Assembly: GCA_013306675.1 (NCBI GenBank)
Contig: JABLUY010000015.1
Coordinates: forward strand, 224,834-288,833
From: Thraustochytrium sp. TN22
Taxonomy: Eukaryota; Sar; Bigyra; Thraustochytrida; Thraustochytriidae
Direction of reading: 5' to 3'
Length of the DNA stretch: 64,000 nt
Part shown: piece after piece, positions 1 to 64,000 of the stretch
Layout: each line of letters starts with the position of its first letter
Position numbering within the stretch: position 1 is the stretch's first letter
Translations under genes and position numbers: made by a program
Notes under the pieces: model-generated
The model's input: the letters and a program-made list of their open reading frames with translations, nothing else
Told to the model about the DNA's origin: nothing
Database searches by the model: none

Positions 1-1428
1 TGATCACGGCGTCGCTGGACTCGGCTCGGACTCGCGCAGTACCTGGCCACAGCCTCGCGCGATCCCGCTCGCTGGCTAGCGCCGCGCCGCGCCGCGCCAA
101 AGCGTTCGTTCAAGTTGCCATGCGATAGTCGTGACGGTCGCGGCGCGGTAGTTAGCTAGCTAGCGTTCGTCGCAGAATCCATCAATGGAGCGGCCGCCAT
201 ACTGCGCCACGCATGTGTCAAGCCCACGTCGCGTCGGCGAAGCGGGCAGCGTAGTACGCAAGGCATGACAGCAGGCCCAACGCGAGCCTGAGGTGGGACT
301 GGCCTGGCTGGCATCCTCGGGGCCCGGCGTGAGGCGCTCGCCGCCAGCGCAGGCCAGCGCAGGCGCTGCGCCCAGTGCGCCGCCGCTGCGTGACTCGGAC
401 TGATGGCACGGCTGGCGAAGTTCGGAAAACTGCGGCGAAATGTGCGTGGCGCAGTCTGATCGATGGCGCCCCAGTCACGCCTGGCCGGCCAAAGAGATCG
501 CGAGTCGCGAGGCGCAGGCCGCGGGTGGACAGCGCAAGAGGGAGCTGAGCATTTCCGCTGACGGCCGGACACATCGGCGGCGGCGCGGCGCGACGCTGCG
601 TTCGGCAGCTGGCGCCGAGACCCGATGGCATCGTGGAAGCAGCTTTGACCCTAACGTTACGCTTGAAGAGCTCCCGTCCTTTAATTTAGCTAAAGTGAGT
701 GAGGCCGGCCTGGCCTCGCTAGCTAGCAGGACCGGCACAACAGTTGGTCGGTCCGTGACCGTGACCGTCCGTCGGTCGGTCGGTCGGTCGGTCGAACGCT
801 GCGATGGCCGGCACATGAGTAAGTTACTTCAAAAGTCTTCGAACTAGGCCCTAGGCCTGGCCTAGTTGAGAAAAAAAGAGCGAGATGGTCACTCCGTGTA
901 CGAGTGAGGCCCTGACACTGACAGTGTGGCACGAGCCGGGTCCTTGGTCCGGAGATCGAGTGGCCCTCCACTGCGGACCGGCGACCGGAGGCGAGCGAGC
1001 TTGTGTGGCCGGTCACGTTGCTCAGATTGCGGCGCTGACCATCTTGTCGCACTGTAGTACTGCGCTGCACTGCAAGTAGTAGCTTGTGCTAGCCTGCGGT
1101 CGCGGTTCGTCGTGCCGTGAATGCCTTGGGAACCACCAAAAGCCGTGATGGAGGCTGGTTGCTTGAACGTAAGAAGACTTGGCGAGGACGGCCCGTCTCC
1201 CTATACTGGACGCGTGCCAGGATGCTAGCCGGTCTGGGCGCAACACCGACTGTGCAGGAAGGCGACTGACGCTGAGAGTGAGCCAAATCGGCCGGGAAGC
1301 CACGTACAGGCTCATGAGGGACCAAGGTACGCAGGCCAACTGCTCGCACTGTAGCTTGGTTGCTTGCCTGCGTGCCTGCCTGCCTGCGTGCGTGCTCGAC
1401 TACCCGTCTTTTCGGCTTGCATGCAAAC
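1..1428. other. Intergenic region, no gene recognised
   Basis: No open frame here resembles a protein. It holds a GTCG/CGGT tetranucleotide run at 771-794, preceded by two tandem CCGTGAC words near 752-767, an 11-bp word CACTGACAGTG at 916-926, and CCTG/CGTG runs around 1363-1394 close to the 3' end of the next gene. These words recur in other intergenic stretches of the window. Confidence 0.6.
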
Positions 1429-2562
1429 TCAGCTCCTGACCTTGCTTTCGACGAGTTCCGATTCAGGTGGTGCTTGCGGCTGACCCTTGTTGGCGCCCGT
1501 TAGGGCCTTGGACCGCACCTTGGCAGAGAGATCCTTCGCGGCGTCGTGGCCGGCGACAAAGAGGGGGCCTGAGCGTGGCTCGTCACCTGCGAAGACGCCA
1601 TCAAAGAAGCCCACAATGCGGCGCGTGTACTCCTTCTCGTCCAGGAAGAACGACTCAATGTGCTCAGCGTTTTTGACAATGAAGAACTGTTTCTCCTGCG
1701 ACCCCGAGAGCGAGTGCACCTCGAAGCCGTGCGTGAGAGGCACAACGCTGTCCTTCTCACTGTGCACGACGAGCAGCGGCACCTGGATCCGGTCCAGCAC
1801 GGGTCGCGGGCCGACCTGCGCCGGATCATACCCGTAAAAGATCTTCGTCATGAGGCAAATAGATTCCAGGAAGAGCACGTGCAGCGGCAGGACCGAGTCC
1901 ATCCCGAAGAGGCGCGTCGTTGGGAACATGCGGTCCAGGCGCGTGCCTACGACGTCACGTAGGCAGGAGAATGCGCAGTCCGTGGCGCAGCCAATCACCT
2001 CTGGGCGTTGCTCTGCCGCCAGCATGAGCGCCACGGCGCCGCCCATGGACGCGCCGACGAGCCCGATGCGGCCGCCCTCCGGCTTGTTGGCGCACAGCCA
2101 GTCCAGCGCAGCGTCGCCATCGCGCTTCTCCAGGTACCCAATGGTCTGCTTGGTCTCCTTGTGCGCGTGGCTGCGGAAGTCGAAGAGCAGCACGGAGTAA
2201 CCCGAGTCCCACAGCCCGCGCGCCACGCCCAGCAGCGATGACTTGTCCTGGTTGTACGGATTGCAGCAAAGCACCAGCTTGGAGCTTGCCTTGCCGCGCA
2301 CAGTCTGCTCGATGAACCAGGCATCCAGCTCCACGCCATCCTCCGTTTCCAACTGGACCCTTTTGAACGGGAGCCGCATCGTCTCGGGCGTCAGCACGAA
2401 GTTGTCCGTGAACCAGCGCTGCCGCGACTGGTTGATGGAGTAGGCACCGTAGGCGCCGACCACGGAACAAAGCCCTGCAGTCGCCACCGTGGCGCCCGCA
2501 ACGCCCTTGCCCAGCAGCACAAAGGCTTGCCGCGCCGTGCGCCCGCCCAGCAGCCGCGACAT
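1429..2562 (-). CDS. Membrane-anchored alpha/beta hydrolase
   Basis: A 377-residue protein with an alpha/beta hydrolase fold of the serine-hydrolase (ABHD/BEM46-like) type. A hydrophobic segment at about residues 13-40 could anchor it or act as a signal. The nucleophile elbow reads GASMGG (Ser172), the acid is probably Asp271 in HSEKDSVVP, and the base His301 in KNAEHIES, giving a complete Ser-Asp-His triad in family order. The frame is open further upstream into the neighbouring VDAC gene, but that extension is low-complexity and out of frame with VDAC, so I take the ATG at 2562 just before the hydrophobic segment. The substrate cannot be told from sequence; related enzymes act on lipids, esters or peptides. 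Confidence 0.85.
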   Translation of the reverse strand: MSRLLGGRTARQAFVLLGKGVAGATVATAGLCSVVGAYGAYSINQSRQRWFTDNFVLTPETMRLPFKRVQLETEDGVELDAWFIEQTVRGKASSKLVLCCNPYNQDKSSLLGVARGLWDSGYSVLLFDFRSHAHKETKQTIGYLEKRDGDAALDWLCANKPEGGRIGLVGASMGGAVALMLAAEQRPEVIGCATDCAFSCLRDVVGTRLDRMFPTTRLFGMDSVLPLHVLFLESICLMTKIFYGYDPAQVGPRPVLDRIQVPLLVVHSEKDSVVPLTHGFEVHSLSGSQEKQFFIVKNAEHIESFFLDEKEYTRRIVGFFDGVFAGDEPRSGPLFVAGHDAAKDLSAKVRSKALTGANKGQPQAPPESELVESKVRS

Positions 2563-3034
2563 GCCTCCTTGCTGCCCTGCCTCGCCCCTTTGCCGTGCCT
2601 CGACCTCTTTCTTCCCTGGACCGGCCCCTACGCCTCGTCGCCGCGCCTCGGTGGCCGTTGCCGTCGCCGTGGCCGTGGCCGTGGCCGTCGCCGTGGCCGT
2701 CGCCGCCGCTTGCTGGCCGCCGCCGCTTTCTACAGCTGCGTAGACAGTCTGGTCTGCCCGGCCGCTCTCGGATCCTCGGCGACCTCGCCAGGAAGCGAAG
2801 CTCACCGCGGCCAGCAGCAAGCAGCCTTTGCCCTCCAGGCAAACAAAGACTGCTGGCCGAACCGAATGGCAAGTCAGAAGAGGACCAGTGTCGAAGCAAA
2901 GCTGCAGCAGCAGCAGTGTGGAAGCATAGAGAAGAGGCAAGGCATACGATGCAGCAGCAGCAGCAGCAGATGACGCTCGATAAAAGATAAAAGAGTGCGA
3001 GGCAGCCGCAGGCGGCAGGCACGCGCTAAACTTC
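2563..3034. other. Intergenic region with GCCGTG/GCCGTC hexamer repeat
   Basis: A degenerate hexamer array (GCCGTG and GCCGTC units) lies at about 2651-2712, probably in the 5' UTR of the hydrolase, and a CAG trinucleotide run at about 2949-2967. No gene is seen. Confidence 0.6.
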
Positions 3035-3877
3035 TTAGCCGAGGATGAGCTGGAGGCCGAACTTGTGCGAGTCGCCGGCGAAGTTCTTGGCGTCGACCTC
3101 AACGGAGGTGATGAGCTTGACGGCCGGAGACACCTTCTGGATGGCGTTGGCCGAGACAATGCCCTTGGAGTTGAGCTTGCCCTGGAGGAGGGTGGCCTGG
3201 TCGAGCTTGTAGATGCCACCGACGGTGAGGAGCTTGGAGGAGTGGTTGTAGGTGGTGGCGAGCTCGACGTCCTTGGAGTAGCGCTGGTGGAGGTTGAAGG
3301 TGATGTCCGAGAGCTTCTTCTTGGTGGTGAGCGCCGCCACGAAGTCGCCGCCGTGGTAGGCGAGAGCGGCGTTGTAGTCGACGACCGACGGGGACCCATC
3401 CGTCGAGTCGAACGCGGTGTTGTACTTGACCTCGCCACCGATAAGGAAGTTCTCGTACGCGAGGGTCGAGGCGCCGTACAGGGTCGGGCCGTTGGCGTCG
3501 CACACGTCAACGCTAGTGTTGACGGTGGCGTTGGCCGACTTGTAGTCGACGCACAGCTCGCCAGCGGGCGGCTTGTTGGCGCCGTCCTCGGCCTTGACCG
3601 TGAAGGTCACGCCCTCCAGCGCGTTGTCCAGGGAGGCCTCGGTCTGGAAGCGGCCCTCCGTGGTCACGCACACCTTCTTCATGGTGATGCCATCGAAGGG
3701 GCTGAAGGTGGCGGACAGCTTGCCGGCCACGTTCTTCGGCTTGAGGGTGCCCTCGGTCGTCAGGACCAGGCCGTTCACGGACTTGGTCTTCAGCTTGAAC
3801 TTGCGGTCGAAGCAGTAGTCATTGTTGATGAGGTCGCTCGCGGCGCCGCCCACGTCACGGAACTTGCTCGGGGCCAT
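3035..3877 (-). CDS. VDAC: Mitochondrial outer-membrane porin (VDAC)
   Basis: A 280-residue protein, the normal length of voltage-dependent anion channels, which form the 19-strand barrel that passes metabolites and ATP/ADP across the mitochondrial outer membrane. It begins MAPSKFRDVGGAASDLIN, an N-terminal helix typical of eukaryotic porins. Alternating polar/hydrophobic beta-strand segments rich in Thr/Lys follow, and it ends in a hydrophobic last strand, HKFGLQLILG, of the kind used as a sorting signal. There is no cleavable presequence, as expected. The start is the first ATG of the frame. The next gene on the same strand begins about 470 bp downstream. Confidence 0.95.
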   Translation of the reverse strand: MAPSKFRDVGGAASDLINNDYCFDRKFKLKTKSVNGLVLTTEGTLKPKNVAGKLSATFSPFDGITMKKVCVTTEGRFQTEASLDNALEGVTFTVKAEDGANKPPAGELCVDYKSANATVNTSVDVCDANGPTLYGASTLAYENFLIGGEVKYNTAFDSTDGSPSVVDYNAALAYHGGDFVAALTTKKKLSDITFNLHQRYSKDVELATTYNHSSKLLTVGGIYKLDQATLLQGKLNSKGIVSANAIQKVSPAVKLITSVEVDAKNFAGDSHKFGLQLILG

Positions 3878-5096
3878 CTTGCTTTTTCTGGGTTCCTGCT
3901 CGTGCTCTCAGCGTTAGTCCTTTTCCGACTCTTCTTTTTCTCGTAGCGGCCAGCTGGCGGCAGCGGCAGCGGCAGCGGCAGCGCCCGGCGGGCGCTTCTC
4001 CTGAGGCGGAGACGAGTCTGCACGATGCCACAGCGACGCCTCGTACCTGCCGTGCGCCTGCCGTGCGTCTGCCTCGCGCTCCCGCCGCTCGCCCCCGCCC
4101 CCCCCCCCCCCGCGTGCGACCTCTGCCGCCAGCCGCCAGGCTTCGCGCGCGGCGGTGGGCATTCAGACCGTGAGGCGGAGGCGGCACCGGCCGGCGCAGA
4201 GCACAGAGCAGTGGAGCGCGCAGGCAGACACGGGCAGACAGGCAGGCAGGCAGGCAGGCAGCTGGAGCTTCGCGCGAGCTTCGCGCTCGCAGCCGCCGGC
4301 GCTTGCTTGCGCGCTCGCTCGCCGCTCACCGCTCGCCGCGCGCCGCTCGCGCCGCGCGGAGTCACATACCTGGTCGCGCGAAGAGGAGTGCTGCCTAGGC
4401 TTGGATTGATTAGGAGTTTGATGGATGATCCAGAGAAAGCAGCAGCAGGCCCTTCTGGACCGCGCCTCTGCCCCCCTCCCACTACGCCCTTGCGCGCTTG
4501 TGCCACGTCCCCCAAGCCGCCAATTTACGCGACGTTCTGGACACAACGTCCCCTCGCTCCACTGCGCCAGCCAACATGGTGATCGCATATGAATCGGCCA
4601 GTGGAACTGGAGGGCGGTCTCACGGCGAAGCTCACGCGCAGAGGGAGAGGCGCAGGGTAAATCTTTGTGCAGTGAGGAGACTAAATCCATGTGTCCGGAG
4701 TGACTCCCACTGGAGGCTCTCGTCCTCGGAAGATTCCGATACGGGTGGCGAGCAGATAACGGACGCTTCTCCGATTGCGAGCCGCTGCACTGCGCGCTGG
4801 TGGATGCGAGAGCTTCACGCCTGAGATGCCGAAGAGAGGGGGAAAAACTCTTGATCTGAAACGATCATTCACCGCCACGCCACGGTCAATACAGCGATGT
4901 AGCAGCAACCATTGCAAAACAAAACTTGAATTCACGATAGATCTACCTACGGTGGTACTGTGGCCGGCCTGGCGGGTATGACACGGAGCCTGCCAGTATG
5001 ACTCGGAGCCTGCCAGTGTACCCTACCAGCAAAGGATAAGGCCCTTGGGCTCGCTGACAGTGTAGCTAGCTAGCTAGCTAGCTGGACTACTCGCGC
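3878..5096. other. Intergenic region with simple repeats and a 20-bp duplication
   Basis: No gene is recognised. It contains a poly-C run at about 4098-4111, a GGCA tetranucleotide run at about 4240-4261, a 20-bp direct duplication with one mismatch at 4976-4995 and 4996-5015, a CTGACAGTG word at 5054-5062, and a TAGC/AGCT run at about 5063-5083 next to the 3' end of the alpha-galactosidase gene. Confidence 0.6.
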
Positions 5097-6407
5097 TCAC
5101 GCCTCGCTCACAGTCAATGTGGAGGAGTTCACGTGATAGGAGACCTTGAGGAAGACGCAAGCGTGGCCGGCAACGCTGGCCTCTAGCATCGCCTCACCGT
5201 CAGCGTCGGCATTCGCGCGCCTGAGGACCGTGGCCAGGACGTCCTTGCCAGACCACACATCGACGACCTTGAGAACGGCCGCGTCGGCGGCAATCCGGAG
5301 TTTGGTGAGTGACACGCGTACGGTCTCCTGGACGCCGACATCCTTGTTGCTAATGAAGAGGACCGCCACGTTCTGGTCCGGCAAGGGCTTGGCCCACACC
5401 TGGACGGCGCCGTCGGCGGCCGTCGTGTCCGCCAAGAAGCCCGGGTGGCCGGCCCAGGCCTGATTGATGGAGATGGCGAGCTTGTTGGAGATGATGGGCC
5501 AGATGCGCGCCGTGACGACTGGATCTGTGATGCGGTGCCCGAGAATGAGCGGCGCGCTGGTCACCGCCCAAGCTGCAAAGTGCGCCCAGTCCTCGTCCGC
5601 GTTGGCGAGATTGCCCACCTCGAGCATGTCCGGGTACGCCCAGCAGCCCGGGCGCGAGAGCGGCTGTGGGCCCAGGTAGGGCAGCATCGACTGCAGGTTG
5701 AGGAAGACGCTGTCCCATTTCCCGTAGATGTCGCCACTCGTGCGGAACATGTGGTACGGGCAGCTCTCCAGCGTCGGCACCGTCTCGCCCCAGTGGCAGT
5801 TCTCAATCATGATCGTGCCTTGGTGGCCTGGCGCGTTGAAGAGCTTGTAAAACATGTTCATGTCGCGGAAGATCCCGCAGCCGTCCAGCTTGGTCGAGTT
5901 GAAGCCGAAGTCAAAGTGCGCCTGCACGTCGCCCTTGTAGTGCGCGTCCCCAGACCACAGATTTTGCGTCTCTCTGCAGATGCAATTGTTCGCGTACCAT
6001 CCTGCCTTGAGACCATACGCCTGGATCTCTGCCGTCATCTTCTTCAGGTCTGGGAATGCCTCCACCTTGATGATCGGGTAGCCGTTCTCGCTGTGGAAGC
6101 TCTTCATTAAGCCCGCACCGCACAGCTGGTAGTTATCGTCCAGGCCCACGTCGTTGTAGCCAAGGTCCAGCAGCGACACCCCGTCTTGGACGCCGTCCTT
6201 GACAGGCCAGCCCTGCGGGTCGCGCTTTCGTGACATCTCCCACGCGGCCTGGACTATGATGGCCTGCGTCACGTCCCCTCCGTACGCGTTCCACGACCGC
6301 CATCCCATCGGCGGCGTCCTGGCTAGGCCGTCGTCCGCGCCGTGGCTAACCGGCAGGGTCACGGCCACTGCCGTGACGAGAACCGCCGCCGTCGCCGCTC
6401 CCCGCAT
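5097..6407 (-). CDS. Secreted alpha-galactosidase, glycoside hydrolase family 27
   Basis: A 436-residue GH27 enzyme, predicted to remove terminal alpha-linked galactose (or N-acetylgalactosamine) from glycans. Residues 1-23 form a signal peptide ending in SHG/ADD, so it should enter the secretory pathway for a lysosomal/vacuolar or extracellular role. The family entry motif TPPMGWRSWN is at 31-40, substrate-binding acids occur in GLDDNYQ (about 88-94), the nucleophile is Asp175 in KLDGCG, and the acid/base is Asp226 in TSGDIYGKWDS. A C-terminal beta-sandwich completes the usual architecture (about 320-436). The loop that is SNDI in many relatives reads SGDI here, which keeps the Asp. The start is the ATG giving the signal peptide. 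Confidence 0.93.
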   Translation of the reverse strand: MRGAATAAVLVTAVAVTLPVSHGADDGLARTPPMGWRSWNAYGGDVTQAIIVQAAWEMSRKRDPQGWPVKDGVQDGVSLLDLGYNDVGLDDNYQLCGAGLMKSFHSENGYPIIKVEAFPDLKKMTAEIQAYGLKAGWYANNCICRETQNLWSGDAHYKGDVQAHFDFGFNSTKLDGCGIFRDMNMFYKLFNAPGHQGTIMIENCHWGETVPTLESCPYHMFRTSGDIYGKWDSVFLNLQSMLPYLGPQPLSRPGCWAYPDMLEVGNLANADEDWAHFAAWAVTSAPLILGHRITDPVVTARIWPIISNKLAISINQAWAGHPGFLADTTAADGAVQVWAKPLPDQNVAVLFISNKDVGVQETVRVSLTKLRIAADAAVLKVVDVWSGKDVLATVLRRANADADGEAMLEASVAGHACVFLKVSYHVNSSTLTVSEA

Positions 6408-7296
6408 CTTTTCCGTCGGCTAGGGCAAGCGAGCTAGGTTGCTGCCCCTTACGCGCGCGGTGCCGCGCGCGTGCTGCTACTCGCGCCGCTGCTCGCGCCG
6501 CCGCTCGTGCAGCGCACCCCGCCGTCGCGTCTCTCGCGAGTGATTGATCGATCGATCGATCGATCAATTGATCGATCGGATTTTGGATCCTGGAGCCAGG
6601 GTCTGATGAGCCTGAGACATGCAGACATTTTGGATGTTGCGGCCGTTGCCCGCTGCGGCCTATTTGCCAGGGCCCGGGGCCGTGAGCTTCTCTCTGTCAC
6701 GGTCTCATCAAATTGTCTCATCGCTTCCTCGCTCGTTTTTAGCGTTTTCACGAACGAGCCTGCACTTGTAGTCGTGCGCCTGCGGCATCGCGGGCTCAGC
6801 TGGCCGGGTGCCGCCGTGCACTGACTGGGCGAGAGGTGAAGCAAAGCCCAAGAATTTTGATTGAGCAAGCAAGCAAGGAACCACTGGCAGGCAAACTCGC
6901 TTCATGTGAAACGCAGCTTTGTCACGCTACTCACACACGTGTCATCGCGTACACGAGCAACTTCATTTCCGTGCGCTTCGTCGACGTGGCGACTTTTGTG
7001 GCAGCCAGCCAGCCTGATGAGGCACGACCGAGCCAGTGTGGCTTTTCGAACACACGCGTCCCAACATTCTGTCACGTTGTGCGTGTGCGTGCGAAAGCTG
7101 GCTCCCGTTGAGTCGGGTGATTCGCGTCGCAAGCGTCCAACTCCTTCGTGGCGGAGGGCATGCGCGGCGCCAGGGGCGGCGAGCGCAGAGTTTTAAAACA
7201 TGTAAATACCTTGAGCTCGTTTGAGCTCAAGCCAGCCAGCCAGCCAGCTTGCTAGCTAGAGAAGCTTCCTCGAAGTGGCGCTCCTCTGAAGGCTCA
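6408..7296. other. Intergenic region with GATC repeat
   Basis: No gene seen. A GATC tetranucleotide run occupies about 6544-6578, upstream of the alpha-galactosidase start. A GTCACGGTC word lies near 6696-6704. A CCAG run sits at 7231-7248, next to the hairpin listed separately. Confidence 0.6.
7211..7230. other. Perfect 8-bp hairpin downstream of the acylphosphatase gene
   Basis: TTGAGCTC and GAGCTCAA form an 8-bp perfect inverted repeat with a GTTT loop, 67 bp beyond the stop codon of the minus-strand acylphosphatase gene. It could be a 3'-UTR structure or chance; each arm is itself built on the palindrome GAGCTC. Confidence 0.4.
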
Positions 7297-7893
7297 TCAA
7301 GCCCATTGCTTTCCGTTAGCAAGGAGGATCTTGTTGACCGAGAAGCCGTCGCCGCGTGCAGTGGCCTCGCGCGGCTCGGAAAAGGTGGCACGATCGATGC
7401 GTGCTTTGGGAGAACCTTCGGCGCGCAGCCACTGCTGCATGGCGCGAAGCGCTGACTCGGTCCCGATCAAGGTGCCTCGCACTGTCTTGCGCTCCGTGTT
7501 CTCAATGTGTCCTGCGACGCCCAACTCGTCTGCTTTGAGCTTCGTGTACTTGCGCATCGACACCTTCTGCACCTTGCCAAAGCATTCAAAGTCCACCTGG
7601 AGGAGCGCGGGCTCTGTGCCGGCCTGGCGTGCTTCACGCAGACGGCCTGGCTCAGCGGCCCTCAGGCGTGCTGCCGTCCGGGCCGAGTCGGCCTGCACGC
7701 TGCCGCTCATCGCGCCACCAGCGCCTACCCGCCAAAGCAACAGCGTCAGCAGCAGCGCAAAGCCCAGTAGTAGGAGCGCGCGTCGCGCACCCGTGCGCGC
7801 CTGTGTCAGCTGCTTCGCTCGCGCCCGCTCGCCTGCCGAGGCGTTGAGCCCTCCGCGGCGTTTCTTCGTGCTCTTGGTCGTCTTCTTCTTCAT
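7297..7893 (-). CDS. ACYP: Membrane-anchored acylphosphatase
   Basis: A 198-residue protein whose C-terminal ~95 residues (about 98-190) are a clear acylphosphatase domain, the small fold that hydrolyses carboxyl-phosphate bonds. The phosphate-binding loop FGKVQKVSMRKY holds the catalytic Arg114, and Asn132 of GHIENTERK is the other conserved catalytic residue; the GSPKARIDRATF segment is also typical. The usual QGVFFR stretch is QKVSMR here, a changed loop with the Arg kept. Most family members are about 100 residues and cytosolic. This one has a Lys/Arg-rich N-terminus (1-38) and a transmembrane segment at about 39-56, predicting a type II membrane anchor. The ATG at 7893 is the first true ATG. 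Confidence 0.9.
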   Translation of the reverse strand: MKKKTTKSTKKRRGGLNASAGERARAKQLTQARTGARRALLLLGFALLLTLLLWRVGAGGAMSGSVQADSARTAARLRAAEPGRLREARQAGTEPALLQVDFECFGKVQKVSMRKYTKLKADELGVAGHIENTERKTVRGTLIGTESALRAMQQWLRAEGSPKARIDRATFSEPREATARGDGFSVNKILLANGKQWA

Positions 7894-8236
7894 CACGAAG
7901 TGCGACTGTGACTCGGACAGCCAACGAGCAAGTGCGGTGGTGCGCGGGGCGCACCAGTGGCAGCCAGGAGGGAGGACATGGACGATTTTTCAAGACAGTA
8001 CATGCGCTGCGGCTCGCTGACAGTGAGATTCTCGCCTTCCTTTCTTGCTCTGTGATGAGAAGAAGAAGAGAGCTCACAGGCAAAGCCCAAGCCTTGGCAA
8101 GCAAGCATCCAGAAACGAAAGAGGCACCTCGAGGGGCCCGGGGAAGCTTTCTCGAAGCTCACCTAACTCAGTCCTTTCAATAAGAGAGCCCGAACCCGGC
8201 ATGTGAGAAACCTCGGCACTGAGTGTGACCTCAACG
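7894..8236. other. Short intergenic region, likely acylphosphatase promoter
   Basis: No gene. GACTCGGA-type and GCTGACAGTGAG words at 7909-7918 and 8016-8027 lie upstream of the acylphosphatase ATG and match words repeated in other intergenic regions. Confidence 0.4.
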
Positions 8237-8989
8237 TCAGAGCTTGGAGCTCGGCTCAACGGACGACATCCTCACCTTCCTGGCGAGCTCAATGCCCTTC
8301 TCCAGAGAACCGCGCGTCTCCGCGCAGCCCGGCGTCGCACTCATCGCTTGCATCCAGCGGCGCACCTGCGGATACGTGCTGGCAAACCTGGTAGGCTCGA
8401 ACGGCCCGTTCACCATGATGTGCAGCTGGTCGACCTCGGTGAAGAGGGCCACGTCGGCCAGCGTTGGGCCCTCGTCGCCCGCGATGAAGCGCGTGCGGCC
8501 TAGTTGGTCGTCCATGACAGCCAGCGACGAGCGCAAGATGCGCTCCTCGCGCTCGGCAGGGATTTCCACCAGGTCGTACCGCATGCTGTGCTTCGATGGG
8601 TCGCGCATAATCTTGGCCAGCACGTGTCGCCGAATGACTCCGCAAGCACCCACGCGCACGTTGGTATGCTTCCAGTCCAGCCACGCGTCCACAAGCGCCC
8701 GCTGCTGCAGGTCCGACGGATACAGCTGCTCCTGCACGTCCGTGCTGCCAAACCTGGTCAGCACATACCGCATGATGGCGTGGCTCTCCGCCACCGCGAA
8801 GCTGTCGTTCTCCACGAGCACCGGGAACTTGCCGTTCGGATTTAGGCGTAAGAAGTCTGGCGACACGTGGTCGCCTGCGCTCGTGTCTAGCGGCCTGAAG
8901 TCCACCTTGACGCCCGCCAGCCTGCACGTCCACAGCACCGCGCGCGTAGGCTGGGACAGCCCAGCGCCGAACACCTTCAGGCTCGCCAT
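8237..8989 (-). CDS. Theta-like glutathione S-transferase, paralog 1
   Basis: A 250-residue glutathione S-transferase with an N-terminal thioredoxin-like domain (about 3-83) and an all-helical C-terminal domain (about 95-235). The theta-class start LSQPTRAVLW carries the candidate catalytic Ser12, the cis-Pro motif is KFPVLVE, and glutathione gamma-glutamyl contacts are expected at Glu68-Ser69 of AESHAIMRY. The C-terminal N-capping region GPTLADVALFTEV is standard. The frame is open upstream, but only over a Gln-Ala hexamer repeat, so the ATG at 8989 is chosen. It is a tandem paralog of the gene at 9304-10050, with shared segments such as DAWLDWKHTN/DSWLDWKHTN. Confidence 0.92.
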   Translation of the reverse strand: MASLKVFGAGLSQPTRAVLWTCRLAGVKVDFRPLDTSAGDHVSPDFLRLNPNGKFPVLVENDSFAVAESHAIMRYVLTRFGSTDVQEQLYPSDLQQRALVDAWLDWKHTNVRVGACGVIRRHVLAKIMRDPSKHSMRYDLVEIPAEREERILRSSLAVMDDQLGRTRFIAGDEGPTLADVALFTEVDQLHIMVNGPFEPTRFASTYPQVRRWMQAMSATPGCAETRGSLEKGIELARKVRMSSVEPSSKL

Positions 8990-9303
8990 CCTCTGCCTCT
9001 GCGCCGGCGCCTGCGCCTGCGCCTGCGCCTGCGCTTGCGCTTGCGCCTGCGCCTGCGCCTGCGCCTGCGCCTGCACTTGCGCCTCCGCCTGCACCGCTCC
9101 GCCACGCCTTTTTGGTTTGGCCCCGTTCGAGAGTGAATCGTCATGATCAGACCGGCCAGGCCAGGACGACGTCGGTCCGGCCGACCCTCTCCCTCGCGGC
9201 TTTTGCGACGACCCGGGGCCGGGAGCAGCCAGCGGCCACTGCACGATTTGCAGTGGATCGACCCCCAAAAGATCCTCGGCAAATTATTTTTACCAGGCTT
9301 CCG
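8990..9303. repeat. Hexanucleotide GCCTGC repeat in the GST 1 leader
   Basis: About 9001-9094 is a GCGCCT/GCGCTT hexamer array immediately upstream of the GST 1 ATG. Read on the minus strand in the GST frame it would give an Ala-Gln repeat, so it is either a 5' UTR repeat or an N-terminal extension if a more upstream ATG is used. The rest of the gap up to the stop of GST 2 is unremarkable. Confidence 0.7.
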
Positions 9304-10050
9304 TCAATCAGAGTTGCTGGCGCGCTTCTTGGCAACCTCAACGAGGCTATCGAGAACCTCCTGGGTCTCCGCGTAGCCGTCAAGGTCGCGCAAAGAGGCC
9401 AGCCAGCGGTAGATGTTGGGGTAGGTGGTCTCGTACGTGGTCGGGCAAAAGGGCGCGTCGAGCAGCACCTTGAGCTGCTCCACCTCGGTGAAGAGCGCAA
9501 TATCGGCCAAAGTCGGACCGTGATCCCCGGCGATAAACTGCGTGCGGCCCAGCTGATCGTTCATGATCTCGAGCGACTGCGACAAGATGCGCTCTTCGCG
9601 AGCCTCAGGGATCTCCTCCAGGTCGAAGCGCATGCTATGATTGGGCAGGGCGGCCGCGTTGATCTTGGCCATGAAGCGTCGTCGGATGAGCCCTGCAGCG
9701 CCGGCACGGATGTTGGTGTGCTTCCAGTCGAGCCAGCTGTCCACGGAAGCGCGTTCCTCGAGGCTGGCCGGGTACAAGCTTTCAAGCGTCGCGGCGCTGG
9801 CCCACTTGCACGCCACATAGCGCATGATGGCATGGCTCTCATGCACGGCAAAATCACCATGCACGAGGACCGGGTACTTGGCGTTCGGGTTGAGCCGCAA
9901 GAACTCGGCCGTCTGGTTCTCCCCGGCGCCCACATTCACCTTTTTGAAGTCCGTGTCCACGCCGGCCAGCCTGCAGATCCACAGCACCGCCCGCGTTGGC
10001 TGCGACGCCGGCCCGCCCAGCACTTGCACCGTGGGCCTCTGCGCCGCCAT
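9304..10050 (-). CDS. Theta-like glutathione S-transferase, paralog 2
   Basis: A 248-residue GST with the same architecture as its downstream neighbour: a thioredoxin-like half starting with GGPASQPTRAVLWICRLAG, AKYPVLVH for the cis-Pro loop, HESHAIMRY for glutathione binding, and a helical half containing GPTLADIALFTEV. Ser in SQPTRA is the likely catalytic residue by analogy with theta-class enzymes. The two genes lie head to tail on the same strand, 314 bp apart, and are clearly a tandem duplication that has since diverged mainly at the ends and in the substrate-binding C-terminal helices. Likely role: detoxification or peroxide reduction in the cytosol. The frame extends upstream without family similarity, so the ATG at 10050 is used. 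Confidence 0.92.
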   Translation of the reverse strand: MAAQRPTVQVLGGPASQPTRAVLWICRLAGVDTDFKKVNVGAGENQTAEFLRLNPNAKYPVLVHGDFAVHESHAIMRYVACKWASAATLESLYPASLEERASVDSWLDWKHTNIRAGAAGLIRRRFMAKINAAALPNHSMRFDLEEIPEAREERILSQSLEIMNDQLGRTQFIAGDHGPTLADIALFTEVEQLKVLLDAPFCPTTYETTYPNIYRWLASLRDLDGYAETQEVLDSLVEVAKKRASNSD

Positions 10051-10491
10051 GCTGCGCAAGGCCGCCGCAGGCTGTTTGTTCGCCTGTCGCCGGGCGTGCC
10101 TGCCGACGCAAGCCGCCTCCTGCGCGGCAGCAGAATCACTGTCAGCGCAGAGAGATTGGGGTCTGCCGCGCTGCTCTGCGCCCGGCCGCGGCCGTGCGGC
10201 GTGCGCCGCCGCCGGCGACGGCGTGCGCCGACCGCCGGGCCGTAAGTTACCTTTATTACTGACAGTGAGGTGAGGAGGGAGTCTGGGTACAACCCCCTTT
10301 ATGTGAAGCGTCTTCCCTGCACTGTCTGACAGGCATCTCGGCTTCCGAGTCCCGGATCTTTGCGCAAAGCCGCCGCTCGCCGGCCGTCCCGGCAGCCGCG
10401 CAGGTGCACTGCAGTGCCCGGCCCATCCCGGGCGACGAACAGTAGTACTAAGCAGCTGGCAGCACACAACAAAGAAGAACAAAATTTATCG
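10051..10491. other. Intergenic region upstream of GST 2
   Basis: No gene. It holds the word ACTGACAGTGA at 10258-10268 and a perfect 12-bp palindrome GCACTGCAGTGC at 10406-10417, which lies 75 bp downstream of the OTU gene stop and 356 bp upstream of the GST 2 start. Confidence 0.5.
10406..10417. promoter_or_regulatory. CACTGCAGTG palindrome, candidate regulatory site
   Basis: A perfect 12-bp palindrome whose 10-bp core recurs at 12593, 35626 and 62530, always outside genes. A regulatory role is inferred only from the recurrence and placement upstream of genes. Confidence 0.3.
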
Positions 10492-12027
10492 TCACAGGTC
10501 CAGAGCATTGTAATGCACGCCGCCACAGTAGAGCACATTAATCGTGCGTGCCCGGGCCGCCGCAGCGCCGGGCAGGTCGAAGCACGAGATGCGCTTGTAG
10601 CCAGAAGATGCCGTGGTGTACTTGGTTCGCCCAAAGCGGGTCCGCTCGCGTTCGTAAATGTGCACGTTCACGCCCATGAGGCGAGAGCAGGCTGCACACT
10701 CAATGCCACCGCCCCAACCCGTCACAGCCATGCGCCTTGCATACTGCGCCACAGACAGCTTGCTGTCCCAGCGGATCCAGTCCTCCAGCGGCGTTTCTGC
10801 GATCTCCAGGCGCGGGTTGCGCCCAATGAACTCCGCGATCTGCCTGCGCAGCTGCGTGGCGCTCACCGCGCGGCCCAGTCCATACGAGAGCGAGTGGAAG
10901 AGACAGTTCCCATCTCCGGGCATGGTCACGACGCGCGCCTTCTGCAGGTAGACCACCTTGCCGCCGCCATCGCCTCCCAAGTGTCCAGCTTTGCGCCGCT
11001 GCGCGTCCGGATGCTTGTCGCGTTGCTTGCCAAAATGAGGGCAGGCCTCCGTTACGTGCTCACAGCTATCGCAGCGGTCGCAGCGACCGCCTGGCAAGCC
11101 CTGGCCCGACGCCGCCGTTTGGGCGATGGCGCGGCGCCCCCGTTTCTCCTCATGGCCTGACCTGCCGCCTTTAGCATCCGAGAGCTGCGCGACCCTTGCG
11201 CTCAAGTCCTCCGAGTCTGCATACTTGTGCTCGTAGTCCCACGACGACGATGGCGGAGCCACCACACGCATGCGCCTGCCAGTGCTGCCCTTGGCGTCCT
11301 CTGCACCAGCCCACTCATTTGACCTGTGGCGATAGGGACGTCCGCTTGCTTGTGACGGAGGAGTACCATCACAGTATTGCTGGGCGGAGCTACGGGGTGA
11401 GCGGGATTCCACCGAGGAAGACCGCTGCGCGCGCCGCGCGCGAATCAGATCCAACCGCGGCACAGAATCATTGTCCCCTTGACTCGACGTGCGGGCCAGC
11501 CCGCTTGCAGCGTACTCCTCGAGCGGACCAAATGACGCGGAGCACTTGGCCGACCCAGGCGAGCCGCGCCGCGCCACTTGAACGGACTGCCGCTCACACT
11601 GCTGATGGCGCTCTTGGAGGCCGTACGTCTGCGCCTGCGCCTGCGCCGCTTGCTCACGCCGGCGGGGCTGTGGCGAGAGGTGTCCACTCGGCCCTTGCCC
11701 GAGCACGTTACGCTGGTGGGCATACGCTTCTTGCGAAAGGTGTCGTCCTCGCTGGCGCTCCCCGTAGTAGGCATGCTCGTACGAGTCGTCTCGATGCTGT
11801 GGCGGTGCAGATCTGCGGCGCAAGCGTGAGTCGTCGTGGCCGCCGCCGTCCGCTCCATCGTACATGCCACGGCCCAAGCCAATCGGGTCCTTGGCCTCGC
11901 TCCGCGAGCTGGTGTACCGGGAGAACCGCGACGTGGACAGGGATTGGCGTGCGGACTCGCGCGAGCTTTCCAGGTCGCTCAAAAATTCTTGTTGCACGTG
12001 GCCCCTTGCCGCACCGCGCAGCTCCAT
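10492..12027 (-). CDS. OTU-domain cysteine protease with long N-terminal extension
   Basis: A 511-residue protein ending in an OTU-type domain (about 358-511), the fold of ubiquitin-removing cysteine proteases. The catalytic motif MPGDGNCLFHSL gives Asp372 and Cys375, and the C-terminal GGVHYNALDL gives His505 with Asn507 nearby, so the triad looks complete. Residues 316-329 contain a short cluster CDRCDSCEHVTEACPHF resembling a zinc knuckle. The first ~300 residues are low-complexity, rich in Ser, Arg, Gln and Gly, and probably disordered. Its start lies 882 bp from the start of the divergent ARL2BP-like gene. Ubiquitin specificity cannot be predicted. Confidence 0.88.
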   Translation of the reverse strand: MELRGAARGHVQQEFLSDLESSRESARQSLSTSRFSRYTSSRSEAKDPIGLGRGMYDGADGGGHDDSRLRRRSAPPQHRDDSYEHAYYGERQRGRHLSQEAYAHQRNVLGQGPSGHLSPQPRRREQAAQAQAQTYGLQERHQQCERQSVQVARRGSPGSAKCSASFGPLEEYAASGLARTSSQGDNDSVPRLDLIRARRAQRSSSVESRSPRSSAQQYCDGTPPSQASGRPYRHRSNEWAGAEDAKGSTGRRMRVVAPPSSSWDYEHKYADSEDLSARVAQLSDAKGGRSGHEEKRGRRAIAQTAASGQGLPGGRCDRCDSCEHVTEACPHFGKQRDKHPDAQRRKAGHLGGDGGGKVVYLQKARVVTMPGDGNCLFHSLSYGLGRAVSATQLRRQIAEFIGRNPRLEIAETPLEDWIRWDSKLSVAQYARRMAVTGWGGGIECAACSRLMGVNVHIYERERTRFGRTKYTTASSGYKRISCFDLPGAAAARARTINVLYCGGVHYNALDL

Positions 12028-12908
12028 GCCGGCACGCCAGCTTCCGCCAGCTCGCTAGTAGCTAGCCAGCGGAATCGTCACGCAGACGCACTTTGACGCA
12101 CGCGCGCGCCTGTGCGCTGCGTCACGCCAGTCTATCTATCTATCTGTCTGGCGGTGTGGATGTACTCGCAATCGGCGCCGTCAACGTGACGCGGCGTGTG
12201 CGGCTCCCGGACCTGCCAATGACGGTGTCGATTCGACCGCTGGCAGTATCCGTTGGGTAACATCGTGCACGCTGACGTTCTCCGAACTTTTCGAACTTTC
12301 GGATCATGCTGTGTCTAGCTAGCTACTAGCTAGAGCTACTAACTTAGGTACTAAGACTTAACTTACGTGTGTCTGTCAGATGGTGACAGTGAGGTTGGCT
12401 GCGGTCTGTGCTGCCAGTGGGCCAGGCTGAGGCTGACAGTGCCACAGTGGCCATCTTGGTGGGCGGGGCTTTGCGCACTGGCACCGCCGCGCCGCGCCGC
12501 CGCGGGTGGCGCACACCCCCTCCTTCCTCCCTCCCGAGTCCCGCCCCATGATCGTGACCGTGACGCCGTGACTGGCCCGCCCGGGGCCCGTGCACTGCAG
12601 TGGCCAGGGTGGTCTGCGGATGGACCCCGCGCCGCGAGAAGGAATCCACTCGGTCAAGTCGCGCGTCAAGTTGCACCCGCACCCGAAGGCGAGCCCATGT
12701 GGACCCTGGTACGTCTGGCTGAAGTGCAGGCTTGCATCCAGGCCTGGGCAGAGCCAAACTAGCCAGCTGGATAGCTCAAGCTTGCTTGCTCGTGCCCGGG
12801 CGCGCAGCAAGCCAACTCAGCGAGCAACCCAGCAAGCGCAGACGTCGCAGGCATCTGCGCCAGCGACCTCACGCCGGAGCGCATCTTGCCGCCAGGTCTT
12901 TCAGCGTC
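12028..12908. other. Divergent promoter region between OTU and ARL2BP-like genes
   Basis: No gene. It contains a TCTA run at about 12128-12147, CTAG/AGCT words near 12314-12340, two CTGACAGTG/GTGACAGTG words near 12380 and 12430, tandem CGTGAC words near 12552-12572, and a CACTGCAGTG palindrome at 12593-12602. This is one of the densest clusters of these words in the window. Confidence 0.5.
12593..12602. promoter_or_regulatory. CACTGCAGTG palindrome, candidate regulatory site
   Basis: Perfect 10-bp palindrome about 307 bp upstream of the ARL2BP-like ATG. One of four copies in the window, none inside a recognised gene. Confidence 0.3.
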
Positions 12909-13532
12909 ATGGAGTCAAAGTTTGCGGAGCCCTCCGAGGTGCGGCGCGGGAGCTCGTCCAAGCCCGGCTGTGAGAGCAAGTTCGCAGACGAGGGCGAACC
13001 GCTCGAGTTGAGCGAGTCGAAGCGCGGCGACAGGGATGATGACGGCGTCGAGTCTAAGTTCGCGGATGGCATGGACGCCACGCCAGCAGACGAGGAGACG
13101 CAGCTGACCAAGGCGACCAGCATCTTCGGCGATGACCTCATTGTGGCCAAGCTAGTGGAGTTCTGGGGTCAAGCGCTTTCCGAAGACATCAACACCTTTT
13201 TTTCGGACTACTGCGCGGAGTTTGATGACGACAGCGAGAATAAGCTCGTGTACACCAAGATTCACAAGCGGTACGAGACGATCATGGAGGGCCACCTGCA
13301 GACCTTTCGTAAGGAACAGGGCATCACCGAAAGCGAGTTTTACAGTCGCGTTCGCAAGGCCACCGACAAGAGCGAGCTCGCACAATTGGTCGTCGAGCTC
13401 GTGCTCAGTTGCGCCGACTTTGAGTGCTTCGTGGACATCATGCGTTCCAAGCGCCGTCAGCTGGAGGACTCCGAATCGCGCTTTGAGGTACTTCATGAGG
13501 ACGACCGCGCCTCCTGCGAAGCCAAGACGTGA
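12909..13532 (+). CDS. ARL2BP: ARL2BP/BART-domain protein
   Basis: A 207-residue protein with a BART domain at about residues 70-185. This all-helical domain binds the GTP forms of ARL2 and ARL3 and acts in cilia and mitochondria. Family features visible are the DINTFFSDYCAEFDDDSENKLVYTKIHKRYE segments (acidic FDDDSENKL then YTxIHxxY) and the later VELVLSCADFECFVDIM. The N-terminal 65 residues are charged and contain the motif ESKFA three times, at residues 2, 22 and 48, an unusual short repeat. The frame is open upstream to an ATG at 12732, but that part is low-complexity; starting at the first ESKFA unit is the simplest choice. Confidence 0.85.
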   Translation: MESKFAEPSEVRRGSSSKPGCESKFADEGEPLELSESKRGDRDDDGVESKFADGMDATPADEETQLTKATSIFGDDLIVAKLVEFWGQALSEDINTFFSDYCAEFDDDSENKLVYTKIHKRYETIMEGHLQTFRKEQGITESEFYSRVRKATDKSELAQLVVELVLSCADFECFVDIMRSKRRQLEDSESRFEVLHEDDRASCEAKT

Positions 13533-14039
13533 TTGTTGCACATGAGCGATACTTTTCGAGAATGTGGCTTTTGAACATCTTGCCCAGTACTGCCCTGCAG
13601 GTGCTGGCCTTGAGATTGGCCACAGCCTGTCAGAGTCACGGACCAGTGCCAGTAACTTAGTGCCAGGCTCACTGCCAGACTCAGGACGGCCCTCACCCTG
13701 GCCCGTCACGGTCCGGCAGATGACTCCGGCGCTTGTTACGAGTACTACGAGACGACCACTGCCTGCACTGTGGCGCCGCTGGCAGCGAGGACGCGGACGG
13801 TCAGGTTCGTCGCGCCACGCCAAAACCAAAGCCAAGCGGCCGAGATCCAAGCCGGCAGGGCAGGCAAAGCTCGCAAGCAGCCTGACATCCGGGCGCGAGT
13901 GCGGCGGCCGGCGGGCGCGCGCGCGCGCGGGCGGGCCGGGCGGGCGGGCGAGGGGGCGGGTGGACTGCGGCAGCGGGCCAACGACAGCGGCAGCAGGGTC
14001 GGCTGCTGGGGCGGGGGCAGCGAGCGCCGGGCGAAGGAA
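13533..14039. other. Intergenic region upstream of PP2C
   Basis: No gene. It has several CACTG/CAGTG words between about 13640 and 13770 and GTCACGG words near 13635 and 13705, followed by a GC-rich low-complexity leader before the PP2C ATG. An in-frame ATG exists at 13770, but the intervening translation is Arg/Gly/Ala-rich without family similarity. Confidence 0.5.
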
Positions 14040-15297
<1,258 letters not shown>

Positions 15298-15540
15298 NNN
15301 NNNNNNNNNNNNNNNNNNNNNNNNNNNNNNNNNNNNNNNNNNNNNNNNNNNNNNNNNNNNNNNNNNNNNNNNNNNNNNNNNNNNNNNNNNNNNNNNNNNN
15401 NNNNNNNNNNNNNNNNNNNNNNNNNNNNNNNNNNNNNNNNNNNNNNNNNNNNNNNNNNNNNNNNNNNNNNNNNNNNNNNNNNNNNNNNNNNNNNNNNNNN
15501 NNNNNNNNNNNNNNNNNNNNNNNNNNNNNNNNNNNNNNNN
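15298..15540. other. Assembly gap (243 unknown bases)
   Basis: All bases are N. The gap is bounded by two different microsatellites (AGCAG on the left, CT on the right), so it most likely hides unresolved repeat; its real length may differ. Confidence 0.99.

Positions 15541-15593
<53 letters not shown>
15541..15593. repeat. CT dinucleotide microsatellite
   Basis: About 26 CT units begin at the right edge of the gap. The remainder, up to the protease stop at 15718, shows no gene. Confidence 0.95.
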
Positions 15594-15595
<2 letters not shown>

Positions 15596-15717
15596 ATCTC
15601 TGCTCCATCCAATCCCTCTTTGTGTGTATTATCGAAGTCACTAAGCAATTGCCTTTATTTCCGCCCGCCGGGGCTGCTGCCCGGACGCCACTGCACATCA
15701 CGAAAAGAAGGGCTGAC

Positions 15718-17136
15718 TCATGGCTCGCGCTGCAGGCCACGTGTCGCCTCCATGCACACGAGCAGTTGAGCGACGAGAACCGCGATGCCAGAGACGGCGC
15801 CGAGCGAAAACTGCACGGCCTCCGTGGAGCGCGAAGTGGAGGTGAGCAAGCTGTCGTGCGGATGGATCCCGGGCTTTGCGCCAAGGTCCGCGCCGTGCTC
15901 GATGCCCGCCCGGCCACACTTGCCGCGCGCAGGCCGCGCAAAGCCAATGCGGCGTCGCGCAACGTCAAAGAAGGTGTAGTATGCACGCATGAAGGTGTCG
16001 CCCAGAACCGTGCGGTCGTTTGCGGGCTGAATGCCCAGACAGTAAACGGCCGGCTCGTAGCGAATAAAGTACATGGAGGGTGGCAAGTCCAGACGAAGAC
16101 CGGCAAAATCAAAGCTCAGTGTCGGGAAGCCCTCAGGCGGCACGGTGAGACAGACGCCCTGGTCGAAGATGGTCTCCTCCGTGCATACGCCGGGCAGCCG
16201 GCAAAAACGGCCCTGGAAGAAATCCACCAGGCGGTCCCACAGGTCTCTCTCCAAGAGCAAAAGCGTCGTGCCGCTGTCCACGATGGCCTGCCGCGGAGCC
16301 TCGCCGTTCCCGCCCTCCACCTGCTGGCCTCCGACCGAGAGCCCGGTCAGCCCGATGGAGTAGTACGTGCCGAAGAGCCCCGCGCTGAGCATCGGCACGC
16401 TTCGCAGCTGGCCTTCATACAGGCCCTCTGCCTTGCCATCACTGCCCAGCACGAGCTGCCCCCCTTCGTCGCCAAGGCACATCCCAAAGGCCCACAGATT
16501 GTCGCGGTCCGCTGCCAGCACTGCCTCATACGAGGGCGGCGAGCAAGTCGGGTTGCAGTTGAGCCGTGGAAGCCCAAGCCCCCAGATTCCATCCACGCGC
16601 GTTGGCCACGGCCCGGTCTCGCGCAGCGCGCGGTAAAAGACCACCTTACCGAAGCTCTCGTTGTTGAGCGACAGCCGGTCGATCTCAAGGATGCCCTCTG
16701 AAGACACGTGGTAGTCCGAATCGCCGCCGTACTCGAGGTAGAAGCCACAGTACGCCGGCGCCAGGCCCGCGCAGCACCGCGTCCCGTTCGACTCGCCGCG
16801 CCTGCACATCCACGTCCCAGCCGTGTTCGCGCCGCAGTGCTCGCTGCCGCATTCCACAGGCTCGCCGCTACGAAAGCCGCTGGTCGTGCTCAACACCAGC
16901 GAGCTTGACCCGGTATCCACCTGCAGCCGCAGGTCCTTCGTGTCGCCCACCCCCACATACGCCCAGTACTCCCCCAGCGTCGCAATGCCGCCGTGCAGCT
17001 CCACCACCACGCCGCCCTTGCCGTGATCGCTCGAGCTCACAGCGCCGCTCGCGCCACCTCGCGCCAGTACCAACGCCACCGTCGCTAGCGTCGCCCAGCG
17101 CGCCGCCCAGCGCGCTGCGCACGCGCGTCGCCCCAT
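15718..17136 (-). CDS. Membrane-anchored pepsin-like aspartyl protease
   Basis: A 472-residue A1-family aspartyl protease. A signal peptide or anchor (about 10-32) is followed by the two-lobed catalytic region. The first catalytic site is Asp74 in LQVDTGSSSLVL, the second Asp287 in AIVDSGTTLLLL. The region between holds many Cys residues (CGSEHCG, CRRG, RCCAG, CNPTC), as in secreted/vacuolar and plant or BACE-like proteases with extra disulfides. A hydrophobic segment at about 443-463 near the C-terminus predicts a type I membrane protein. The frame continues upstream to 17403 without family similarity; the ATG at 17136 is at the signal peptide. Divergent from the RP2-like gene. Confidence 0.92.
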   Translation of the reverse strand: MGRRACAARWAARWATLATVALVLARGGASGAVSSSDHGKGGVVVELHGGIATLGEYWAYVGVGDTKDLRLQVDTGSSSLVLSTTSGFRSGEPVECGSEHCGANTAGTWMCRRGESNGTRCCAGLAPAYCGFYLEYGGDSDYHVSSEGILEIDRLSLNNESFGKVVFYRALRETGPWPTRVDGIWGLGLPRLNCNPTCSPPSYEAVLAADRDNLWAFGMCLGDEGGQLVLGSDGKAEGLYEGQLRSVPMLSAGLFGTYYSIGLTGLSVGGQQVEGGNGEAPRQAIVDSGTTLLLLERDLWDRLVDFFQGRFCRLPGVCTEETIFDQGVCLTVPPEGFPTLSFDFAGLRLDLPPSMYFIRYEPAVYCLGIQPANDRTVLGDTFMRAYYTFFDVARRRIGFARPARGKCGRAGIEHGADLGAKPGIHPHDSLLTSTSRSTEAVQFSLGAVSGIAVLVAQLLVCMEATRGLQREP

Positions 17137-17889
17137 CGCCGCCCGCGCGCAGAGGCGCGCGCAGGCGCGGGATCGCCGTTGGCCTTTTACTGTGCTTTTG
17201 CTGATCAGATGGCTCGGACTCAGTTGATCTTTCTTGCAGTGGCCACTGGCCAGTGAACAGTCGAGCCCGAGGCACTCCGAGGAGCCTTCAAGTTGCCAGT
17301 GGCAGAGGGCCAGATTGACAAGAGAGCTGAAGAGATCGAGACCGACCGGGCTGACCGGCGATCGGGGCTTGGAGCGCGGCTCCATTCGCCGGGTCCTTGT
17401 CACCTCGAAAGAAGAGTGACTCGAACTTGGCCGGTGTCACCTGGCTGCTCGCCCAGCCAGGCCAGCCCGCTGCATACGATCTCGGAGTGAGGCGGATGAG
17501 GCGGGCCGTGGCTTCAACTCGAAGTGGTGGATCGACCCTTGGCAGGCCTTAACTTACCAAGACGGGCCTGACAGCGCTTGCGCACGCCCGCCTGCCACTC
17601 ACTGACTGACAGAGACTGCCCTGCTTGCTCCTGGCGTCCCGAGTCCTAGGACCGTGACTGGCGGGTGGCGGTTCACCGGTCAAGTCGCGGTCACGGTCGC
17701 TGCTCCGACTCGGAGTCGGACGCCCAGCATGAAACGCCCGCCATGGCCGGCACGGCGGCAACACGGCCTGTCCGCTGACTCACAGCTTTGCGAAAGCATG
17801 CGGCTGGCCACTGGTTGCGCACACAGAACGGCTTCGGAGGAGTGAGTCTGCGTGAGTCGCGTGTTGCGCACAGGCTTATTCGGGGCAGG
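17137..17889. other. Divergent promoter region between aspartyl protease and RP2-like genes
   Basis: No gene. CAGTGGCCACTG-type words occur near 17239-17256, CCGTGAC/GTCACGG words near 17651 and 17688-17697, and a near-perfect inverted repeat (TCCGACT, 3-bp centre, AGTCGGA) at 17704-17720. The frame of the RP2-like gene is open from 17788. Confidence 0.5.
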
Positions 17890-19020
17890 ATGATGAACAT
17901 GCTCAAGAAGGTGTCGCCCACCCCGGCCGGGGTCGAGGCGGCCAAGGCACAGGCGCACGCCACAGGCGCCAAGGTAGAAGCCAAGGTCAAGGGCTGGAAG
18001 AAGTTCTACAAGGGCACCATCACGGCGTACGATGCCGCGAGCGGCACGTACAGCGTGGAGTTCGAAGACGGCGATAAGAAGGATGGCGTCAAGGGCTTCA
18101 ACATCCGCCCTCTTGTCACCGCGCAGACGTACACGGCCCCGGACGGGAAGGTCTTCGAAGACCGCGCCGTGTACCGCAAGTACGTGAGTGACACGTTCTA
18201 CACCTTTCGCGGTCAGCAGGGCGCCACGCTTGCCAAGAAGGAGGGCGAGATTGCTGGCCAGTCCTTTACGCTCGACGGACTCAAGGACTGCACCGTTCAG
18301 CTCATGGACCACGCCGACCAGGTCTTGGTTGACGGCCTTGAGAATTGCAAGGTCCTCATCGGCCCCAGCAGCGAGTCCGTATTCGTACGCCGCGCCAAGA
18401 ACTGCGAGTTTTACATCGCATGCAAGCAGTTCCGGTGCCGCGACTGCGAGTCCTGCACGGTGTCCCTCTACTCCAAGACCGAGCCTGTCGTGGAGACGTC
18501 CACCAAGATGCGCTTCTATCCGTATGCCGCCGCGTACCCGGGCCAGACGGCGCACTTCGCCAAGGCCAACCTCGTGCCGGACCATAACCACTGGTGCAAC
18601 GTCTTCGACTTCAACAAGGGCGACAGCTCCATCCCCGAGCCGCACTGGGAGTGTATCCCGGAGGCCGAAGGCTGGCCTTCCTGGGACATGGGTGAGGCGC
18701 CGGAGAATCCGGTGCCGAGCTCCGCGAGGGCTGTTGTTGAGCCCAAGGAAGGAGGCTTCGCCATTGGTACGTCGCAACAAGATGCTCAGCGCGTCTTCGA
18801 GGAGACCCATGCCGTTCAAGCGCCGCTCGCACCGCTCGCACCGCCCGTCTCTGCCGCCCCAGCTACCGAGGCTCCTCCTGCCGCCGAAGAGGAGGCCGCC
18901 TCGTCGGTCGTCGAAGCCGACAAAGAGGAGGCCGTCGAGGCATCGTCCGCGGCAACCCCTTCTGAAGTCTGTGAACGAGAGCAGGTAGAGCAGCCGCTGG
19001 CAACCACCACGGAAGAGTGA
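17890..19020 (+). CDS. RP2: RP2-like C-CAP protein with N-terminal Tudor-like domain
   Basis: A 376-residue relative of RP2, the GTPase-activating protein for ARL3 in ciliary cargo release. Residues 26-76 form a Tudor-like module (GAKVEAKVKGWKKFYKG, then VEFEDGDKKDGV). Residues 117-245 form the C-CAP/TBCC beta-helix. The GAP finger is kept: IACKQFRCRDC supplies Gln180 and Arg182, equivalent to the catalytic Gln/Arg of RP2, and Glu202 of VVETST is also conserved. The C-terminal ~110 residues are Ala/Glu/Pro-rich and disordered, replacing the NDK-like domain of animal RP2. No MGC acylation motif is seen at the N-terminus. An in-frame ATG at 17788 would add 34 residues. Convergent with the SAM-domain gene (176 bp). 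Confidence 0.88.
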   Translation: MMNMLKKVSPTPAGVEAAKAQAHATGAKVEAKVKGWKKFYKGTITAYDAASGTYSVEFEDGDKKDGVKGFNIRPLVTAQTYTAPDGKVFEDRAVYRKYVSDTFYTFRGQQGATLAKKEGEIAGQSFTLDGLKDCTVQLMDHADQVLVDGLENCKVLIGPSSESVFVRRAKNCEFYIACKQFRCRDCESCTVSLYSKTEPVVETSTKMRFYPYAAAYPGQTAHFAKANLVPDHNHWCNVFDFNKGDSSIPEPHWECIPEAEGWPSWDMGEAPENPVPSSARAVVEPKEGGFAIGTSQQDAQRVFEETHAVQAPLAPLAPPVSAAPATEAPPAAEEEAASSVVEADKEEAVEASSAATPSEVCEREQVEQPLATTTEE

Positions 19021-19196
19021 GTGGTCGGCTCGGCACTCTCGGAAGCATAGGATTCCAAATGGTAAGGGAAAGTCAGTTTCTTCGCCTTGGCTGTCCTGCC
19101 GTGCCACGGTGGTACCATATCGTCAAGTCACCAGAGCTGAGTTTGAAAAAAGCTTAGTCAGAGAACCACCAGGTGACGATTTACAAAGGTAGTCTT

Positions 19197-22100
19197 CTAT
19201 GTTAGCATGGACCTCACTGGCGACGCAGAAAGGAGCTGCTCCACCACGGCATTCGCGCTCTCTCGCGCCTCTTGGTGGCAAGCACGTAGCTTGTCCAGCG
19301 CTTGCGCGAGCTGCTTGCGGTCCAACGCGCTCGCAATCTTGAGTGTGGCGTGAAGGTCCGCCTGCGTCAGCTCAGCAAGCATGACGCCGTCGACCTTGTT
19401 GCGGTCAAAAGTTGCGATCGTTGCCGGCGCGAGCCCAGGAATGCCGCGTAGCCACTGCATCACCTGCGCGGACGTCCAGGATTCTAGGTGCGCGCCACCA
19501 GAGCCACGGGCCCCGCTGGCGCCCTGCGCTTCGTCATGTGAGGCCAACTGTGCTAGTGCCTGTGAAGCACGCATGTTTGCGCGGTTCTTGCTGCATCGCG
19601 CTTCGTGCTTGGGCACGTCGCGCTGAATGATCACCATCTCGCAGAACTGGCACTTGGACGGAAGCCAGTCGCACGATAGGCGGTGCCCCTCAACCTCCGC
19701 CGCGCTGATGTATTCATCGCAGTGCTCGCACTTGTTTCCCAGATGTGCTGCGGGAGAAGCTCCGATGCTTGAGGCACTCGGACCGCTGCTGGCTGTGCTG
19801 CCAACGCAACGCCTCTCATGCGCCCGGAGCTCTGGCGCCGGCATTGACTTCCCACACTGCGAGCACGACACCGGCCGCTTGTCGCAGACCTTTTCATGCA
19901 GTGCGGCCGTGTTCTTGCCGGGCAGGATGCGCTTGCAGTATTGGCACGGAACCGTGCCTGCAATAGGCTTGGGCGGGAGCCTCTGAGCCGCCGCCGTACG
20001 TGCGGTTCCGGACGCCACTGCCGGCGCTGGGATGCTGTCCTCGCTTGCATCATCGCTCACGGACTCGCAGTCCTCACCGGCGGCCTTGGCCGCTTCCTCA
20101 TCGTCCTCGTTCTCATCTTCACCGGAAGCTTCTTGATCCTCTCTCGTGTCTCCAATCTCTTGGTGCATGTTCTGTGCACAGTCTTCCTCTTCGTCCCCAT
20201 CTTCGTCTTTGACTTCGTTCTCGATCTCGCCCTCGCCCTCGTCCTCATTCTCGTCCTCATCCTCGCTTCCGTCGCCGTCTTCATCCTCGTTATCCTCATC
20301 CTCATCCACATCCTCATCCACATCCTCATCCACATCCTCGTCCACATCCTCGTCCTCATCCACATCCTCATCCACATCCTCGTCCTCGGCCTTGTCCTCG
20401 AGCGTTCCAAACCCTTCGACCTCGTTCTCGTCTTCGCTGCTGACCTGCCGCGCCACGGCTGCCAACTTGGGCGCCTCACGAGGTGCTAAAGGTTGAGCCT
20501 GCGCATGGGCATATGTGCGGAGCGCGTGAGGTGGAGGAGGTGTCTTCGGTGGAGGTGGCTGAAAACGAGCTGCGGGCGCAGCTCCGGAGCGGGGCGCCGT
20601 CTGGTGGGATACACCAGACGCTCCGCGCGCCACCTGGGACTCGCCAGACACTCTGCACGCGGCTTGGGAGACTGGAGTGCCGGACGCTCCGCGCGTCACC
20701 TGGTTCTCCTTCCACTTCTTCTCGAACTGCTCCAGGCGCTTGCGGACCGCCGCGAGCTCCTCCTGGCGCTTCGCCTCCCGCTCAAGTTGCTGAGGCGTGC
20801 GCGCAGACGCGGACGCCGTCGTGCTCGAGGCCGAGGCCGATGAGACGGCCCGCGCGGACTGCGGACGGGCGGCAGGCCTGGCCGTCACGCCTGGTATCGT
20901 GTATCCAAGGGTCTTAGCACCGGCGGTCGGATCGCGTCGAGGCGAAGCGAGATCCTGCTGACTCACAGTTGTGGTGATGGGTTCCGGGATGAGTCCAGCG
21001 CTGTTGGTCGTCGTCTTGTTGCTGGCGCGCTCCTGGGCGCGCGCAAGCGCCTCGAGGTGCTCATGATTCGCCTTCTCTTGAAGTGCCTGGTTGGAATGGC
21101 AGAGCCGCTCCACGCGGCCAAGGCGCTCACCGGAGCGCTTCTGATCGATCACAAGCCGAGCTACCTCCGCCATGAGCTGCTCGACCCTGGTATCCGGTGC
21201 AGCCGGAGCACGCGCTAACTCCCGGAGATTCTCTTGCTCGCGCGAGAGCGCCTCCACACTCTCCTTTTGCTCACGCGAGAGCGCCTCCACACTCTCCTTT
21301 TGCTCGCGCGAGAGCGCCTCCACACTCTCCTTTTGCTCGCGCGAAAGCGCCTCCACACTCTCCTTGGTCTGCCGCGCTTGCTCCCTCGCTTGATTGGTGA
21401 GTTGCTCCAGCTCGCGCTTGAGCCCCTGCAGCTCCATATCAAGGCCTCCGAGAGCCTCCTGCAGCTTTGGCGCGATAGCCGACGCGTTCTGCTCCTGTGT
21501 GTCTTTTGCCTCGCGCTGCATTGTGGTAAGCTCCGCCTTCAGAGCATGCAAGTCGGCCCGCACCATGGTCCTGAGGTCGTCTGCGCCGGCCTGTGCTCGT
21601 GCAGCATGTTTTGCATCCAAATCTGCGCAAGCTGCCTCCAGCATCTGCACAGTGAGGCGGCGGACAACCTCCTCGATATGGCCGTCGTCCTCAGGATCCC
21701 CCTTGCACGCGCTGCACGGGCGCTGTTGAAATTCCTCAAGTCCCTGCTCGAGCGCCGCAAGGCGCTGCATCAGTTCCGCAGCAGGGAGCATAGAAGGCGG
21801 CGCGAGTTGCGGCGTTGGGGGTTGCGGTGGTGGCGGCGGTGGCGGTGGCGTTGGCGGCAGCGCCCCGGCCGCGCTTGGCTGGCCCTGCCGGGGCGCGGGT
21901 GGAGTGCAACTCGGGCCCGAACTCGGACCAGGGATGTGGGCATTGAGAGCACTTGCTGGGCTGCGCGTAATGAGCCCAACGTATTGGCGCTGGCACTCGT
22001 GCAGACGCTTGTCGAGGTGCTGTGTCTCGCGCAGCAACGAGAGCGCCGCATCCTTCTCGACGCTATGGATGCGCTCAGAGAGCTTGGCCTCGACAACCTC

Positions 22101-22970
22101 CAGACGACCCATGAGCCACTCGCGTACCTCGATAGAGCCCTGCTGCACAGCAGAAGCCGTAGCGCCGCGTGGGCTGTCGTGGATCAGCGTCCTTGCAAGT
22201 GCCGCGTCGGCCTCAGCACGGGACACGCGCATCTGCAGCTCACGGAGGTTTTGCGACCAGTCCGCCGCGAAGACCTCAAACATCTGTGCTAGTGCCCCAT
22301 GCAGGCCGTCGCGCGACGGTCCCCATGCACCGCTGCCTCCCACAGTTTCCACGCGCCCCCTGAGAGTCTCGCACGTGGCCCCGAGCTCCTCGGTGATGAC
22401 CTGCGTCCGCTGCAGAGCAGCGGCGGTCTGGCGCTTCCAACGTTCGGAGGCAGCAAGCTCGGCCTGGAGTCGCAGTAGGTGAGCATGATCCTCGTCTCGT
22501 GCTTGTTGCAAGGTCTGACACATGGCCGCCACCTCCTCAAACTTGCCCAGGAGCTCCTGTACGAGTCGCGCAGAGCTGCGCGCGTCCTCGCGCGTCTCGT
22601 GCAGCGCCTGATTCACGGAAGCCGCAGAGGCGCAACGCTCCTTGCTCTCGAGGCGGATTTGCCCGACAAGGTCGTCCAACGCGCCCTCGGTGCTGGAGTG
22701 CGAAGTCCACCACTCCTGGCCATCCTTCAGACTGGGCGACGAAACGAACGCCACCGTTGTGACTGGCGACGAATCGGAGGCCGCCGCGTCGCAGCACTGC
22801 CGGTGCGAGCCACGGTCACGGCTGCATCCACGCCTCCTCGCCTTGGTCTCCTCCACGCGCAGACCGTCTTGCAGCGCAAAGGTAGCCGGGTCGTCGAGAA
22901 TGGTCGCGAGCTTGCGCTCCCAGGTTCTGCGCGAGGATGTGGACGGCGCGAACGAAGAGGGCGAGTCCAT
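19197..22970 (-). CDS. Coiled-coil protein with TRAF-type zinc fingers and SAM domain
   Basis: A 1257-residue modular protein of unknown function. Order: N-terminal helical and coiled-coil region (about 90-350), a proline stretch (about 367-390), further coiled coil (about 395-650) with four copies of KESVEALSREQ (about 535-576), a disordered Arg/Ser/Ala region, and a very acidic tract made of Asp-Glu-Asp-Val units (about 855-955). Next come paired Cys/His fingers of TRAF/XIAP-associated type, CQYCKRIL, CSQCGKSM, CEHCDEYI and CQFCEMVI with trailing His/Cys (about 1003-1133), then a SAM domain (SWTSAQVMQWLRGIPGL, about 1165-1230). The start is the first true ATG. Such an architecture suggests a scaffold, possibly cytoskeletal or ciliary; this is inference. 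Confidence 0.85.
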   Translation of the reverse strand: MDSPSSFAPSTSSRRTWERKLATILDDPATFALQDGLRVEETKARRRGCSRDRGSHRQCCDAAASDSSPVTTVAFVSSPSLKDGQEWWTSHSSTEGALDDLVGQIRLESKERCASAASVNQALHETREDARSSARLVQELLGKFEEVAAMCQTLQQARDEDHAHLLRLQAELAASERWKRQTAAALQRTQVITEELGATCETLRGRVETVGGSGAWGPSRDGLHGALAQMFEVFAADWSQNLRELQMRVSRAEADAALARTLIHDSPRGATASAVQQGSIEVREWLMGRLEVVEAKLSERIHSVEKDAALSLLRETQHLDKRLHECQRQYVGLITRSPASALNAHIPGPSSGPSCTPPAPRQGQPSAAGALPPTPPPPPPPPQPPTPQLAPPSMLPAAELMQRLAALEQGLEEFQQRPCSACKGDPEDDGHIEEVVRRLTVQMLEAACADLDAKHAARAQAGADDLRTMVRADLHALKAELTTMQREAKDTQEQNASAIAPKLQEALGGLDMELQGLKRELEQLTNQAREQARQTKESVEALSREQKESVEALSREQKESVEALSREQKESVEALSREQENLRELARAPAAPDTRVEQLMAEVARLVIDQKRSGERLGRVERLCHSNQALQEKANHEHLEALARAQERASNKTTTNSAGLIPEPITTTVSQQDLASPRRDPTAGAKTLGYTIPGVTARPAARPQSARAVSSASASSTTASASARTPQQLEREAKRQEELAAVRKRLEQFEKKWKENQVTRGASGTPVSQAACRVSGESQVARGASGVSHQTAPRSGAAPAARFQPPPPKTPPPPHALRTYAHAQAQPLAPREAPKLAAVARQVSSEDENEVEGFGTLEDKAEDEDVDEDVDEDEDVDEDVDEDVDEDVDEDEDNEDEDGDGSEDEDENEDEGEGEIENEVKDEDGDEEEDCAQNMHQEIGDTREDQEASGEDENEDDEEAAKAAGEDCESVSDDASEDSIPAPAVASGTARTAAAQRLPPKPIAGTVPCQYCKRILPGKNTAALHEKVCDKRPVSCSQCGKSMPAPELRAHERRCVGSTASSGPSASSIGASPAAHLGNKCEHCDEYISAAEVEGHRLSCDWLPSKCQFCEMVIIQRDVPKHEARCSKNRANMRASQALAQLASHDEAQGASGARGSGGAHLESWTSAQVMQWLRGIPGLAPATIATFDRNKVDGVMLAELTQADLHATLKIASALDRKQLAQALDKLRACHQEARESANAVVEQLLSASPVRSMLT

Positions 22971-23464
22971 CGCCCCGAAACCCACTCGGCAGCGCCGCGC
23001 CGCGCCGTCGCGTCGCGTCGCGTCGCGTCGCGCGCCTCGCGCGCCACGGAGGCGCTCTGCGTCTTCACGCGCCCCCCGCCCACCTAGCCGTTGCTGGCGA
23101 GGACGGCAGCGTAGTGACCACTAGCCTAACGTTACATGTGAATGGTGGGTGACCCCCCGCCGGCCGGGCCGGCGCGGGGGCAGGCCGCCGTGGCCGTGAC
23201 CTTGACACGACACTGCAGCGTCAGCAGTGCGAGTGATGCCACGGCGAACACGATTGCAGCCGCCTCCAAAGACTCCGACTGCAAAGATGCAAGGAAAAAT
23301 CGCCATGCAGCTGCAGCGGCCCGTGCCCGTGCCAGAGGTGCGTGTTCAGGACTGACAGCGAGACAAAAAAAAAGATGAGGAATCAAGAGAGAGGATAGAG
23401 GGAACATGATCGCAAGTGCGTTATCGAGCATTCATGCTTGTCCATCCGCGTCGAACGGGGACGG
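22971..23464. other. Intergenic region
   Basis: No gene. A GTCGC pentamer run lies at about 23006-23032 just upstream of the SAM-protein start, and a poly-A stretch at about 23364-23373. Confidence 0.55.
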
Positions 23465-25417
23465 TCAGGCGGCGAGCTTTGTCCTAAGTACACTGAGGCC
23501 GGCCGACGTAGCGGCCAACTTGGCCTTTTTGGTCTCCTTGGGGACAAGCTCGGCGAGCGAAGCTCGGACCGAAGCCTCCGTGTCGGGGTGGTCCAGGAGC
23601 GCGATGAGCAAGAAGCAGGCGGCGTTGACGGCGAGCATCTCGGAGGCGCGCGGCTTGAGAGTCTCCCAGAGGCGCTGCGCGAAACCGGCCCGGTCGTCAG
23701 CATCGCGCTGCGCCTCGGCCACGAGAAGGCGCTTGAGCGCGCGCTGCTGCAGAGGCTGCTCGGCGAGCTGCGGCTGCGCCGTAATGACTGCCAGCACCTC
23801 TTCCATGAGCGAGGGAGCCCAGGTCGCCACGAGGACCTCGACGAGCAGCTCGAGCCCACGCGGCTCGCCGATCAGGGCCTCGACGTTGTCCTGCAGCGCC
23901 TTGGCCAGAGGGAAGCCAGCGTCCTCGCGCAGCTCGGCAGCGCGAGCCTCCGAGTCCTTTTTGGAGGTCCCGGGCGCCGGCTGGATGGCCTCGAACTCGA
24001 GACGCCCAAAGTAGCGCTTGACTTCGTGCGTGAGCGCTTGCATGTAGACGAGGCGGGCCGACGCCGCAGTTCCGGGCACCTGCACCGAGGCGACAAGTCG
24101 TGCGAGGACTTGCTCGTCGAGCATCTCCGGGAGGACACTCTTCTTGAGGAGCACGGTATCGTCGACCGTCGCAAAGAGCGCCGCCACAGCCAAATAGCCG
24201 GACTCGTGGAAGCAGAGCTCGGCGAGGTGGCCCTTGAAGAGGCGAACATACTTCTTGCGTTCCTTGGCTGGCGCGTGCGCGATGCAGCGCGCCACGGTGA
24301 AGGCGCCGTCGGGGGTGGAGATCATGGCGAGCGAAGCCTCTGCCACAAGCGGCACGAGCTCACTCAGCATGGTGGCCTCCGGAGCCACCTTGGACGTGCT
24401 ATCTTCAGCGTCGCCAACTTTGTCCCCTTCAGCAGCCCCCTCCGATTGGACGGTCTCCGCCTCTTGTGCGAGATTCACCTCGCAGAGCTCCACAAGCGAG
24501 CGCGCGATGGTGTGAGCGAAAGCGTAACGCAGAATGCCCTTCTCGGCCTGCTTCACAACGATTCGATGCAGGTTGGCCAGCGCGGCGCGGCGCTTCTTGA
24601 GGTCCATGCCCAGGAACATGGCCCGCGCGTTGGGCTTCTTGGCCACGCCCGAGGTCTCCTGCTGGCCGAAGATGACGAATTCGTGGCCAAAAAACTCGAG
24701 GCGCAGCTTCGCAAGCAGGACGGGCACGGACACCGCTGCCGCGGGCGCGGCCGGCGTCTCGGCGCCCTCGCGCTTCTGACGCTTGAGCGCGGCACGGCCG
24801 CGCTTTGTCTTGGCCACCTCCACGTCGCAATGCGAAAAGGCGTAGTCTAGAACACGCGAGCCGCAATTGTGCGTCGCGAGGCGGCCCACATGGCCGCGCA
24901 GCTCGTTGAGCAGGCGCACGCGCTGGCGCTCGTCCGAGTAACGCAGGAGCGCAATGATCAGGAAGCAGGCGTACTTGTCTTTGGCCAGCGTCACGACCTT
25001 GCCGTCAAGCTCCGTCAAGATGGCCTCCTGCGCCTCGGCGTCGCCGTACCGGAAGCATGTCTGCACGCTGCGGCTCGCGTCGTGCTTCATGACGAACTTG
25101 TGCATGCGGCCCTTGAGCATGCGGAAAATGTCCCGCGCAGCCTTGCGCTTATCCTCCTCGCTCGTCTCGCTGTGCAGCGCCGCCGCCGTCAGCTTGTTCA
25201 GCTCCTTCACCAGCTCCGTCGTGTCCTGCGCGCCGCCCTGCGCGCCGCCGCGGGCCTTGCCGCCCTTGCCGCCCTTGGCTGCCGCATCGCCCTCGCTCTT
25301 CTTGCCGCCCCACCGCTGCTTGCCGCCGCCGTCCTTGGCCACCTTGCCGCCCGCCTTGCCGCTCTTGGCGCGCTTGGCGTCCGCGCCGCCGCCCGCCGCC
25401 GCCACCCGCTTCGCCAT
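23465..25417 (-). CDS. PUF6: Puf6/PUM3-type Pumilio-repeat protein
   Basis: A 650-residue nucleolar RNA/DNA-binding protein of the Puf6/PUM3 group, which binds without the strict sequence code of classical Pumilio proteins and works in 60S ribosome biogenesis (and mRNA repression in yeast). Residues 1-65 are Lys/Gly/Ala-rich and basic, a likely nucleolar signal. Pumilio-like helical repeats begin near 95 (MHKFVMKHDASRSVQTCFRYG, KYACFLIIALLRY, THNCGSRVLDYAFSHC). A low-complexity insertion interrupts them at about 202-230. The later part (from about 400) fits the CPL domain of this family. The ATG at 25417 follows a CCG trinucleotide run; the open frame further upstream is not family-like. Confidence 0.9.
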   Translation of the reverse strand: MAKRVAAAGGGADAKRAKSGKAGGKVAKDGGGKQRWGGKKSEGDAAAKGGKGGKARGGAQGGAQDTTELVKELNKLTAAALHSETSEEDKRKAARDIFRMLKGRMHKFVMKHDASRSVQTCFRYGDAEAQEAILTELDGKVVTLAKDKYACFLIIALLRYSDERQRVRLLNELRGHVGRLATHNCGSRVLDYAFSHCDVEVAKTKRGRAALKRQKREGAETPAAPAAAVSVPVLLAKLRLEFFGHEFVIFGQQETSGVAKKPNARAMFLGMDLKKRRAALANLHRIVVKQAEKGILRYAFAHTIARSLVELCEVNLAQEAETVQSEGAAEGDKVGDAEDSTSKVAPEATMLSELVPLVAEASLAMISTPDGAFTVARCIAHAPAKERKKYVRLFKGHLAELCFHESGYLAVAALFATVDDTVLLKKSVLPEMLDEQVLARLVASVQVPGTAASARLVYMQALTHEVKRYFGRLEFEAIQPAPGTSKKDSEARAAELREDAGFPLAKALQDNVEALIGEPRGLELLVEVLVATWAPSLMEEVLAVITAQPQLAEQPLQQRALKRLLVAEAQRDADDRAGFAQRLWETLKPRASEMLAVNAACFLLIALLDHPDTEASVRASLAELVPKETKKAKLAATSAGLSVLRTKLAA

Positions 25418-26364
25418 GTCGCCGCCGCCGCCGCCGCCGCCGCCGCGTCTCCGGTTCTGCGCCGCCGCGCCGTGCCGCGCCCGCCAGCCAGCCACCCGCT
25501 CCCGCCCGCCTGCCTCCCGCCGAGGGACGCCCGCGCCCGGTCCCGCCGGCCGCTCATGAGCGAGCACAGACAGGCAGCTACTAGCTGGCTGTCGGGGCGA
25601 GGGCGCGGCAAGCCACGGCGCTCGCTCGGCGGGCTCGGGCTCGGGCTTGGGCGGCGGCGCGCGTGCGAGAAGCGCTGACTGGGAGGCGTCCACTTCACTT
25701 GCCAAGAGGCCCAGGCATGGGCTTGGCTAGGCCTGGCTAGCCTCGAGCTCACCGCGGCCGAGGTGGAGCTTGTTGGGGGACTCGCGGCTCGACAGGGACT
25801 CACGCGGCTTCAAGCTGGTCTGGTCTGATCTCGCTGGACGTAATAAGAGCAGATCGTGCGAGAGAGAAGATCATGCGCGAGCAAAATTAGCCTAGCTGGC
25901 TAGCTCTAGCCAGCTACTGTTCGTAACTGAGAGCTGTTGCGGGCGCAGGTCTCGCACGGCTCACATCGACTGACGCCAAGCACTGGCCAGCACTTGCGCA
26001 CGCCGCGACCACCACGCTCTCAAGAAAGTTCTGCTCCAGTGGCGCACCGAGGCATAAGAGTCTTGGCAAGCAGGCAGTGCGCATTGCCGGAACCTTTTCC
26101 GCGTGCGAAACTTGAAAGACTTGTGAGATGTGTGCTTCTGGGGCAGGGCGGCACGTGCGCCTGTGCAATCCCTGCGTGCATGGGCGCGCCACAGAGCAGG
26201 CAAGTGACACGTTCACTGGTCCAAGTTCACATATAGTGACGATTCCGCAGCATAGCTGACTCGTGCACGTCGAGGAGAGGGACGTCGAGAAACACCGATC
26301 TCAACCCCAAAAAGATCCGCGTCCGCCTGTGCAATGAAGAGCACTTCTTTTTTGTGTGTGTTTT
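25418..26364. other. Intergenic region
   Basis: No gene. A GCC trinucleotide run (about 25420-25446) abuts the Puf6 ATG. The rest shows only scattered CTAG/AGCT words. Confidence 0.55.
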
Positions 26365-29300
26365 CTAATCCAGCAAGGTAGATGCAAGCAAGTTGCGGTA
26401 AAAGCGCTGCACGGGCTCTGGCAGCGTCGCCCCAGAGTCAGATGCGGCCTTGAGCACGTCTAGCGCCTGCTGGACGAGGCGGGTCGCCTCTTCGGCCGGC
26501 CTCGGGTCTCGATTGCCATACAGGTCCTTGGCGCTGTGCAGACTTGCATCGAGGGATCGCCAGAACACGTTCACCGCGATGCTCGCGGTCTCGGCGCGGG
26601 CGTTGTGCGGCCACAGCGCCGGCATGTAAAGCGCCTGGCCCGCGTGCAGCTGCACCTCCATCGCGCGTGCGCGTGCGCGCGCGAAGGCGGACCCAGCGGG
26701 CTGCCCGTCGATGTCGACGACCGTGGATGTCGACCCTCGCATCCCGAGGTCGCAGACGTCCTCCGGGCGGAAAATCACCATCCGCTTGCTGCCGTGCAAC
26801 TGGTAGAGGACGTTTGCTGCGCAGTCGTAGTGGGTCCACAGTTGCAGGCCGGCCGTCGCGATGCGCAGGACGGAAGAAAAGTAGGCCTGGTCGCCCTCCT
26901 CCCCGACAAATTCGGTCGGGAACCTCAACCCAGAGGCATCGGCGAGCTCTTCAAAGTCGCGCCAGAAGTGCGCGCGGTCTTTGCGCGCGTTCGCGCCCAA
27001 GGCGCGCAAGTACGTGGGCGGCGTGTTTGGGTCGCGCACCGCCTCGAGCAGGCCCAGCATGCTGGTGATCTCGAAGCGGAAGGACTTGCGCACGAAGCTC
27101 AGCCGTTCATCGTTGTCCTGCGCAACGTGGACACTTACCTCCTTGCCGCCCGTGGCCGGACGAGCACCGCAGAACGCGACCAGCGCCTCGAGGTCCCAAA
27201 AACCTGCGTCGCATGTCGGCACGTCCTCCAGGAGTACCGGGATGCCGAGCGCGACAATGGCGCGTGCCTCCTCGCGCGACCGCGGGAACGGCCGGGTCGG
27301 CACCGCCAGTGGGCCGTTCTCCTCAGCGCCGTCAGTCCGTGGCCGAAGGATGCGCGCAGGGGGGGCGACGCTCGGCTGCGCAGGTGTCTCTCCCGGAGGC
27401 GCGGCGCCCCGTTCCACCCTCAGGACGTGGTGGCCCTCGGGACCGCCGCTGGCCGGGAGGCCCACGCCTTGGGGCGCGCACCAGACATCAATCACGAGGT
27501 GGTCTACATGAGGACTGTACGACTTGACGCGCTCCACATGCACGCAGGTCGCGTCCCAGTTCGCCGGGGCGTACGCCTTGAGCGTCTCCGTCAGGTTCGC
27601 CAGAAAGGCGTCGCGCTCCTTGCGGGCGACATTCTCATGCACGTGCAGCCAGCCGCCCCGGTCTGGCCGCAGCGCCTTCACTGCGGACGCCCAGAATGGG
27701 CGCGACGATGGGATCAGACCGAGGTTTACGCGATCCGCCACGCCCTCCAACGAGGCTGCCACAGACTCTCGGCAGTCCCCAGCGTGCACCGTGCACCGCC
27801 CCTGGACGCCGTTCAGGATGAGGTTCGCTCGAAGCGCCTGCAGGGCATCCGCGTTCCACTCGCACGCGTGAACGTGCGCAGCCTCTGCCTTGACCAGATA
27901 CGGCAGCGTGAAGTAGCCGATGCCTGCGAAGAGGTCCACAACAACCTGCCCGCGGCATGCAAAGCCCGCCACGCGCTGCTTCTCGGAGATATTGCCGGAC
28001 GAAAACATGCACTTCTCCATGTCGAACGAGTATAGGACGCCGTTCTGCTTCACCGTCACATGCGTGTCCGCGTGCTTGCGCGGGTACACCATCTTGGCGC
28101 GGCTCTGTCGTTTCACGCCCGGGTCGACCGTTTGCTGCGTCAGCACGCGCTCCGCTCCAGACAGCGTCGCGATCATCTTCCAGATGCAGTTCTCCGGCCG
28201 GTCTTGGCCAGCAGAGAGGATGGGCGCCCAGGCCTCTGCGGAGCGGAACGCCTCGCGAGGGATGATGACGACGTCCCCGAGGCGCTCCAGGCGCCGCGGC
28301 AGCTCACTCCGGAGCTTTTCCAGGTCCGCCGGGAGTACATCGCCCGGGAGGCGCGTGATGAGGCCATCCAGCCACACACGGAGCTGCTCGCGGATCGAGC
28401 GAGCCGCGCTTTGACCTTGCTTCCTCCGCGCGCCGCCCCTCTGCGAGGGCCCCGCGCCCGCCGCGGTCCCAGCAGCCAGCGCCAAGGGCTCTTGGGAATG
28501 GACTGGCGTCAAAGGAAGCTCCACGTCATCCAGCGCCTCGCTCGGAGCCAGCCCTGCCGCGGCGAGAGTGTCGACGGCATTGCGCAGTTCACCGCGCGTT
28601 GGGATGGCCATCTTGCCACTTGGCAGTTTAGCAATGCGACGCGACTTGTCGAAGAGGCCGGCCTTCTCCAGCACCGTCTTGCACCGCTTGCAGTCCGACG
28701 TCTCGACGGCAATGCCAGGCCCGTGCACCGCACGCGGCGGCTGCTTGGGCTGCTCAGGCTTGGGCTGCACAAGCTTTGCCTGCGGCGCTGCAGTCTTCTT
28801 CTGCTGCTTGCGCTGCTTGGGCTGCGTTTGTTGCTGGTCGTGCACAGGCGTTGCGGGCAGCGACAGTGCCTCAAACGCCTCGACCTGGTCGTCTTCCATC
28901 CCGGACGCAGCGAGCACGGCTAAGGCATCGCCGAGCGCCCCGCGAGTCGGAATGCCCATGAGGCCGCCTGGAAGCTTCGCAATGCGGCGGCTCTTGTCAA
29001 AGACGCCGGCCTTCTCGAGTGTGGTCTTGCAGAGTTTGCAAAGCGCCGCTGGCACGCCGAGGCCTGGCCCGTCCACCGCTGCACGGGCGGGAGCTACCGG
29101 AATCGTGGACGTGCAGCGCCCCACGAGGTCAGACACGCAGGCAATCGCGGACTCGCTGAGGCAGTTTCCAAACGAGAAGCAAAGAATGCCACCACCCAAG
29201 GCGAGCACATCGAGGTCGGCGCCGCGGCGGAGCGCGACCAGGGCGAACTTTTGATGCATGGACTGCGGCGCCCAGTCACCACCGTACTCGGCAGAGGATG

Positions 29301-30993
29301 AGATGTCCGCCCAAGAGCCCGTTGAGATGTCCAGCACGCTGGATCCGTGCTCGCGGTAGTCGATGCTCACGCCACCCACGACGAGCATGCGGCTCTCGTC
29401 GAGCGCAACAGCGCCGTGCGAAAAGCAAGGTCTCGGAATGGCGGCCGCCAGAGAGGTCCACACGTGGGATCGGAGGTCGAAAATGTGGACGTCACCTAGC
29501 ATGTGCGCCGGGGAGAGCGCCACGGTCGCATAGCCGCCATAGACGACCATGCGATGGCCCATGGCCACGGCCGAGTGGCCATAGCGGCCGGGAGGAATGC
29601 GCCCGCCCTGCGCGACCACGCTCTCGATGCGGACAGCAGCCCCATCTTCGCTGAGTGATATGCGAACCACGTCGTCCATGAGCGCTTCCGCGTCGCGCCC
29701 GCCGTACAGCCACGCCGTCTCGCCGTCAGGATCGGCCACGAGCGTGTGGCCCCATCGCGCCGCAAAGGCGCCAGCCCCGCAAACTTGCACGGGTCGCCAG
29801 GAGCAGGCCGGCAGCGCACCGTCGACAGCGAGGACAGCAACGTCATTCTGGGCCTGGTGTGGCGAGTGTCGCCCGCCTGCAATGAGCATGGCATTGCGGC
29901 CGGGTAGCCAGCACGCCGCGTGCTTGATCCGCGCGCTCGGAGCCTCGCCGCTCGGCGAAAGGCGGCTGCACGAATACGAGCGAGCGTTGTCTCCGGACTC
30001 GGCCCGCACGCAAATCACATCGTTGCGGCGCTCGAAGGAAGAGCCCTCGCACGGACCGAGTCCGCCAAAGACCAAGGCGGCCGGCCCGCGACCGGCCGGC
30101 ACGACGGCTGCAGAGTGGCCCCAGCGGCGAAGCAGGCTGGCGCCCTCCCCAGCGCTCGCCGCTAGTGGCATCCAGTCCAAGCGGGCCGAGACCGCACGCA
30201 CGGAACGGGCGGAGGCAGTCTGCAGCAGGGACGGCACGGATGCGGCAGGCTGGGGCTCGCTTCCCTCGCGGAGCATGGCCTTGAGCCTGGCGAAGAAAGC
30301 GTCGCGGCGCGCACAGCTGGCGCGGAACTTGTCTGCCGCGATCCGACACATGATCTCTACGGAGCGCGGCTCGAGCAGCGTCTCCCCACGCCACAAGACG
30401 GGCACTTCGAGAACGTTGGCGGAGGTGCGCACGCCGACGATGATCTTCTTCTGGCCCAATGAGATGCCAGACTCGCGCATGCCACAGTCCATGGCGACTC
30501 GCAGGAGTGCCTGCGCGCTGGCCTGGTCGCGGCACTGCACATGCAGCACGAAGGGCTCGTGCTTGAGCACGGCGCTGCCGCCCTTGCCGCGCACCGAGTC
30601 CAGGAGCGCCTGCACCTCCTCGGCGTCCAGCGCACGGTCGTGGTTCACGCCAAGCCACCGACCGGCGCCCTTGCGCGGGCCTGCTGCCGTTGTAGCCGGC
30701 ACTCTCGAGGCGCCGGCCTCGTGCATCGTCTCAGCCGCCTCAGCCGCCTCCGCGGCCTCCGCGGCCTCCGCGGCCTCCGCGGCCTCCGCGGCGGCGCCCT
30801 CCTCGTAGAACAGGCTCACGCGCCCGGAGCAAGAGCTCGTCGTCACGTAGTCCGGCGCCGAGTTCACCTCCTTGACCAGGTCCACCACCGCGGCGTCCAG
30901 CGACCCCTTGGGCGACTTGTCCGAGTATGCCTCCGTGCCCACGCTCGCCAGCTCCGCCAGCACCGCCCTCTTGTGCGCGTCGAAGGCTGCCAT
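26365..30993 (-). CDS. TYW2/TYW3: Wybutosine multi-enzyme: TYW3, Kelch, two TYW2-N modules, TYW2 methyltransferase, JmjC
   Basis: A 1542-residue single-frame fusion for making wybutosine at position 37 of phenylalanine tRNA. Residues 1-245 are TYW3 (DKSPKGSLDAAVVDLV, TTSSCSGRVSLF), interrupted by an Ala-Glu repeat at 66-90. Residues 290-615 are a Kelch propeller (repeated GG and RWGH/RYGH motifs). Two near-identical modules, CKLCKTTLEKAGVFDKSRRI (about 651) and CKRCKTVLEKAGLFDKSRRI (about 768), match the N-terminal part of TYW2. Residues 855-1175 are the TYW2 transferase, with SAM motif VDLFAGIGYFTLP and NLGLIPSS. Residues 1230-1480 are a JmjC dioxygenase with His1388, Asp1390 and His1463. 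Plants fuse TYW3-Kelch-TYW2; a C-terminal JmjC is known from yeast TYW4. The carboxyl-methylating LCM domain of TYW4 is absent. Confidence 0.93.
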   Translation of the reverse strand: MAAFDAHKRAVLAELASVGTEAYSDKSPKGSLDAAVVDLVKEVNSAPDYVTTSSCSGRVSLFYEEGAAAEAAEAAEAAEAAEAAEAAETMHEAGASRVPATTAAGPRKGAGRWLGVNHDRALDAEEVQALLDSVRGKGGSAVLKHEPFVLHVQCRDQASAQALLRVAMDCGMRESGISLGQKKIIVGVRTSANVLEVPVLWRGETLLEPRSVEIMCRIAADKFRASCARRDAFFARLKAMLREGSEPQPAASVPSLLQTASARSVRAVSARLDWMPLAASAGEGASLLRRWGHSAAVVPAGRGPAALVFGGLGPCEGSSFERRNDVICVRAESGDNARSYSCSRLSPSGEAPSARIKHAACWLPGRNAMLIAGGRHSPHQAQNDVAVLAVDGALPACSWRPVQVCGAGAFAARWGHTLVADPDGETAWLYGGRDAEALMDDVVRISLSEDGAAVRIESVVAQGGRIPPGRYGHSAVAMGHRMVVYGGYATVALSPAHMLGDVHIFDLRSHVWTSLAAAIPRPCFSHGAVALDESRMLVVGGVSIDYREHGSSVLDISTGSWADISSSAEYGGDWAPQSMHQKFALVALRRGADLDVLALGGGILCFSFGNCLSESAIACVSDLVGRCTSTIPVAPARAAVDGPGLGVPAALCKLCKTTLEKAGVFDKSRRIAKLPGGLMGIPTRGALGDALAVLAASGMEDDQVEAFEALSLPATPVHDQQQTQPKQRKQQKKTAAPQAKLVQPKPEQPKQPPRAVHGPGIAVETSDCKRCKTVLEKAGLFDKSRRIAKLPSGKMAIPTRGELRNAVDTLAAAGLAPSEALDDVELPLTPVHSQEPLALAAGTAAGAGPSQRGGARRKQGQSAARSIREQLRVWLDGLITRLPGDVLPADLEKLRSELPRRLERLGDVVIIPREAFRSAEAWAPILSAGQDRPENCIWKMIATLSGAERVLTQQTVDPGVKRQSRAKMVYPRKHADTHVTVKQNGVLYSFDMEKCMFSSGNISEKQRVAGFACRGQVVVDLFAGIGYFTLPYLVKAEAAHVHACEWNADALQALRANLILNGVQGRCTVHAGDCRESVAASLEGVADRVNLGLIPSSRPFWASAVKALRPDRGGWLHVHENVARKERDAFLANLTETLKAYAPANWDATCVHVERVKSYSPHVDHLVIDVWCAPQGVGLPASGGPEGHHVLRVERGAAPPGETPAQPSVAPPARILRPRTDGAEENGPLAVPTRPFPRSREEARAIVALGIPVLLEDVPTCDAGFWDLEALVAFCGARPATGGKEVSVHVAQDNDERLSFVRKSFRFEITSMLGLLEAVRDPNTPPTYLRALGANARKDRAHFWRDFEELADASGLRFPTEFVGEEGDQAYFSSVLRIATAGLQLWTHYDCAANVLYQLHGSKRMVIFRPEDVCDLGMRGSTSTVVDIDGQPAGSAFARARARAMEVQLHAGQALYMPALWPHNARAETASIAVNVFWRSLDASLHSAKDLYGNRDPRPAEEATRLVQQALDVLKAASDSGATLPEPVQRFYRNLLASTLLD

Positions 30994-32108
30994 CTCGGCC
31001 CGCTCGCCGCCCGCGCGGGCCTCTCCGCCGCCTCGCCACCCCTACCAAGCGCGGCCGACCCGGCCGCGCTGCGCGCTCTGGCGGCCACGCCCTTGGCAGC
31101 CTGCGCCACCCGCTCGTGGTCGCTGTGCCATCATCCAGTGATGGGTGCCACTGCAGGCCAGGCAGACAACTGCGTCAGCTTGAACTTGAACCCACCTGGC
31201 TACACAGCCTGTGCGCGTGCAGCTCCTGCGCGAACGTCGCAACCAACGAACATAAGCGTACTGGTACGATCTGCTAGCTCGAGTGGTGTTCAAGATCGAG
31301 TCACGATCAAACTCATCGAGAAGGTCGAGTGCACTAAGGCCTGAGACCTGCGCATGAATCCGGGACGCCGCACGTACGAGGGTAGTGCCTTTTTTCCTCA
31401 AAAAGCGTCTCGGGTGATGACCTGTCCGTGGTCTATCCGGATTGACTTTAATGGGCTCTCCTTCTTCTGCCTGCGCTTCTTGGGCCCAGTCGCTAATGGG
31501 CCTCGGCGTCGGTCTCCGAGCAAGACGCAATGCTCCACACCGAGCTCCGCCTTGCCCGCGCAAGCGCAATCGCCTCTCCAGCTGCAGCCACTCTTGGCTG
31601 CTCGTCGGTCGTCTTCATTCTCGGTTTTCCTCGAAGGGAGCGCAGTGGACGAGACACAGCCAGATCGTTTTGCTTCACATGCCATGATTGGCCGCGTGGC
31701 CATGGACTCACTGTCACGGTCAGACAGGCCCAAGAGCAACCAAATACGGCCAGAGAGTGGCGGAAGTACCCACAGCACCACTCATCGACAGCACAGAATG
31801 TTCTATCAGTAGTGCTCAGAATGGGACAATCTACACATCAAAGGCGCTGCTTGCGCCGGATTCTGGGGAATACCGTGTACAGAGTGGACATGACCTTGCA
31901 GGCACATGCGAAATGCTGCTGCATGCGCGCACAAGCCCAACCAAAAAGGTTGTGGGCTGCGGCAGCTGGACGAGTCGTCCACAGCCTAAGCCATTTTAAC
32001 TATCGGAGCGAGCCGGGTCATGGGGCTAACCTTGGGTGGGAATGGAAGGAGAGAATGCGTGCGTGTGTGTGTGTATAAGGGGGGAGCTCGACCGCCGGCT
32101 CGGCTCGC
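30994..32108. other. Intergenic region
   Basis: About 1.1 kb with no protein-like frame. A CTGTCACGGTCAGACAG word with partial dyad symmetry is at about 31711-31727, and a short GT run followed by TATAAGG at about 32060-32080. Confidence 0.5.
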
Positions 32109-33050
32109 TCAGAGAAAGTCGTCCATGGCCCGCGGGGTGGAGGCATCGGGGCCGGATGCGGAGCGCGGCCTGGCGGTGCCAGGGAGCATGAGCTGGCGCA
32201 GGACGCCGGCCAAGACGCCTCCGGGCGACTTGCGGGGGATTGGCCGGCTGTGCGAGGCTGAAAAGGGCGGCGCGGAAAGGGCGGCGGTCTCGCCATCATC
32301 GTCCTCGCTATCCTTCTGCTCCTCTTCGATAATGTCATCGCTGGAGTGACGCTTCTGCAAAGTCCTCCCAAAGAAGCGGCGCGGCGCACGGTTGGGGCGC
32401 GACATGGCTGGCGCCGTATTGGCGCTGCGGCCGCTGCGTCGAGGAGGGCTTGACAGAGGGCCCCTGGAAGCGACGTCCTCGTCGCTGCTGCTGCTAGCGG
32501 CGCTCTCGCTGTCGCTATCGTCGTCCGGAATGACGAGCAGGCCAGACCGCGTTACGCGCACGTGCGCCTCGGCCTGGTTGCGCTCGAACTGCGCGAGCTC
32601 GTCGGAGTCCAGGTTCGCCGTGATGAGGTGGCGCAGCTCCCGAGGCCTAATGCTCTCGGTGCGCTGCAGCGGCGGCACGCCGCGCCTCAGGCTGCGCGCG
32701 CTCCCGCCGCGCGCTGCTGGTGTCGGCTGCACGAACGAGGCGTCCTCTGCTACGGTCTGCAAGGCGCGCTCCTGGCGGAACCTGCGCCGCGTCTGCAAGG
32801 CGCGCCGCTGGTGCTCAGAGAGCTCCACGGTCGGGTCACGTTCCCAGGCCGAGGGCGCCGCGGCGGCCGGCGCCTCCAGCTGCAGCAGCGCCTCGTCGGC
32901 GGTCGCGCCCCGCGGCGACGACATCGACCCGGCCGACTCGTCGCTGCGCGACCGCTGCCTGAACAGCGAGCGCCGCTGCAGCCTCGCCAGCCCTTCTGGC
33001 CGTGCGGTCGCCGCCGCCGCGGCCGCCACCTCTACCTCTTGCAGGTTCAT
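32109..33050 (-). CDS. Hypothetical protein, Ser/Arg-rich and acidic
   Basis: A 313-residue open frame with no family recognised. It is mostly low-complexity: basic Arg-rich N-terminal third (LQRRSLFRQRSRSDES), a more ordered-looking middle (RELRHLITANLDSDELAQFERNQAEAHVRVTRSGLLVIP, in two parts around residues 135-175), then Ser/Asp stretches (DDDSDSES, SSSSDEDV) and an Arg/Ser/Pro tail ending in AMDDFL. The ordered middle and the balance of residues suggest a real protein rather than a chance frame. The downstream-facing side is open intergenic DNA. Function unknown. Confidence 0.55.
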   Translation of the reverse strand: MNLQEVEVAAAAAATARPEGLARLQRRSLFRQRSRSDESAGSMSSPRGATADEALLQLEAPAAAAPSAWERDPTVELSEHQRRALQTRRRFRQERALQTVAEDASFVQPTPAARGGSARSLRRGVPPLQRTESIRPRELRHLITANLDSDELAQFERNQAEAHVRVTRSGLLVIPDDDSDSESAASSSSDEDVASRGPLSSPPRRSGRSANTAPAMSRPNRAPRRFFGRTLQKRHSSDDIIEEEQKDSEDDDGETAALSAPPFSASHSRPIPRKSPGGVLAGVLRQLMLPGTARPRSASGPDASTPRAMDDFL

Positions 33051-33187
33051 GGCCGTCCTCTTCTTCGGCCGGCCTGCCTCCTCGCCTCGTACCTGCCCGC
33101 CGGCAGGCCCGCCCGCCCGCCTGCGTTGCTGCTGCGCACGGCAGGGAGGGCGGCCGGCCCGCGGCGGCGCGCGCTCGCCTGCCTCCC

Positions 33188-33220
<33 letters not shown>

Positions 33221-33700
33221 GCAGGTGCGGAGAGAGCGGAGTCTGCTGTCTGTGCGTGCGCGCTGGCCTGCCTGCCTGCCTGCTTCTGGCCGCCCGCCGT
33301 CTACGGTGAGGACAAGCCCGGACACGGCGCGTGGCCAGCGCGTCTCGGGTCCGAGACGGTCTGTGTCTGGCCTCGCGCGCGCGCGCGCTGCCCCCTGCCT
33401 GGCCGCGCGCCGGGCCGCCTGGCCTCGCCGCGGTCGCCTCGCCGCGCCTCGCCTCGCCTCGCCGCGCCTCGCCTCGCGTCGCGCGGGCGCCGGCGCGTGC
33501 CGCGAAGCGAAGCGATCTGGCAAGCCTCGCTCTACTCTCGCTAGCTAGCTGGCGAGCGAGCGAGCGAGCGAGCGCGCGCCTCGAGCTAGCTGCCAGCAGA
33601 GATTTCGAAGAACGAGCCCACGCCAGCCGGCCGCTGCGCCACGCTGGCCTAGGCCGCCAGCTGCCGCGCCGCCCTGCGTGCCTCGCCTCGCGCGCCTGCG

Positions 33701-33701
<1 letters not shown>

Positions 33702-33741
<40 letters not shown>
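33702..33741. repeat. CCTG tetranucleotide repeat
   Basis: About nine CCTG units in the gene-poor region; the same unit occurs at 62213-62249 upstream of the giant Tudor gene and, reversed, at 4240-4261. Confidence 0.9.
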
Positions 33742-35625
33742 GTGCCGGCTGGCTAGCTAGCGGTCTGCCGACTCTGCCGCAGCGCTGCCGTGTGCCCGCT
33801 GGCGGCCGGCCCGTCGCGGCCCAGCTGAGCCGAGCCGACCCGAGCCCAGCCAGCGCAGCGCAACGCAAGTTCCCAGCCAGCGCAGCGCAACGCAGGTTCC
33901 GCAACCACGCCGCCGCGCCGGGCTGCCCTTTCCACTGTTTCCAGGCCTGCATTCCGCGGTTTTCCAGCCTTTCTCGCAGTGCAGCGCCGCTGGCCCGACT
34001 CGCCTCGGAGAGCGACGCCGCCACTGGCACGGGCGGAGCTGCGCTGGAGCGGCCAGGCAGGCTACCAGAGTGAACGAGCTGTAAGTTGCGGCGTAAGTCT
34101 GCGGAACTCATCGCCCACTTGCGGGCTGCGACAGCGGAGCGCTGTGGCGCTGGCTGGCCGGGGCGCCCGCCGCCGCCGGCCAGCACCGAGTCACGCTGGC
34201 TGGCCGGGCCCGCGCGGCGCGCCGCCACTGGGCAGCGCCGGCGCTCAGCTGGCCAGCGGCGGCGTCCTGCACGTGGCACGGCGCGGCCGTCGCGCGCGGC
34301 GCGCGGCCATGGCCAGCGCGGCCACGCCCGGGCGCTGGCCGCTCCGAGTCACGGTCAGTGGCACTGCAGGCCTGGTCAGCTGCGGCTGCTCTGACTCGCG
34401 CCGCGTGCCAGCGCTGCGCAGCGTGCCCGGCAGCTCGCTGGCCGGAGTCCGACTGGCCGCCGGAGCCGCGGTCCGAGCGCAGGCACAGGCAGGCTGGCGC
34501 GCGGCGTCGGCCACGACAGCCGAGCGCAGCGCGCCCGCCGGCCACTGCAGGCCGGAGGCCCGGAGGCTCCGAGCCCGAGCGAGCTGAGCTGGGCCCGCCG
34601 CCGCGCCCGCCGCGCCGCGTGACCTGGCCGCCCGCCCGCTCAGCTTCCTCCGAGTCAGGCTGCCAGCAGTGCCGCCGTTCGCGCGCCCCCGGCGCCGGGT
34701 CGGCGGCCGGAGGCGCTGGCTCGCCTGCTCTGCGCCGACTCGGACTCGACGGGGATGATGAGGTCGCCCTGCTGACCTCACTGCAGCGTGACAGCACAGC
34801 GTGACAGCACACGCGCTCATCATCATGATCACTGCAAGTTTTCACTGCAAGTTTTCCCGCCGTGACTGCAGCGCCGGCTAGAACTTCGTTTGCCCCGGGG
34901 CCAGCTGCGGCCAGCTGAGGCCAGCTGAGGCGCGGCCAGGCCGGGCGCGGGCGCTCGCGCCGTCGCGGCAGCGCAGCTCGCTGTGCTTTGGGGTGGTGGT
35001 GGGGCCGCGCTCGGAGCTCCGTGGGGTCGCGGCGCTCGCGAGTCTGCGACTACGGGACTGGCGCCAGGTTGTTGCCAGGTTAGTATGCCAGCGCTGGCGG
35101 TGACTGTGATGACTGCAAGCTAGCTCGCCGCATCAGTTTGGCGGGGCCTCTCGGATGGAGAGCGAGCGCTCCAAAGGAAATGCAGCGAAGCGCAGCGTCG
35201 AGCAACTAGGCTAGCTCGTGAGTCGCGTCTTGCACAGCCCGAGCACAACGCAGCCAAGCCACTGCTCTCCGGGTCGAGTCGTGGTCACGCTGGCCGCCAT
35301 GGTCGGTGTTGTTTGCACGCTCGCTAGCGAGCGAGCATGGCATCGCTCTCCAAGTCGGGTCTCGGACGCATCCGGACGGCCCGGCCAGGAAGGGAACCGA
35401 CGACGTGCGGCCAGCGCATGATGATCAGAGCGCGGCGCGACCGCAGCACCAGCTCTGGTCCACCATGGCCAGTGCCACAGTGCTGGCTAGCCCTGGCCTG
35501 GCAGGCACGCAACGCCCTGGTCCGACTCGGAGCCGCCGCTGCCGCTGCCGCTGCCGCTGCAGTTGACTGGTTTGGTTCTCCAAGTGCCTCCGAGTCCAGC
35601 TCAACGCGTTTCCCGGCCACTGCTG

Positions 35626-35635
35626 CACTGCAGTG
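35626..35635. promoter_or_regulatory. CACTGCAGTG palindrome, candidate regulatory site
   Basis: One of four perfect copies in the window. It lies in the gene-poor region about 260 bp beyond the stop of the unknown gene at 35896. Confidence 0.25.
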
Positions 35636-35895
35636 GCCGCTCTCGGGCCGGGCCGGATCAGCAGCCACGTCGCCCACCACGACGTCACGGTTTCGTCCGC
35701 CGACAGGCCGGCGTCACGGTGCAGTGAGAGGCGGATGGCCGGCGCCTTGCTGGACACTGGCAGTTCGCGCAAGAGAACGCTCAAGTTGCTGGCGGTGCGC
35801 CGATCTGACGCGAGCTGACGGGCGCTGACGGGCGCTGACGGCTTTTGGTCAAGGTTCTCTTCTTCGCTGGTACCACCGTAACTTTTATAACTAAC

Positions 35896-37800
35896 TTAGC
35901 TTTGACAGGGAGCCCAAGCTGTGGCATCGGCGGCCTTGCTGCGGCGGCGGAGGTCCGTCTCACGGAGCAAGACCTGACGGCACAGCTTGGTAAAGTTGGA
36001 GCGCGAAATGTGGTAGCCCTGCACAAAGAGGGTGGCCTCCTTGTGCTTGACCCCCTCGACACGCTCCGCGGTGTAGACGTCCGCGAACCCGCTGCGCCGC
36101 AAGTGGTGCGCCACGCGATACATGAGAGCGGACCAGATGCAGCTCTTGGCCGGCGCATGGAGGAGGCTCGTCGAGTATGCCAGCATCACATCGCGCGTCG
36201 CCTGCCGCACCAGGTACACGCGGCTATCGCTGCACGAGCTGGCGCGGAAGGCGTGCTCGTCAAAGTCTACTGGCGCAGCACCCCTGCGCAGCACGAAGTT
36301 TAGGTCGTCTTCGAACAAAATCGCGTTGCGGTGCTTCGCCTTGCCGCGCAGCTCCTCCACATACAGCACGCTTCGCTCTTGCTCGCTCAGTTGCTGCGCA
36401 TGGTACTCCTCCATCGTCGCTAGGAACCAGAATGAGTCCTTGACCGAGAGTCGCGGCGCGCTCGACCCGCCACCACCTGTCTGAGTCTTTCGTCGTTTTG
36501 CGCTTGCGGGTGGCGCCGCCGGGCTTCGTGGGCTCCGGTCGCCACCACGGTCTCGGACCGCGTCCTCGGCCTCTTTTTGGATGCCCGCAATTACTGCACT
36601 CAGCGCGACCGAGTCGATCGCGTCTCCAGGTCGATGAGATGAGGAGGACGACGAGGACGACGAGGAGGACGACGACGACGAGGTAGAGTACACGGGTGCA
36701 ACATGCGGGCCGGCGCTCATGTTCACGGGCAGCGGTGGCAGCGGCGGTGGCAGCGGCGGCGACGGTGGGGAGGGCGGCAGCGGCTGCAGCTGGAGTTCAG
36801 ACTCGGGCTGCGCGACACGGTCGACACGAACGCCAAAGACGTTGGCGTCGGTTTCCGGATACCAGACGGCCACCTGCGACGGGGTCACGGTAGGAGCGTG
36901 TACATTTGCGTCGTATGGCGGCGACCAAGACGACTGCCTTTCTTCGACATGCGTCTCGTACACGAGGTGCTCATGCGACGTTGGCGGAGGTCCTCGCGGC
37001 GGCGGCGATGGCAAGAGCGATGGCGGCAGTAGCTGAACGTGCTGGTCTTGCTGGTACGCTAGAGGCGAGGCGGCCCCAGGATGGCGGTGGCGCTTCCTGT
37101 GGCGATCCTCCTCCACACGGAACCTGTTCATGGACGGCGGCTCTTCAAGCAAAGGTAGTAACTCGTCCCACAGAGGCTCGTCCGCGAGACTGTCGTGAAC
37201 CACGGCAAGGCTGAAACTGCCGCCGTGGGGAGGTGCACCGCCACCAGAGCGTGGGCTGGCACTCGGCCCAGTTGGCGAACACGTGCTATGAAAGGCGTCT
37301 TCACCACCACTCTCGGCCTCCTCGCCAAGCGCTGGCCCGAAGCGCCACGGCGCTGGGCGCTCGACCTCCGTGTGCGTCGCAATCGTTCCTTGCTTCGAGC
37401 GGCGGAGGGATGCGCTTGCAGCCTCGGCCGTGGAGATCGTGACCGTGCCGGCCGGCGCGGTGCTTGCTCCGCGTCGCGGAAGTCTCGCTGCACGTTTGCT
37501 TTGGACTTGGTGAACCTGGCCCCGGCGAAGCGCGGGCTGCGCCGATGGCTGGTCCCGGGTCTGCAAACTTCGCAGAAAGCACCTCTTGCTGCTTCGCGCG
37601 GGCGGTTCTGCTGCGGCGCGCCTCCCTCGTGCGCCTGACAGTGAGTCTTGTCTCGCGCGGCGTGCTGCCCGGGCGAGCCCTCTATCCGTAGGCTTTGGGT
37701 TTGGCTTCGCAGGCTTCGCACGCGTCGAGGCGCGTCGCGCGCGAGTGCCTGCTGGTCTCCTTCTCCCCGCTCGCATCCGCGCCCGACCGGGTCTCGGCAT
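35896..37800 (-). CDS. Unknown protein with polyserine tract and conserved-looking C-terminal region
   Basis: A 634-residue open frame not matched to any family. The first ~350 residues are basic then Pro/Ser-rich (runs such as PPSPPSPPLPPPLPPLP), followed by a Ser homopolymer (about residues 370-390) and a Lys/Arg patch (AKRRKTQ), a possible nuclear signal. From about residue 455 it becomes ordered: DSFWFLATMEEYHAQQL, then NAILFEDDLNFVLRRG, RVYLVRQATRDVMLAYSTSL, SCIWSALMYRVAHHLRRSGF and NFTKLCRQVLLRE. This globular region looks like a true domain of unknown type. Internal ATGs such as the one at 36720 could be the real start. Confidence in the C-terminal half is higher than in the N-terminal half. 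Confidence 0.6.
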   Translation of the reverse strand: MPRPGRARMRAGRRRPAGTRARRASTRAKPAKPNPKPTDRGLARAARRARQDSLSGARGRRAAAEPPARSSKRCFLRSLQTRDQPSAQPALRRGQVHQVQSKRAARLPRRGASTAPAGTVTISTAEAASASLRRSKQGTIATHTEVERPAPWRFGPALGEEAESGGEDAFHSTCSPTGPSASPRSGGGAPPHGGSFSLAVVHDSLADEPLWDELLPLLEEPPSMNRFRVEEDRHRKRHRHPGAASPLAYQQDQHVQLLPPSLLPSPPPRGPPPTSHEHLVYETHVEERQSSWSPPYDANVHAPTVTPSQVAVWYPETDANVFGVRVDRVAQPESELQLQPLPPSPPSPPLPPPLPPLPVNMSAGPHVAPVYSTSSSSSSSSSSSSSSSHRPGDAIDSVALSAVIAGIQKEAEDAVRDRGGDRSPRSPAAPPASAKRRKTQTGGGGSSAPRLSVKDSFWFLATMEEYHAQQLSEQERSVLYVEELRGKAKHRNAILFEDDLNFVLRRGAAPVDFDEHAFRASSCSDSRVYLVRQATRDVMLAYSTSLLHAPAKSCIWSALMYRVAHHLRRSGFADVYTAERVEGVKHKEATLFVQGYHISRSNFTKLCRQVLLRETDLRRRSKAADATAWAPCQS

Positions 37801-39511
37801 CTGCGCGCGCAGGACGCCGCCGCGCCTGCGAAGCCGGGCTCGTCCCAGCTCAGCGATGGGCGGTGGCGGGTGTCAACCGCGCAGCCGTGCCTGGGCGGGC
37901 AGCCGACCGGTCCGGCGCTGCGGCACGAGCGCGGGCGCGCGCTCGCGCGCGCGCGCGCCAACAGCCTCGGGACTTGCGCAGAGGCCGCCGCCGCCCGAGC
38001 GCCACCAGTTTGCCAGCCCCAGCCCCGCGCGGGCGAGGCCGACGGGCAGTCGGCCGCGCAGCGCAAGAGCGGGCTCGGGGAGCGAGCGCTCGCATCGTCC
38101 TCACAAACTGAACCGAGGACAGGGACATCGTCGCGGAGTCCCCATGTTTTTATGAGATAGCGCCGGCGCACTCGGCGCACACCGTGAGCCCGCCATGGCC
38201 ACCACCGTAGTCGTCCGAGTCCGAGTCCTCGGCGAAGGCCGATTGATGCCTTTCAGGTTCACTGTAACTTACGGGTCTACTACCGCGCGGCACGCGCGTC
38301 CTGTTCAGCTGGCGCCCGGGCGGCGGCGCCCGTCCAGGCTCGCGAAACATCGATCAGCACCGCAACGGCCTGCCGCTGAGCTGGCTGCAACCAAGATGGC
38401 TGCGAGGCATGCCCGCCGGCCTGGCCTGGCCCGGCCTGGCCTGGCTCCGACCCACGTGCAGTGACGGCACTGGCACCTTGCGATGGCGAGACAGTTGGCA
38501 GTAGTCCCGAGCGCAGCGGCGTGGCCGATCGAGCTTGCGGGCTTGCGGCGGACGTCCATGCGCTTACGCTTGCGCTCGCGCTTACGCCGCGCAAAAGTAA
38601 CCACGTTGCAGTCCAGCATCATGGGCCTGTTGCCTTTCTCCGCGTCTCTCCTCCCGGCCTGCGCCAGCAATGACTGCGCGCGCGTGCCTTCCGCAAGTTC
38701 TTCCGAAGGTGTAACGAGCGCGCGGCTGATGGTGACATCGTTTCCCCGTGACGCGAGGATGAGGTGCCTGGGCAATGAGGTCGGCCGTTTTACCTTGCTA
38801 TGAACATTTTCCCCGTCGTGTTCTTGTGGCAGTCATCTTCGCACGACCTCGTCTCGCTTCGAGTCAAGCTCGCTGTCAAGACTCTGATGTGGGCGAAGAG
38901 GGCGATCCTCCACCCGCGACTCCATTGCTCGTGCCAAGAATGATGGTGACTCCATTGCTCGTGCCAAGAATGATGGTGTCACGTCGCGTTTGCCATGCAG
39001 CTCAGTCGCTCAACAGGCCAAGACGATGCAATTGCAGCCGCCTGGTGCTGGCCTGAAGGCCACAGGGAGGTTGCTGCGACGATGTGTGTCCACTTGATGG
39101 CTGCAGGCAGCTACACGGCACAGCACGCTAGGGCAAGGCATGAGACGGCATGGCACGACGCGTCAAGCGCATCGCTTCAGCTCTCGCGCTGCTCGCTCGC
39201 AGTCTGCAAGGTCAACAATGCGGTCCCTCTTGGGACTCGGGCGAAGGCTAGCTAGCTAGCTATAGCTTTGCGTGCCGAGTTACGTCAAACAAGAACGTGG
39301 TAAGCTGCACTTGAAGCCCGCATGCATGCTAGCGACAGGGAACCTTGTTTCCAAGCTTCAGGCCGCAGCTTTGCTTGACGCAAGCGACGACGCTTCTCTC
39401 GCTCTCTTTGTATGCGGGCTCCTTGATGATGATGCTCGCTGACGCTCACATCGCGTTTGAAGAAAGAAGAAGACATGGACGGACCTACGCTAAGCTCTCC
39501 TTCTGTATAGT
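37801..39511. other. Intergenic region
   Basis: About 1.7 kb with no recognised gene. It has a CG-rich alternating stretch at about 37935-37960 and an exact 30-bp tandem duplication at 38918-38947/38948-38977. GCTA words occur near 39250. Confidence 0.5.
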
Positions 39512-39775
39512 TTACCTCCGCTCGCCCAGCAGGCGGGCGTACGAGTTCTGCATGGCGAGCATGCAGCCGGCAGTGAAGCCGACGAAGCCGAAGCCGGTCA
39601 TCATGAGGCTGCGGTTGTACTTGCCCACCATGTAGCCGTAGGTGCCGGAGCCAACCGCGGCGACCGCCCAGGTGCCCAGGTCCGCGGGCTGCATGTGCGA
39701 GAAGATCTTGCCAAACGAGGGGTTGGGGTCAATGACCGTGTACTTGGGGTTCGTCACCGGCGAGTTGCCCTCCAT
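39512..39775 (-). CDS. Complex I 21 kDa-type accessory subunit (NUXM-like)
   Basis: An 87-residue small membrane protein that resembles the N-terminal family of the fungal 21 kDa subunit of mitochondrial NADH:ubiquinone oxidoreductase. The start MEGNSPVTNPKYTVIDPNPS, the following FGKIFSHMQPADLGTWAVAA and two hydrophobic segments (about 35-50 and 58-75) fit that family, which has the pattern of a YPVIDxxP motif followed by a membrane hairpin. The protein ends NSYARLLGERR. The frame runs further upstream, but the ATG at 39775 is the one that begins the family match. It would sit in the membrane arm of complex I; the assignment rests on short motifs. Confidence 0.75.
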   Translation of the reverse strand: MEGNSPVTNPKYTVIDPNPSFGKIFSHMQPADLGTWAVAAVGSGTYGYMVGKYNRSLMMTGFGFVGFTAGCMLAMQNSYARLLGERR

Positions 39776-40155
39776 GGTGCTCGTGCTGCGCTGCGCGCTC
39801 CGCTCTGTCCGCGCCCGCCGCCACCGCCGCCGCCGCCGCCGCCGCCCTGCCGCACAAGCAAGCGCGCGCGCCGTCCGCTCGCTCGCTCTCGTCTCGCAGC
39901 CTTTTGTTTGCTGCAGGCTTGCTTGCAGCGCGCCGCCAGCGAGCCGCGGTGTGGTACCCTGACCGACCCTCCACAGAACAACCCTTTTTCGCCGGACTGA
40001 CCTGACAGTGTATCTCTTCTGGCATGGCTGACGTGAGTTGTGTCCACGGGGGCCGGCCACGGACTTGCATCAAGGCAGTGGTGGTTTGGTATCATCCCAG
40101 CTGGCTAAACAAAGAGGCAAAATAAACTGGCGCATGCCGATGATCGCATTCACTG
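39776..40155. other. Intergenic region upstream of complex I subunit gene
   Basis: No gene. A CCG trinucleotide run lies at about 39815-39847 in the probable leader, and CCTGACAGTG near 40001-40010 plus CACTGTCAG near 40151-40159 match the recurrent words. Confidence 0.45.
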
Positions 40156-43100
40156 TCAGACCTGAAAGCTATTCTGAAAGCGTGCCCAGATGTCGTCGTT
40201 CACCTCGAATTCTGAGGCGCCCGCGGCGAGCGCCGCACGAACCGAGACACGCCGCACGGGACTCATGGACTGTGTTCGGCGTCCGCGCGAGGCTCTGCGT
40301 TCTATTCTCCTCGCTGCAAACGCGGACTCCTCGGACTGCGCGCTGGCCTGAAAGCCGTGCTCGGGCCAGGGCGGCAGGGGAGGTGGCGGCGTCGAGGCGC
40401 TCCTCCTCGCCTTGGGCGCCATGAACCTCGTCGAGGAACGACTGCGGAATCGCCCCGGCTTCATCGGGAGGTCCGGCGCAATAGGCGCACTTGGCGCCGG
40501 CACGGAGGGCGGCTCCAACCCGGAGACGTCAACGACGAGACTTCCATGCCTACTTTCCGTAGCCGCTGCCGCTCTGGATTCCGCCCACTTCACCACTGGC
40601 TCCGACTCCATGGGTTGAGTCCTCCTCGAGGACTGCAGCCTCTGTTCCGCGTACAAGTCCACGAGTGTCTGGAGAACCTCTGCCCAGACCTGCGCTTCGC
40701 GACTGCCCCTCGCGTCAAAGACGTGGCAAATTCGATCCCCGTGCAGGAGCCGGAGCCGCGCGCCCTCGACACTGACGCGGGTGATGCTGCGCACGTTGAT
40801 GGTCTCTTTGAGCTGCATGTAGATGTTGCCATAGCCGGACGCCACCATGTCCCTGTAAAGGAGGAGCTCGCCCACCGGTTTCAACACCCCATAGACCGCG
40901 CGCTTGGACCGCTTCGAGGATGCGCTCTCCTTGCCCTTGATCTGGGGAGAATGTCGCGGCGACGGAGCGCCGCCCTTCTTCTTGCGTGAGCGCATTTCCA
41001 ACCAGCCCTCCATGGCAATGTCCAAGGCCAGAACCTCTTCGCGGCGAAGTAGCTCCTCGAGCCGCGCGTCCACCGAAACTGGGGCCGGAGCAGCCCCTCG
41101 CGAAACGCCATCATTTGTGGCGGCGCTCCGCAGCGCCGGCGCAGTCACGCTTCGCTTGCGATGCTGCGGTCCAGGCGCCACATCCTTCGTTCCGCGTGCT
41201 GCCTTTGTGGCTTCATCCGCGCTCGGGTCAGGATCCACCTTGCGCTTTTTTCTGCGCACCTCGCGCTCCACCTTGCGTGCGCGCAGGCACACGACCAGGA
41301 AGCAGCTGCTGGCACACAGCGTGAGCCCGCCAAGGCTGGCTAGAATAGGAATCCACAGCTTGCGCGAGGTCAGTTCCAAGGTCGTTGGAGCGGCCGATGG
41401 CAACGACGTGGGCGCCATGACCAGGATTGTCGGCTGCTGCGTGGGCGACGGGCCCTGCGCCGTGGGCGATAGCGTTGCCACGCACTCGTACGGGCAGAAG
41501 CCGCCGCAATCCACGCCCTCCTCGCCCTCGTCGCGCCGCTTGTTGGAGCACAGCAAAAGCATCAGGGCGCCGTCCTCAACGCAGCCCTTGGTGGTCCACG
41601 TGTGACCGCTCGCGCAGCTCGCCGCGTCCGAACAAGACTCAAAGGGCACCACCGAGCGACGCCCGGCTCCTGAATAGCAGTCGCAAATGCCTTGCGCTGG
41701 TAGGCACCGCCCATGCCCGCCACATGGCCGCGCGGAGGCCCAGCCCGGCCCCAGCTCCGCTGGGCATCGGTGATGCCTGAACGGGCAATCCTGGGGACAG
41801 CACGCGGTGGTGGCGCTGTCGACGCCATCCGCTTGTCCCGCCTCGCAAGCCTCGCCGGCCTCGCAGACGCCGTTCCCGCACTCCGCCATACTTGCCGCCA
41901 AATCGAAGGCGGTGCCACCGCAGACGCCCAGCACGTCTGTCCCTTGTGCACAGCAGTACCCGGCGGCGTCCACGACCGCGCAGCACCGCCCGTGAAGGTC
42001 AACGAAGACATCTGCTCCGTCGCAGACGCCACAGGCGTCAATAGATCCGGACGCGCAGCACGCTCCAGAGGCGTCCAAGACGGCCCCGGCCGGGCAGCAC
42101 GCGCCGCTGGGCGTCATGACGTCGCTCCTTGGACAGCGGCGCTCCACCTCGGCTTCCACCACGTCCGTGCTCACGTACGAGAGGGCAAGGGCGCGACGCG
42201 CACCAGTGTCGCCCGTGCACAACGAGTCGCACCCGATCTCTCGGCCCACCCCTGTGCAGGTCGGCGCGAGCAAGAGGTCGGCGCCGACGCAGACCTCCTC
42301 CTTGCTACCTGCCGTCCAAAGACGCACGGCAGGCGAGCATGTCAGAGTGTTGCACTTGCGCTCTGCCATCGTGTCGTCCAGCGCGTAGGCAAACCCCGAG
42401 CCGCACGACTCGCTGCACGGGGTCCAACCCTGGCAGCCGGCGCTCGCGCTTTCGAACGCGGGGCAGGCCGCGACATCCAGCGCGCCGCCCGTCACATTGT
42501 CCACGCAGCGCCTCGTGATGCAGCCCGATGAGAGTGCCGAGGCCTGTACCACAGGCTCGCACACCGTGTTGCACGACCGCTCCAGGGGTAAGAGGTCCTC
42601 CGGCACCTCGCCGCAGGCCATCTCTGCTTCCACCTCCCCTTGCAGAATGCCCTGCGCCGACACACACGCTATAGACCGGCGCTGCGTCCCAGCCAGCGTG
42701 CAGTCTCTAGAGGAGCACGCCGTCCAGGTCCCTGAGTGGACCCACTGTGCGGCGCTGCGCCCTTGGCAAGTGAAGCAGGGCTCTTGCGATAGAGGCGCCG
42801 CCAGGCCGGCGAGCTTGCAATATTCCAGAGAGGTATCCTCGTACGCCTCCGAGGCGACGAGTCTTTCGCAACCTACGGTGCGCGTTCTCCGAGGCCGTTC
42901 CATGGAACACTCGCACGGGCCCCAGGCCGAGGTCACCACGTACCTGACGTGTGCATGAATCGCAAAGCCGCTCGAGACGCGTATGGCGGACCATGCCGAG
43001 ACTCGCAACGACGTGTCCGAGAGCCCAAGCCACACAGGGGTTACGGGCGTGCTCGCATTCCTCGCCGTCGCCCAAATCCCGAGGCCCGTCGCAGGCACAG

Positions 43101-44001
43101 CCCAGCTGATATTTGTGCGGCTCGGCTCGCCGACCGCGGCGAAGCCGCCGCTATCTGGCAGCTCCATGAGCGCCTGTAGTTCGTCGCTCGTGTCTACCGT
43201 ACTCCAAGAGACCTGCAACGAGCCACCCATGAAGGTTGCGTCAGCGCGCACGCCGTAGCTGGGGAGCTCGATCCGCACGGCTTCGTCCTCTCGCAGCGCA
43301 CATGTGGACACTACCGTAAGTGAAACCGAGTCGCCGCCCCGGTTCACGTCAATAATCATGGGGTCGCTCAGGGAAGTCTCCAATGTTTGGTTTGCGCGGC
43401 CGTCCTGCGTGAGCACGACTGTCCATTGGCGCGTGTCTGCGTCCGCCTGCACGTCGTCCACCATGTTAAAGTAGTCGCCAAGTCGGAACGCCTTGGCCAG
43501 CTGCAAAGCCGCGTCATCGGCAAGGTACAGAAAGGGCTGCTGCACGACAGCGTTCACGGCTGAGAGGTACGCCACCTCTTCGCATACGCACGCGTTAGCC
43601 GTGCTGTCGAAGATCAGCCCGAGGCCGCCCCCTTCGCAGCTGCAGGTCGTCGCATCCGCTGCAGACTCCGCAAGTGCCGGGCAGGGAACGCAGAGCGACT
43701 CCTCGTTGCCAATGTCTGGCTTGAAGTAGCCATCGGGGCACGGAATGCAGGCCACGCCTGCCTCGCTGCGGAAATAGCCCGCCTCGCAAGCGCAGGCCGT
43801 GCCGTTGGCGTGCGTGCTCGCGTGCTGCACGCATTGACAGCGCTGCGCGGTCGCGTCCAAGGCCGCGAGGTCCTTGCAGATGACCCGGACGAGGTCGTCG
43901 TCCGCAACCGAGAGGTCCAGCCGCAGTCCTGTCACGAGGGTGCCCAGGAGCACCAGCACCACCCCAGCCCGCGACCGCCTCGCAGGCAGGACGCGGCGCA
44001 T
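40156..44001 (-). CDS. Receptor-like type I membrane protein with Cys-rich, TSP1-like and EGF-like ectodomain and cytoplasmic PH domain
   Basis: A 1281-residue protein. Residues 1-26 are a signal peptide. The ectodomain starts with Cys-rich ephrin-receptor/TNFR-like modules (CACEAGYF, CIPCPDGYFKPDIG, CVPCP, about 54-140), continues with a beta-rich part (about 145-345), thrombospondin type 1-like repeats (SAWGPCECS at 358, SGTWTACSSRDC at 423, WTPCSESCGSGF at 526), a Cys-pair region (CCPAGAVLDASGACC) and an EGF-like loop (CGGHGRCLPAQGICDC, 760-775). A transmembrane helix spans about 881-905, followed by a basic stop-transfer. The cytoplasmic tail has a PH domain (about 996-1120) and a disordered end. 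Ligand unknown. A membrane receptor with a lipid-binding tail is the natural reading, but no kinase is present. Confidence 0.85.
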   Translation of the reverse strand: MRRVLPARRSRAGVVLVLLGTLVTGLRLDLSVADDDLVRVICKDLAALDATAQRCQCVQHASTHANGTACACEAGYFRSEAGVACIPCPDGYFKPDIGNEESLCVPCPALAESAADATTCSCEGGGLGLIFDSTANACVCEEVAYLSAVNAVVQQPFLYLADDAALQLAKAFRLGDYFNMVDDVQADADTRQWTVVLTQDGRANQTLETSLSDPMIIDVNRGGDSVSLTVVSTCALREDEAVRIELPSYGVRADATFMGGSLQVSWSTVDTSDELQALMELPDSGGFAAVGEPSRTNISWAVPATGLGIWATARNASTPVTPVWLGLSDTSLRVSAWSAIRVSSGFAIHAHVRYVVTSAWGPCECSMERPRRTRTVGCERLVASEAYEDTSLEYCKLAGLAAPLSQEPCFTCQGRSAAQWVHSGTWTACSSRDCTLAGTQRRSIACVSAQGILQGEVEAEMACGEVPEDLLPLERSCNTVCEPVVQASALSSGCITRRCVDNVTGGALDVAACPAFESASAGCQGWTPCSESCGSGFAYALDDTMAERKCNTLTCSPAVRLWTAGSKEEVCVGADLLLAPTCTGVGREIGCDSLCTGDTGARRALALSYVSTDVVEAEVERRCPRSDVMTPSGACCPAGAVLDASGACCASGSIDACGVCDGADVFVDLHGRCCAVVDAAGYCCAQGTDVLGVCGGTAFDLAASMAECGNGVCEAGEACEAGQADGVDSATTACCPQDCPFRHHRCPAELGPGWASARPCGGHGRCLPAQGICDCYSGAGRRSVVPFESCSDAASCASGHTWTTKGCVEDGALMLLLCSNKRRDEGEEGVDCGGFCPYECVATLSPTAQGPSPTQQPTILVMAPTSLPSAAPTTLELTSRKLWIPILASLGGLTLCASSCFLVVCLRARKVEREVRRKKRKVDPDPSADEATKAARGTKDVAPGPQHRKRSVTAPALRSAATNDGVSRGAAPAPVSVDARLEELLRREEVLALDIAMEGWLEMRSRKKKGGAPSPRHSPQIKGKESASSKRSKRAVYGVLKPVGELLLYRDMVASGYGNIYMQLKETINVRSITRVSVEGARLRLLHGDRICHVFDARGSREAQVWAEVLQTLVDLYAEQRLQSSRRTQPMESEPVVKWAESRAAAATESRHGSLVVDVSGLEPPSVPAPSAPIAPDLPMKPGRFRSRSSTRFMAPKARRSASTPPPPLPPWPEHGFQASAQSEESAFAARRIERRASRGRRTQSMSPVRRVSVRAALAAGASEFEVNDDIWARFQNSFQV

Positions 44002-44408
44002 GGCCGCTTGGGCGCTGCGTCGTGCACGCGCGTTCTACCTTGGAGCGAGGAGGCCGGCCCGCGCGAGCTGCCGCGCGGAGGCGCGTGGGGCTGCGTGCGG
44101 GCTGGCTGGGCCTACGCAGCCTGATGCGCCTTGCAGCGGACTCGGAGCGTGACAATAAAAAGGGCCGTTGGGACCAGTGCCCTGTGTTCCCCTTGTGGGC
44201 TGCCGCGCAGGGAAAAGTCGAAGAGGACTCTCCTCTTGTCTTTGGGGAGCTTCCGCTCGTGAGGGGTGGCGCGCGGATCTCGCTCGCGCGGGATCAAGTT
44301 CCTTCGGAGCCCGAGTTTGGCCTGGGGGAAAGGACTTGAGATTTGTTTGGAGGCGGATGCAGGCCGCGGCGGCTCGCCTCGAGGAGATGCGTGTTCCTCG
44401 ACAGAAAC

Positions 44409-44469
<61 letters not shown>

Positions 44470-44808
44470 CGTCCAGCCGATGGGCGCTGGCTGCCCTTTT
44501 TCCTCCTGGTGCACGACCGGTTCGAGGGCGAACGTCGGCTCGGCACCGTGACACTGATTGCAGGTTCGTCCGCACATGAACAATCCCGAGAAAAGCTCCG
44601 TTGGCCTTACTGTGAGCTTAGTTCCCTTGCCATTCCGGGAAGAAAAGGGAGGCAACTTGCCGTTTTTCCGCGTGTGAGATGTACAAGGCGGCCAGCCAGA
44701 CTGATGGTACGGGGAGCAGAGGAGGGAAATTGAGGTAACGGCAATGAATCTTCTTCTCCTTTGTATTCTTTCCTTTTATGTTCTTTCCAGCAAGCGGCAT
44801 ACTCACAG
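44002..44808. other. Intergenic region with GA microsatellite
   Basis: No gene. GCGGACTCGGAGCGTGAC at about 44136-44152 joins two of the recurrent words, about 140 bp upstream of the receptor-like ATG. A pure GA run covers about 44412-44466. Confidence 0.6.
44412..44466. repeat. GA dinucleotide microsatellite
   Basis: About 27 GA units, the reverse complement type of the CT array beside the assembly gap. Confidence 0.95.
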
Positions 44809-46266
44809 TCAGGCGTCAGGCACCGGGACCCAGCGAATGCCGCAGACGCGAAAGAGCTGGTAGGGCGCCTCGTTGTGGCGAAAGGCAGGTGGGCGCAGGC
44901 GGAGGCTGCCGCCAGGTAGGCGGTTGCGACGGCCCTCGTCCGCGTCGGTGGTGACAGAGATGACCGGAACAGGACTGGGAGCCAGCTTATACTGGCTCGC
45001 CAGGAGGTGCTCGTCACGGCTAAGCACATCAAAGAACTCGTAGAAACGAGTGCACACGCCGAGACGCGCGCACATTGGACCGTGATTGCACAAGTCTTCC
45101 GCGGCGTCCGTCGTGGGCGCCGACGAGAGGTCGCAGCGCTCCAGCAGCTTGATCTCCTCGACCGTGCGGCGGCGGAAGTAGACCGGGTCGCGCAGAATGA
45201 GTGTCCTGCAGATGGAGGCGCCCACTGCAGCGAGCGTCGGCTCGTGGGGAAGGCACGGCACGAGCAAGCAGACGGCTCCGCGGCGAGTCCGCGAAAGCGA
45301 ATCCAGCGCGTCGAAAGACTCCTGTGCGTCGCCCTGGCCGGCGCCCCGGCACGTGCGGATCTCAAAGTAGTCGCCAAAGGCGACGCGTGTGGCCAAGTGC
45401 GCGCTACACATGGCGCGCCACACCTCGTCGACGTCCTCGCAGTCGAAGAAGTGCGACCAGTAGCCCATCTCGGCCGGGTTCTGGACTTCGCGCTTTTTCG
45501 GGTCCGCCGAAAAAGTTTCCGGCGTGGCGCGGCCCAGCGTGACCGCGCACGACCAGCGCAGGAGCCGGCGTGTCGCCTCTGCACGGTCCAGCACGTGCGA
45601 GCGCGTGTTGAGGACAGCCACGCTCTTGTGTGCGCACCTCCGTAGCGAGATATTGAGCAGCTCCAAGTGCGACTTGAGCATGACCTTGTCGTCGACGCGC
45701 ACCCAGAAGCGCGGCTCGTCCTGAGCAGCCTCGTCTACCGGTGTTGGCGCCACCCTACGTCGGGCGCGCTTGTGCGGGCGGAAGAAGACGAAGTCGCCGC
45801 CCTGGTTCTCAATGGTGAAGACGCCCTCATCCTCATCGCCCGGACCCTCGTCATCTTCGTCGTCCTGGTTCCGTTCTTGCCCCCCTCTCTGGCCAGGGCC
45901 AACATCTTCATCTTCATCTTCTTCGCCTCCTCCTCCTTCGTGCTCTTCTTGGTCCTGGTCCTGGTCCTGGTCCTGGTCCTGGGTATGGTCTTCATCCCGG
46001 TCTTGGTCCCGCTCCTGTTCACCGCCGCGCTCGTTCGCTGCTTGCGCAACAAGTGCGCGCAACTCCTCGCTCTGCTCGTTCTCCGCGAGCCAGACGGACG
46101 CCTGGGGCGCGCTTCTGCCTTGCGCAGCGTACACGAGCCCGAGCGCGCGCCGCGAGATGTTCGGAAAGGCGGTCGCCAGCGCGTCCACGGCGGCCGCCGC
46201 CTCGTCCAGCGCCGCGCCGGCCTGCCCCATCCCGACGCTGCCGGCGGCGGCCGCGTTTTCCGCCAT
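44809..46266 (-). CDS. CUE/UBA-like domain protein with unknown C-terminal domain
   Basis: A 485-residue protein. Residues about 18-62 (AAAAVDALATAFPNISRRAL, then VYAAQGRSAPQASVWLAEN) have the helical pattern of a CUE/UBA ubiquitin-binding domain. A highly acidic linker with Asp-Gln repeats follows (about 83-150). The C-terminal ~300 residues form an ordered domain not recognised, with features such as FWVRVDDKVMLKSHLELLN, GYWSHFFDCEDVDEVW, a cluster CNHGPMCARLGVCTRFYEFF (about 390-410) and an end at GIRWVPVPDA. A ubiquitin-linked adaptor role is possible for the N-terminal part only; the C-terminal domain may be lineage-specific. The Asp-Gln repeat DNA is a GGTCCT hexamer array. Confidence 0.7.
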   Translation of the reverse strand: MAENAAAAGSVGMGQAGAALDEAAAAVDALATAFPNISRRALGLVYAAQGRSAPQASVWLAENEQSEELRALVAQAANERGGEQERDQDRDEDHTQDQDQDQDQDQEEHEGGGGEEDEDEDVGPGQRGGQERNQDDEDDEGPGDEDEGVFTIENQGGDFVFFRPHKRARRRVAPTPVDEAAQDEPRFWVRVDDKVMLKSHLELLNISLRRCAHKSVAVLNTRSHVLDRAEATRRLLRWSCAVTLGRATPETFSADPKKREVQNPAEMGYWSHFFDCEDVDEVWRAMCSAHLATRVAFGDYFEIRTCRGAGQGDAQESFDALDSLSRTRRGAVCLLVPCLPHEPTLAAVGASICRTLILRDPVYFRRRTVEEIKLLERCDLSSAPTTDAAEDLCNHGPMCARLGVCTRFYEFFDVLSRDEHLLASQYKLAPSPVPVISVTTDADEGRRNRLPGGSLRLRPPAFRHNEAPYQLFRVCGIRWVPVPDA

Positions 46267-46771
46267 CTCGCTCGCGCGCTGCTGTGATCCTCGCGCCCGC
46301 TAGCGCCCTCCCTTTTCCGCTCGCCCGCTGCGCCGCCGCCCGCGCCGCCACCGCTCGCGCTCGTCCCGGTTTGCGGCTGGCCGCGCGCGCGCGCGCGCGG
46401 CGGAGAAAGGGAGGGCTTGCTTCGTTTCGCCTGCTTTCCCTGCCAGCGCCGCGGCGCCGCGGCGAGGGAAAAAATCGAAGGGAGGGTCGATGCGGTACAT
46501 GTAAGCCGCCTGGTACGGCGAGGCGGGCAGCCTCGGACAGGCCCGGGGAAGGAGTCATGGCGTGGCGCCGTGGTTGGCGCAGGCAAGGAGAGCAAGAGCG
46601 AGGCAGAATCAGAGTCATCAGACAGTCGGAAGAGAGAGAGACAAAGGGGAAAGCGATGATTCCAATGATGTTGTAGTTGTAGTTGTTGTTGTTGTTGTTG
46701 CTGGAGTGGCGCGGCTGAGGTTGCGGTTCTTCACAAGTGGCTTTGAGGCAGCAGCCGACGGCTCTGGTCAG
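46267..46771. other. Intergenic region
   Basis: No gene. A CG alternating stretch lies near 46381-46401 and a GTT trinucleotide run at about 46675-46702 just downstream of the dehydrogenase stop. Confidence 0.55.
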
Positions 46772-47881
46772 CTAGTTCTTGAGGCTGCTGGAGGCCTTCC
46801 CAAGCCACCACTCCTCGTTCGCCTTCATCCAGTCGAGGGTCATCTTCCAGCCGTCCTTGGAGGAGACGATGGGCTCATAGTCGAGATCCCGCTTGGCGTT
46901 GGTAATGTCAAAGAGGCGGTGGATGGTGAGCATGCGAATGTTGAAGGGGTTAATGCGGAACTGCGTGCCGGTGACGTAGGTGACGCCCTTGAGCATGTAG
47001 GCGATGCTGTAGAGCAGCGAGGTCGGCAGATGCATCTTGTCCATGAGCGAGCCATAGCCCAAGTACTCGCTCGCGTTGCTGATGACCTGCCAGAAGTAGG
47101 TGTCCATGTCGCCATCCGTGACGATGTAGAACTTGCCGAGCACCGGCGAGCCCTTGTACAGCTTATCGTACGCGATGATGAGCGCGTGGCAGTAGTTGTC
47201 CACGTAGGTGAAGCTGATGCGGTTGTTGCCGCTGCCAAAGATGCGCAGCTTGCCGGTACGGCAAGCGTGCATGAGGTTGGGCAGCGCGAGGCCGTCGCGC
47301 GGGCCGTACACCTGATGAGGGCCGATGGACACGGTCAAAAAGGTGTCAGAGCAGGCCTCCTGGACGGCCTTGTCGCCCATGGACTTGGTCTCGGCGTACG
47401 CCTGGAGAAACTCGCCGGGCTTTGGGTTCGGCAGCTCCTCCTCCTTGAGGCCGTCGATGTCGCTGCCGTCCATGCGCGTGGACGGCGACGTGGACATGAT
47501 GAGACGGCCAATGTTATGCTCCTTGCACGCGTTGATGACGTTGAGCGTGCCCTCGTAGTTGACCTTGTAGTACAGGCCCTTGGGAAAGAAGGGGCCCACC
47601 AGGGCGGCCATGTGCCACACGCAGTCCGCGCCCTCGAACGCCTTGCTTACCTCGGCCGGCTTGGTCAGGTCGCCCTTGATGTAGACCACCTTCGCCTTCT
47701 CCTCGGGCGAGAGGAACTCCAGCGATTCGCCGGGCTCCGGGTCGCGCAGGTCGAACGAGACCACCTTGGCCGCGCCGCGCTGCACCAGCATCTCCACCAG
47801 CCGCCGCCCGACCAGCCCGCTGCCGCCCGTCACCACGCAGGTGATGCCCTCCACGCCATGCGGCGCGGTCTCCAGCGACAT
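46772..47881 (-). CDS. ERG26: 3-beta-HSD family dehydrogenase, sterol-4-alpha-carboxylate 3-dehydrogenase-like
   Basis: A 369-residue extended short-chain dehydrogenase of the 3-beta-HSD/NSDHL/Erg26 family. In sterol synthesis this enzyme oxidises the 3-hydroxyl of 4-carboxysterols and triggers decarboxylation, using NAD(P) at the ER membrane. The Rossmann motif TGGSGLVG is at 18-25, FDLRDPEPGE follows for cofactor selection, a Ser/Thr-rich active-site strand (LIMSTSPSTRMDG) is at 127-139, and the catalytic pair is Tyr162 and Lys166 in AYAETKSMG. A hydrophobic stretch at about 275-295 (LLYSIAYMLKGV) may be the membrane contact. The ATG at 47881 begins the family match; the frame is open upstream. 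Divergent from the WD40 gene. Confidence 0.88.
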   Translation of the reverse strand: MSLETAPHGVEGITCVVTGGSGLVGRRLVEMLVQRGAAKVVSFDLRDPEPGESLEFLSPEEKAKVVYIKGDLTKPAEVSKAFEGADCVWHMAALVGPFFPKGLYYKVNYEGTLNVINACKEHNIGRLIMSTSPSTRMDGSDIDGLKEEELPNPKPGEFLQAYAETKSMGDKAVQEACSDTFLTVSIGPHQVYGPRDGLALPNLMHACRTGKLRIFGSGNNRISFTYVDNYCHALIIAYDKLYKGSPVLGKFYIVTDGDMDTYFWQVISNASEYLGYGSLMDKMHLPTSLLYSIAYMLKGVTYVTGTQFRINPFNIRMLTIHRLFDITNAKRDLDYEPIVSSKDGWKMTLDWMKANEEWWLGKASSSLKN

Positions 47882-48829
47882 CCTCCCTCCTTCTTTCTCT
47901 CCCCTCCCCCCCCCGCCAGGACAAGACCAGGCACGCTCGCTCGCTCCGCCGCGCGCTCCGCTCTGCTTTGCTTTGCCGCTTTGCCGCCCGCCCGCCCCGC
48001 GCGCGCTGCTCCGGCCTGCGAGGTACGACGCCACGCCGCTGATGATGACTGTGCAGACCTGGGCGCGTGGGCGCGACGACGCTGGCGCAATCCAAAGGCG
48101 TGCAGCGTAGGGTACGCGGGACTTCGTCACTGCTGCTTCCTGCGTCCGAAGAAAGTTGTGGCAGTGCCATGGCCAGAGCACCTGGACTCGGACCTGCAGC
48201 CGCAGCGGCCCGGCAGCCTGCAGCCTGCAGGCTGCAGCGGCCATCTGCGCTACAGCGCCGACGGATGCTGAGACGCCCCGCGCAAATCTCAGATGGTGGC
48301 GTCTTGCTGCGATGGTCGCGTGGGGGAGCAGGGTCGGGTCGGCCACCATCTGCGTGCCTCCCTGCGTCCGCCCGCGGTCGAAGCGAGAGGCGAGCCTTGC
48401 GCTCCGCGAGCAGCGTGTCAGTCGCCAGACCCCGGCCGGGACGTCGCTGCCTAGCTTGTGCCATGGAACTGCTGAGCGATCGCGAAGAAGACGGCGACGA
48501 AGCCGGGCGCGGAGAGATTGGGCCAGCTGGTACGTGGCGCGTCTGATCAGAGCACCGTGAACTTGTCCACCAGAGGCAGCAGCGCTGGGTCGGCGGTTTC
48601 GGAACGAAGCCAATGCGGTTCTTGCGAACGGCCAATGCTGCATTGGCCGGGTGGACGCGGGCACTGTCGGCAAACTCGGCGGCGGAGATCGTGGCGGAGA
48701 GCGCGGCGAAGGCGCGCGGGTAGCGGCGCGAAAAAGGCGGCGACAGGCCCGCGGGGCCCCGGCGCTCGGCTGGCGAGCTGACTTGCCGGCTTGCAGGCTG
48801 GCCGCCCAGCGAGCGAGGACGTGGGGACG
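47882..48829. other. Divergent promoter region between ERG26-like and WD40 genes
   Basis: No gene. A short poly-C run near 47908-47916 sits in the ERG26 leader and a CTGCAG-rich palindromic stretch at about 48208-48235. Open frames here are Arg/Ala-rich and not protein-like. Confidence 0.5.
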
Positions 48830-49888
48830 ATGCTGGACGGCGTGGGCGAGCCCGTCAAGGCGTGGGCGGGGTCCAGGAGCGTGGACGCGGCGGCGTTCTG
48901 CGGCGACGGGTCGCTGGCGGTCGTGGCGAGCTCGAGGCTGACGGGAAATGTATGGGACGGCCAGCTGAGGCTGTTTGAGGTTGACGATGACGCACTGGCG
49001 CCGGCGGCGGAGCCGCGCGCCGCGCTGCGGTCCGGGTGCGCCGTGCCCGCCATGACGAGCCTAGCGGACGTGACGTGGGTTACGGACAAGAAGACCGTGG
49101 CAGTGGCGGCCGACGACGGCAATGTGTATGTGTTCTCCCTCGACGAAGTGGGCGGGCTGCGGGAGTTCTGCCTGCAGCGCACGCTCGCAGATCACGAAGA
49201 CGTTGTCACGGCCGTGGCCGCGCACGGGGGCGCGCAGCCGCTGGCAAGCTGCTCATACGATGGCACCGTCAAGGTGTGGGACTTGGCCAAGCCGGATGCC
49301 CCGGTTGCCACGCTCACGCCAGGGAGCTGGAATGGCGCTTTTGCGGCCCCGCTCGCGCACGACGTGGTCCATTCTGGGTCGGCGCTGGCGTCGGCACACC
49401 AGGATGGCCGCGTCAACATGTGGGACCCACGTACGCAGGCCTCGCCGGTGGCAGCGTACCGCTTCGGCGAGCGCGCTGGCGCGGCTCTCTCGCTCTGCGC
49501 CTTTGACATGGACGGGAAGGCCTTCCTCGCGGCCGGCTTTCAGGCCGGCTGCGTCGGTTTGCTCGATGTTCGCATGGGGTTCTTGGAGCGCGACGGCGCG
49601 CGACACGGCGGCGCTGTGCACCGCGTCGCGGTCTTCTCCTCGCCGCGCGACAGCACGCCATGCATTGCCACCGCCGCTGACGACGGCATGGTGCTTGCAG
49701 GTCTCGCCGACGCCAGCCTGCCTTTGCGCCGCCCCATGACGCCTGGTGTGAGGACTCACGAGGACTACGCGCGCGCGCTCGCTGTGCGCCCTCGTGGTTC
49801 GCGCAAGGAGCAGCATATACTCTCCGGAGGCTGGGACGGAGTTTTGCGCATGCACAAGTGGGCTGACGAGGAGGTCGTCAAGGTTTGA
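48830..49888 (+). CDS. WDR77: WD40-repeat protein, MEP50/WDR77-like
   Basis: A 352-residue beta-propeller with at least five clear WD units (SYDGTVKVWDLA about 148, HQDGRVNMWDPR about 195, and the final SGGWDGVLRMHKW). The pattern VVASSRLTGNVWDGQLRLFEVD near the start, VTWVTDKKTVAVAADDGNVYVFSLDE, and the closing GWDG segment follow the layout of MEP50, the WD40 partner that positions substrates for the arginine methyltransferase PRMT5 in snRNP assembly. A generic WD40 role cannot be excluded because propellers diverge fast. The first true ATG is at 48830. Its stop faces the duplicated 3' end of the Mrd1 gene. Confidence 0.78.
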   Translation: MLDGVGEPVKAWAGSRSVDAAAFCGDGSLAVVASSRLTGNVWDGQLRLFEVDDDALAPAAEPRAALRSGCAVPAMTSLADVTWVTDKKTVAVAADDGNVYVFSLDEVGGLREFCLQRTLADHEDVVTAVAAHGGAQPLASCSYDGTVKVWDLAKPDAPVATLTPGSWNGAFAAPLAHDVVHSGSALASAHQDGRVNMWDPRTQASPVAAYRFGERAGAALSLCAFDMDGKAFLAAGFQAGCVGLLDVRMGFLERDGARHGGAVHRVAVFSSPRDSTPCIATAADDGMVLAGLADASLPLRRPMTPGVRTHEDYARALAVRPRGSRKEQHILSGGWDGVLRMHKWADEEVVKV

Positions 49889-50457
49889 CAGGCTGTGAAT
49901 GCCTGCCTGGCCTGGATCGTCTCTCACACCTCACAAAGAACGTATGGGCGGGCGGACGTGCGAGCGGGCGAGCGAGCGAGCGAGCGAGCAAGCGAGCAAG
50001 CTCGGCGCTCTCGCTTCCCCCGTTGTCTTTTTTCTCGCTCTCGCTCTCTGTCTCGCTCGGAAAAGGCCAGCGTGCGCGCCGCAAGCGTGCGTGCCGCACG
50101 TGCGTCTCCCCTTGCGGAAAGAGTTCGCGCCTCTCCCTGTCATCATCAGGGAGGCACGTACCAGGACGAGAACGAAATCTGTGACTTTATTTCCAAATCT
50201 TGTTCACTGCTCCAGAGACTCGGCGGCCTTGGCGCGCATCGCAGAGCGAGCAAGCTCGGCGCTCTCGCTTTCCCCGTTGTCTTTTTTCTCGCTCTCGCTC
50301 TCTGTCTCGCTCGGAAAAGGCCAGCGTGCGCGCCGCAAGCGTGCGTGCCGCACGTGCGCCTCACCTTGCGGAAAGAGTTTGCGCCTCTCCCTGTCATCAT
50401 CAGGGAGCCGCGTACCAAGACGAGAACGAAATCTGTGACTTTATTTCCAAATCTTCT
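49889..50457. other. Convergent 3' region containing a duplicated gene end
   Basis: Between the convergent WD40 and Mrd1 genes. A GAGC run (about 49970-49990) is followed by copy 1 of a 254-bp-period tandem duplication (see repeat). An AATAAA polyadenylation-type hexamer on the minus strand lies about a dozen bases after the Mrd1 stop, and an equivalent one after the stop preserved in copy 1. Confidence 0.7.
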
Positions 50458-50497
50458 TCACTGCTCCAGAGCCTCGGCGGCCTTGGCGCGCATCGCA
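49991..50497. repeat. Tandem duplication of the Mrd1 3' end, period 254 bp
   Basis: 49991-50243 and 50245-50497 are head-to-tail copies about 96 percent identical. Copy 2 contains the last codons and stop of Mrd1 plus its 3' flank. Copy 1 preserves on the minus strand an in-frame remnant reading MRAKAAESLEQ and a TGA (at 50204-50206), versus MRAKAAEALEQ in the gene. Confidence 0.95.
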
Positions 50498-52881
50498 TCC
50501 ATGCTCATGTCGTCCTGCGCCCACTCGATCACAAGGTGGCGACCGTAAAAGTGCGAGTTCGTGAGCGCTGCAAAGGCCGTGCGCGCCTCCTGGTGCGTCA
50601 CGAAGTCCACAAAGGCGAATCCGCGGTGGGAACCATCCGGCTTCTTCGGGATGCGCAGCGTTTTGACCTGGCCGTAAGCAGCCACCAGCTGGCGAAGCTC
50701 CTTGCGGTTCGCCTCAAAGGCCAGGTTGCGGATGATAATCTTGGTCGCCTCCTCGGCCGCCTTTGCGTCAGCCCGAATAAGCGTTGGCTTGGTAGACGCC
50801 TTACGCACGCCCTTCTTGGCGGTGGCAGCCGCGGCGGCAGCAGCAGCGGCAGCAGGGTCCGCCTGGTGCTTCGAGATGCTCAGGTCAAGCTCGTGGTCGT
50901 CGAGCTTCTGGCCGCGGCCCTTACGCAGCGCGGTGCGGCACGCCTTCGCGTCGCGGAACTCCACAAAACCAAAGCCCATCGACAGGTCGTCGCGCCCGTG
51001 CTTGCGCGGGATCGACACGTGCGACACGCTGCCCTTTCCGGCGATCTTCTCGAAGAGCGCCTGCAGCTGCGGCTCGCGCGTGGCGAAGTTGAGGTTCTTG
51101 ACGAAGAGAGTGTGCCGCGCCACCACCGCGCCGTCCTCCGCGACCGGCGCCGCCGCGGCCGCGGCTTCCTCGGGATCCTCCTCAACTTCTGCTGCATCAG
51201 CACCCTGCTCCTGCGCCTTCGCTGCGGCAGCGCTGGCCACGGCGGCGCGCGCAGCAGCTTCCACGTCCGCGACGGCGGCGCGCTTGCGCGCAAGGTCCTC
51301 GTCGGCCAGCACGTTGGCAGGCGCCCACTCTAGGTAGATCGGCACCCGCTTATATCGCTTGTAGGCCATACCCTTGAAGGCGCGCTTCGCGACCTTGGGC
51401 TCGAAGAACTGAACCAGCGCCATGGTCTTGGACGGCGGCAGCACGAACTTCTCCACGTCACCGAACTTGGCGAACATCTGCCGCAGCTGCGCCGGTTCGG
51501 TCTCCGCGGGGAGGTTTTTCACTAGAAAAGTGTCCCGGCTGCGCTCCACGCTCGCCGGATCGCGCACACCTTGCTCCAGCAGCTCCACATTGACGCCCTC
51601 GCCCGCCAAAAACTTTTTGGTCTCAGCGATCACACGAGTCTCGCTCAGCGCCATGCGCACGGCTGCACTCGTCTTGCCGTCCTCCTCCTCCGGGTCGCCC
51701 ATCAGCAGCTCGCTCTTGCCCATGCCAAGATCGGCGGCCACCGCACCGACCGCCGCGTCGCCGCGTACAAAGAGTGCGTTCCAGCTTCGCGCGTCGTTGG
51801 CCTGCTCCTTGCGCTCCGCCTCCTTCTTTGCCTTGAAAGACGACTGCGCCTTCTCCGCGCCGGCGCCGCCGCCCTGGACCTGCGCCTCGGCGCTGCCGTC
51901 CTCCTTGTCCAGCGCCGGCATCACATGCAGCAGGCGGCCCTGGAAGATCTGCATGTCCATCTTCCCGATCGCCACCACTGCGTGTTCCGGGATCATAAAG
52001 GTCACGTACCCAAAGCCGCGCGACCGGCCGCTGTCGTCTGTCGGAACGTGCACCTCTGAGACAGGGCCGAACTTGGAAAAGGCGGCCTCCAGGTCGCCCT
52101 CAGTCGCGTCAAAGCACAAGTTGCGCACGAAGACGCGGCCCGACTCGGCGGCCACCGTTACGGGCGGCGTGCGGTCCTTGCCGGCATGCGCCGCCTTCTC
52201 GTCAGCCGCATCCTTCTTCGCCTCGCCTGCAGCCGACTCGTCACCCGAGGACTCGTCCTCGTCTCCCTCCTCCTGCTCCTCCTCCTCGCCGTCCTCCGCG
52301 TTCTGGCCCTGCCCACCGCCATCCTCGTCCGCCCAAAATTGCTGCTGCCGACGAGGCTGCATGAGCTTGAGGAACTCCGCTAGCTTCTTGTCCTGCGCCT
52401 TGCCCTCCTGCTTCTTCATCTTCTTCTTTGTTCCGTTGCCGTCCTCGCCGTCGCCGTCACCGCCATCCTCAGCGGACGCAGCCGCGCCCGTCTCGCGCGC
52501 GCGCTTGCCCAGCTTGCCCGCCCCGCGGTCCAGTCGCTTGTCGCCAAACGGCAGCGCGAAGTCGACGCTCAGGCGGCACGTGTCAAAGAAGGCGCGGTCG
52601 AAGAACTTGCGCATCTGGGTGGCGTCATCCACCGTCTTGAATCCGACAAAGGCCACCTGCCGCGGCACGCCGGCCGGCGTCGTAAGCACCTTGGCGTCGG
52701 TCACCTCGCAGCCCTGCTTCGAGAAGAACTCCTTCACGCGCGCCGCCGTCGCGTACTTGGGCACATTCTTCACGCACAGCCGCGAGCTCGGCGCGTTGCC
52801 CGGTCCGCGCGCCGCGCGCCCCGCCGCTTCGCCGCCTCGGCGACGCTCCTCGCGCGCGCCGCGCGCGCCGCGCTCGCCCAT
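50458..52881 (-). CDS. MRD1: Mrd1/RBM19-type protein with five RRM domains
   Basis: An 807-residue RNA-binding protein. Five RRMs are visible: 32-110 (RLCVKNVPKYATAARVKEFF), 247-325 (GRVFVRNLCFDATEGDLEAAF), 450-522 (TFLVKNLPAETEPAQLRQMF), 590-672 (HTLFVKNLNFATREPQLQAL) and 713-790 (KIIIRNLAFEANRKELRQLV). The first RRM and the count of five match yeast Mrd1, which binds pre-rRNA and U3 to allow early cleavages for the 40S subunit in the nucleolus. Acidic and Lys-rich linkers separate the domains, including poly-Ala stretches. The ATG at 52881 starts an Arg/Gly-rich N-terminus. It is divergent from the unknown gene at 53699, and its 3' end is duplicated in tandem. Confidence 0.92.
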   Translation of the reverse strand: MGERGARGAREERRRGGEAAGRAARGPGNAPSSRLCVKNVPKYATAARVKEFFSKQGCEVTDAKVLTTPAGVPRQVAFVGFKTVDDATQMRKFFDRAFFDTCRLSVDFALPFGDKRLDRGAGKLGKRARETGAAASAEDGGDGDGEDGNGTKKKMKKQEGKAQDKKLAEFLKLMQPRRQQQFWADEDGGGQGQNAEDGEEEEQEEGDEDESSGDESAAGEAKKDAADEKAAHAGKDRTPPVTVAAESGRVFVRNLCFDATEGDLEAAFSKFGPVSEVHVPTDDSGRSRGFGYVTFMIPEHAVVAIGKMDMQIFQGRLLHVMPALDKEDGSAEAQVQGGGAGAEKAQSSFKAKKEAERKEQANDARSWNALFVRGDAAVGAVAADLGMGKSELLMGDPEEEDGKTSAAVRMALSETRVIAETKKFLAGEGVNVELLEQGVRDPASVERSRDTFLVKNLPAETEPAQLRQMFAKFGDVEKFVLPPSKTMALVQFFEPKVAKRAFKGMAYKRYKRVPIYLEWAPANVLADEDLARKRAAVADVEAAARAAVASAAAAKAQEQGADAAEVEEDPEEAAAAAAPVAEDGAVVARHTLFVKNLNFATREPQLQALFEKIAGKGSVSHVSIPRKHGRDDLSMGFGFVEFRDAKACRTALRKGRGQKLDDHELDLSISKHQADPAAAAAAAAAATAKKGVRKASTKPTLIRADAKAAEEATKIIIRNLAFEANRKELRQLVAAYGQVKTLRIPKKPDGSHRGFAFVDFVTHQEARTAFAALTNSHFYGRHLVIEWAQDDMSMDAMRAKAAEALEQ

Positions 52882-53698
52882 GGCTCAGGTCGCCTCGCCG
52901 CGCCCACTCCCGTGCCCCGCGTCCGCTCGGGGGCTCGCTCCCAGGCAGACAGACGGACAGACAGCGCAAGGGCCGCCGCCGTGCACAGCGCCGCCGGCTG
53001 CCCGCTCTCGCCCGCTCGCGCGCCCGCGCGCTCGCCCGCGCAGCCCGTGCAGCCCGCGCGGTTCTGCTACTCCGGACCACCCACCGACTCGGGTCCACCG
53101 CCGCCTCGGCGTCCCCGTGTTCCCTCGGGGGCCTTCTCATGAGTCAGGCTTGCCTTTACCCTTGCACAGCGTGCGGCGCGTGCTTGGCTCTGATCAAGGT
53201 CTTGTGCGAAGGGGCTTCGAAGCGCTTCGAAGCCATTTCGGAGACCTCATCTTGCGGGCTTCCCCGGGTCAGATGTCAGTTATGGCTGGCTCGTGGAGCT
53301 TCGCCTGAGACCCCTCGCCGCCGCCTGACTCGGCCGTCGCTCCAAGCTCAGCCCGAGGAGGTCGCGCGAAGGGACAACTTGGGGGCCGCGTCTGCCGCGA
53401 GGGCTTGCTGCGATCCGAGCTCAGCGGGACGGAGCTGGTGCAAAGCCAGGCCAAGTCAGCCAAGCCAGTGCGTTCGGGCGGCTGATCGAGCGGCTCGGTA
53501 GCCATTGCCTGGCCGAGGCGACTCTGGAGCACTCTAACTTTTACTGTTAGACAAGCGCAAACGGCTCTCTGCACTCCTTTCCTTTCCCGGGAGGTGAACT
53601 CGACAGCAAAGAGAGCGCGTGCCGCCCGTGCGTGTGAGCGCTCGGACGGCGACAGGCGAGTGGCAAAGGTGCAGCTAGCTAGCTAGCTAGCTAGCGCC
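52882..53698. other. Divergent promoter region with AGCT repeat
   Basis: No gene. A perfect AGCT run at about 53672-53695 ends four bases before the ATG of the next gene, so it must lie in that gene's leader if this start is right. Confidence 0.6.
53672..53695. repeat. AGCT self-complementary tetranucleotide repeat
   Basis: Six tandem AGCT units. Each unit is a palindrome, so the run can form a hairpin on either strand, directly before the start codon at 53699. Confidence 0.95.
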
Positions 53699-55297
53699 AT
53701 GGAGAAGTACTGCGAGACGAACCTCGAGCAGGCGTTCGCCAGGTGGGCGTCGCATGGCGGCAACGTCGCGCTGGACGACCTGGAAAGCCTGCTCGCAGAT
53801 CTCCCCAAGAATAAGAAGTTCCGTACGTGGCTCCCGGCCGCAGCGAGCTTTCTTCGTGACGTCGCCGAGCGTGCCGACGTTGATGAAGAGCGAGGCCTTC
53901 CCAGGGAAGCTTTCTTCGAAATCATGGCGGGCTATTTTGAAGGCGCTGCTGCACCCGAGCGCCCCATGCCACCAGCGCCCCTGGTCGGCGGTGCATCTGA
54001 CTCCGTGCTGGAGCTCGGGATTGACCTCAAGGAAGCGGCCATGGACCTCTCCGGCTTCGGGCTGCCCTCCAGCGCGAAGAAGCAGGTAGTAGAGGCTGAG
54101 GAGGAAAAAATGTCAGACGAGGAAAGCGACGAGAGCGACAGTGGGACGGAAAGCGACTCTGACGGCCACGAAGCGATCGCACTGCACGGGAAGCCAATGA
54201 GCCCGAACCGGAGCCATCGCGTAGCCGTGATTGAGGAGCTGCCTTCCGATGCTGAGGAGGCCGACTCGCCCTGCGAGGGAGACGACGTCCCGTCGATTCA
54301 CTCCGCTGGCAGCCTTCCGCCCTCTACGGATACCTCCACCTCCGTTCTGATCTTGCCAAGCAGCCCGGAGTCGCCGCCTAGCTCTGCCTCTGCCTCTGCC
54401 TTTGTCTCTGCTCCTGCCTCTGCCTCTGCTTCTGCCTCTGCCTCGGTCTCGGCTTTGACCGAGAAAGAGGTCGAACGCACGCCTTCGCCGGAAGGCGCAG
54501 ACATGTCGCCATCGTCAACGCCACAATCACTGACGATAGGTCACAGCGAGAAGAACGAGGAACCTCACAGAGCCCAAGATGACACAAAGGGACAGGTGCA
54601 AGAGGACACCTCACCCGGCGCAGACCCCTTGCGTGATGAGCCTCTCAAAAAGTCGGAGCTCGAGGACGTGGAGCCCTCGAGGAAAAGCACTCACAGTCAG
54701 CCCCCCGAAATGAATGGCGAGGCTCAGGGAAGCGATCAAGTGCAGGAGGATGATTCGAAGCCCGCGCAGGAGAGTGACTTGACGCACGAGAGCGATTTGG
54801 CCCAGGGGAACAGTCGGAACAACGCAAGGTCCACGCTTCGCGACGAACTTTCCAGAGTGCAGCTGCGGTCAACCGCAGAGCGGGACGAGCGCAAGGCACG
54901 GGAGATCAGACATGAGGATACACATGAGTGCAATGATCTCACTGTCAAGGCAGGCGCCCAAGCGACAGACTCGATGCGCGCAAACAAGACCAAGGTGTCT
55001 GCGAAGGCTGCCAAGGCGAAGGCAGAGGCACACGTGTCCGAGACAGAGGATGCGCTTGGGTCAACGAAGAAGGCACAACTGCCCACAGTGCCCGAGCACC
55101 TGCAAGAGCTTGAAGAGCGCGCTGCAAGCGTTCGGAGTGCCAGACAAAGACGGAGCGAGGTGGAACAGTTGGCGGGAGAAAACAGGATGCTTCGCTCGAT
55201 GCTCGCGGTGGCAAGATTAGATCTGCAAGCCGCGATGGAGGAGACGGAGCATTGGAAATTGCGCGCGCAAGCGCTGCAGCACATCCTCCAGAGCTGA
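53699..55297 (+). CDS. Unknown acidic protein with C-terminal coiled coil
   Basis: A 532-residue protein not matched to a family. Residues 1-85 look folded and helical (MEKYCETNLEQAFARWASHG, LESLLADLPKNKKFRTWLPA, LPREAFFEIMAGYFEG), with a faint resemblance to a degenerate EF-hand or N-terminal helical domain of coiled-coil proteins. Residues 140-420 are acidic, Ser-rich and disordered and include a Ser-Ala repeat (about 222-250). Residues about 460-532 (ELEERAASVRSARQRRSEVE, ENRMLRSMLAVARLDLQAAM) are a strong coiled coil. The stop is only 63 bp from the stop of the convergent giant Tudor gene. The ATG is the first of the frame. Confidence 0.75.
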   Translation: MEKYCETNLEQAFARWASHGGNVALDDLESLLADLPKNKKFRTWLPAAASFLRDVAERADVDEERGLPREAFFEIMAGYFEGAAAPERPMPPAPLVGGASDSVLELGIDLKEAAMDLSGFGLPSSAKKQVVEAEEEKMSDEESDESDSGTESDSDGHEAIALHGKPMSPNRSHRVAVIEELPSDAEEADSPCEGDDVPSIHSAGSLPPSTDTSTSVLILPSSPESPPSSASASAFVSAPASASASASASVSALTEKEVERTPSPEGADMSPSSTPQSLTIGHSEKNEEPHRAQDDTKGQVQEDTSPGADPLRDEPLKKSELEDVEPSRKSTHSQPPEMNGEAQGSDQVQEDDSKPAQESDLTHESDLAQGNSRNNARSTLRDELSRVQLRSTAERDERKAREIRHEDTHECNDLTVKAGAQATDSMRANKTKVSAKAAKAKAEAHVSETEDALGSTKKAQLPTVPEHLQELEERAASVRSARQRRSEVEQLAGENRMLRSMLAVARLDLQAAMEETEHWKLRAQALQHILQS

Positions 55298-55360
55298 GCT
55301 GTGTGAAAAACAAAAGAAGTTGTATTCACGGTACCATGTGGTACCGCGCAAGCGGTCTAT
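55298..55360. other. 63-bp convergent spacer with GGTACC dyad
   Basis: Two stops face each other across this spacer. GGTACCATGTGGTACC at about 55329-55344 has GGTACC at both ends, giving a possible 6-bp stem. It may act in 3'-end formation for both genes; this is inference. Confidence 0.4.
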
Positions 55361-58300
55361 TTATGAGGTGAGGAACTTCATGCTAACCTTGAGCTTGGTG
55401 CCGAGCTGCAGGATGAGGTCGTCAGCAGAGATGCCGGCAGAAGAGTCGGCGTGCTGCTCGAGGCCTAGACGCTTCTCGAAGCTGGAGACGAGATGCAAAA
55501 AGGCGAAGAAGTTGCGCTTCTCAAGCGGACTCGCGGTCTTCTCGAGCCACTCGCCGACGGAGCCTTTCGGGGCGAGTGGCACGCTAGACTCGGGCAACAA
55601 AAACGCCTCGTGCCAGTCTGCGAGCAAAGACGGCTCGGCTTTGCCCTGGGCAAGGCGCTGCAGGGCCGTCTCCATCGAAGCGGAAGCTGAGACGGAGGTC
55701 ACCGCGCCGCCGCCGTGGCCGCCATGGCCGCTGCTGCCGCCGCCAGCAGCCTCGGCGCTCTCGTCGCCAATGACGGCCCCAGAGGGGGGAGCAGGGTTCG
55801 CCTTGGGCGCAAAGGCACGTGTGAACTCAAGGAAGCTAATCTTTCCATCACGGTCCATGTCGACGCGGCGGATGAGCTCGGCCGCCTCCTCTGGGCTGAC
55901 GGGGAAGCCGATCTTGATCATGGCGCCAGTGAGCTCGCTCACAGAGATTTTCCCGTCGTTGTTGCGGTCAAAGTGGCGGAAGCACTCGCGCAGCGTGACC
56001 CCGTTGCCCATGAGCGAGGCAACAAACTCGCTGATTCGCTGCTCCACGCCGTAGACCGCGTCGTCGTCCAGAGACAGAAAGGAGACGAACTGCTTATAAG
56101 CGAACTTGTCCTCGCCGCGAAGGTCGAACCGCGCGGCTAGACATGCAAGGTCCTCGTTGGTGAGCGCCCAGCCCTGGTTCGTGGCCACCTTGCGCAAGCT
56201 GCGCATGCTCACGTAACCCTTGCCATCCTGATCAGCGTTTTTGAAGGCGCGCAGAATGGTGGAGAACCCCGTCCGCTTCTGCAGCGCGACCTTGCGCAGC
56301 TTATGACGAATTGCGCTCTCCACCTCGCCGGCGTGCGTCGTGCCCACCAGCACGCCGGCGGCGTTAAGCGCCCACTCGTCGCGGTCGGACCCCTTCGTAG
56401 TGAACATGAGGAAGTGCCTGTAGTCCAAGTGCTCCCCGGCGCCGTCGGGGTCCAGGCGCTGCAGCACCTTGGTTACCTCCTCTGCACTCAGCTCGAAGCC
56501 GAGGCTCGCCAGGGCGCGGGACATCTCTGCGTGGGAGGCGAGGCCATCCTTGTCCACATCAAAGAGCTCGAAAGCGTCTGCGTAGTCCTTCACGGCGCCC
56601 GTCCCCAGAGCGTCCGCGATGGCCTGGCGCAGTCGATGCAGCACCTGGAAGACGACAGGGTCGACGCCCTCCTTCTCGAGCCGCTCGCGCTCCGCTCGCA
56701 GCGCCGCGATGCCCTTTTGCACGTCAAGCTTAGACGTGGCGCGCTTCCATGCGGGCTCAGCGGCCGCCGCGGCGCCCTCCGACCGGCAGTACAGTAGAAC
56801 CTCCTCGTACCTGACCTGACCGTCCTCGCCAAGGAAGCTGGCGAGAAAGTCGAGCAGCGTGGCCTTCTCCATGCGTTTCAGCGAGCTTGCGCGAGCCAGC
56901 TGGTCGGCTAGCGCCTTACGGTCTGCGCCGCCCGTGCCGTCCTTGTCAAGCTTCTCGCGAACCGCGGCTTCAAGGTCCTGCTCCAGGGCTGCCTTGCGCA
57001 GGCGCGGTAGGAGGCGCCCAAGACGCGCGGCATGGCCTTCGTCGTCTTGCAGGCCCTGCGCAGCCTCCTTACAAGCAGCCACCAGATCGCGGTAGAAGAG
57101 CTTTGAGTGGCTGCCTCGGCCGTACTTGCGCGCGAGCTTCTTCAAGAGATTGCCAGAGACACGCTTGTTGATCCCCAGCGCCTTGAGCACGCGCTCGAGC
57201 TTGCTGACAGAAATGTAGCCGCGGCGGTCCGGGTCGGCGCGCTCAAAGACGGCTTTGAAGCGCTTGCGCGAGTCGCGCACCAGGACTTTGCCGAGGTAGA
57301 GCTCGAAATTGCGTACCACGGTACCGCCGGCCGTCACCTCGTCGCCGTCGGACTCCCACGCATCGTCGCCCTCCGCGTCGCTCTCCGACCACTCGCTCGA
57401 GCTCCGGGACGGGCTGCGGCTCGTGCGCCGCGCCGAGGCCGACCGGGCGCGCTCCCTGCGGCCGCGCGCGGGCCGAGAGCGCCCTCGTGACAACCTCGAG
57501 CTGCCGCGACGTCCGCCGCCGTCTCGCGAGTCCTCACCACTGCTCGCGCTGGTCGGGCTCTGGGAGCGCCGGCCGGCGCGGCGGCGGCGCGGCGGCGATG
57601 AGGACACGGCGCGGCGGCCGCCGTCGCGATCGTGCCGCTTGAGCATCTGAATGAACTCGCGATACGAAAGCCGGCCGTCTCCGTTGGCGTCCAGATGGCG
57701 CACGATGGAGCGCAGCTCTTCCTTGGTGTAGCGGATACCAAGCTTGTCGAGCGCGTGACCAAGCTCGATACGGCTCACGTAGCCGTCGCCGTCGACGTCG
57801 AAGGAATTGAAGACCTCCTGGTAGTTTCGCATCGCGCCCGAGCGGAAGCCCTTCTTGAGGATGCGCGCGAGTAGCGCGCTCAGCTCGTCGTCATTGTCGC
57901 TGCTCGCGCCGGAGTCCTCCCCCGAGGATGTCGGCTCGCCGCGAGCACGTCGCGGACTCGCCTGGCGGCGCGGCGACCGCGAGTCGGACCGCTTCAGAGA
58001 CCGAATGAGGCGCCCCGCCACGTGCGTTTCGCGGTCTCCGTCATCGTAGTCGATGTCGTAGGTGCCGTCCGCGCGCACGCGCGTGATCTTGCCCCTGTAG
58101 AACTTCGCCTTGCCCTTGAAGCGGGCCTCCACGGTCTCACCTTGGCGGAAGGCCGCATCTTGAGGGCTATCGTCCGAAGCAGAATGCGGGGCGTCGCGAC
58201 TCTCACGGCCGCCGCGACGTGGCGAGCGCGAGCCGCCGCGCGCCTTGGCCACGCCCCGCTTGCTGCGGATGAGGTTGCGCTTCACGCGCAGCTCGCGGTC

Positions 58301-61300
58301 CCCATCATCGTACAGAATGGCGTAGCTCCCGTCACGGTTCACGCGCGTAATCTTGCCGCCATAGTACTTGGCCTTGCCCTTGAAACGCGCCTCCACGCGG
58401 TCGCCCTCGTGCAGCGGGCTCTCTGGGTCATTGTCATCCTCCGTGTCCGAGGTTCTTTCCTCACGACCCCCACGCCGCGGGCTGGCACGCCGGCGATGAA
58501 TGCCGAGGTCGTCGTTGCTGCTGGCGCTGCTGGGCTCTTCAAGCGACTTGACATCCTCCGGTGCCACGTGGCGCTGGAAATCGCCGTCATCGAACTTGAC
58601 GTCACAGGAGCCGTCCGGGTGAATACGGTCCACGCGGCCCTTGTAAAAGCGGCGGCCGTTCTGGAACCTCGCCTCCACTCGGTCCCCCTCGCGAAGCCGG
58701 GAGCGCTGCTGCCGCCGCTGCTGCTGCTGCTGCTGCTGCTGCTGCCCACGCGGCGAGCGGCTGCCCTGACCACGTCGCTCCATCGCGGCAGGCCCGCCGC
58801 CCTCCTTCCGGATGCTGCGGCGGACGACATTGCGTTCGCGGTCGCCGTCGTCGTACGCGATGTCAAAGGTTCCGTCGCCGTTTACACGTGAGATCTTGCC
58901 CTTGTAGTACTTGGCGCCGCCGCGATACTTGGCTTCCACGCGATCGCCACGCGCCAGCTCATCGTCGGCACTGCTAGGTTCCTCTGCATCCGACGTCGTG
59001 CTGCGTCCCACGCGGGTCGACTGCGTGCCTGTGCGCCGTGAACCTTCCAGACTGCGGATTTTAGAGCGTGCTACCATGCGCTCGCGGTCTCCGTCCTCGT
59101 AAGAAATGTCGGCAGACCCGTTGCTGTGTACACGAGTGATCTTTCCCTTGTAGTACTTGGTGCCGCCGCGGTAGCGCGCCTCCACGCGGTCGCCAATGCG
59201 CAGTTGCGGTTCCTCGTCCGCTTCGTCCTCTTGGAAGCCAACGCCTCTGCGTCTGGGGCTGCGCGACCCGGTGTCGCGCGTTTCCCCGGGACGCCGGATC
59301 TTGCTGCGCGGCACCTGAAGCTCACGGTCCCCGTCGTCGTAGTAGATGACATAGGTTCCATTCGCGTTTTTGCGGGCAATTTTGCCGGGATAGTACCGCT
59401 TGCCGCCCTTGTAGAGCGCCTCCACGCGGTCGCCGCGTGCAAGCTCCTCCTCGCCACCTTGGTCTGCGGCGGCCTCAGCAGCACCGCCCAGTGGGCGCAC
59501 ACTCTCGGCCGGCACGGCGCTCTCGCTGTCGCCGTCGTCATAGGCGATGCGGTAGGTCCCATCCGGGTTTGCACGCACGATCTTACCCGGATAGTAGCGT
59601 CGGCCGCCCTTGTAGCGTGCCTCCACGCGGTCGCCGCGCTTGAGAGTCTGGCTGCGCTGCTCCTCTTCTTCCTCGCTATCCTCGCCACGGCGCAATGCCC
59701 GCCGCGGGGAGGTCCGCCCCACGCTACGGATCAGGCTCTCGTCGACTGCGCGCTCTTTGTCTCCGTCTGCGTAGTCAATGGCGTAGGTGCCGTCGCGGTT
59801 CACGCGCATGATGGTGCCCTTGTAGTACTTGGACTTGCCCTTGAAGCGCGCCTCAACCTCCTGACCCACATGGAAGCCCTGCGTGCCAGCCTCGTCCGTC
59901 TCGCTGCCTGCCCCAGCATCATCGCCATTCTCCAGGGACCTCACCATACTGGGATCCACACGGCGCTCCTTGTCGCCATCGTCGTAGTTGATGTCGAAGG
60001 AGCCATTTGGGTTGACGCGAGACACCGTGCCCTTGAACCACTTGCGCCCTGCGCGAAAACGAGCCTCCACACGACTTCCGACGTCGATGGGAGGCGGCAT
60101 GCGGCCGCGGCGGCGTTGGCCACTTGCGCCAAAATCCTCGTTTTCCGAGGTCTCGCCACCGCCCTGTGCATCAAAGCGATCTGTGCCCCGGCGCCCGCCG
60201 GCAGCTCGTCCCTGTGCACCGCCTCCCTTCGCCCTGCAAGCGGGCCGCCGGATAAAGCGCGCCGGAACACGTGTCTCGCGATCGCCGTCATCGTATTTGA
60301 TGTCGCATGCGCCGCTTGCATAGGCCTTCTCCACGACACCCGAGTACCACTTGGCCCCGCGTCGGAACTGGGCCTCGACACGGTCGCCCCTGTTTAATGG
60401 CGCGTCGGGATCGAGATTGGTGTCGCCAAGGTCCTCCTCCTCGTCACTGACCTCGTCACCACGACCACCACGACCACCATGACCCAGCACCTCCGCACGT
60501 CGACCACCCCGGCCGCCATGCGTGCTTCGCAGCTTGATTTTGGAGGCCGCAACCCGACGCTCGAAATCGCCGTCATCGTATGCAATGTCGCACGAGCCGT
60601 CCGAGTAAGCTCGCTTGACGACGCCCGTGTAGTACTTGGCGCCGCCCTTGTAGCGAGCTTCGACGTTGTCGCCCACGCGCGGCGCGGCTCCTCTCGCGCC
60701 CTCCGCGTCGCTCGTGCTGTCGTTGTCGATTGCGGCGAACTGACTCATGGAGTCCACAGTTGGCATCCCGACCCGGATCATGGCAGGCGGCACTCGCGTC
60801 TCGGTGTCCCCATTGTCGAACATAATGTCGTAGGAACCATCCGGGCGCTCTCGCTCGATGACACCGCCCGAATAGCTCCGGGAGCCGCGCTGCCGGGCCT
60901 CAATGCGCTGGCCAGGGCGGAAGGTTTGGCCGTCACCCACAGGGATTCCCTGAGGCTCCGCCTCGCGGGAGTCGCGGCCCATTCCTCCTGCCCGTCGCGA
61001 GGGCGATGCTGTGCGGCCGCTCTGTCCGCTGGCCTGCCGCACCGCTCGGACGAAGATACCGTAGCGCAGCTTGCCCTGGTCATCCAATGCGCGCATGACT
61101 CGGCGCAGCACGGAGACGTCCAGACCGAGTCGCGCGCGCCGCACGCTTCGCTCGAAGTCGCGGGCTTCGACTTTACCAGACGCGTCCTGATCGAGCATCT
61201 CGAAGGTGTCCTGCAGGTCTGTGATGACTTTTTCCTGGGCATCAAGCGGCCCGAGCATATCGGCGATCCTCGCAGCCTGGGCATCCTTGTCCGCGCCACC

Positions 61301-62197
61301 CCGAGGCGACGACGAGGTCTTGCGTGGGGACCCACCACCAGGGCCCCGCCCATCGTTGTCCGTCTTGCGAATTAGGCCGGGGTCCACGCGCTGCTCTGCA
61401 TCGCCGTCGTCGTATGCGATGTCGAAGGTCCCGTCTCGATTCGCACGCTTGATGATTCCGGGGAAATACTTGCGGCCTCGTCCAAAGCGCGCCTCAACGC
61501 GGTCGCCGACTCGCAGCTCGTTGGGCTCGTCGCTGCTCTGCTCGCCGCCCGTGTCGCCCATGTCGCCCATGGCGCCGCCGCCACCACTGCCCGCAGGGCC
61601 CACCTGCTCGAGCAGGCGGTTGTACTCCACCGTGGTGCGGCCATCACCGTAGCTCTGCATCGCATCGCGCAAGTCACCAGGGCTAAAGTCGACCTTCAGG
61701 CTCTTGAGCACGCGCCCGAGGTCGCGCGCGTGGATCGTACCATCAGCCTTGCGGTCTGCCGCCTCGAATGCTCGGAGCGCACGATCCAGGTCGCGTTGCG
61801 TGGGGAGCTCCGCCGCGAGTTTGTCGAGCAATGCAATGCGAGTGCCCCCGCTACCGTTGCGACCTCGGTCTCGGCCCGCTCCGGAGCCTCTCGCGCGAGG
61901 CGATTCATCCGTGTCGTTCATTCCGCGAGCTGCAGGGCGCCCGCCGCCCTTGACCCGGATGTTGCGCTCCGGCACGCGTTGCTCTGCGTCGCCGTCGTCG
62001 TAGTTCACATCAAAGGTTCCATCCCTGTTCTCACGAGAAATGCGGCCGGCGTACCACTTGGCGCCTCCACGAAACCTGGCCTCAACGCGAGTACCCACGC
62101 TGAGCCCTGTCGCGCCGGCGTCCATGCGGCTCCCACCGCGCGCGCCAGCGCGCCCGCCCGCAGCAGCGCTGCCAGGTCTGCGCGCCGCGAGGGGCAT
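55361..62197 (-). CDS. Giant multi-Tudor-like and EF-hand protein
   Basis: A 2278-residue single-frame protein. Fourteen Tudor/Agenet-like repeats of ~50 residues start at about 33, 228, 427, 506, 602, 704, 775, 852, 919, 999, 1081, 1168, 1262 and 1350. Each follows GDRVEARYKGGAKYYKGKI, then a RVNxDGTFDIAYDDGDRE strand pair and a closing IR. Arg/Ser-rich linkers separate them, one with a Gln run (about 1151-1160). EF-hand-like segments also lie between early repeats (about 120-195, 320-390). The last ~820 residues hold several EF-hands, with canonical loops DVDGDGYVSRIE (1466), DANGDGRLSYRE (1502), DVDKDGLASHAE (1879), DQDGKGYVSMRS (1988), DRNNDGKISVSE (2075) and DMDRDGKISFLE (2112), plus degenerate ones. 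A calcium-responsive scaffold is likely; the partner bound by the Tudor modules is unknown. Confidence 0.9.
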   Translation of the reverse strand: MPLAARRPGSAAAGGRAGARGGSRMDAGATGLSVGTRVEARFRGGAKWYAGRISRENRDGTFDVNYDDGDAEQRVPERNIRVKGGGRPAARGMNDTDESPRARGSGAGRDRGRNGSGGTRIALLDKLAAELPTQRDLDRALRAFEAADRKADGTIHARDLGRVLKSLKVDFSPGDLRDAMQSYGDGRTTVEYNRLLEQVGPAGSGGGGAMGDMGDTGGEQSSDEPNELRVGDRVEARFGRGRKYFPGIIKRANRDGTFDIAYDDGDAEQRVDPGLIRKTDNDGRGPGGGSPRKTSSSPRGGADKDAQAARIADMLGPLDAQEKVITDLQDTFEMLDQDASGKVEARDFERSVRRARLGLDVSVLRRVMRALDDQGKLRYGIFVRAVRQASGQSGRTASPSRRAGGMGRDSREAEPQGIPVGDGQTFRPGQRIEARQRGSRSYSGGVIERERPDGSYDIMFDNGDTETRVPPAMIRVGMPTVDSMSQFAAIDNDSTSDAEGARGAAPRVGDNVEARYKGGAKYYTGVVKRAYSDGSCDIAYDDGDFERRVAASKIKLRSTHGGRGGRRAEVLGHGGRGGRGDEVSDEEEDLGDTNLDPDAPLNRGDRVEAQFRRGAKWYSGVVEKAYASGACDIKYDDGDRETRVPARFIRRPACRAKGGGAQGRAAGGRRGTDRFDAQGGGETSENEDFGASGQRRRGRMPPPIDVGSRVEARFRAGRKWFKGTVSRVNPNGSFDINYDDGDKERRVDPSMVRSLENGDDAGAGSETDEAGTQGFHVGQEVEARFKGKSKYYKGTIMRVNRDGTYAIDYADGDKERAVDESLIRSVGRTSPRRALRRGEDSEEEEEQRSQTLKRGDRVEARYKGGRRYYPGKIVRANPDGTYRIAYDDGDSESAVPAESVRPLGGAAEAAADQGGEEELARGDRVEALYKGGKRYYPGKIARKNANGTYVIYYDDGDRELQVPRSKIRRPGETRDTGSRSPRRRGVGFQEDEADEEPQLRIGDRVEARYRGGTKYYKGKITRVHSNGSADISYEDGDRERMVARSKIRSLEGSRRTGTQSTRVGRSTTSDAEEPSSADDELARGDRVEAKYRGGAKYYKGKISRVNGDGTFDIAYDDGDRERNVVRRSIRKEGGGPAAMERRGQGSRSPRGQQQQQQQQQRRQQRSRLREGDRVEARFQNGRRFYKGRVDRIHPDGSCDVKFDDGDFQRHVAPEDVKSLEEPSSASSNDDLGIHRRRASPRRGGREERTSDTEDDNDPESPLHEGDRVEARFKGKAKYYGGKITRVNRDGSYAILYDDGDRELRVKRNLIRSKRGVAKARGGSRSPRRGGRESRDAPHSASDDSPQDAAFRQGETVEARFKGKAKFYRGKITRVRADGTYDIDYDDGDRETHVAGRLIRSLKRSDSRSPRRQASPRRARGEPTSSGEDSGASSDNDDELSALLARILKKGFRSGAMRNYQEVFNSFDVDGDGYVSRIELGHALDKLGIRYTKEELRSIVRHLDANGDGRLSYREFIQMLKRHDRDGGRRAVSSSPPRRRRAGRRSQSPTSASSGEDSRDGGGRRGSSRLSRGRSRPARGRRERARSASARRTSRSPSRSSSEWSESDAEGDDAWESDGDEVTAGGTVVRNFELYLGKVLVRDSRKRFKAVFERADPDRRGYISVSKLERVLKALGINKRVSGNLLKKLARKYGRGSHSKLFYRDLVAACKEAAQGLQDDEGHAARLGRLLPRLRKAALEQDLEAAVREKLDKDGTGGADRKALADQLARASSLKRMEKATLLDFLASFLGEDGQVRYEEVLLYCRSEGAAAAAEPAWKRATSKLDVQKGIAALRAERERLEKEGVDPVVFQVLHRLRQAIADALGTGAVKDYADAFELFDVDKDGLASHAEMSRALASLGFELSAEEVTKVLQRLDPDGAGEHLDYRHFLMFTTKGSDRDEWALNAAGVLVGTTHAGEVESAIRHKLRKVALQKRTGFSTILRAFKNADQDGKGYVSMRSLRKVATNQGWALTNEDLACLAARFDLRGEDKFAYKQFVSFLSLDDDAVYGVEQRISEFVASLMGNGVTLRECFRHFDRNNDGKISVSELTGAMIKIGFPVSPEEAAELIRRVDMDRDGKISFLEFTRAFAPKANPAPPSGAVIGDESAEAAGGGSSGHGGHGGGAVTSVSASASMETALQRLAQGKAEPSLLADWHEAFLLPESSVPLAPKGSVGEWLEKTASPLEKRNFFAFLHLVSSFEKRLGLEQHADSSAGISADDLILQLGTKLKVSMKFLTS

Positions 62198-62207
62198 GCT
62201 TGCTTTT

Positions 62208-62212
<5 letters not shown>

Positions 62213-62249
<37 letters not shown>
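62213..62249. repeat. CCTG tetranucleotide repeat in the leader of the giant Tudor gene
   Basis: About nine units, read as CAGG on the coding (minus) strand immediately before the start codon. Confidence 0.9.
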
Positions 62250-62529
62250 ACCTCTCTCGGGGATGAAGGAGGCTGCCGTCTGCTTGCTCGCCTCCGCTCT
62301 TGCTTCGCCCCCCCTGAGCGGACGGCGGCCGAGGAGAGAAAGGCGCGGGCGCCCGCCGCAGCCGGCGAGCCGGCCCCGCCGACTCACTTCTGCCGCGCCT
62401 CGCGCTCCTCGCGCGAGTCCCAGCGTGCGTGCGGGTGGGCGGGCAGGCGCGCCGGCGCCTCGACAAGAGGCCTATTTGTCCCAGCGCTACCGGCCCAACG
62501 GCTACGCGCGCCGGGCCACTGGCACGACC

Positions 62530-62539
62530 CACTGCAGTG
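62530..62539. promoter_or_regulatory. CACTGCAGTG palindrome, candidate regulatory site
   Basis: Perfect 10-bp palindrome about 333 bp upstream of the giant Tudor ATG; fourth copy in the window. Confidence 0.3.
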
Positions 62540-62885
62540 ATTGGGGGCCGCCTGCCAGTGCACGGTGGTTGACTGTGAGTCAATTCCTAGCCGTGACGCA
62601 ACGACGACGCAACTCGTGCAGTGCGGGCGGAGTGCCAGTCACGGCGTAGTAAATGGGGGGAATAAGCAGACTCCAAGGAGCAGCAGTGGACAAGCGCGGG
62701 GGCACGCGAGCCGAATGAGGAGGTGCTGCTTTTGAGCTGCTCCACCGCTGTCTGAGATCCAGACTGACCCACAAACTTCAACTTCGTTTCTGTATCAGTT
62801 CAGTACTTGCTACGACTTGGAACTTGCTGCGAGTTGAATAGCGTTTCGGGCGAAGGCTGCAGTCGGCCATTCCAGCCTGGGCGAA

Positions 62886-64000
62886 CTACAGACTGTGAGC
62901 TCGGCAGAATAAACTTCCAGCAACAGAGTGGCGGAGACAGGCGGTTTCCTGACAGCGCCGACCACCTCCGTGCGCCCTGCAGAAAGGAAGACCGCCGCTC
63001 TCGGCACTCTTGTCGCAGTCTGGGTGCTGGCAGCGCCGACCACCTCCGTGCGCCTTGCAGAAAGGAAGATCGCCGCTCCTGGCGCTCTTGTCGCAGTCTG
63101 GGTGCTGGCAGCGCCGACCACCTCCGTGCGCCTTGCAGAAAGGAAGACCGCCGCTCTGGGCGCTCTTGTCGCAGTCTGGGTGCTGGCAGCGCCGACCACC
63201 TCCGTGCGCCTTGCAGAAAGGAAGACCGCCGCTCTGGGCGCTCTTGTCGCAGTCTGGGTGCTGGCAGCGCCGACCACCTCCGTGCGCCTTGCAGAAAGGA
63301 AGACCGCCGCTCTGGGCGCTCTTGTCGCAGTCTGGGTGCTGGCAGCGCCGACCACCTCCGTGCGCCTTGCAGAAAGGAAGACCGCCGCTCTGGGCGCTCT
63401 TGTCGCAGTCTGGGTGCTGGCAGCGCCGACCACCTCCGTGCGCCTTGCAGAAAGGAAGACCGCCGCTCTGGGCGCTCTTGTCGCAGTCTGGGTGCTGGCA
63501 GCGCCGACCACCTCCGTGCGCCTTGCAGAAAGGAAGACCGCCGCTCTGGGCGCTCTTGTCGCAGTCTGGGTGCTGGCAGCGCCGACCACCTCCGTGCGCC
63601 TTGCAGAAAGGAAGACCGCCGCTCTGGGCGCTCTTGTCGCAGTCTGGGTGCTGGCAGCGCCGACCACCTCCGTGCGCCTTGCAGAAAGGAAGACCGCCGC
63701 TCTGGGCGCTCTTGTCGCAGTCTGGGTGCTGGCAGCGCCGACCACCTCCGTGCGCCTTGCAGAAAGGAAGACCGCCGCTCTGGGCGCTCTTGTCGCAGTC
63801 TGGGTGCTGTCAGCGCCGACCACCTCCGTGCGCGTTGCAGAAAGGAAGACCGCCGCTCTGGGCGCTCTTGTCGCAGTCTGGGTGCTGACAGCGCCGACCA
63901 CCTCCGTGCGCCTTGCAGAAAGGAAGACCGCCGCTCTGGGCGCTCTTGTCGCAGTCTGGGTGCTGACAGCGCCGACCACCTCCGTGCGCGATGCAGAAAG
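62886..64000 (-). CDS. Partial Cys/His (GGGRRC) repeat protein, 3' end, with one in-frame TGA
   Basis: On the minus strand one frame of the 78-bp tandem array reads as 26-residue units GGGRRCQHPDCDKSAQSGGL plus PFCKAH, a C-x4-C-x11-C-x2-H pattern followed by GGGRR. This is the small putative zinc-binding repeat found in plant WRKY19-like and many stramenopile proteins. The final, diverged unit (CQETACLRHSVAGSLFCRAH, then SL and TAG at 62886-62888) keeps the spacing, which argues that this frame is the real one. The gene is cut by the window end, so its start is unseen; there is no ATG in the frame here. One unit has TGA at 63810-63812 where the first Cys codon (TGC) is expected: a nonsense change, a sequencing error, or less likely Sec. 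It may be a decaying gene. Confidence 0.55.
62955..64000. repeat. 78-bp near-identical tandem repeat array
   Basis: Thirteen full units and a partial one, differing at only a few positions, run off the window end. Two other frames are also open through the array, including a 389-codon ATG frame at 62810-63979, because 78 is divisible by three. Confidence 0.97.

What the first reader, a model, noticed from the sequence alone, without database searches (positions are those of the whole stretch)
55361..62197. Fourteen Tudor-like repeats plus a calcium-binding EF-hand tail in one 2278-residue protein
Each ~50-residue repeat keeps the VEARYKGG...YYKGKI...DGTFDIAYDDGD pattern, while linkers are Arg/Ser-rich and the C-terminal third has at least six canonical EF-hand loops. 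Repetitive ligand-binding modules with a calcium switch suggest a scaffold that changes state with calcium, for example on the flagellum or cortex. I know of no defined function for this combination. This is my leading candidate for an undescribed system.
Basis: partly seen in the sequence, partly recalled or inferred. Interest (0 to 1): 0.75.

Follow-up and report, generated by a model that had tools for sequence, protein, structure and literature searches.

The report
Giant Tudor-repeat scaffold with calcium-binding tail
A single-celled eukaryote encodes a giant protein with 14 small peptide-gripping modules and calcium-binding modules; it is one of a family of such giants, and a smaller protein pairing the same modules turns up in some archaea, but what it does in the cell is still inferred.

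Summary
The observation largely holds. The minus strand carries one open frame of 2278 codons (chance about 3e-26) with 14 Tudor repeats. One repeat, modelled, folds as a five-strand barrel (pLDDT 92.7) like Tudor domains of 53BP1, PHF20, TDRD3 and PHF1; 13 of 14 repeats keep three aromatic positions and the acidic position of the methyl-binding pocket. The EF-hand claim is overstated: four strict canonical loops, not six; two degenerate EF pairs also sit between the first Tudors.
It is not unique. Ten more frames of this genome match Tudor_5, four over the cut-off; Tudor plus a clear EF pair recurs in C410, C95 and C431; an Arl13-type GTPase carries two such Tudors. Linker motifs SPRR and SD[TA]E are shared with C104 and C410. 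In archaea, 15 of 194 genomes of one phylum match a Tudor-plus-EF protein.
Best reading: a multivalent methyl-peptide scaffold tuned by linker phosphorylation and calcium, in a flagellated, perhaps thraustochytrid-like protist. Ligand, calcium response and location (flagellum/cortex versus nucleus) are not shown. New variant of a known kind.

The parts
55361..62197 (-). single open frame, 2278 aa: 14 Tudor repeats, EF-hand modules, patterned linkers
61955..62095 (-). Tudor repeat 1 (res 35-81)
61610..61777 (-). degenerate EF pair between Tudors 1 and 2 (res 141-196)
   Evidence: local EF profile 27.2 bits; Pfam EF-hand_6 E 0.0021, below cut-off
61367..61507 (-). Tudor repeat 2
61034..61222 (-). 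degenerate EF pair between Tudors 2 and 3 (res 326-388)
   Evidence: local EF profile 76.9 bits (one of the profile's own members); Pfam EF-hand_7 E 1.4e-4, below cut-off
60773..60913 (-). Tudor repeat 3 (the one repeat with a degraded pocket)
60533..60673 (-). Tudor repeat 4
60248..60388 (-). Tudor repeat 5
59939..60079 (-). Tudor repeat 6
59726..59866 (-). Tudor repeat 7
59495..59635 (-). Tudor repeat 8
59294..59434 (-). Tudor repeat 9
59054..59194 (-). Tudor repeat 10
58808..58948 (-). Tudor repeat 11 (the one modelled by AlphaFold2)
58547..58687 (-). Tudor repeat 12
58265..58405 (-). Tudor repeat 13
58001..58141 (-). Tudor repeat 14
57632..57829 (-). canonical EF-hand pair (res 1457-1522; loops at 1467 and 1503)
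57338..57562 (-). Arg/Ser-rich low-complexity stretch (res about 1546-1620)
   Evidence: seen; no Pfam match
57068..57265 (-). degenerate EF pair (res 1645-1710)
   Evidence: EF-hand_7 E 4.9e-5, below cut-off
56393..56590 (-). EF pair with one near-canonical loop (res 1870-1935)
   Evidence: EF-hand_7 31.4 bits, above cut-off; EFCAB6-like together with the next pair
56069..56260 (-). degenerate EF pair (res 1980-2043)
   Evidence: EF-hand_7 E 2.9e-5, below cut-off
55802..55996 (-). canonical EF-hand pair (res 2068-2132; loops at 2077 and 2113)
55364..55690 (-). C-terminal stretch of unknown fold (res 2170-2278)
   Evidence: no Pfam match up to E 0.1 for res 2140-2278; one PDB hit at E 0.85, not significant

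Best explanation
A giant multivalent assembly scaffold. Fourteen Tudor barrels on flexible linkers grip short peptides carrying methylated arginine or lysine (or RG-rich stretches), each weakly, so that binding depends on many contacts. Linker sites of two kinds, basic SPRR and acidic SD[TA]E, look like kinase sites whose phosphorylation would change charge and so tune assembly. At least two complete EF-hand pairs bind calcium and change partner binding or packing. Shown by computation: repeats, fold of one repeat, pocket residues, EF pairs, linker motifs, paralogues. Inferred: ligand, phosphorylation, calcium effect. My slightly preferred site is the flagellar apparatus or cell cortex of a thraustochytrid-like protist, with the nucleus nearly as likely.
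For: 14 Tudor_5 stretches; barrel model with pLDDT 92.7, whose best solved matches are mostly Tudor domains, with an MRG2 chromodomain, a PWWP and a ZGPAT entry among the 50 rows; pocket complete in 13 of 14 repeats. Paralogue C104: pN below pS in 171 of 171 pairs of 19 of its 21 repeats (means 0.049 and 0.474; the divergent first and last repeats were left out), so the repeat is held by selection. Linker motifs beyond within-linker shuffles: [ST]P[RK][RK] in 5 of 13 P0001 linkers (shuffled mean 0.12), 13 of 20 in C104 (0.08), 12 of 17 in C410 (0.27); SDTE in 14 of 20 C104 linkers (0.00); basic motif before the acidic one in 23 of 23 linkers holding both (1 of 1 in P0001, 14 of 14 in C104, 8 of 8 in C410). 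Canonical EF pairs. Radial-spoke protein; Arl13-type GTPase with two C-terminal Tudors.
Against: No ligand, localisation, expression or calcium data. The fifth pocket position (Tyr1523 of 53BP1, recalled) is Asp in 14 of 14 repeats, so methyl binding may differ or fail. C95 and C409 have Tudor arrays with few or none of the linker motifs, and C409 has no EF match by the local profile, so neither feature is essential to the family. In P0001 itself only 1 of 13 linkers holds both motifs. The EF-tail model is poor (pLDDT 42.5). Tudors also sit on HECT frames and an ankyrin/WW frame, so Tudor here does not point to one place. The EFCAB6 lead rests mostly on many weak matches summed: best single stretch 20.7 bits of 71.5 for the top chain; the top EFCAB6 chain has no stretch passing 0.01 on its own, the next four have one.
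Confidence: 0.45

Rival explanations
1. A nuclear scaffold: the Tudor array reads methylated histones or RNA-binding proteins, SPRR motifs contact DNA or take CDK/SR-kinase phosphates, and SD[TA]E motifs are CK2 sites that recruit phosphopeptide readers, as the SDT repeats of MDC1 do (recalled; MDC1 papers seen only as a search listing).
For: Closest solved relatives are largely chromatin readers (53BP1, PHF20, PHF1, KDM4A, SGF29). SPRR and SD[TA]E motifs are over-represented in P0001, C104 and C410, and ordered in the linkers that hold both.
Against: Tudors of the same genome occur on an Arl13-type ciliary GTPase and HECT frames. Extensive EF arrays are not typical of chromatin readers (recalled). 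No targeting signal was tested.
Confidence: 0.3
2. An axonemal or basal-body structural protein: the EF tail docks as EFCAB6/CFAP115 do inside doublet microtubules, the EF pairs being mostly structural, and the Tudor array reaches out to methylated axonemal proteins.
For: EFCAB6 is the top solved match of the tail (E 6.7e-19, 71.5 bits against 60.4 for the best calmodulin; E 1.9e-23, 86.5 bits against 64.1 for the best other chain, for residues 1870-2046, collinear over about 171 residues). Control: an EF region of paralogue C410 gives calmodulins, with no EFCAB6 among the 60 rows shown of 217. CFAP115 with four EF pairs in Tetrahymena is in print (PMC10105768, passages). Radial-spoke protein present.
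Against: Single-stretch scores are low (20.7 bits for the top chain); the total comes from summing many EF hands. Pfam EF-hand_11 was below its cut-off in the tail (E 0.014), and the own-genome search with it rang nowhere, controls included, so it tells nothing. Bulky charged linkers would not fit inside a microtubule (inference).
Confidence: 0.25
3. Tudor repeats that have lost reading ability and serve as interchangeable beads in a long elastic or space-filling protein; EF-hands are structural.
For: Repeat numbers and spacings vary; C104 repeats are nearly interchangeable in protein sequence (83% rough mean identity). The fifth pocket residue is Asp throughout.
Against: Pocket residues are kept in 13 of 14 P0001 repeats although overall identity is 54%; purifying selection in C104 repeats.
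Confidence: 0.2

Closest known systems
53BP1 / PHF20 / PHF1 / TDRD3 Tudor domains
   Same: Fold and pocket register: 53BP1 1486-1535 aligned to model residues 1-51 at 34% identity; Foldseek TM about 0.8.
   Different: One or a few Tudors there, 14 here; no EF-hands in those proteins (recalled); Tyr1523 of the 53BP1 pocket is Asp here.
Arl13 with C-terminal Tudor in Aurantiochytrium limacinum and Phytophthora sojae (PMC8358228, passage read)
   Same: Tudor fused to a ciliary-type GTPase in stramenopiles; this genome has an Arl13-type GTPase with two Tudors (C87). The same passage describes EF-hand-bearing Arl13 in chlorarachniophytes.
   Different: A GTPase, not a giant array; Tudor and EF-hand are described there on Arl13 of different groups, not together.
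EFCAB6 / CFAP115 axonemal EF-array proteins
   Same: Tandem EF pairs with degenerate loops; collinear match over two pairs.
   Different: EFCAB6 and CFAP115 have no Tudor repeats (recalled); P0001 has two fully canonical pairs.
Multi-Tudor germ-granule scaffolds (Drosophila Tudor, TDRD1/6; recalled)
   Same: Many Tudors in one chain acting as a multivalent scaffold for methylarginine ligands.
   Different: Those are extended Tudors with a different surrounding domain; no EF-hands, no SPRR/SD[TA]E linkers (recalled).
Bacterial secreted chromo-like domain proteins with EF-hand (PMC5906684, section 8 read)
   Same: Chromo-like SH3 barrel together with EF-hand in one protein; the section also mentions rare chromo-like domains in euryarchaea.
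   Different: Described there as extracellular; 2-6 tandem chromo domains; other partners such as caspase-like peptidases.
Archaeal Tudor/EF-pair protein of Euryarchaeota MAGs (found here)
   Same: Tudors with aromatic pocket positions plus an EF pair in one protein.
   Different: About 335-540 aa, one or two clear Tudors plus a degenerate one, and in some a C-terminal Tudor-knot chromo barrel.

Membership tests
Tudor domain (Pfam Tudor_5 / Tudor-like clan) | profile match above the curated cut-off | tested here: met
   PF18359 243.8 bits against 31, 14 stretches
Tudor domain (Pfam Tudor_5 / Tudor-like clan) | five-strand SH3-like barrel | tested here: met
Tudor domain (Pfam Tudor_5 / Tudor-like clan) | aromatic pocket for methylated side chains | tested here: inconclusive
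   three aromatic positions and Asp/Asn present in 13 of 14 repeats, fifth position Asp rather than Tyr; 53BP1 pocket residue numbers are recalled, register; geometry not inspected
Tudor domain (Pfam Tudor_5 / Tudor-like clan) | binding of methyl-Lys/Arg peptides | not testable with these tools
   needs peptide binding assays
EF-hand calcium-binding protein | EF-hand profile match | tested here: met
   EF-hand_7 182.3 bits against 30, EF-hand_1 7 stretches
EF-hand calcium-binding protein | canonical 12-residue loops | tested here: met
   four strict loops, fewer than the six claimed
EF-hand calcium-binding protein | calcium-driven conformational change | not testable with these tools
   needs purified protein
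EFCAB6/CFAP115 | best match by sequence among solved chains | tested here: inconclusive
   top rows, but a sum of weak stretches; with the whole protein as query the 60 rows shown are calmodulins and calmodulin fusions; control C410 gives calmodulin
EFCAB6/CFAP115 | EF-hand_11 (DJBP) domain | tested here: inconclusive
   E 0.014, 16.7 bits against 21.7 cut-off for one segment; genome search uninformative
EFCAB6/CFAP115 | location in the doublet microtubule lumen | not testable with these tools
   none
Arl13 (paralogue C87) | closest to Arl13B among small GTPases | tested here: met
   5di3_B Arl13B E 1.2e-28 over query 12-229, against Arl3 E 1.8e-23

The most novel reading that the evidence does not exclude
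Tudor-plus-EF is a portable calcium-gated methyl-reader module shared between protists and archaea: archaeal members combine Tudor barrels with aromatic pocket residues, an EF pair and in some a chromo barrel, which would mean that archaea read methylated proteins under calcium control and that protists expanded the same module into giant phospho-tuned scaffolds.
Probability: 0.1. Interest if true: 0.75.

Novelty: new variant of a known kind. Interest (0 to 1): 0.5.

Why it matters
If the reading holds, this protist family is an extreme case of a multivalent methyl-reader scaffold with calcium sensors and spaced candidate kinase sites in one chain, good material for studying how valency, charge and calcium control assembly. 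Tudor domains on an Arl13-type GTPase in the same genome make a role for methyl reading in flagella testable. The archaeal Tudor-plus-EF family asks whether archaea use methyl readers inside the cell.

Tried and rejected
Searches that gave nothing: the search for related loci in viral contigs with the whole protein (600 pattern matches, none confirmed) and with the repeat alignment (197, none); a degenerate VEARYKGG...YY pattern in viral contigs and genome contigs (0 each); the DG..D...YDDGD pattern in viral contigs (0). Rfam at gathering scores (0 matches) and tRNA scan (0) of the window. AlphaFold2 of residues 1440-2278 without relatives was too poor to use, so no fold search was made with it. 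CPAP/Sas-4 topped the profile search by E-value, but with no stretch passing on its own: a sum of short beta-repeat matches, rejected as a relative. RGG motifs are not clearly beyond shuffles in P0001 (26 against mean 14.2, maximum 27), so I do not claim self-binding through RG linkers. EF-hand_11 genome search rang nowhere, controls included: dropped. The Tudor tree (71 rows, 50 columns; C104 and C410 thinned, domains under 45 residues left out) has 8 of 68 inner branches starred and its bootstrap had not settled; it separates C95+C409 from the rest (100/94) and keeps the 7 archaeal rows together (93/49); their place beside the Arl13 Tudors (91/81) is not firm, and the P0001 repeats do not form one group.

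Literature. Searches: of which I saw titles, abstract starts and term counts. None of the listed papers was seen to describe a Tudor-repeat plus EF-hand giant or a Poseidoniales Tudor protein; lists were cut and the library is partial, so this does not show absence. Passages or a section read: PMC5906684, PMC8358228, PMC10105768, PMC12221091 (92: tudor 0, EF-hand 0 in the main text), PMC12258536, PMC11642839. Recalled, from no call: 53BP1 pocket residue numbers, SPKK-type DNA motifs, MDC1 SDT repeats, Drosophila Tudor/TDRD architecture.
Full report
What is there. The minus strand of window 55361-62197 holds one frame of 2278 codons from ATG to stop. At this base composition so long a frame is not expected by chance (about 3e-26). 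The genome (G000, 37.9 Mb in 453 contigs; window at C66:224834-288833) is eukaryotic by its genes: neighbouring frames match a TYW3-kelch-TYW2-cupin fusion, RRM and PUF proteins, PP2C and an OTU protease. It has a radial-spoke protein (PF04712, E 6.8e-45), so it is probably flagellated, and no chlorophyll-binding family match (PF00504, 0 matches; 1 of 14 control genomes rang, Synechococcus). An Arl13 with a C-terminal Tudor is reported for the thraustochytrid Aurantiochytrium limacinum (PMC8358228, passage), this genome has an Arl13-type protein with two, and thraustochytrid genomes span 30-60 Mb (PMC12258536, passage). I infer a thraustochytrid-like protist. Against it, the same paper gives 45% GC for one Aurantiochytrium, and this window is 56-73% GC in 2-kb steps; the Phytophthora Arl13 also bears a Tudor; I placed the genome by no species tree.

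EF-hands. A local profile built from six P0001 EF pairs finds seven pairs in P0001 (residues 141-196, 326-388, 1457-1522, 1645-1710, 1870-1935, 1980-2043, 2068-2132); six of the seven were its own members, so only the first is an independent hit. The independent evidence is the Pfam scan by segments: EF-hand_7 passes its cut-off in the pairs at 1457, 1870 and 2068 and stays below it in the others. Strict canonical loops number four, in two pairs. The claim of six is not met, and two degenerate pairs sit among the N-terminal Tudors. Against solved structures the whole protein gives calmodulins, but residues 1640-2050 and 1870-2046 give EFCAB6, a doublet microtubule protein, first (E 6.7e-19; E 1.9e-23, collinear over two pairs). 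Against that reading, the score is a sum of many weak stretches (best 20.7 bits of 71.5 for the top chain); for it, an EF region of paralogue C410, as a control, gives calmodulins and shows no EFCAB6 among the 60 rows shown of 217.

Linkers. In P0001, [ST]P[RK][RK] occurs 7 times against 0.3 expected, at most 3 in 500 shuffles. Comparing linkers between Tudors: P0001 5 of 13, C104 13 of 20, C410 12 of 17 hold it, against shuffled means of 0.12, 0.08 and 0.27. S[DE][TASND][DE] is in 5 of 13, 14 of 20 and 9 of 17, against means of 0.71, 0.25 and 0.94 (maxima 4, 2 and 4). Where a linker has both an SP[RK] and the acidic motif, the basic one comes first in 1 of 1, 14 of 14 and 8 of 8. So two paralogous giants have a plainly patterned linker; P0001 shares the motifs, but only one of its linkers holds both. 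C95 has neither motif (0 of 13 each); C409 has [ST]P[RK][RK] in 1 and the acidic motif in 3 of 15 linkers (shuffled mean of the latter 1.10). That these are kinase sites is inference.

Family in this genome. Tudor_5 gives 54 matches at E <= 0.001 in 11 frames, the window's included (a lower bound by the tool's own note). Five of the 11 have matches over the cut-off there (C66, the window; C104; C410; C431; C95); six do not. Local profile counts: P0001 14, C104 21, C410 18, C409 16, C95 14, C332 2, C87 2, and one each in C196, C431, C419, C211 (the last two weak, 15.2 and 12.0 bits). Pfam was run on seven of the ten paralogue frames, several in part; not on C409, C419 and C211. C410, a 6937-aa frame, also has C2, PUB and EF pairs; C95 an EF pair; C431 an EF pair, ankyrin repeats and WW; C104 a SAM domain and a deaminase-like stretch below cut-off, with only weak EF matches by the local profile (24.2 and 8.6 bits); C332 and C196 HECT domains; C87 an Arf-family GTPase nearest Arl13B. 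Hence the finding is one member of an expanded family. In C104, 171 of 171 pairs among 19 of its 21 repeats have pN below pS (means 0.049 and 0.474; the divergent first and last were left out), which shows selection on the repeat. The 91 P0001 pairs have mean pN 0.33 and pS 0.64, near saturation at silent sites.

Archaea. A DNA pattern for DG[TS][YF]D..YDDGD.E, scanned over a collection of prokaryote species genomes, hit seven contigs, all titled Euryarchaeota or, in one case, Candidatus Thalassarchaeaceae MAGs; that they are marine is my inference from the titles. All seven encode a protein of about 350 aa, alike by eye: zinc-ribbon-like start, one degenerate and two clear Tudors, and an EF pair. 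Pfam, run on three of the seven, puts Tudor_3, Tudor_5 and EF-hand_6 above cut-off in each, and the zinc ribbon above it in one of three. The P0001 repeat profile scores both clear Tudors of two members at 33-50 bits. Searching 194 genomes of that phylum (drawn from a larger group) with this protein, 28 match at E <= 0.001, and 15 of 194 match in the Tudor/EF part at E below 1e-10; the other 13 match only the N-terminal end, six of them with stops. Of eight further loci read, 8 of 8 have a Tudor match and 7 of 8 an EF match by local profile; the eighth has EF-hand_7 at E 1.7e-4, below the Pfam cut-off. Pfam Tudor-knot passes its cut-off in 2 of 4 such proteins scanned. Many genomes and a consistent architecture argue against contamination. 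Whether archaea and eukaryotes joined Tudor and EF once or twice is not resolved.

Mechanism and place. Shown: modules, pocket residues, EF loops, motifs, paralogues. Inferred: methyl-peptide binding, phosphorylation, calcium response. For the flagellum: radial-spoke protein, Arl13-type protein with Tudors, EFCAB6-like tail. For the nucleus: chromatin-reader relatives, SPRR and SD[TA]E linkers. I lean slightly to cytoskeletal or flagellar use, and hold the nuclear rival almost as likely; the odds given for the readings overlap, since place and mechanism are partly separate questions. The finding is a real gene-like frame, a new variant of known kinds of domain protein, of moderate interest; the archaeal Tudor-plus-EF family is the most unexpected by-product.

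Noticed in passing
L001-L007, L057-L066: Archaeal protein family joining a zinc-ribbon or SPDG-type N-terminus, Tudor domains with aromatic pocket positions, an EF-hand pair and, in some, a C-terminal Tudor-knot chromo barrel; in L005 an FtsZ gene lies about 2.2 kb away.
   Followed up: partly
G000:C87:23839-25791 (L054): Arl13-type GTPase with two C-terminal Tudor domains, like the reported Aurantiochytrium limacinum Arl13.
   Followed up: partly
G000:C410:91415-112225: Open frame of 6937 aa with C2, 18 Tudors, several EF pairs and PUB matches; about eight of its 17 Tudor linkers are near-copies of RSPRR...SDAEETDAEQGF.
   Followed up: partly
window 26365-30993 (-): One frame fusing TYW3, kelch, TYW2 and a cupin/JmjC domain, that is, several steps of wybutosine synthesis in one chain (the pathway is recalled).
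   Followed up: no
window 62949-64000: 78-bp tandem array, 13.5 copies, 98% matches, upstream of the Tudor gene and running to the window's end.
   Followed up: no
window 49991-50497: Two 254-bp direct copies, 96% matches.
   Followed up: no
G000:C332 and C196: HECT-domain frames carrying one or two Tudors; C332 also SPRY and Cul7 domains.
   Followed up: no
window 55364-55690 (-): C-terminal 109 residues of the protein match no Pfam family and no solved structure significantly, and the last 139 residues match none of the ten paralogue frames, some of them partial, by BLASTP at 1e-3.
   Followed up: partly
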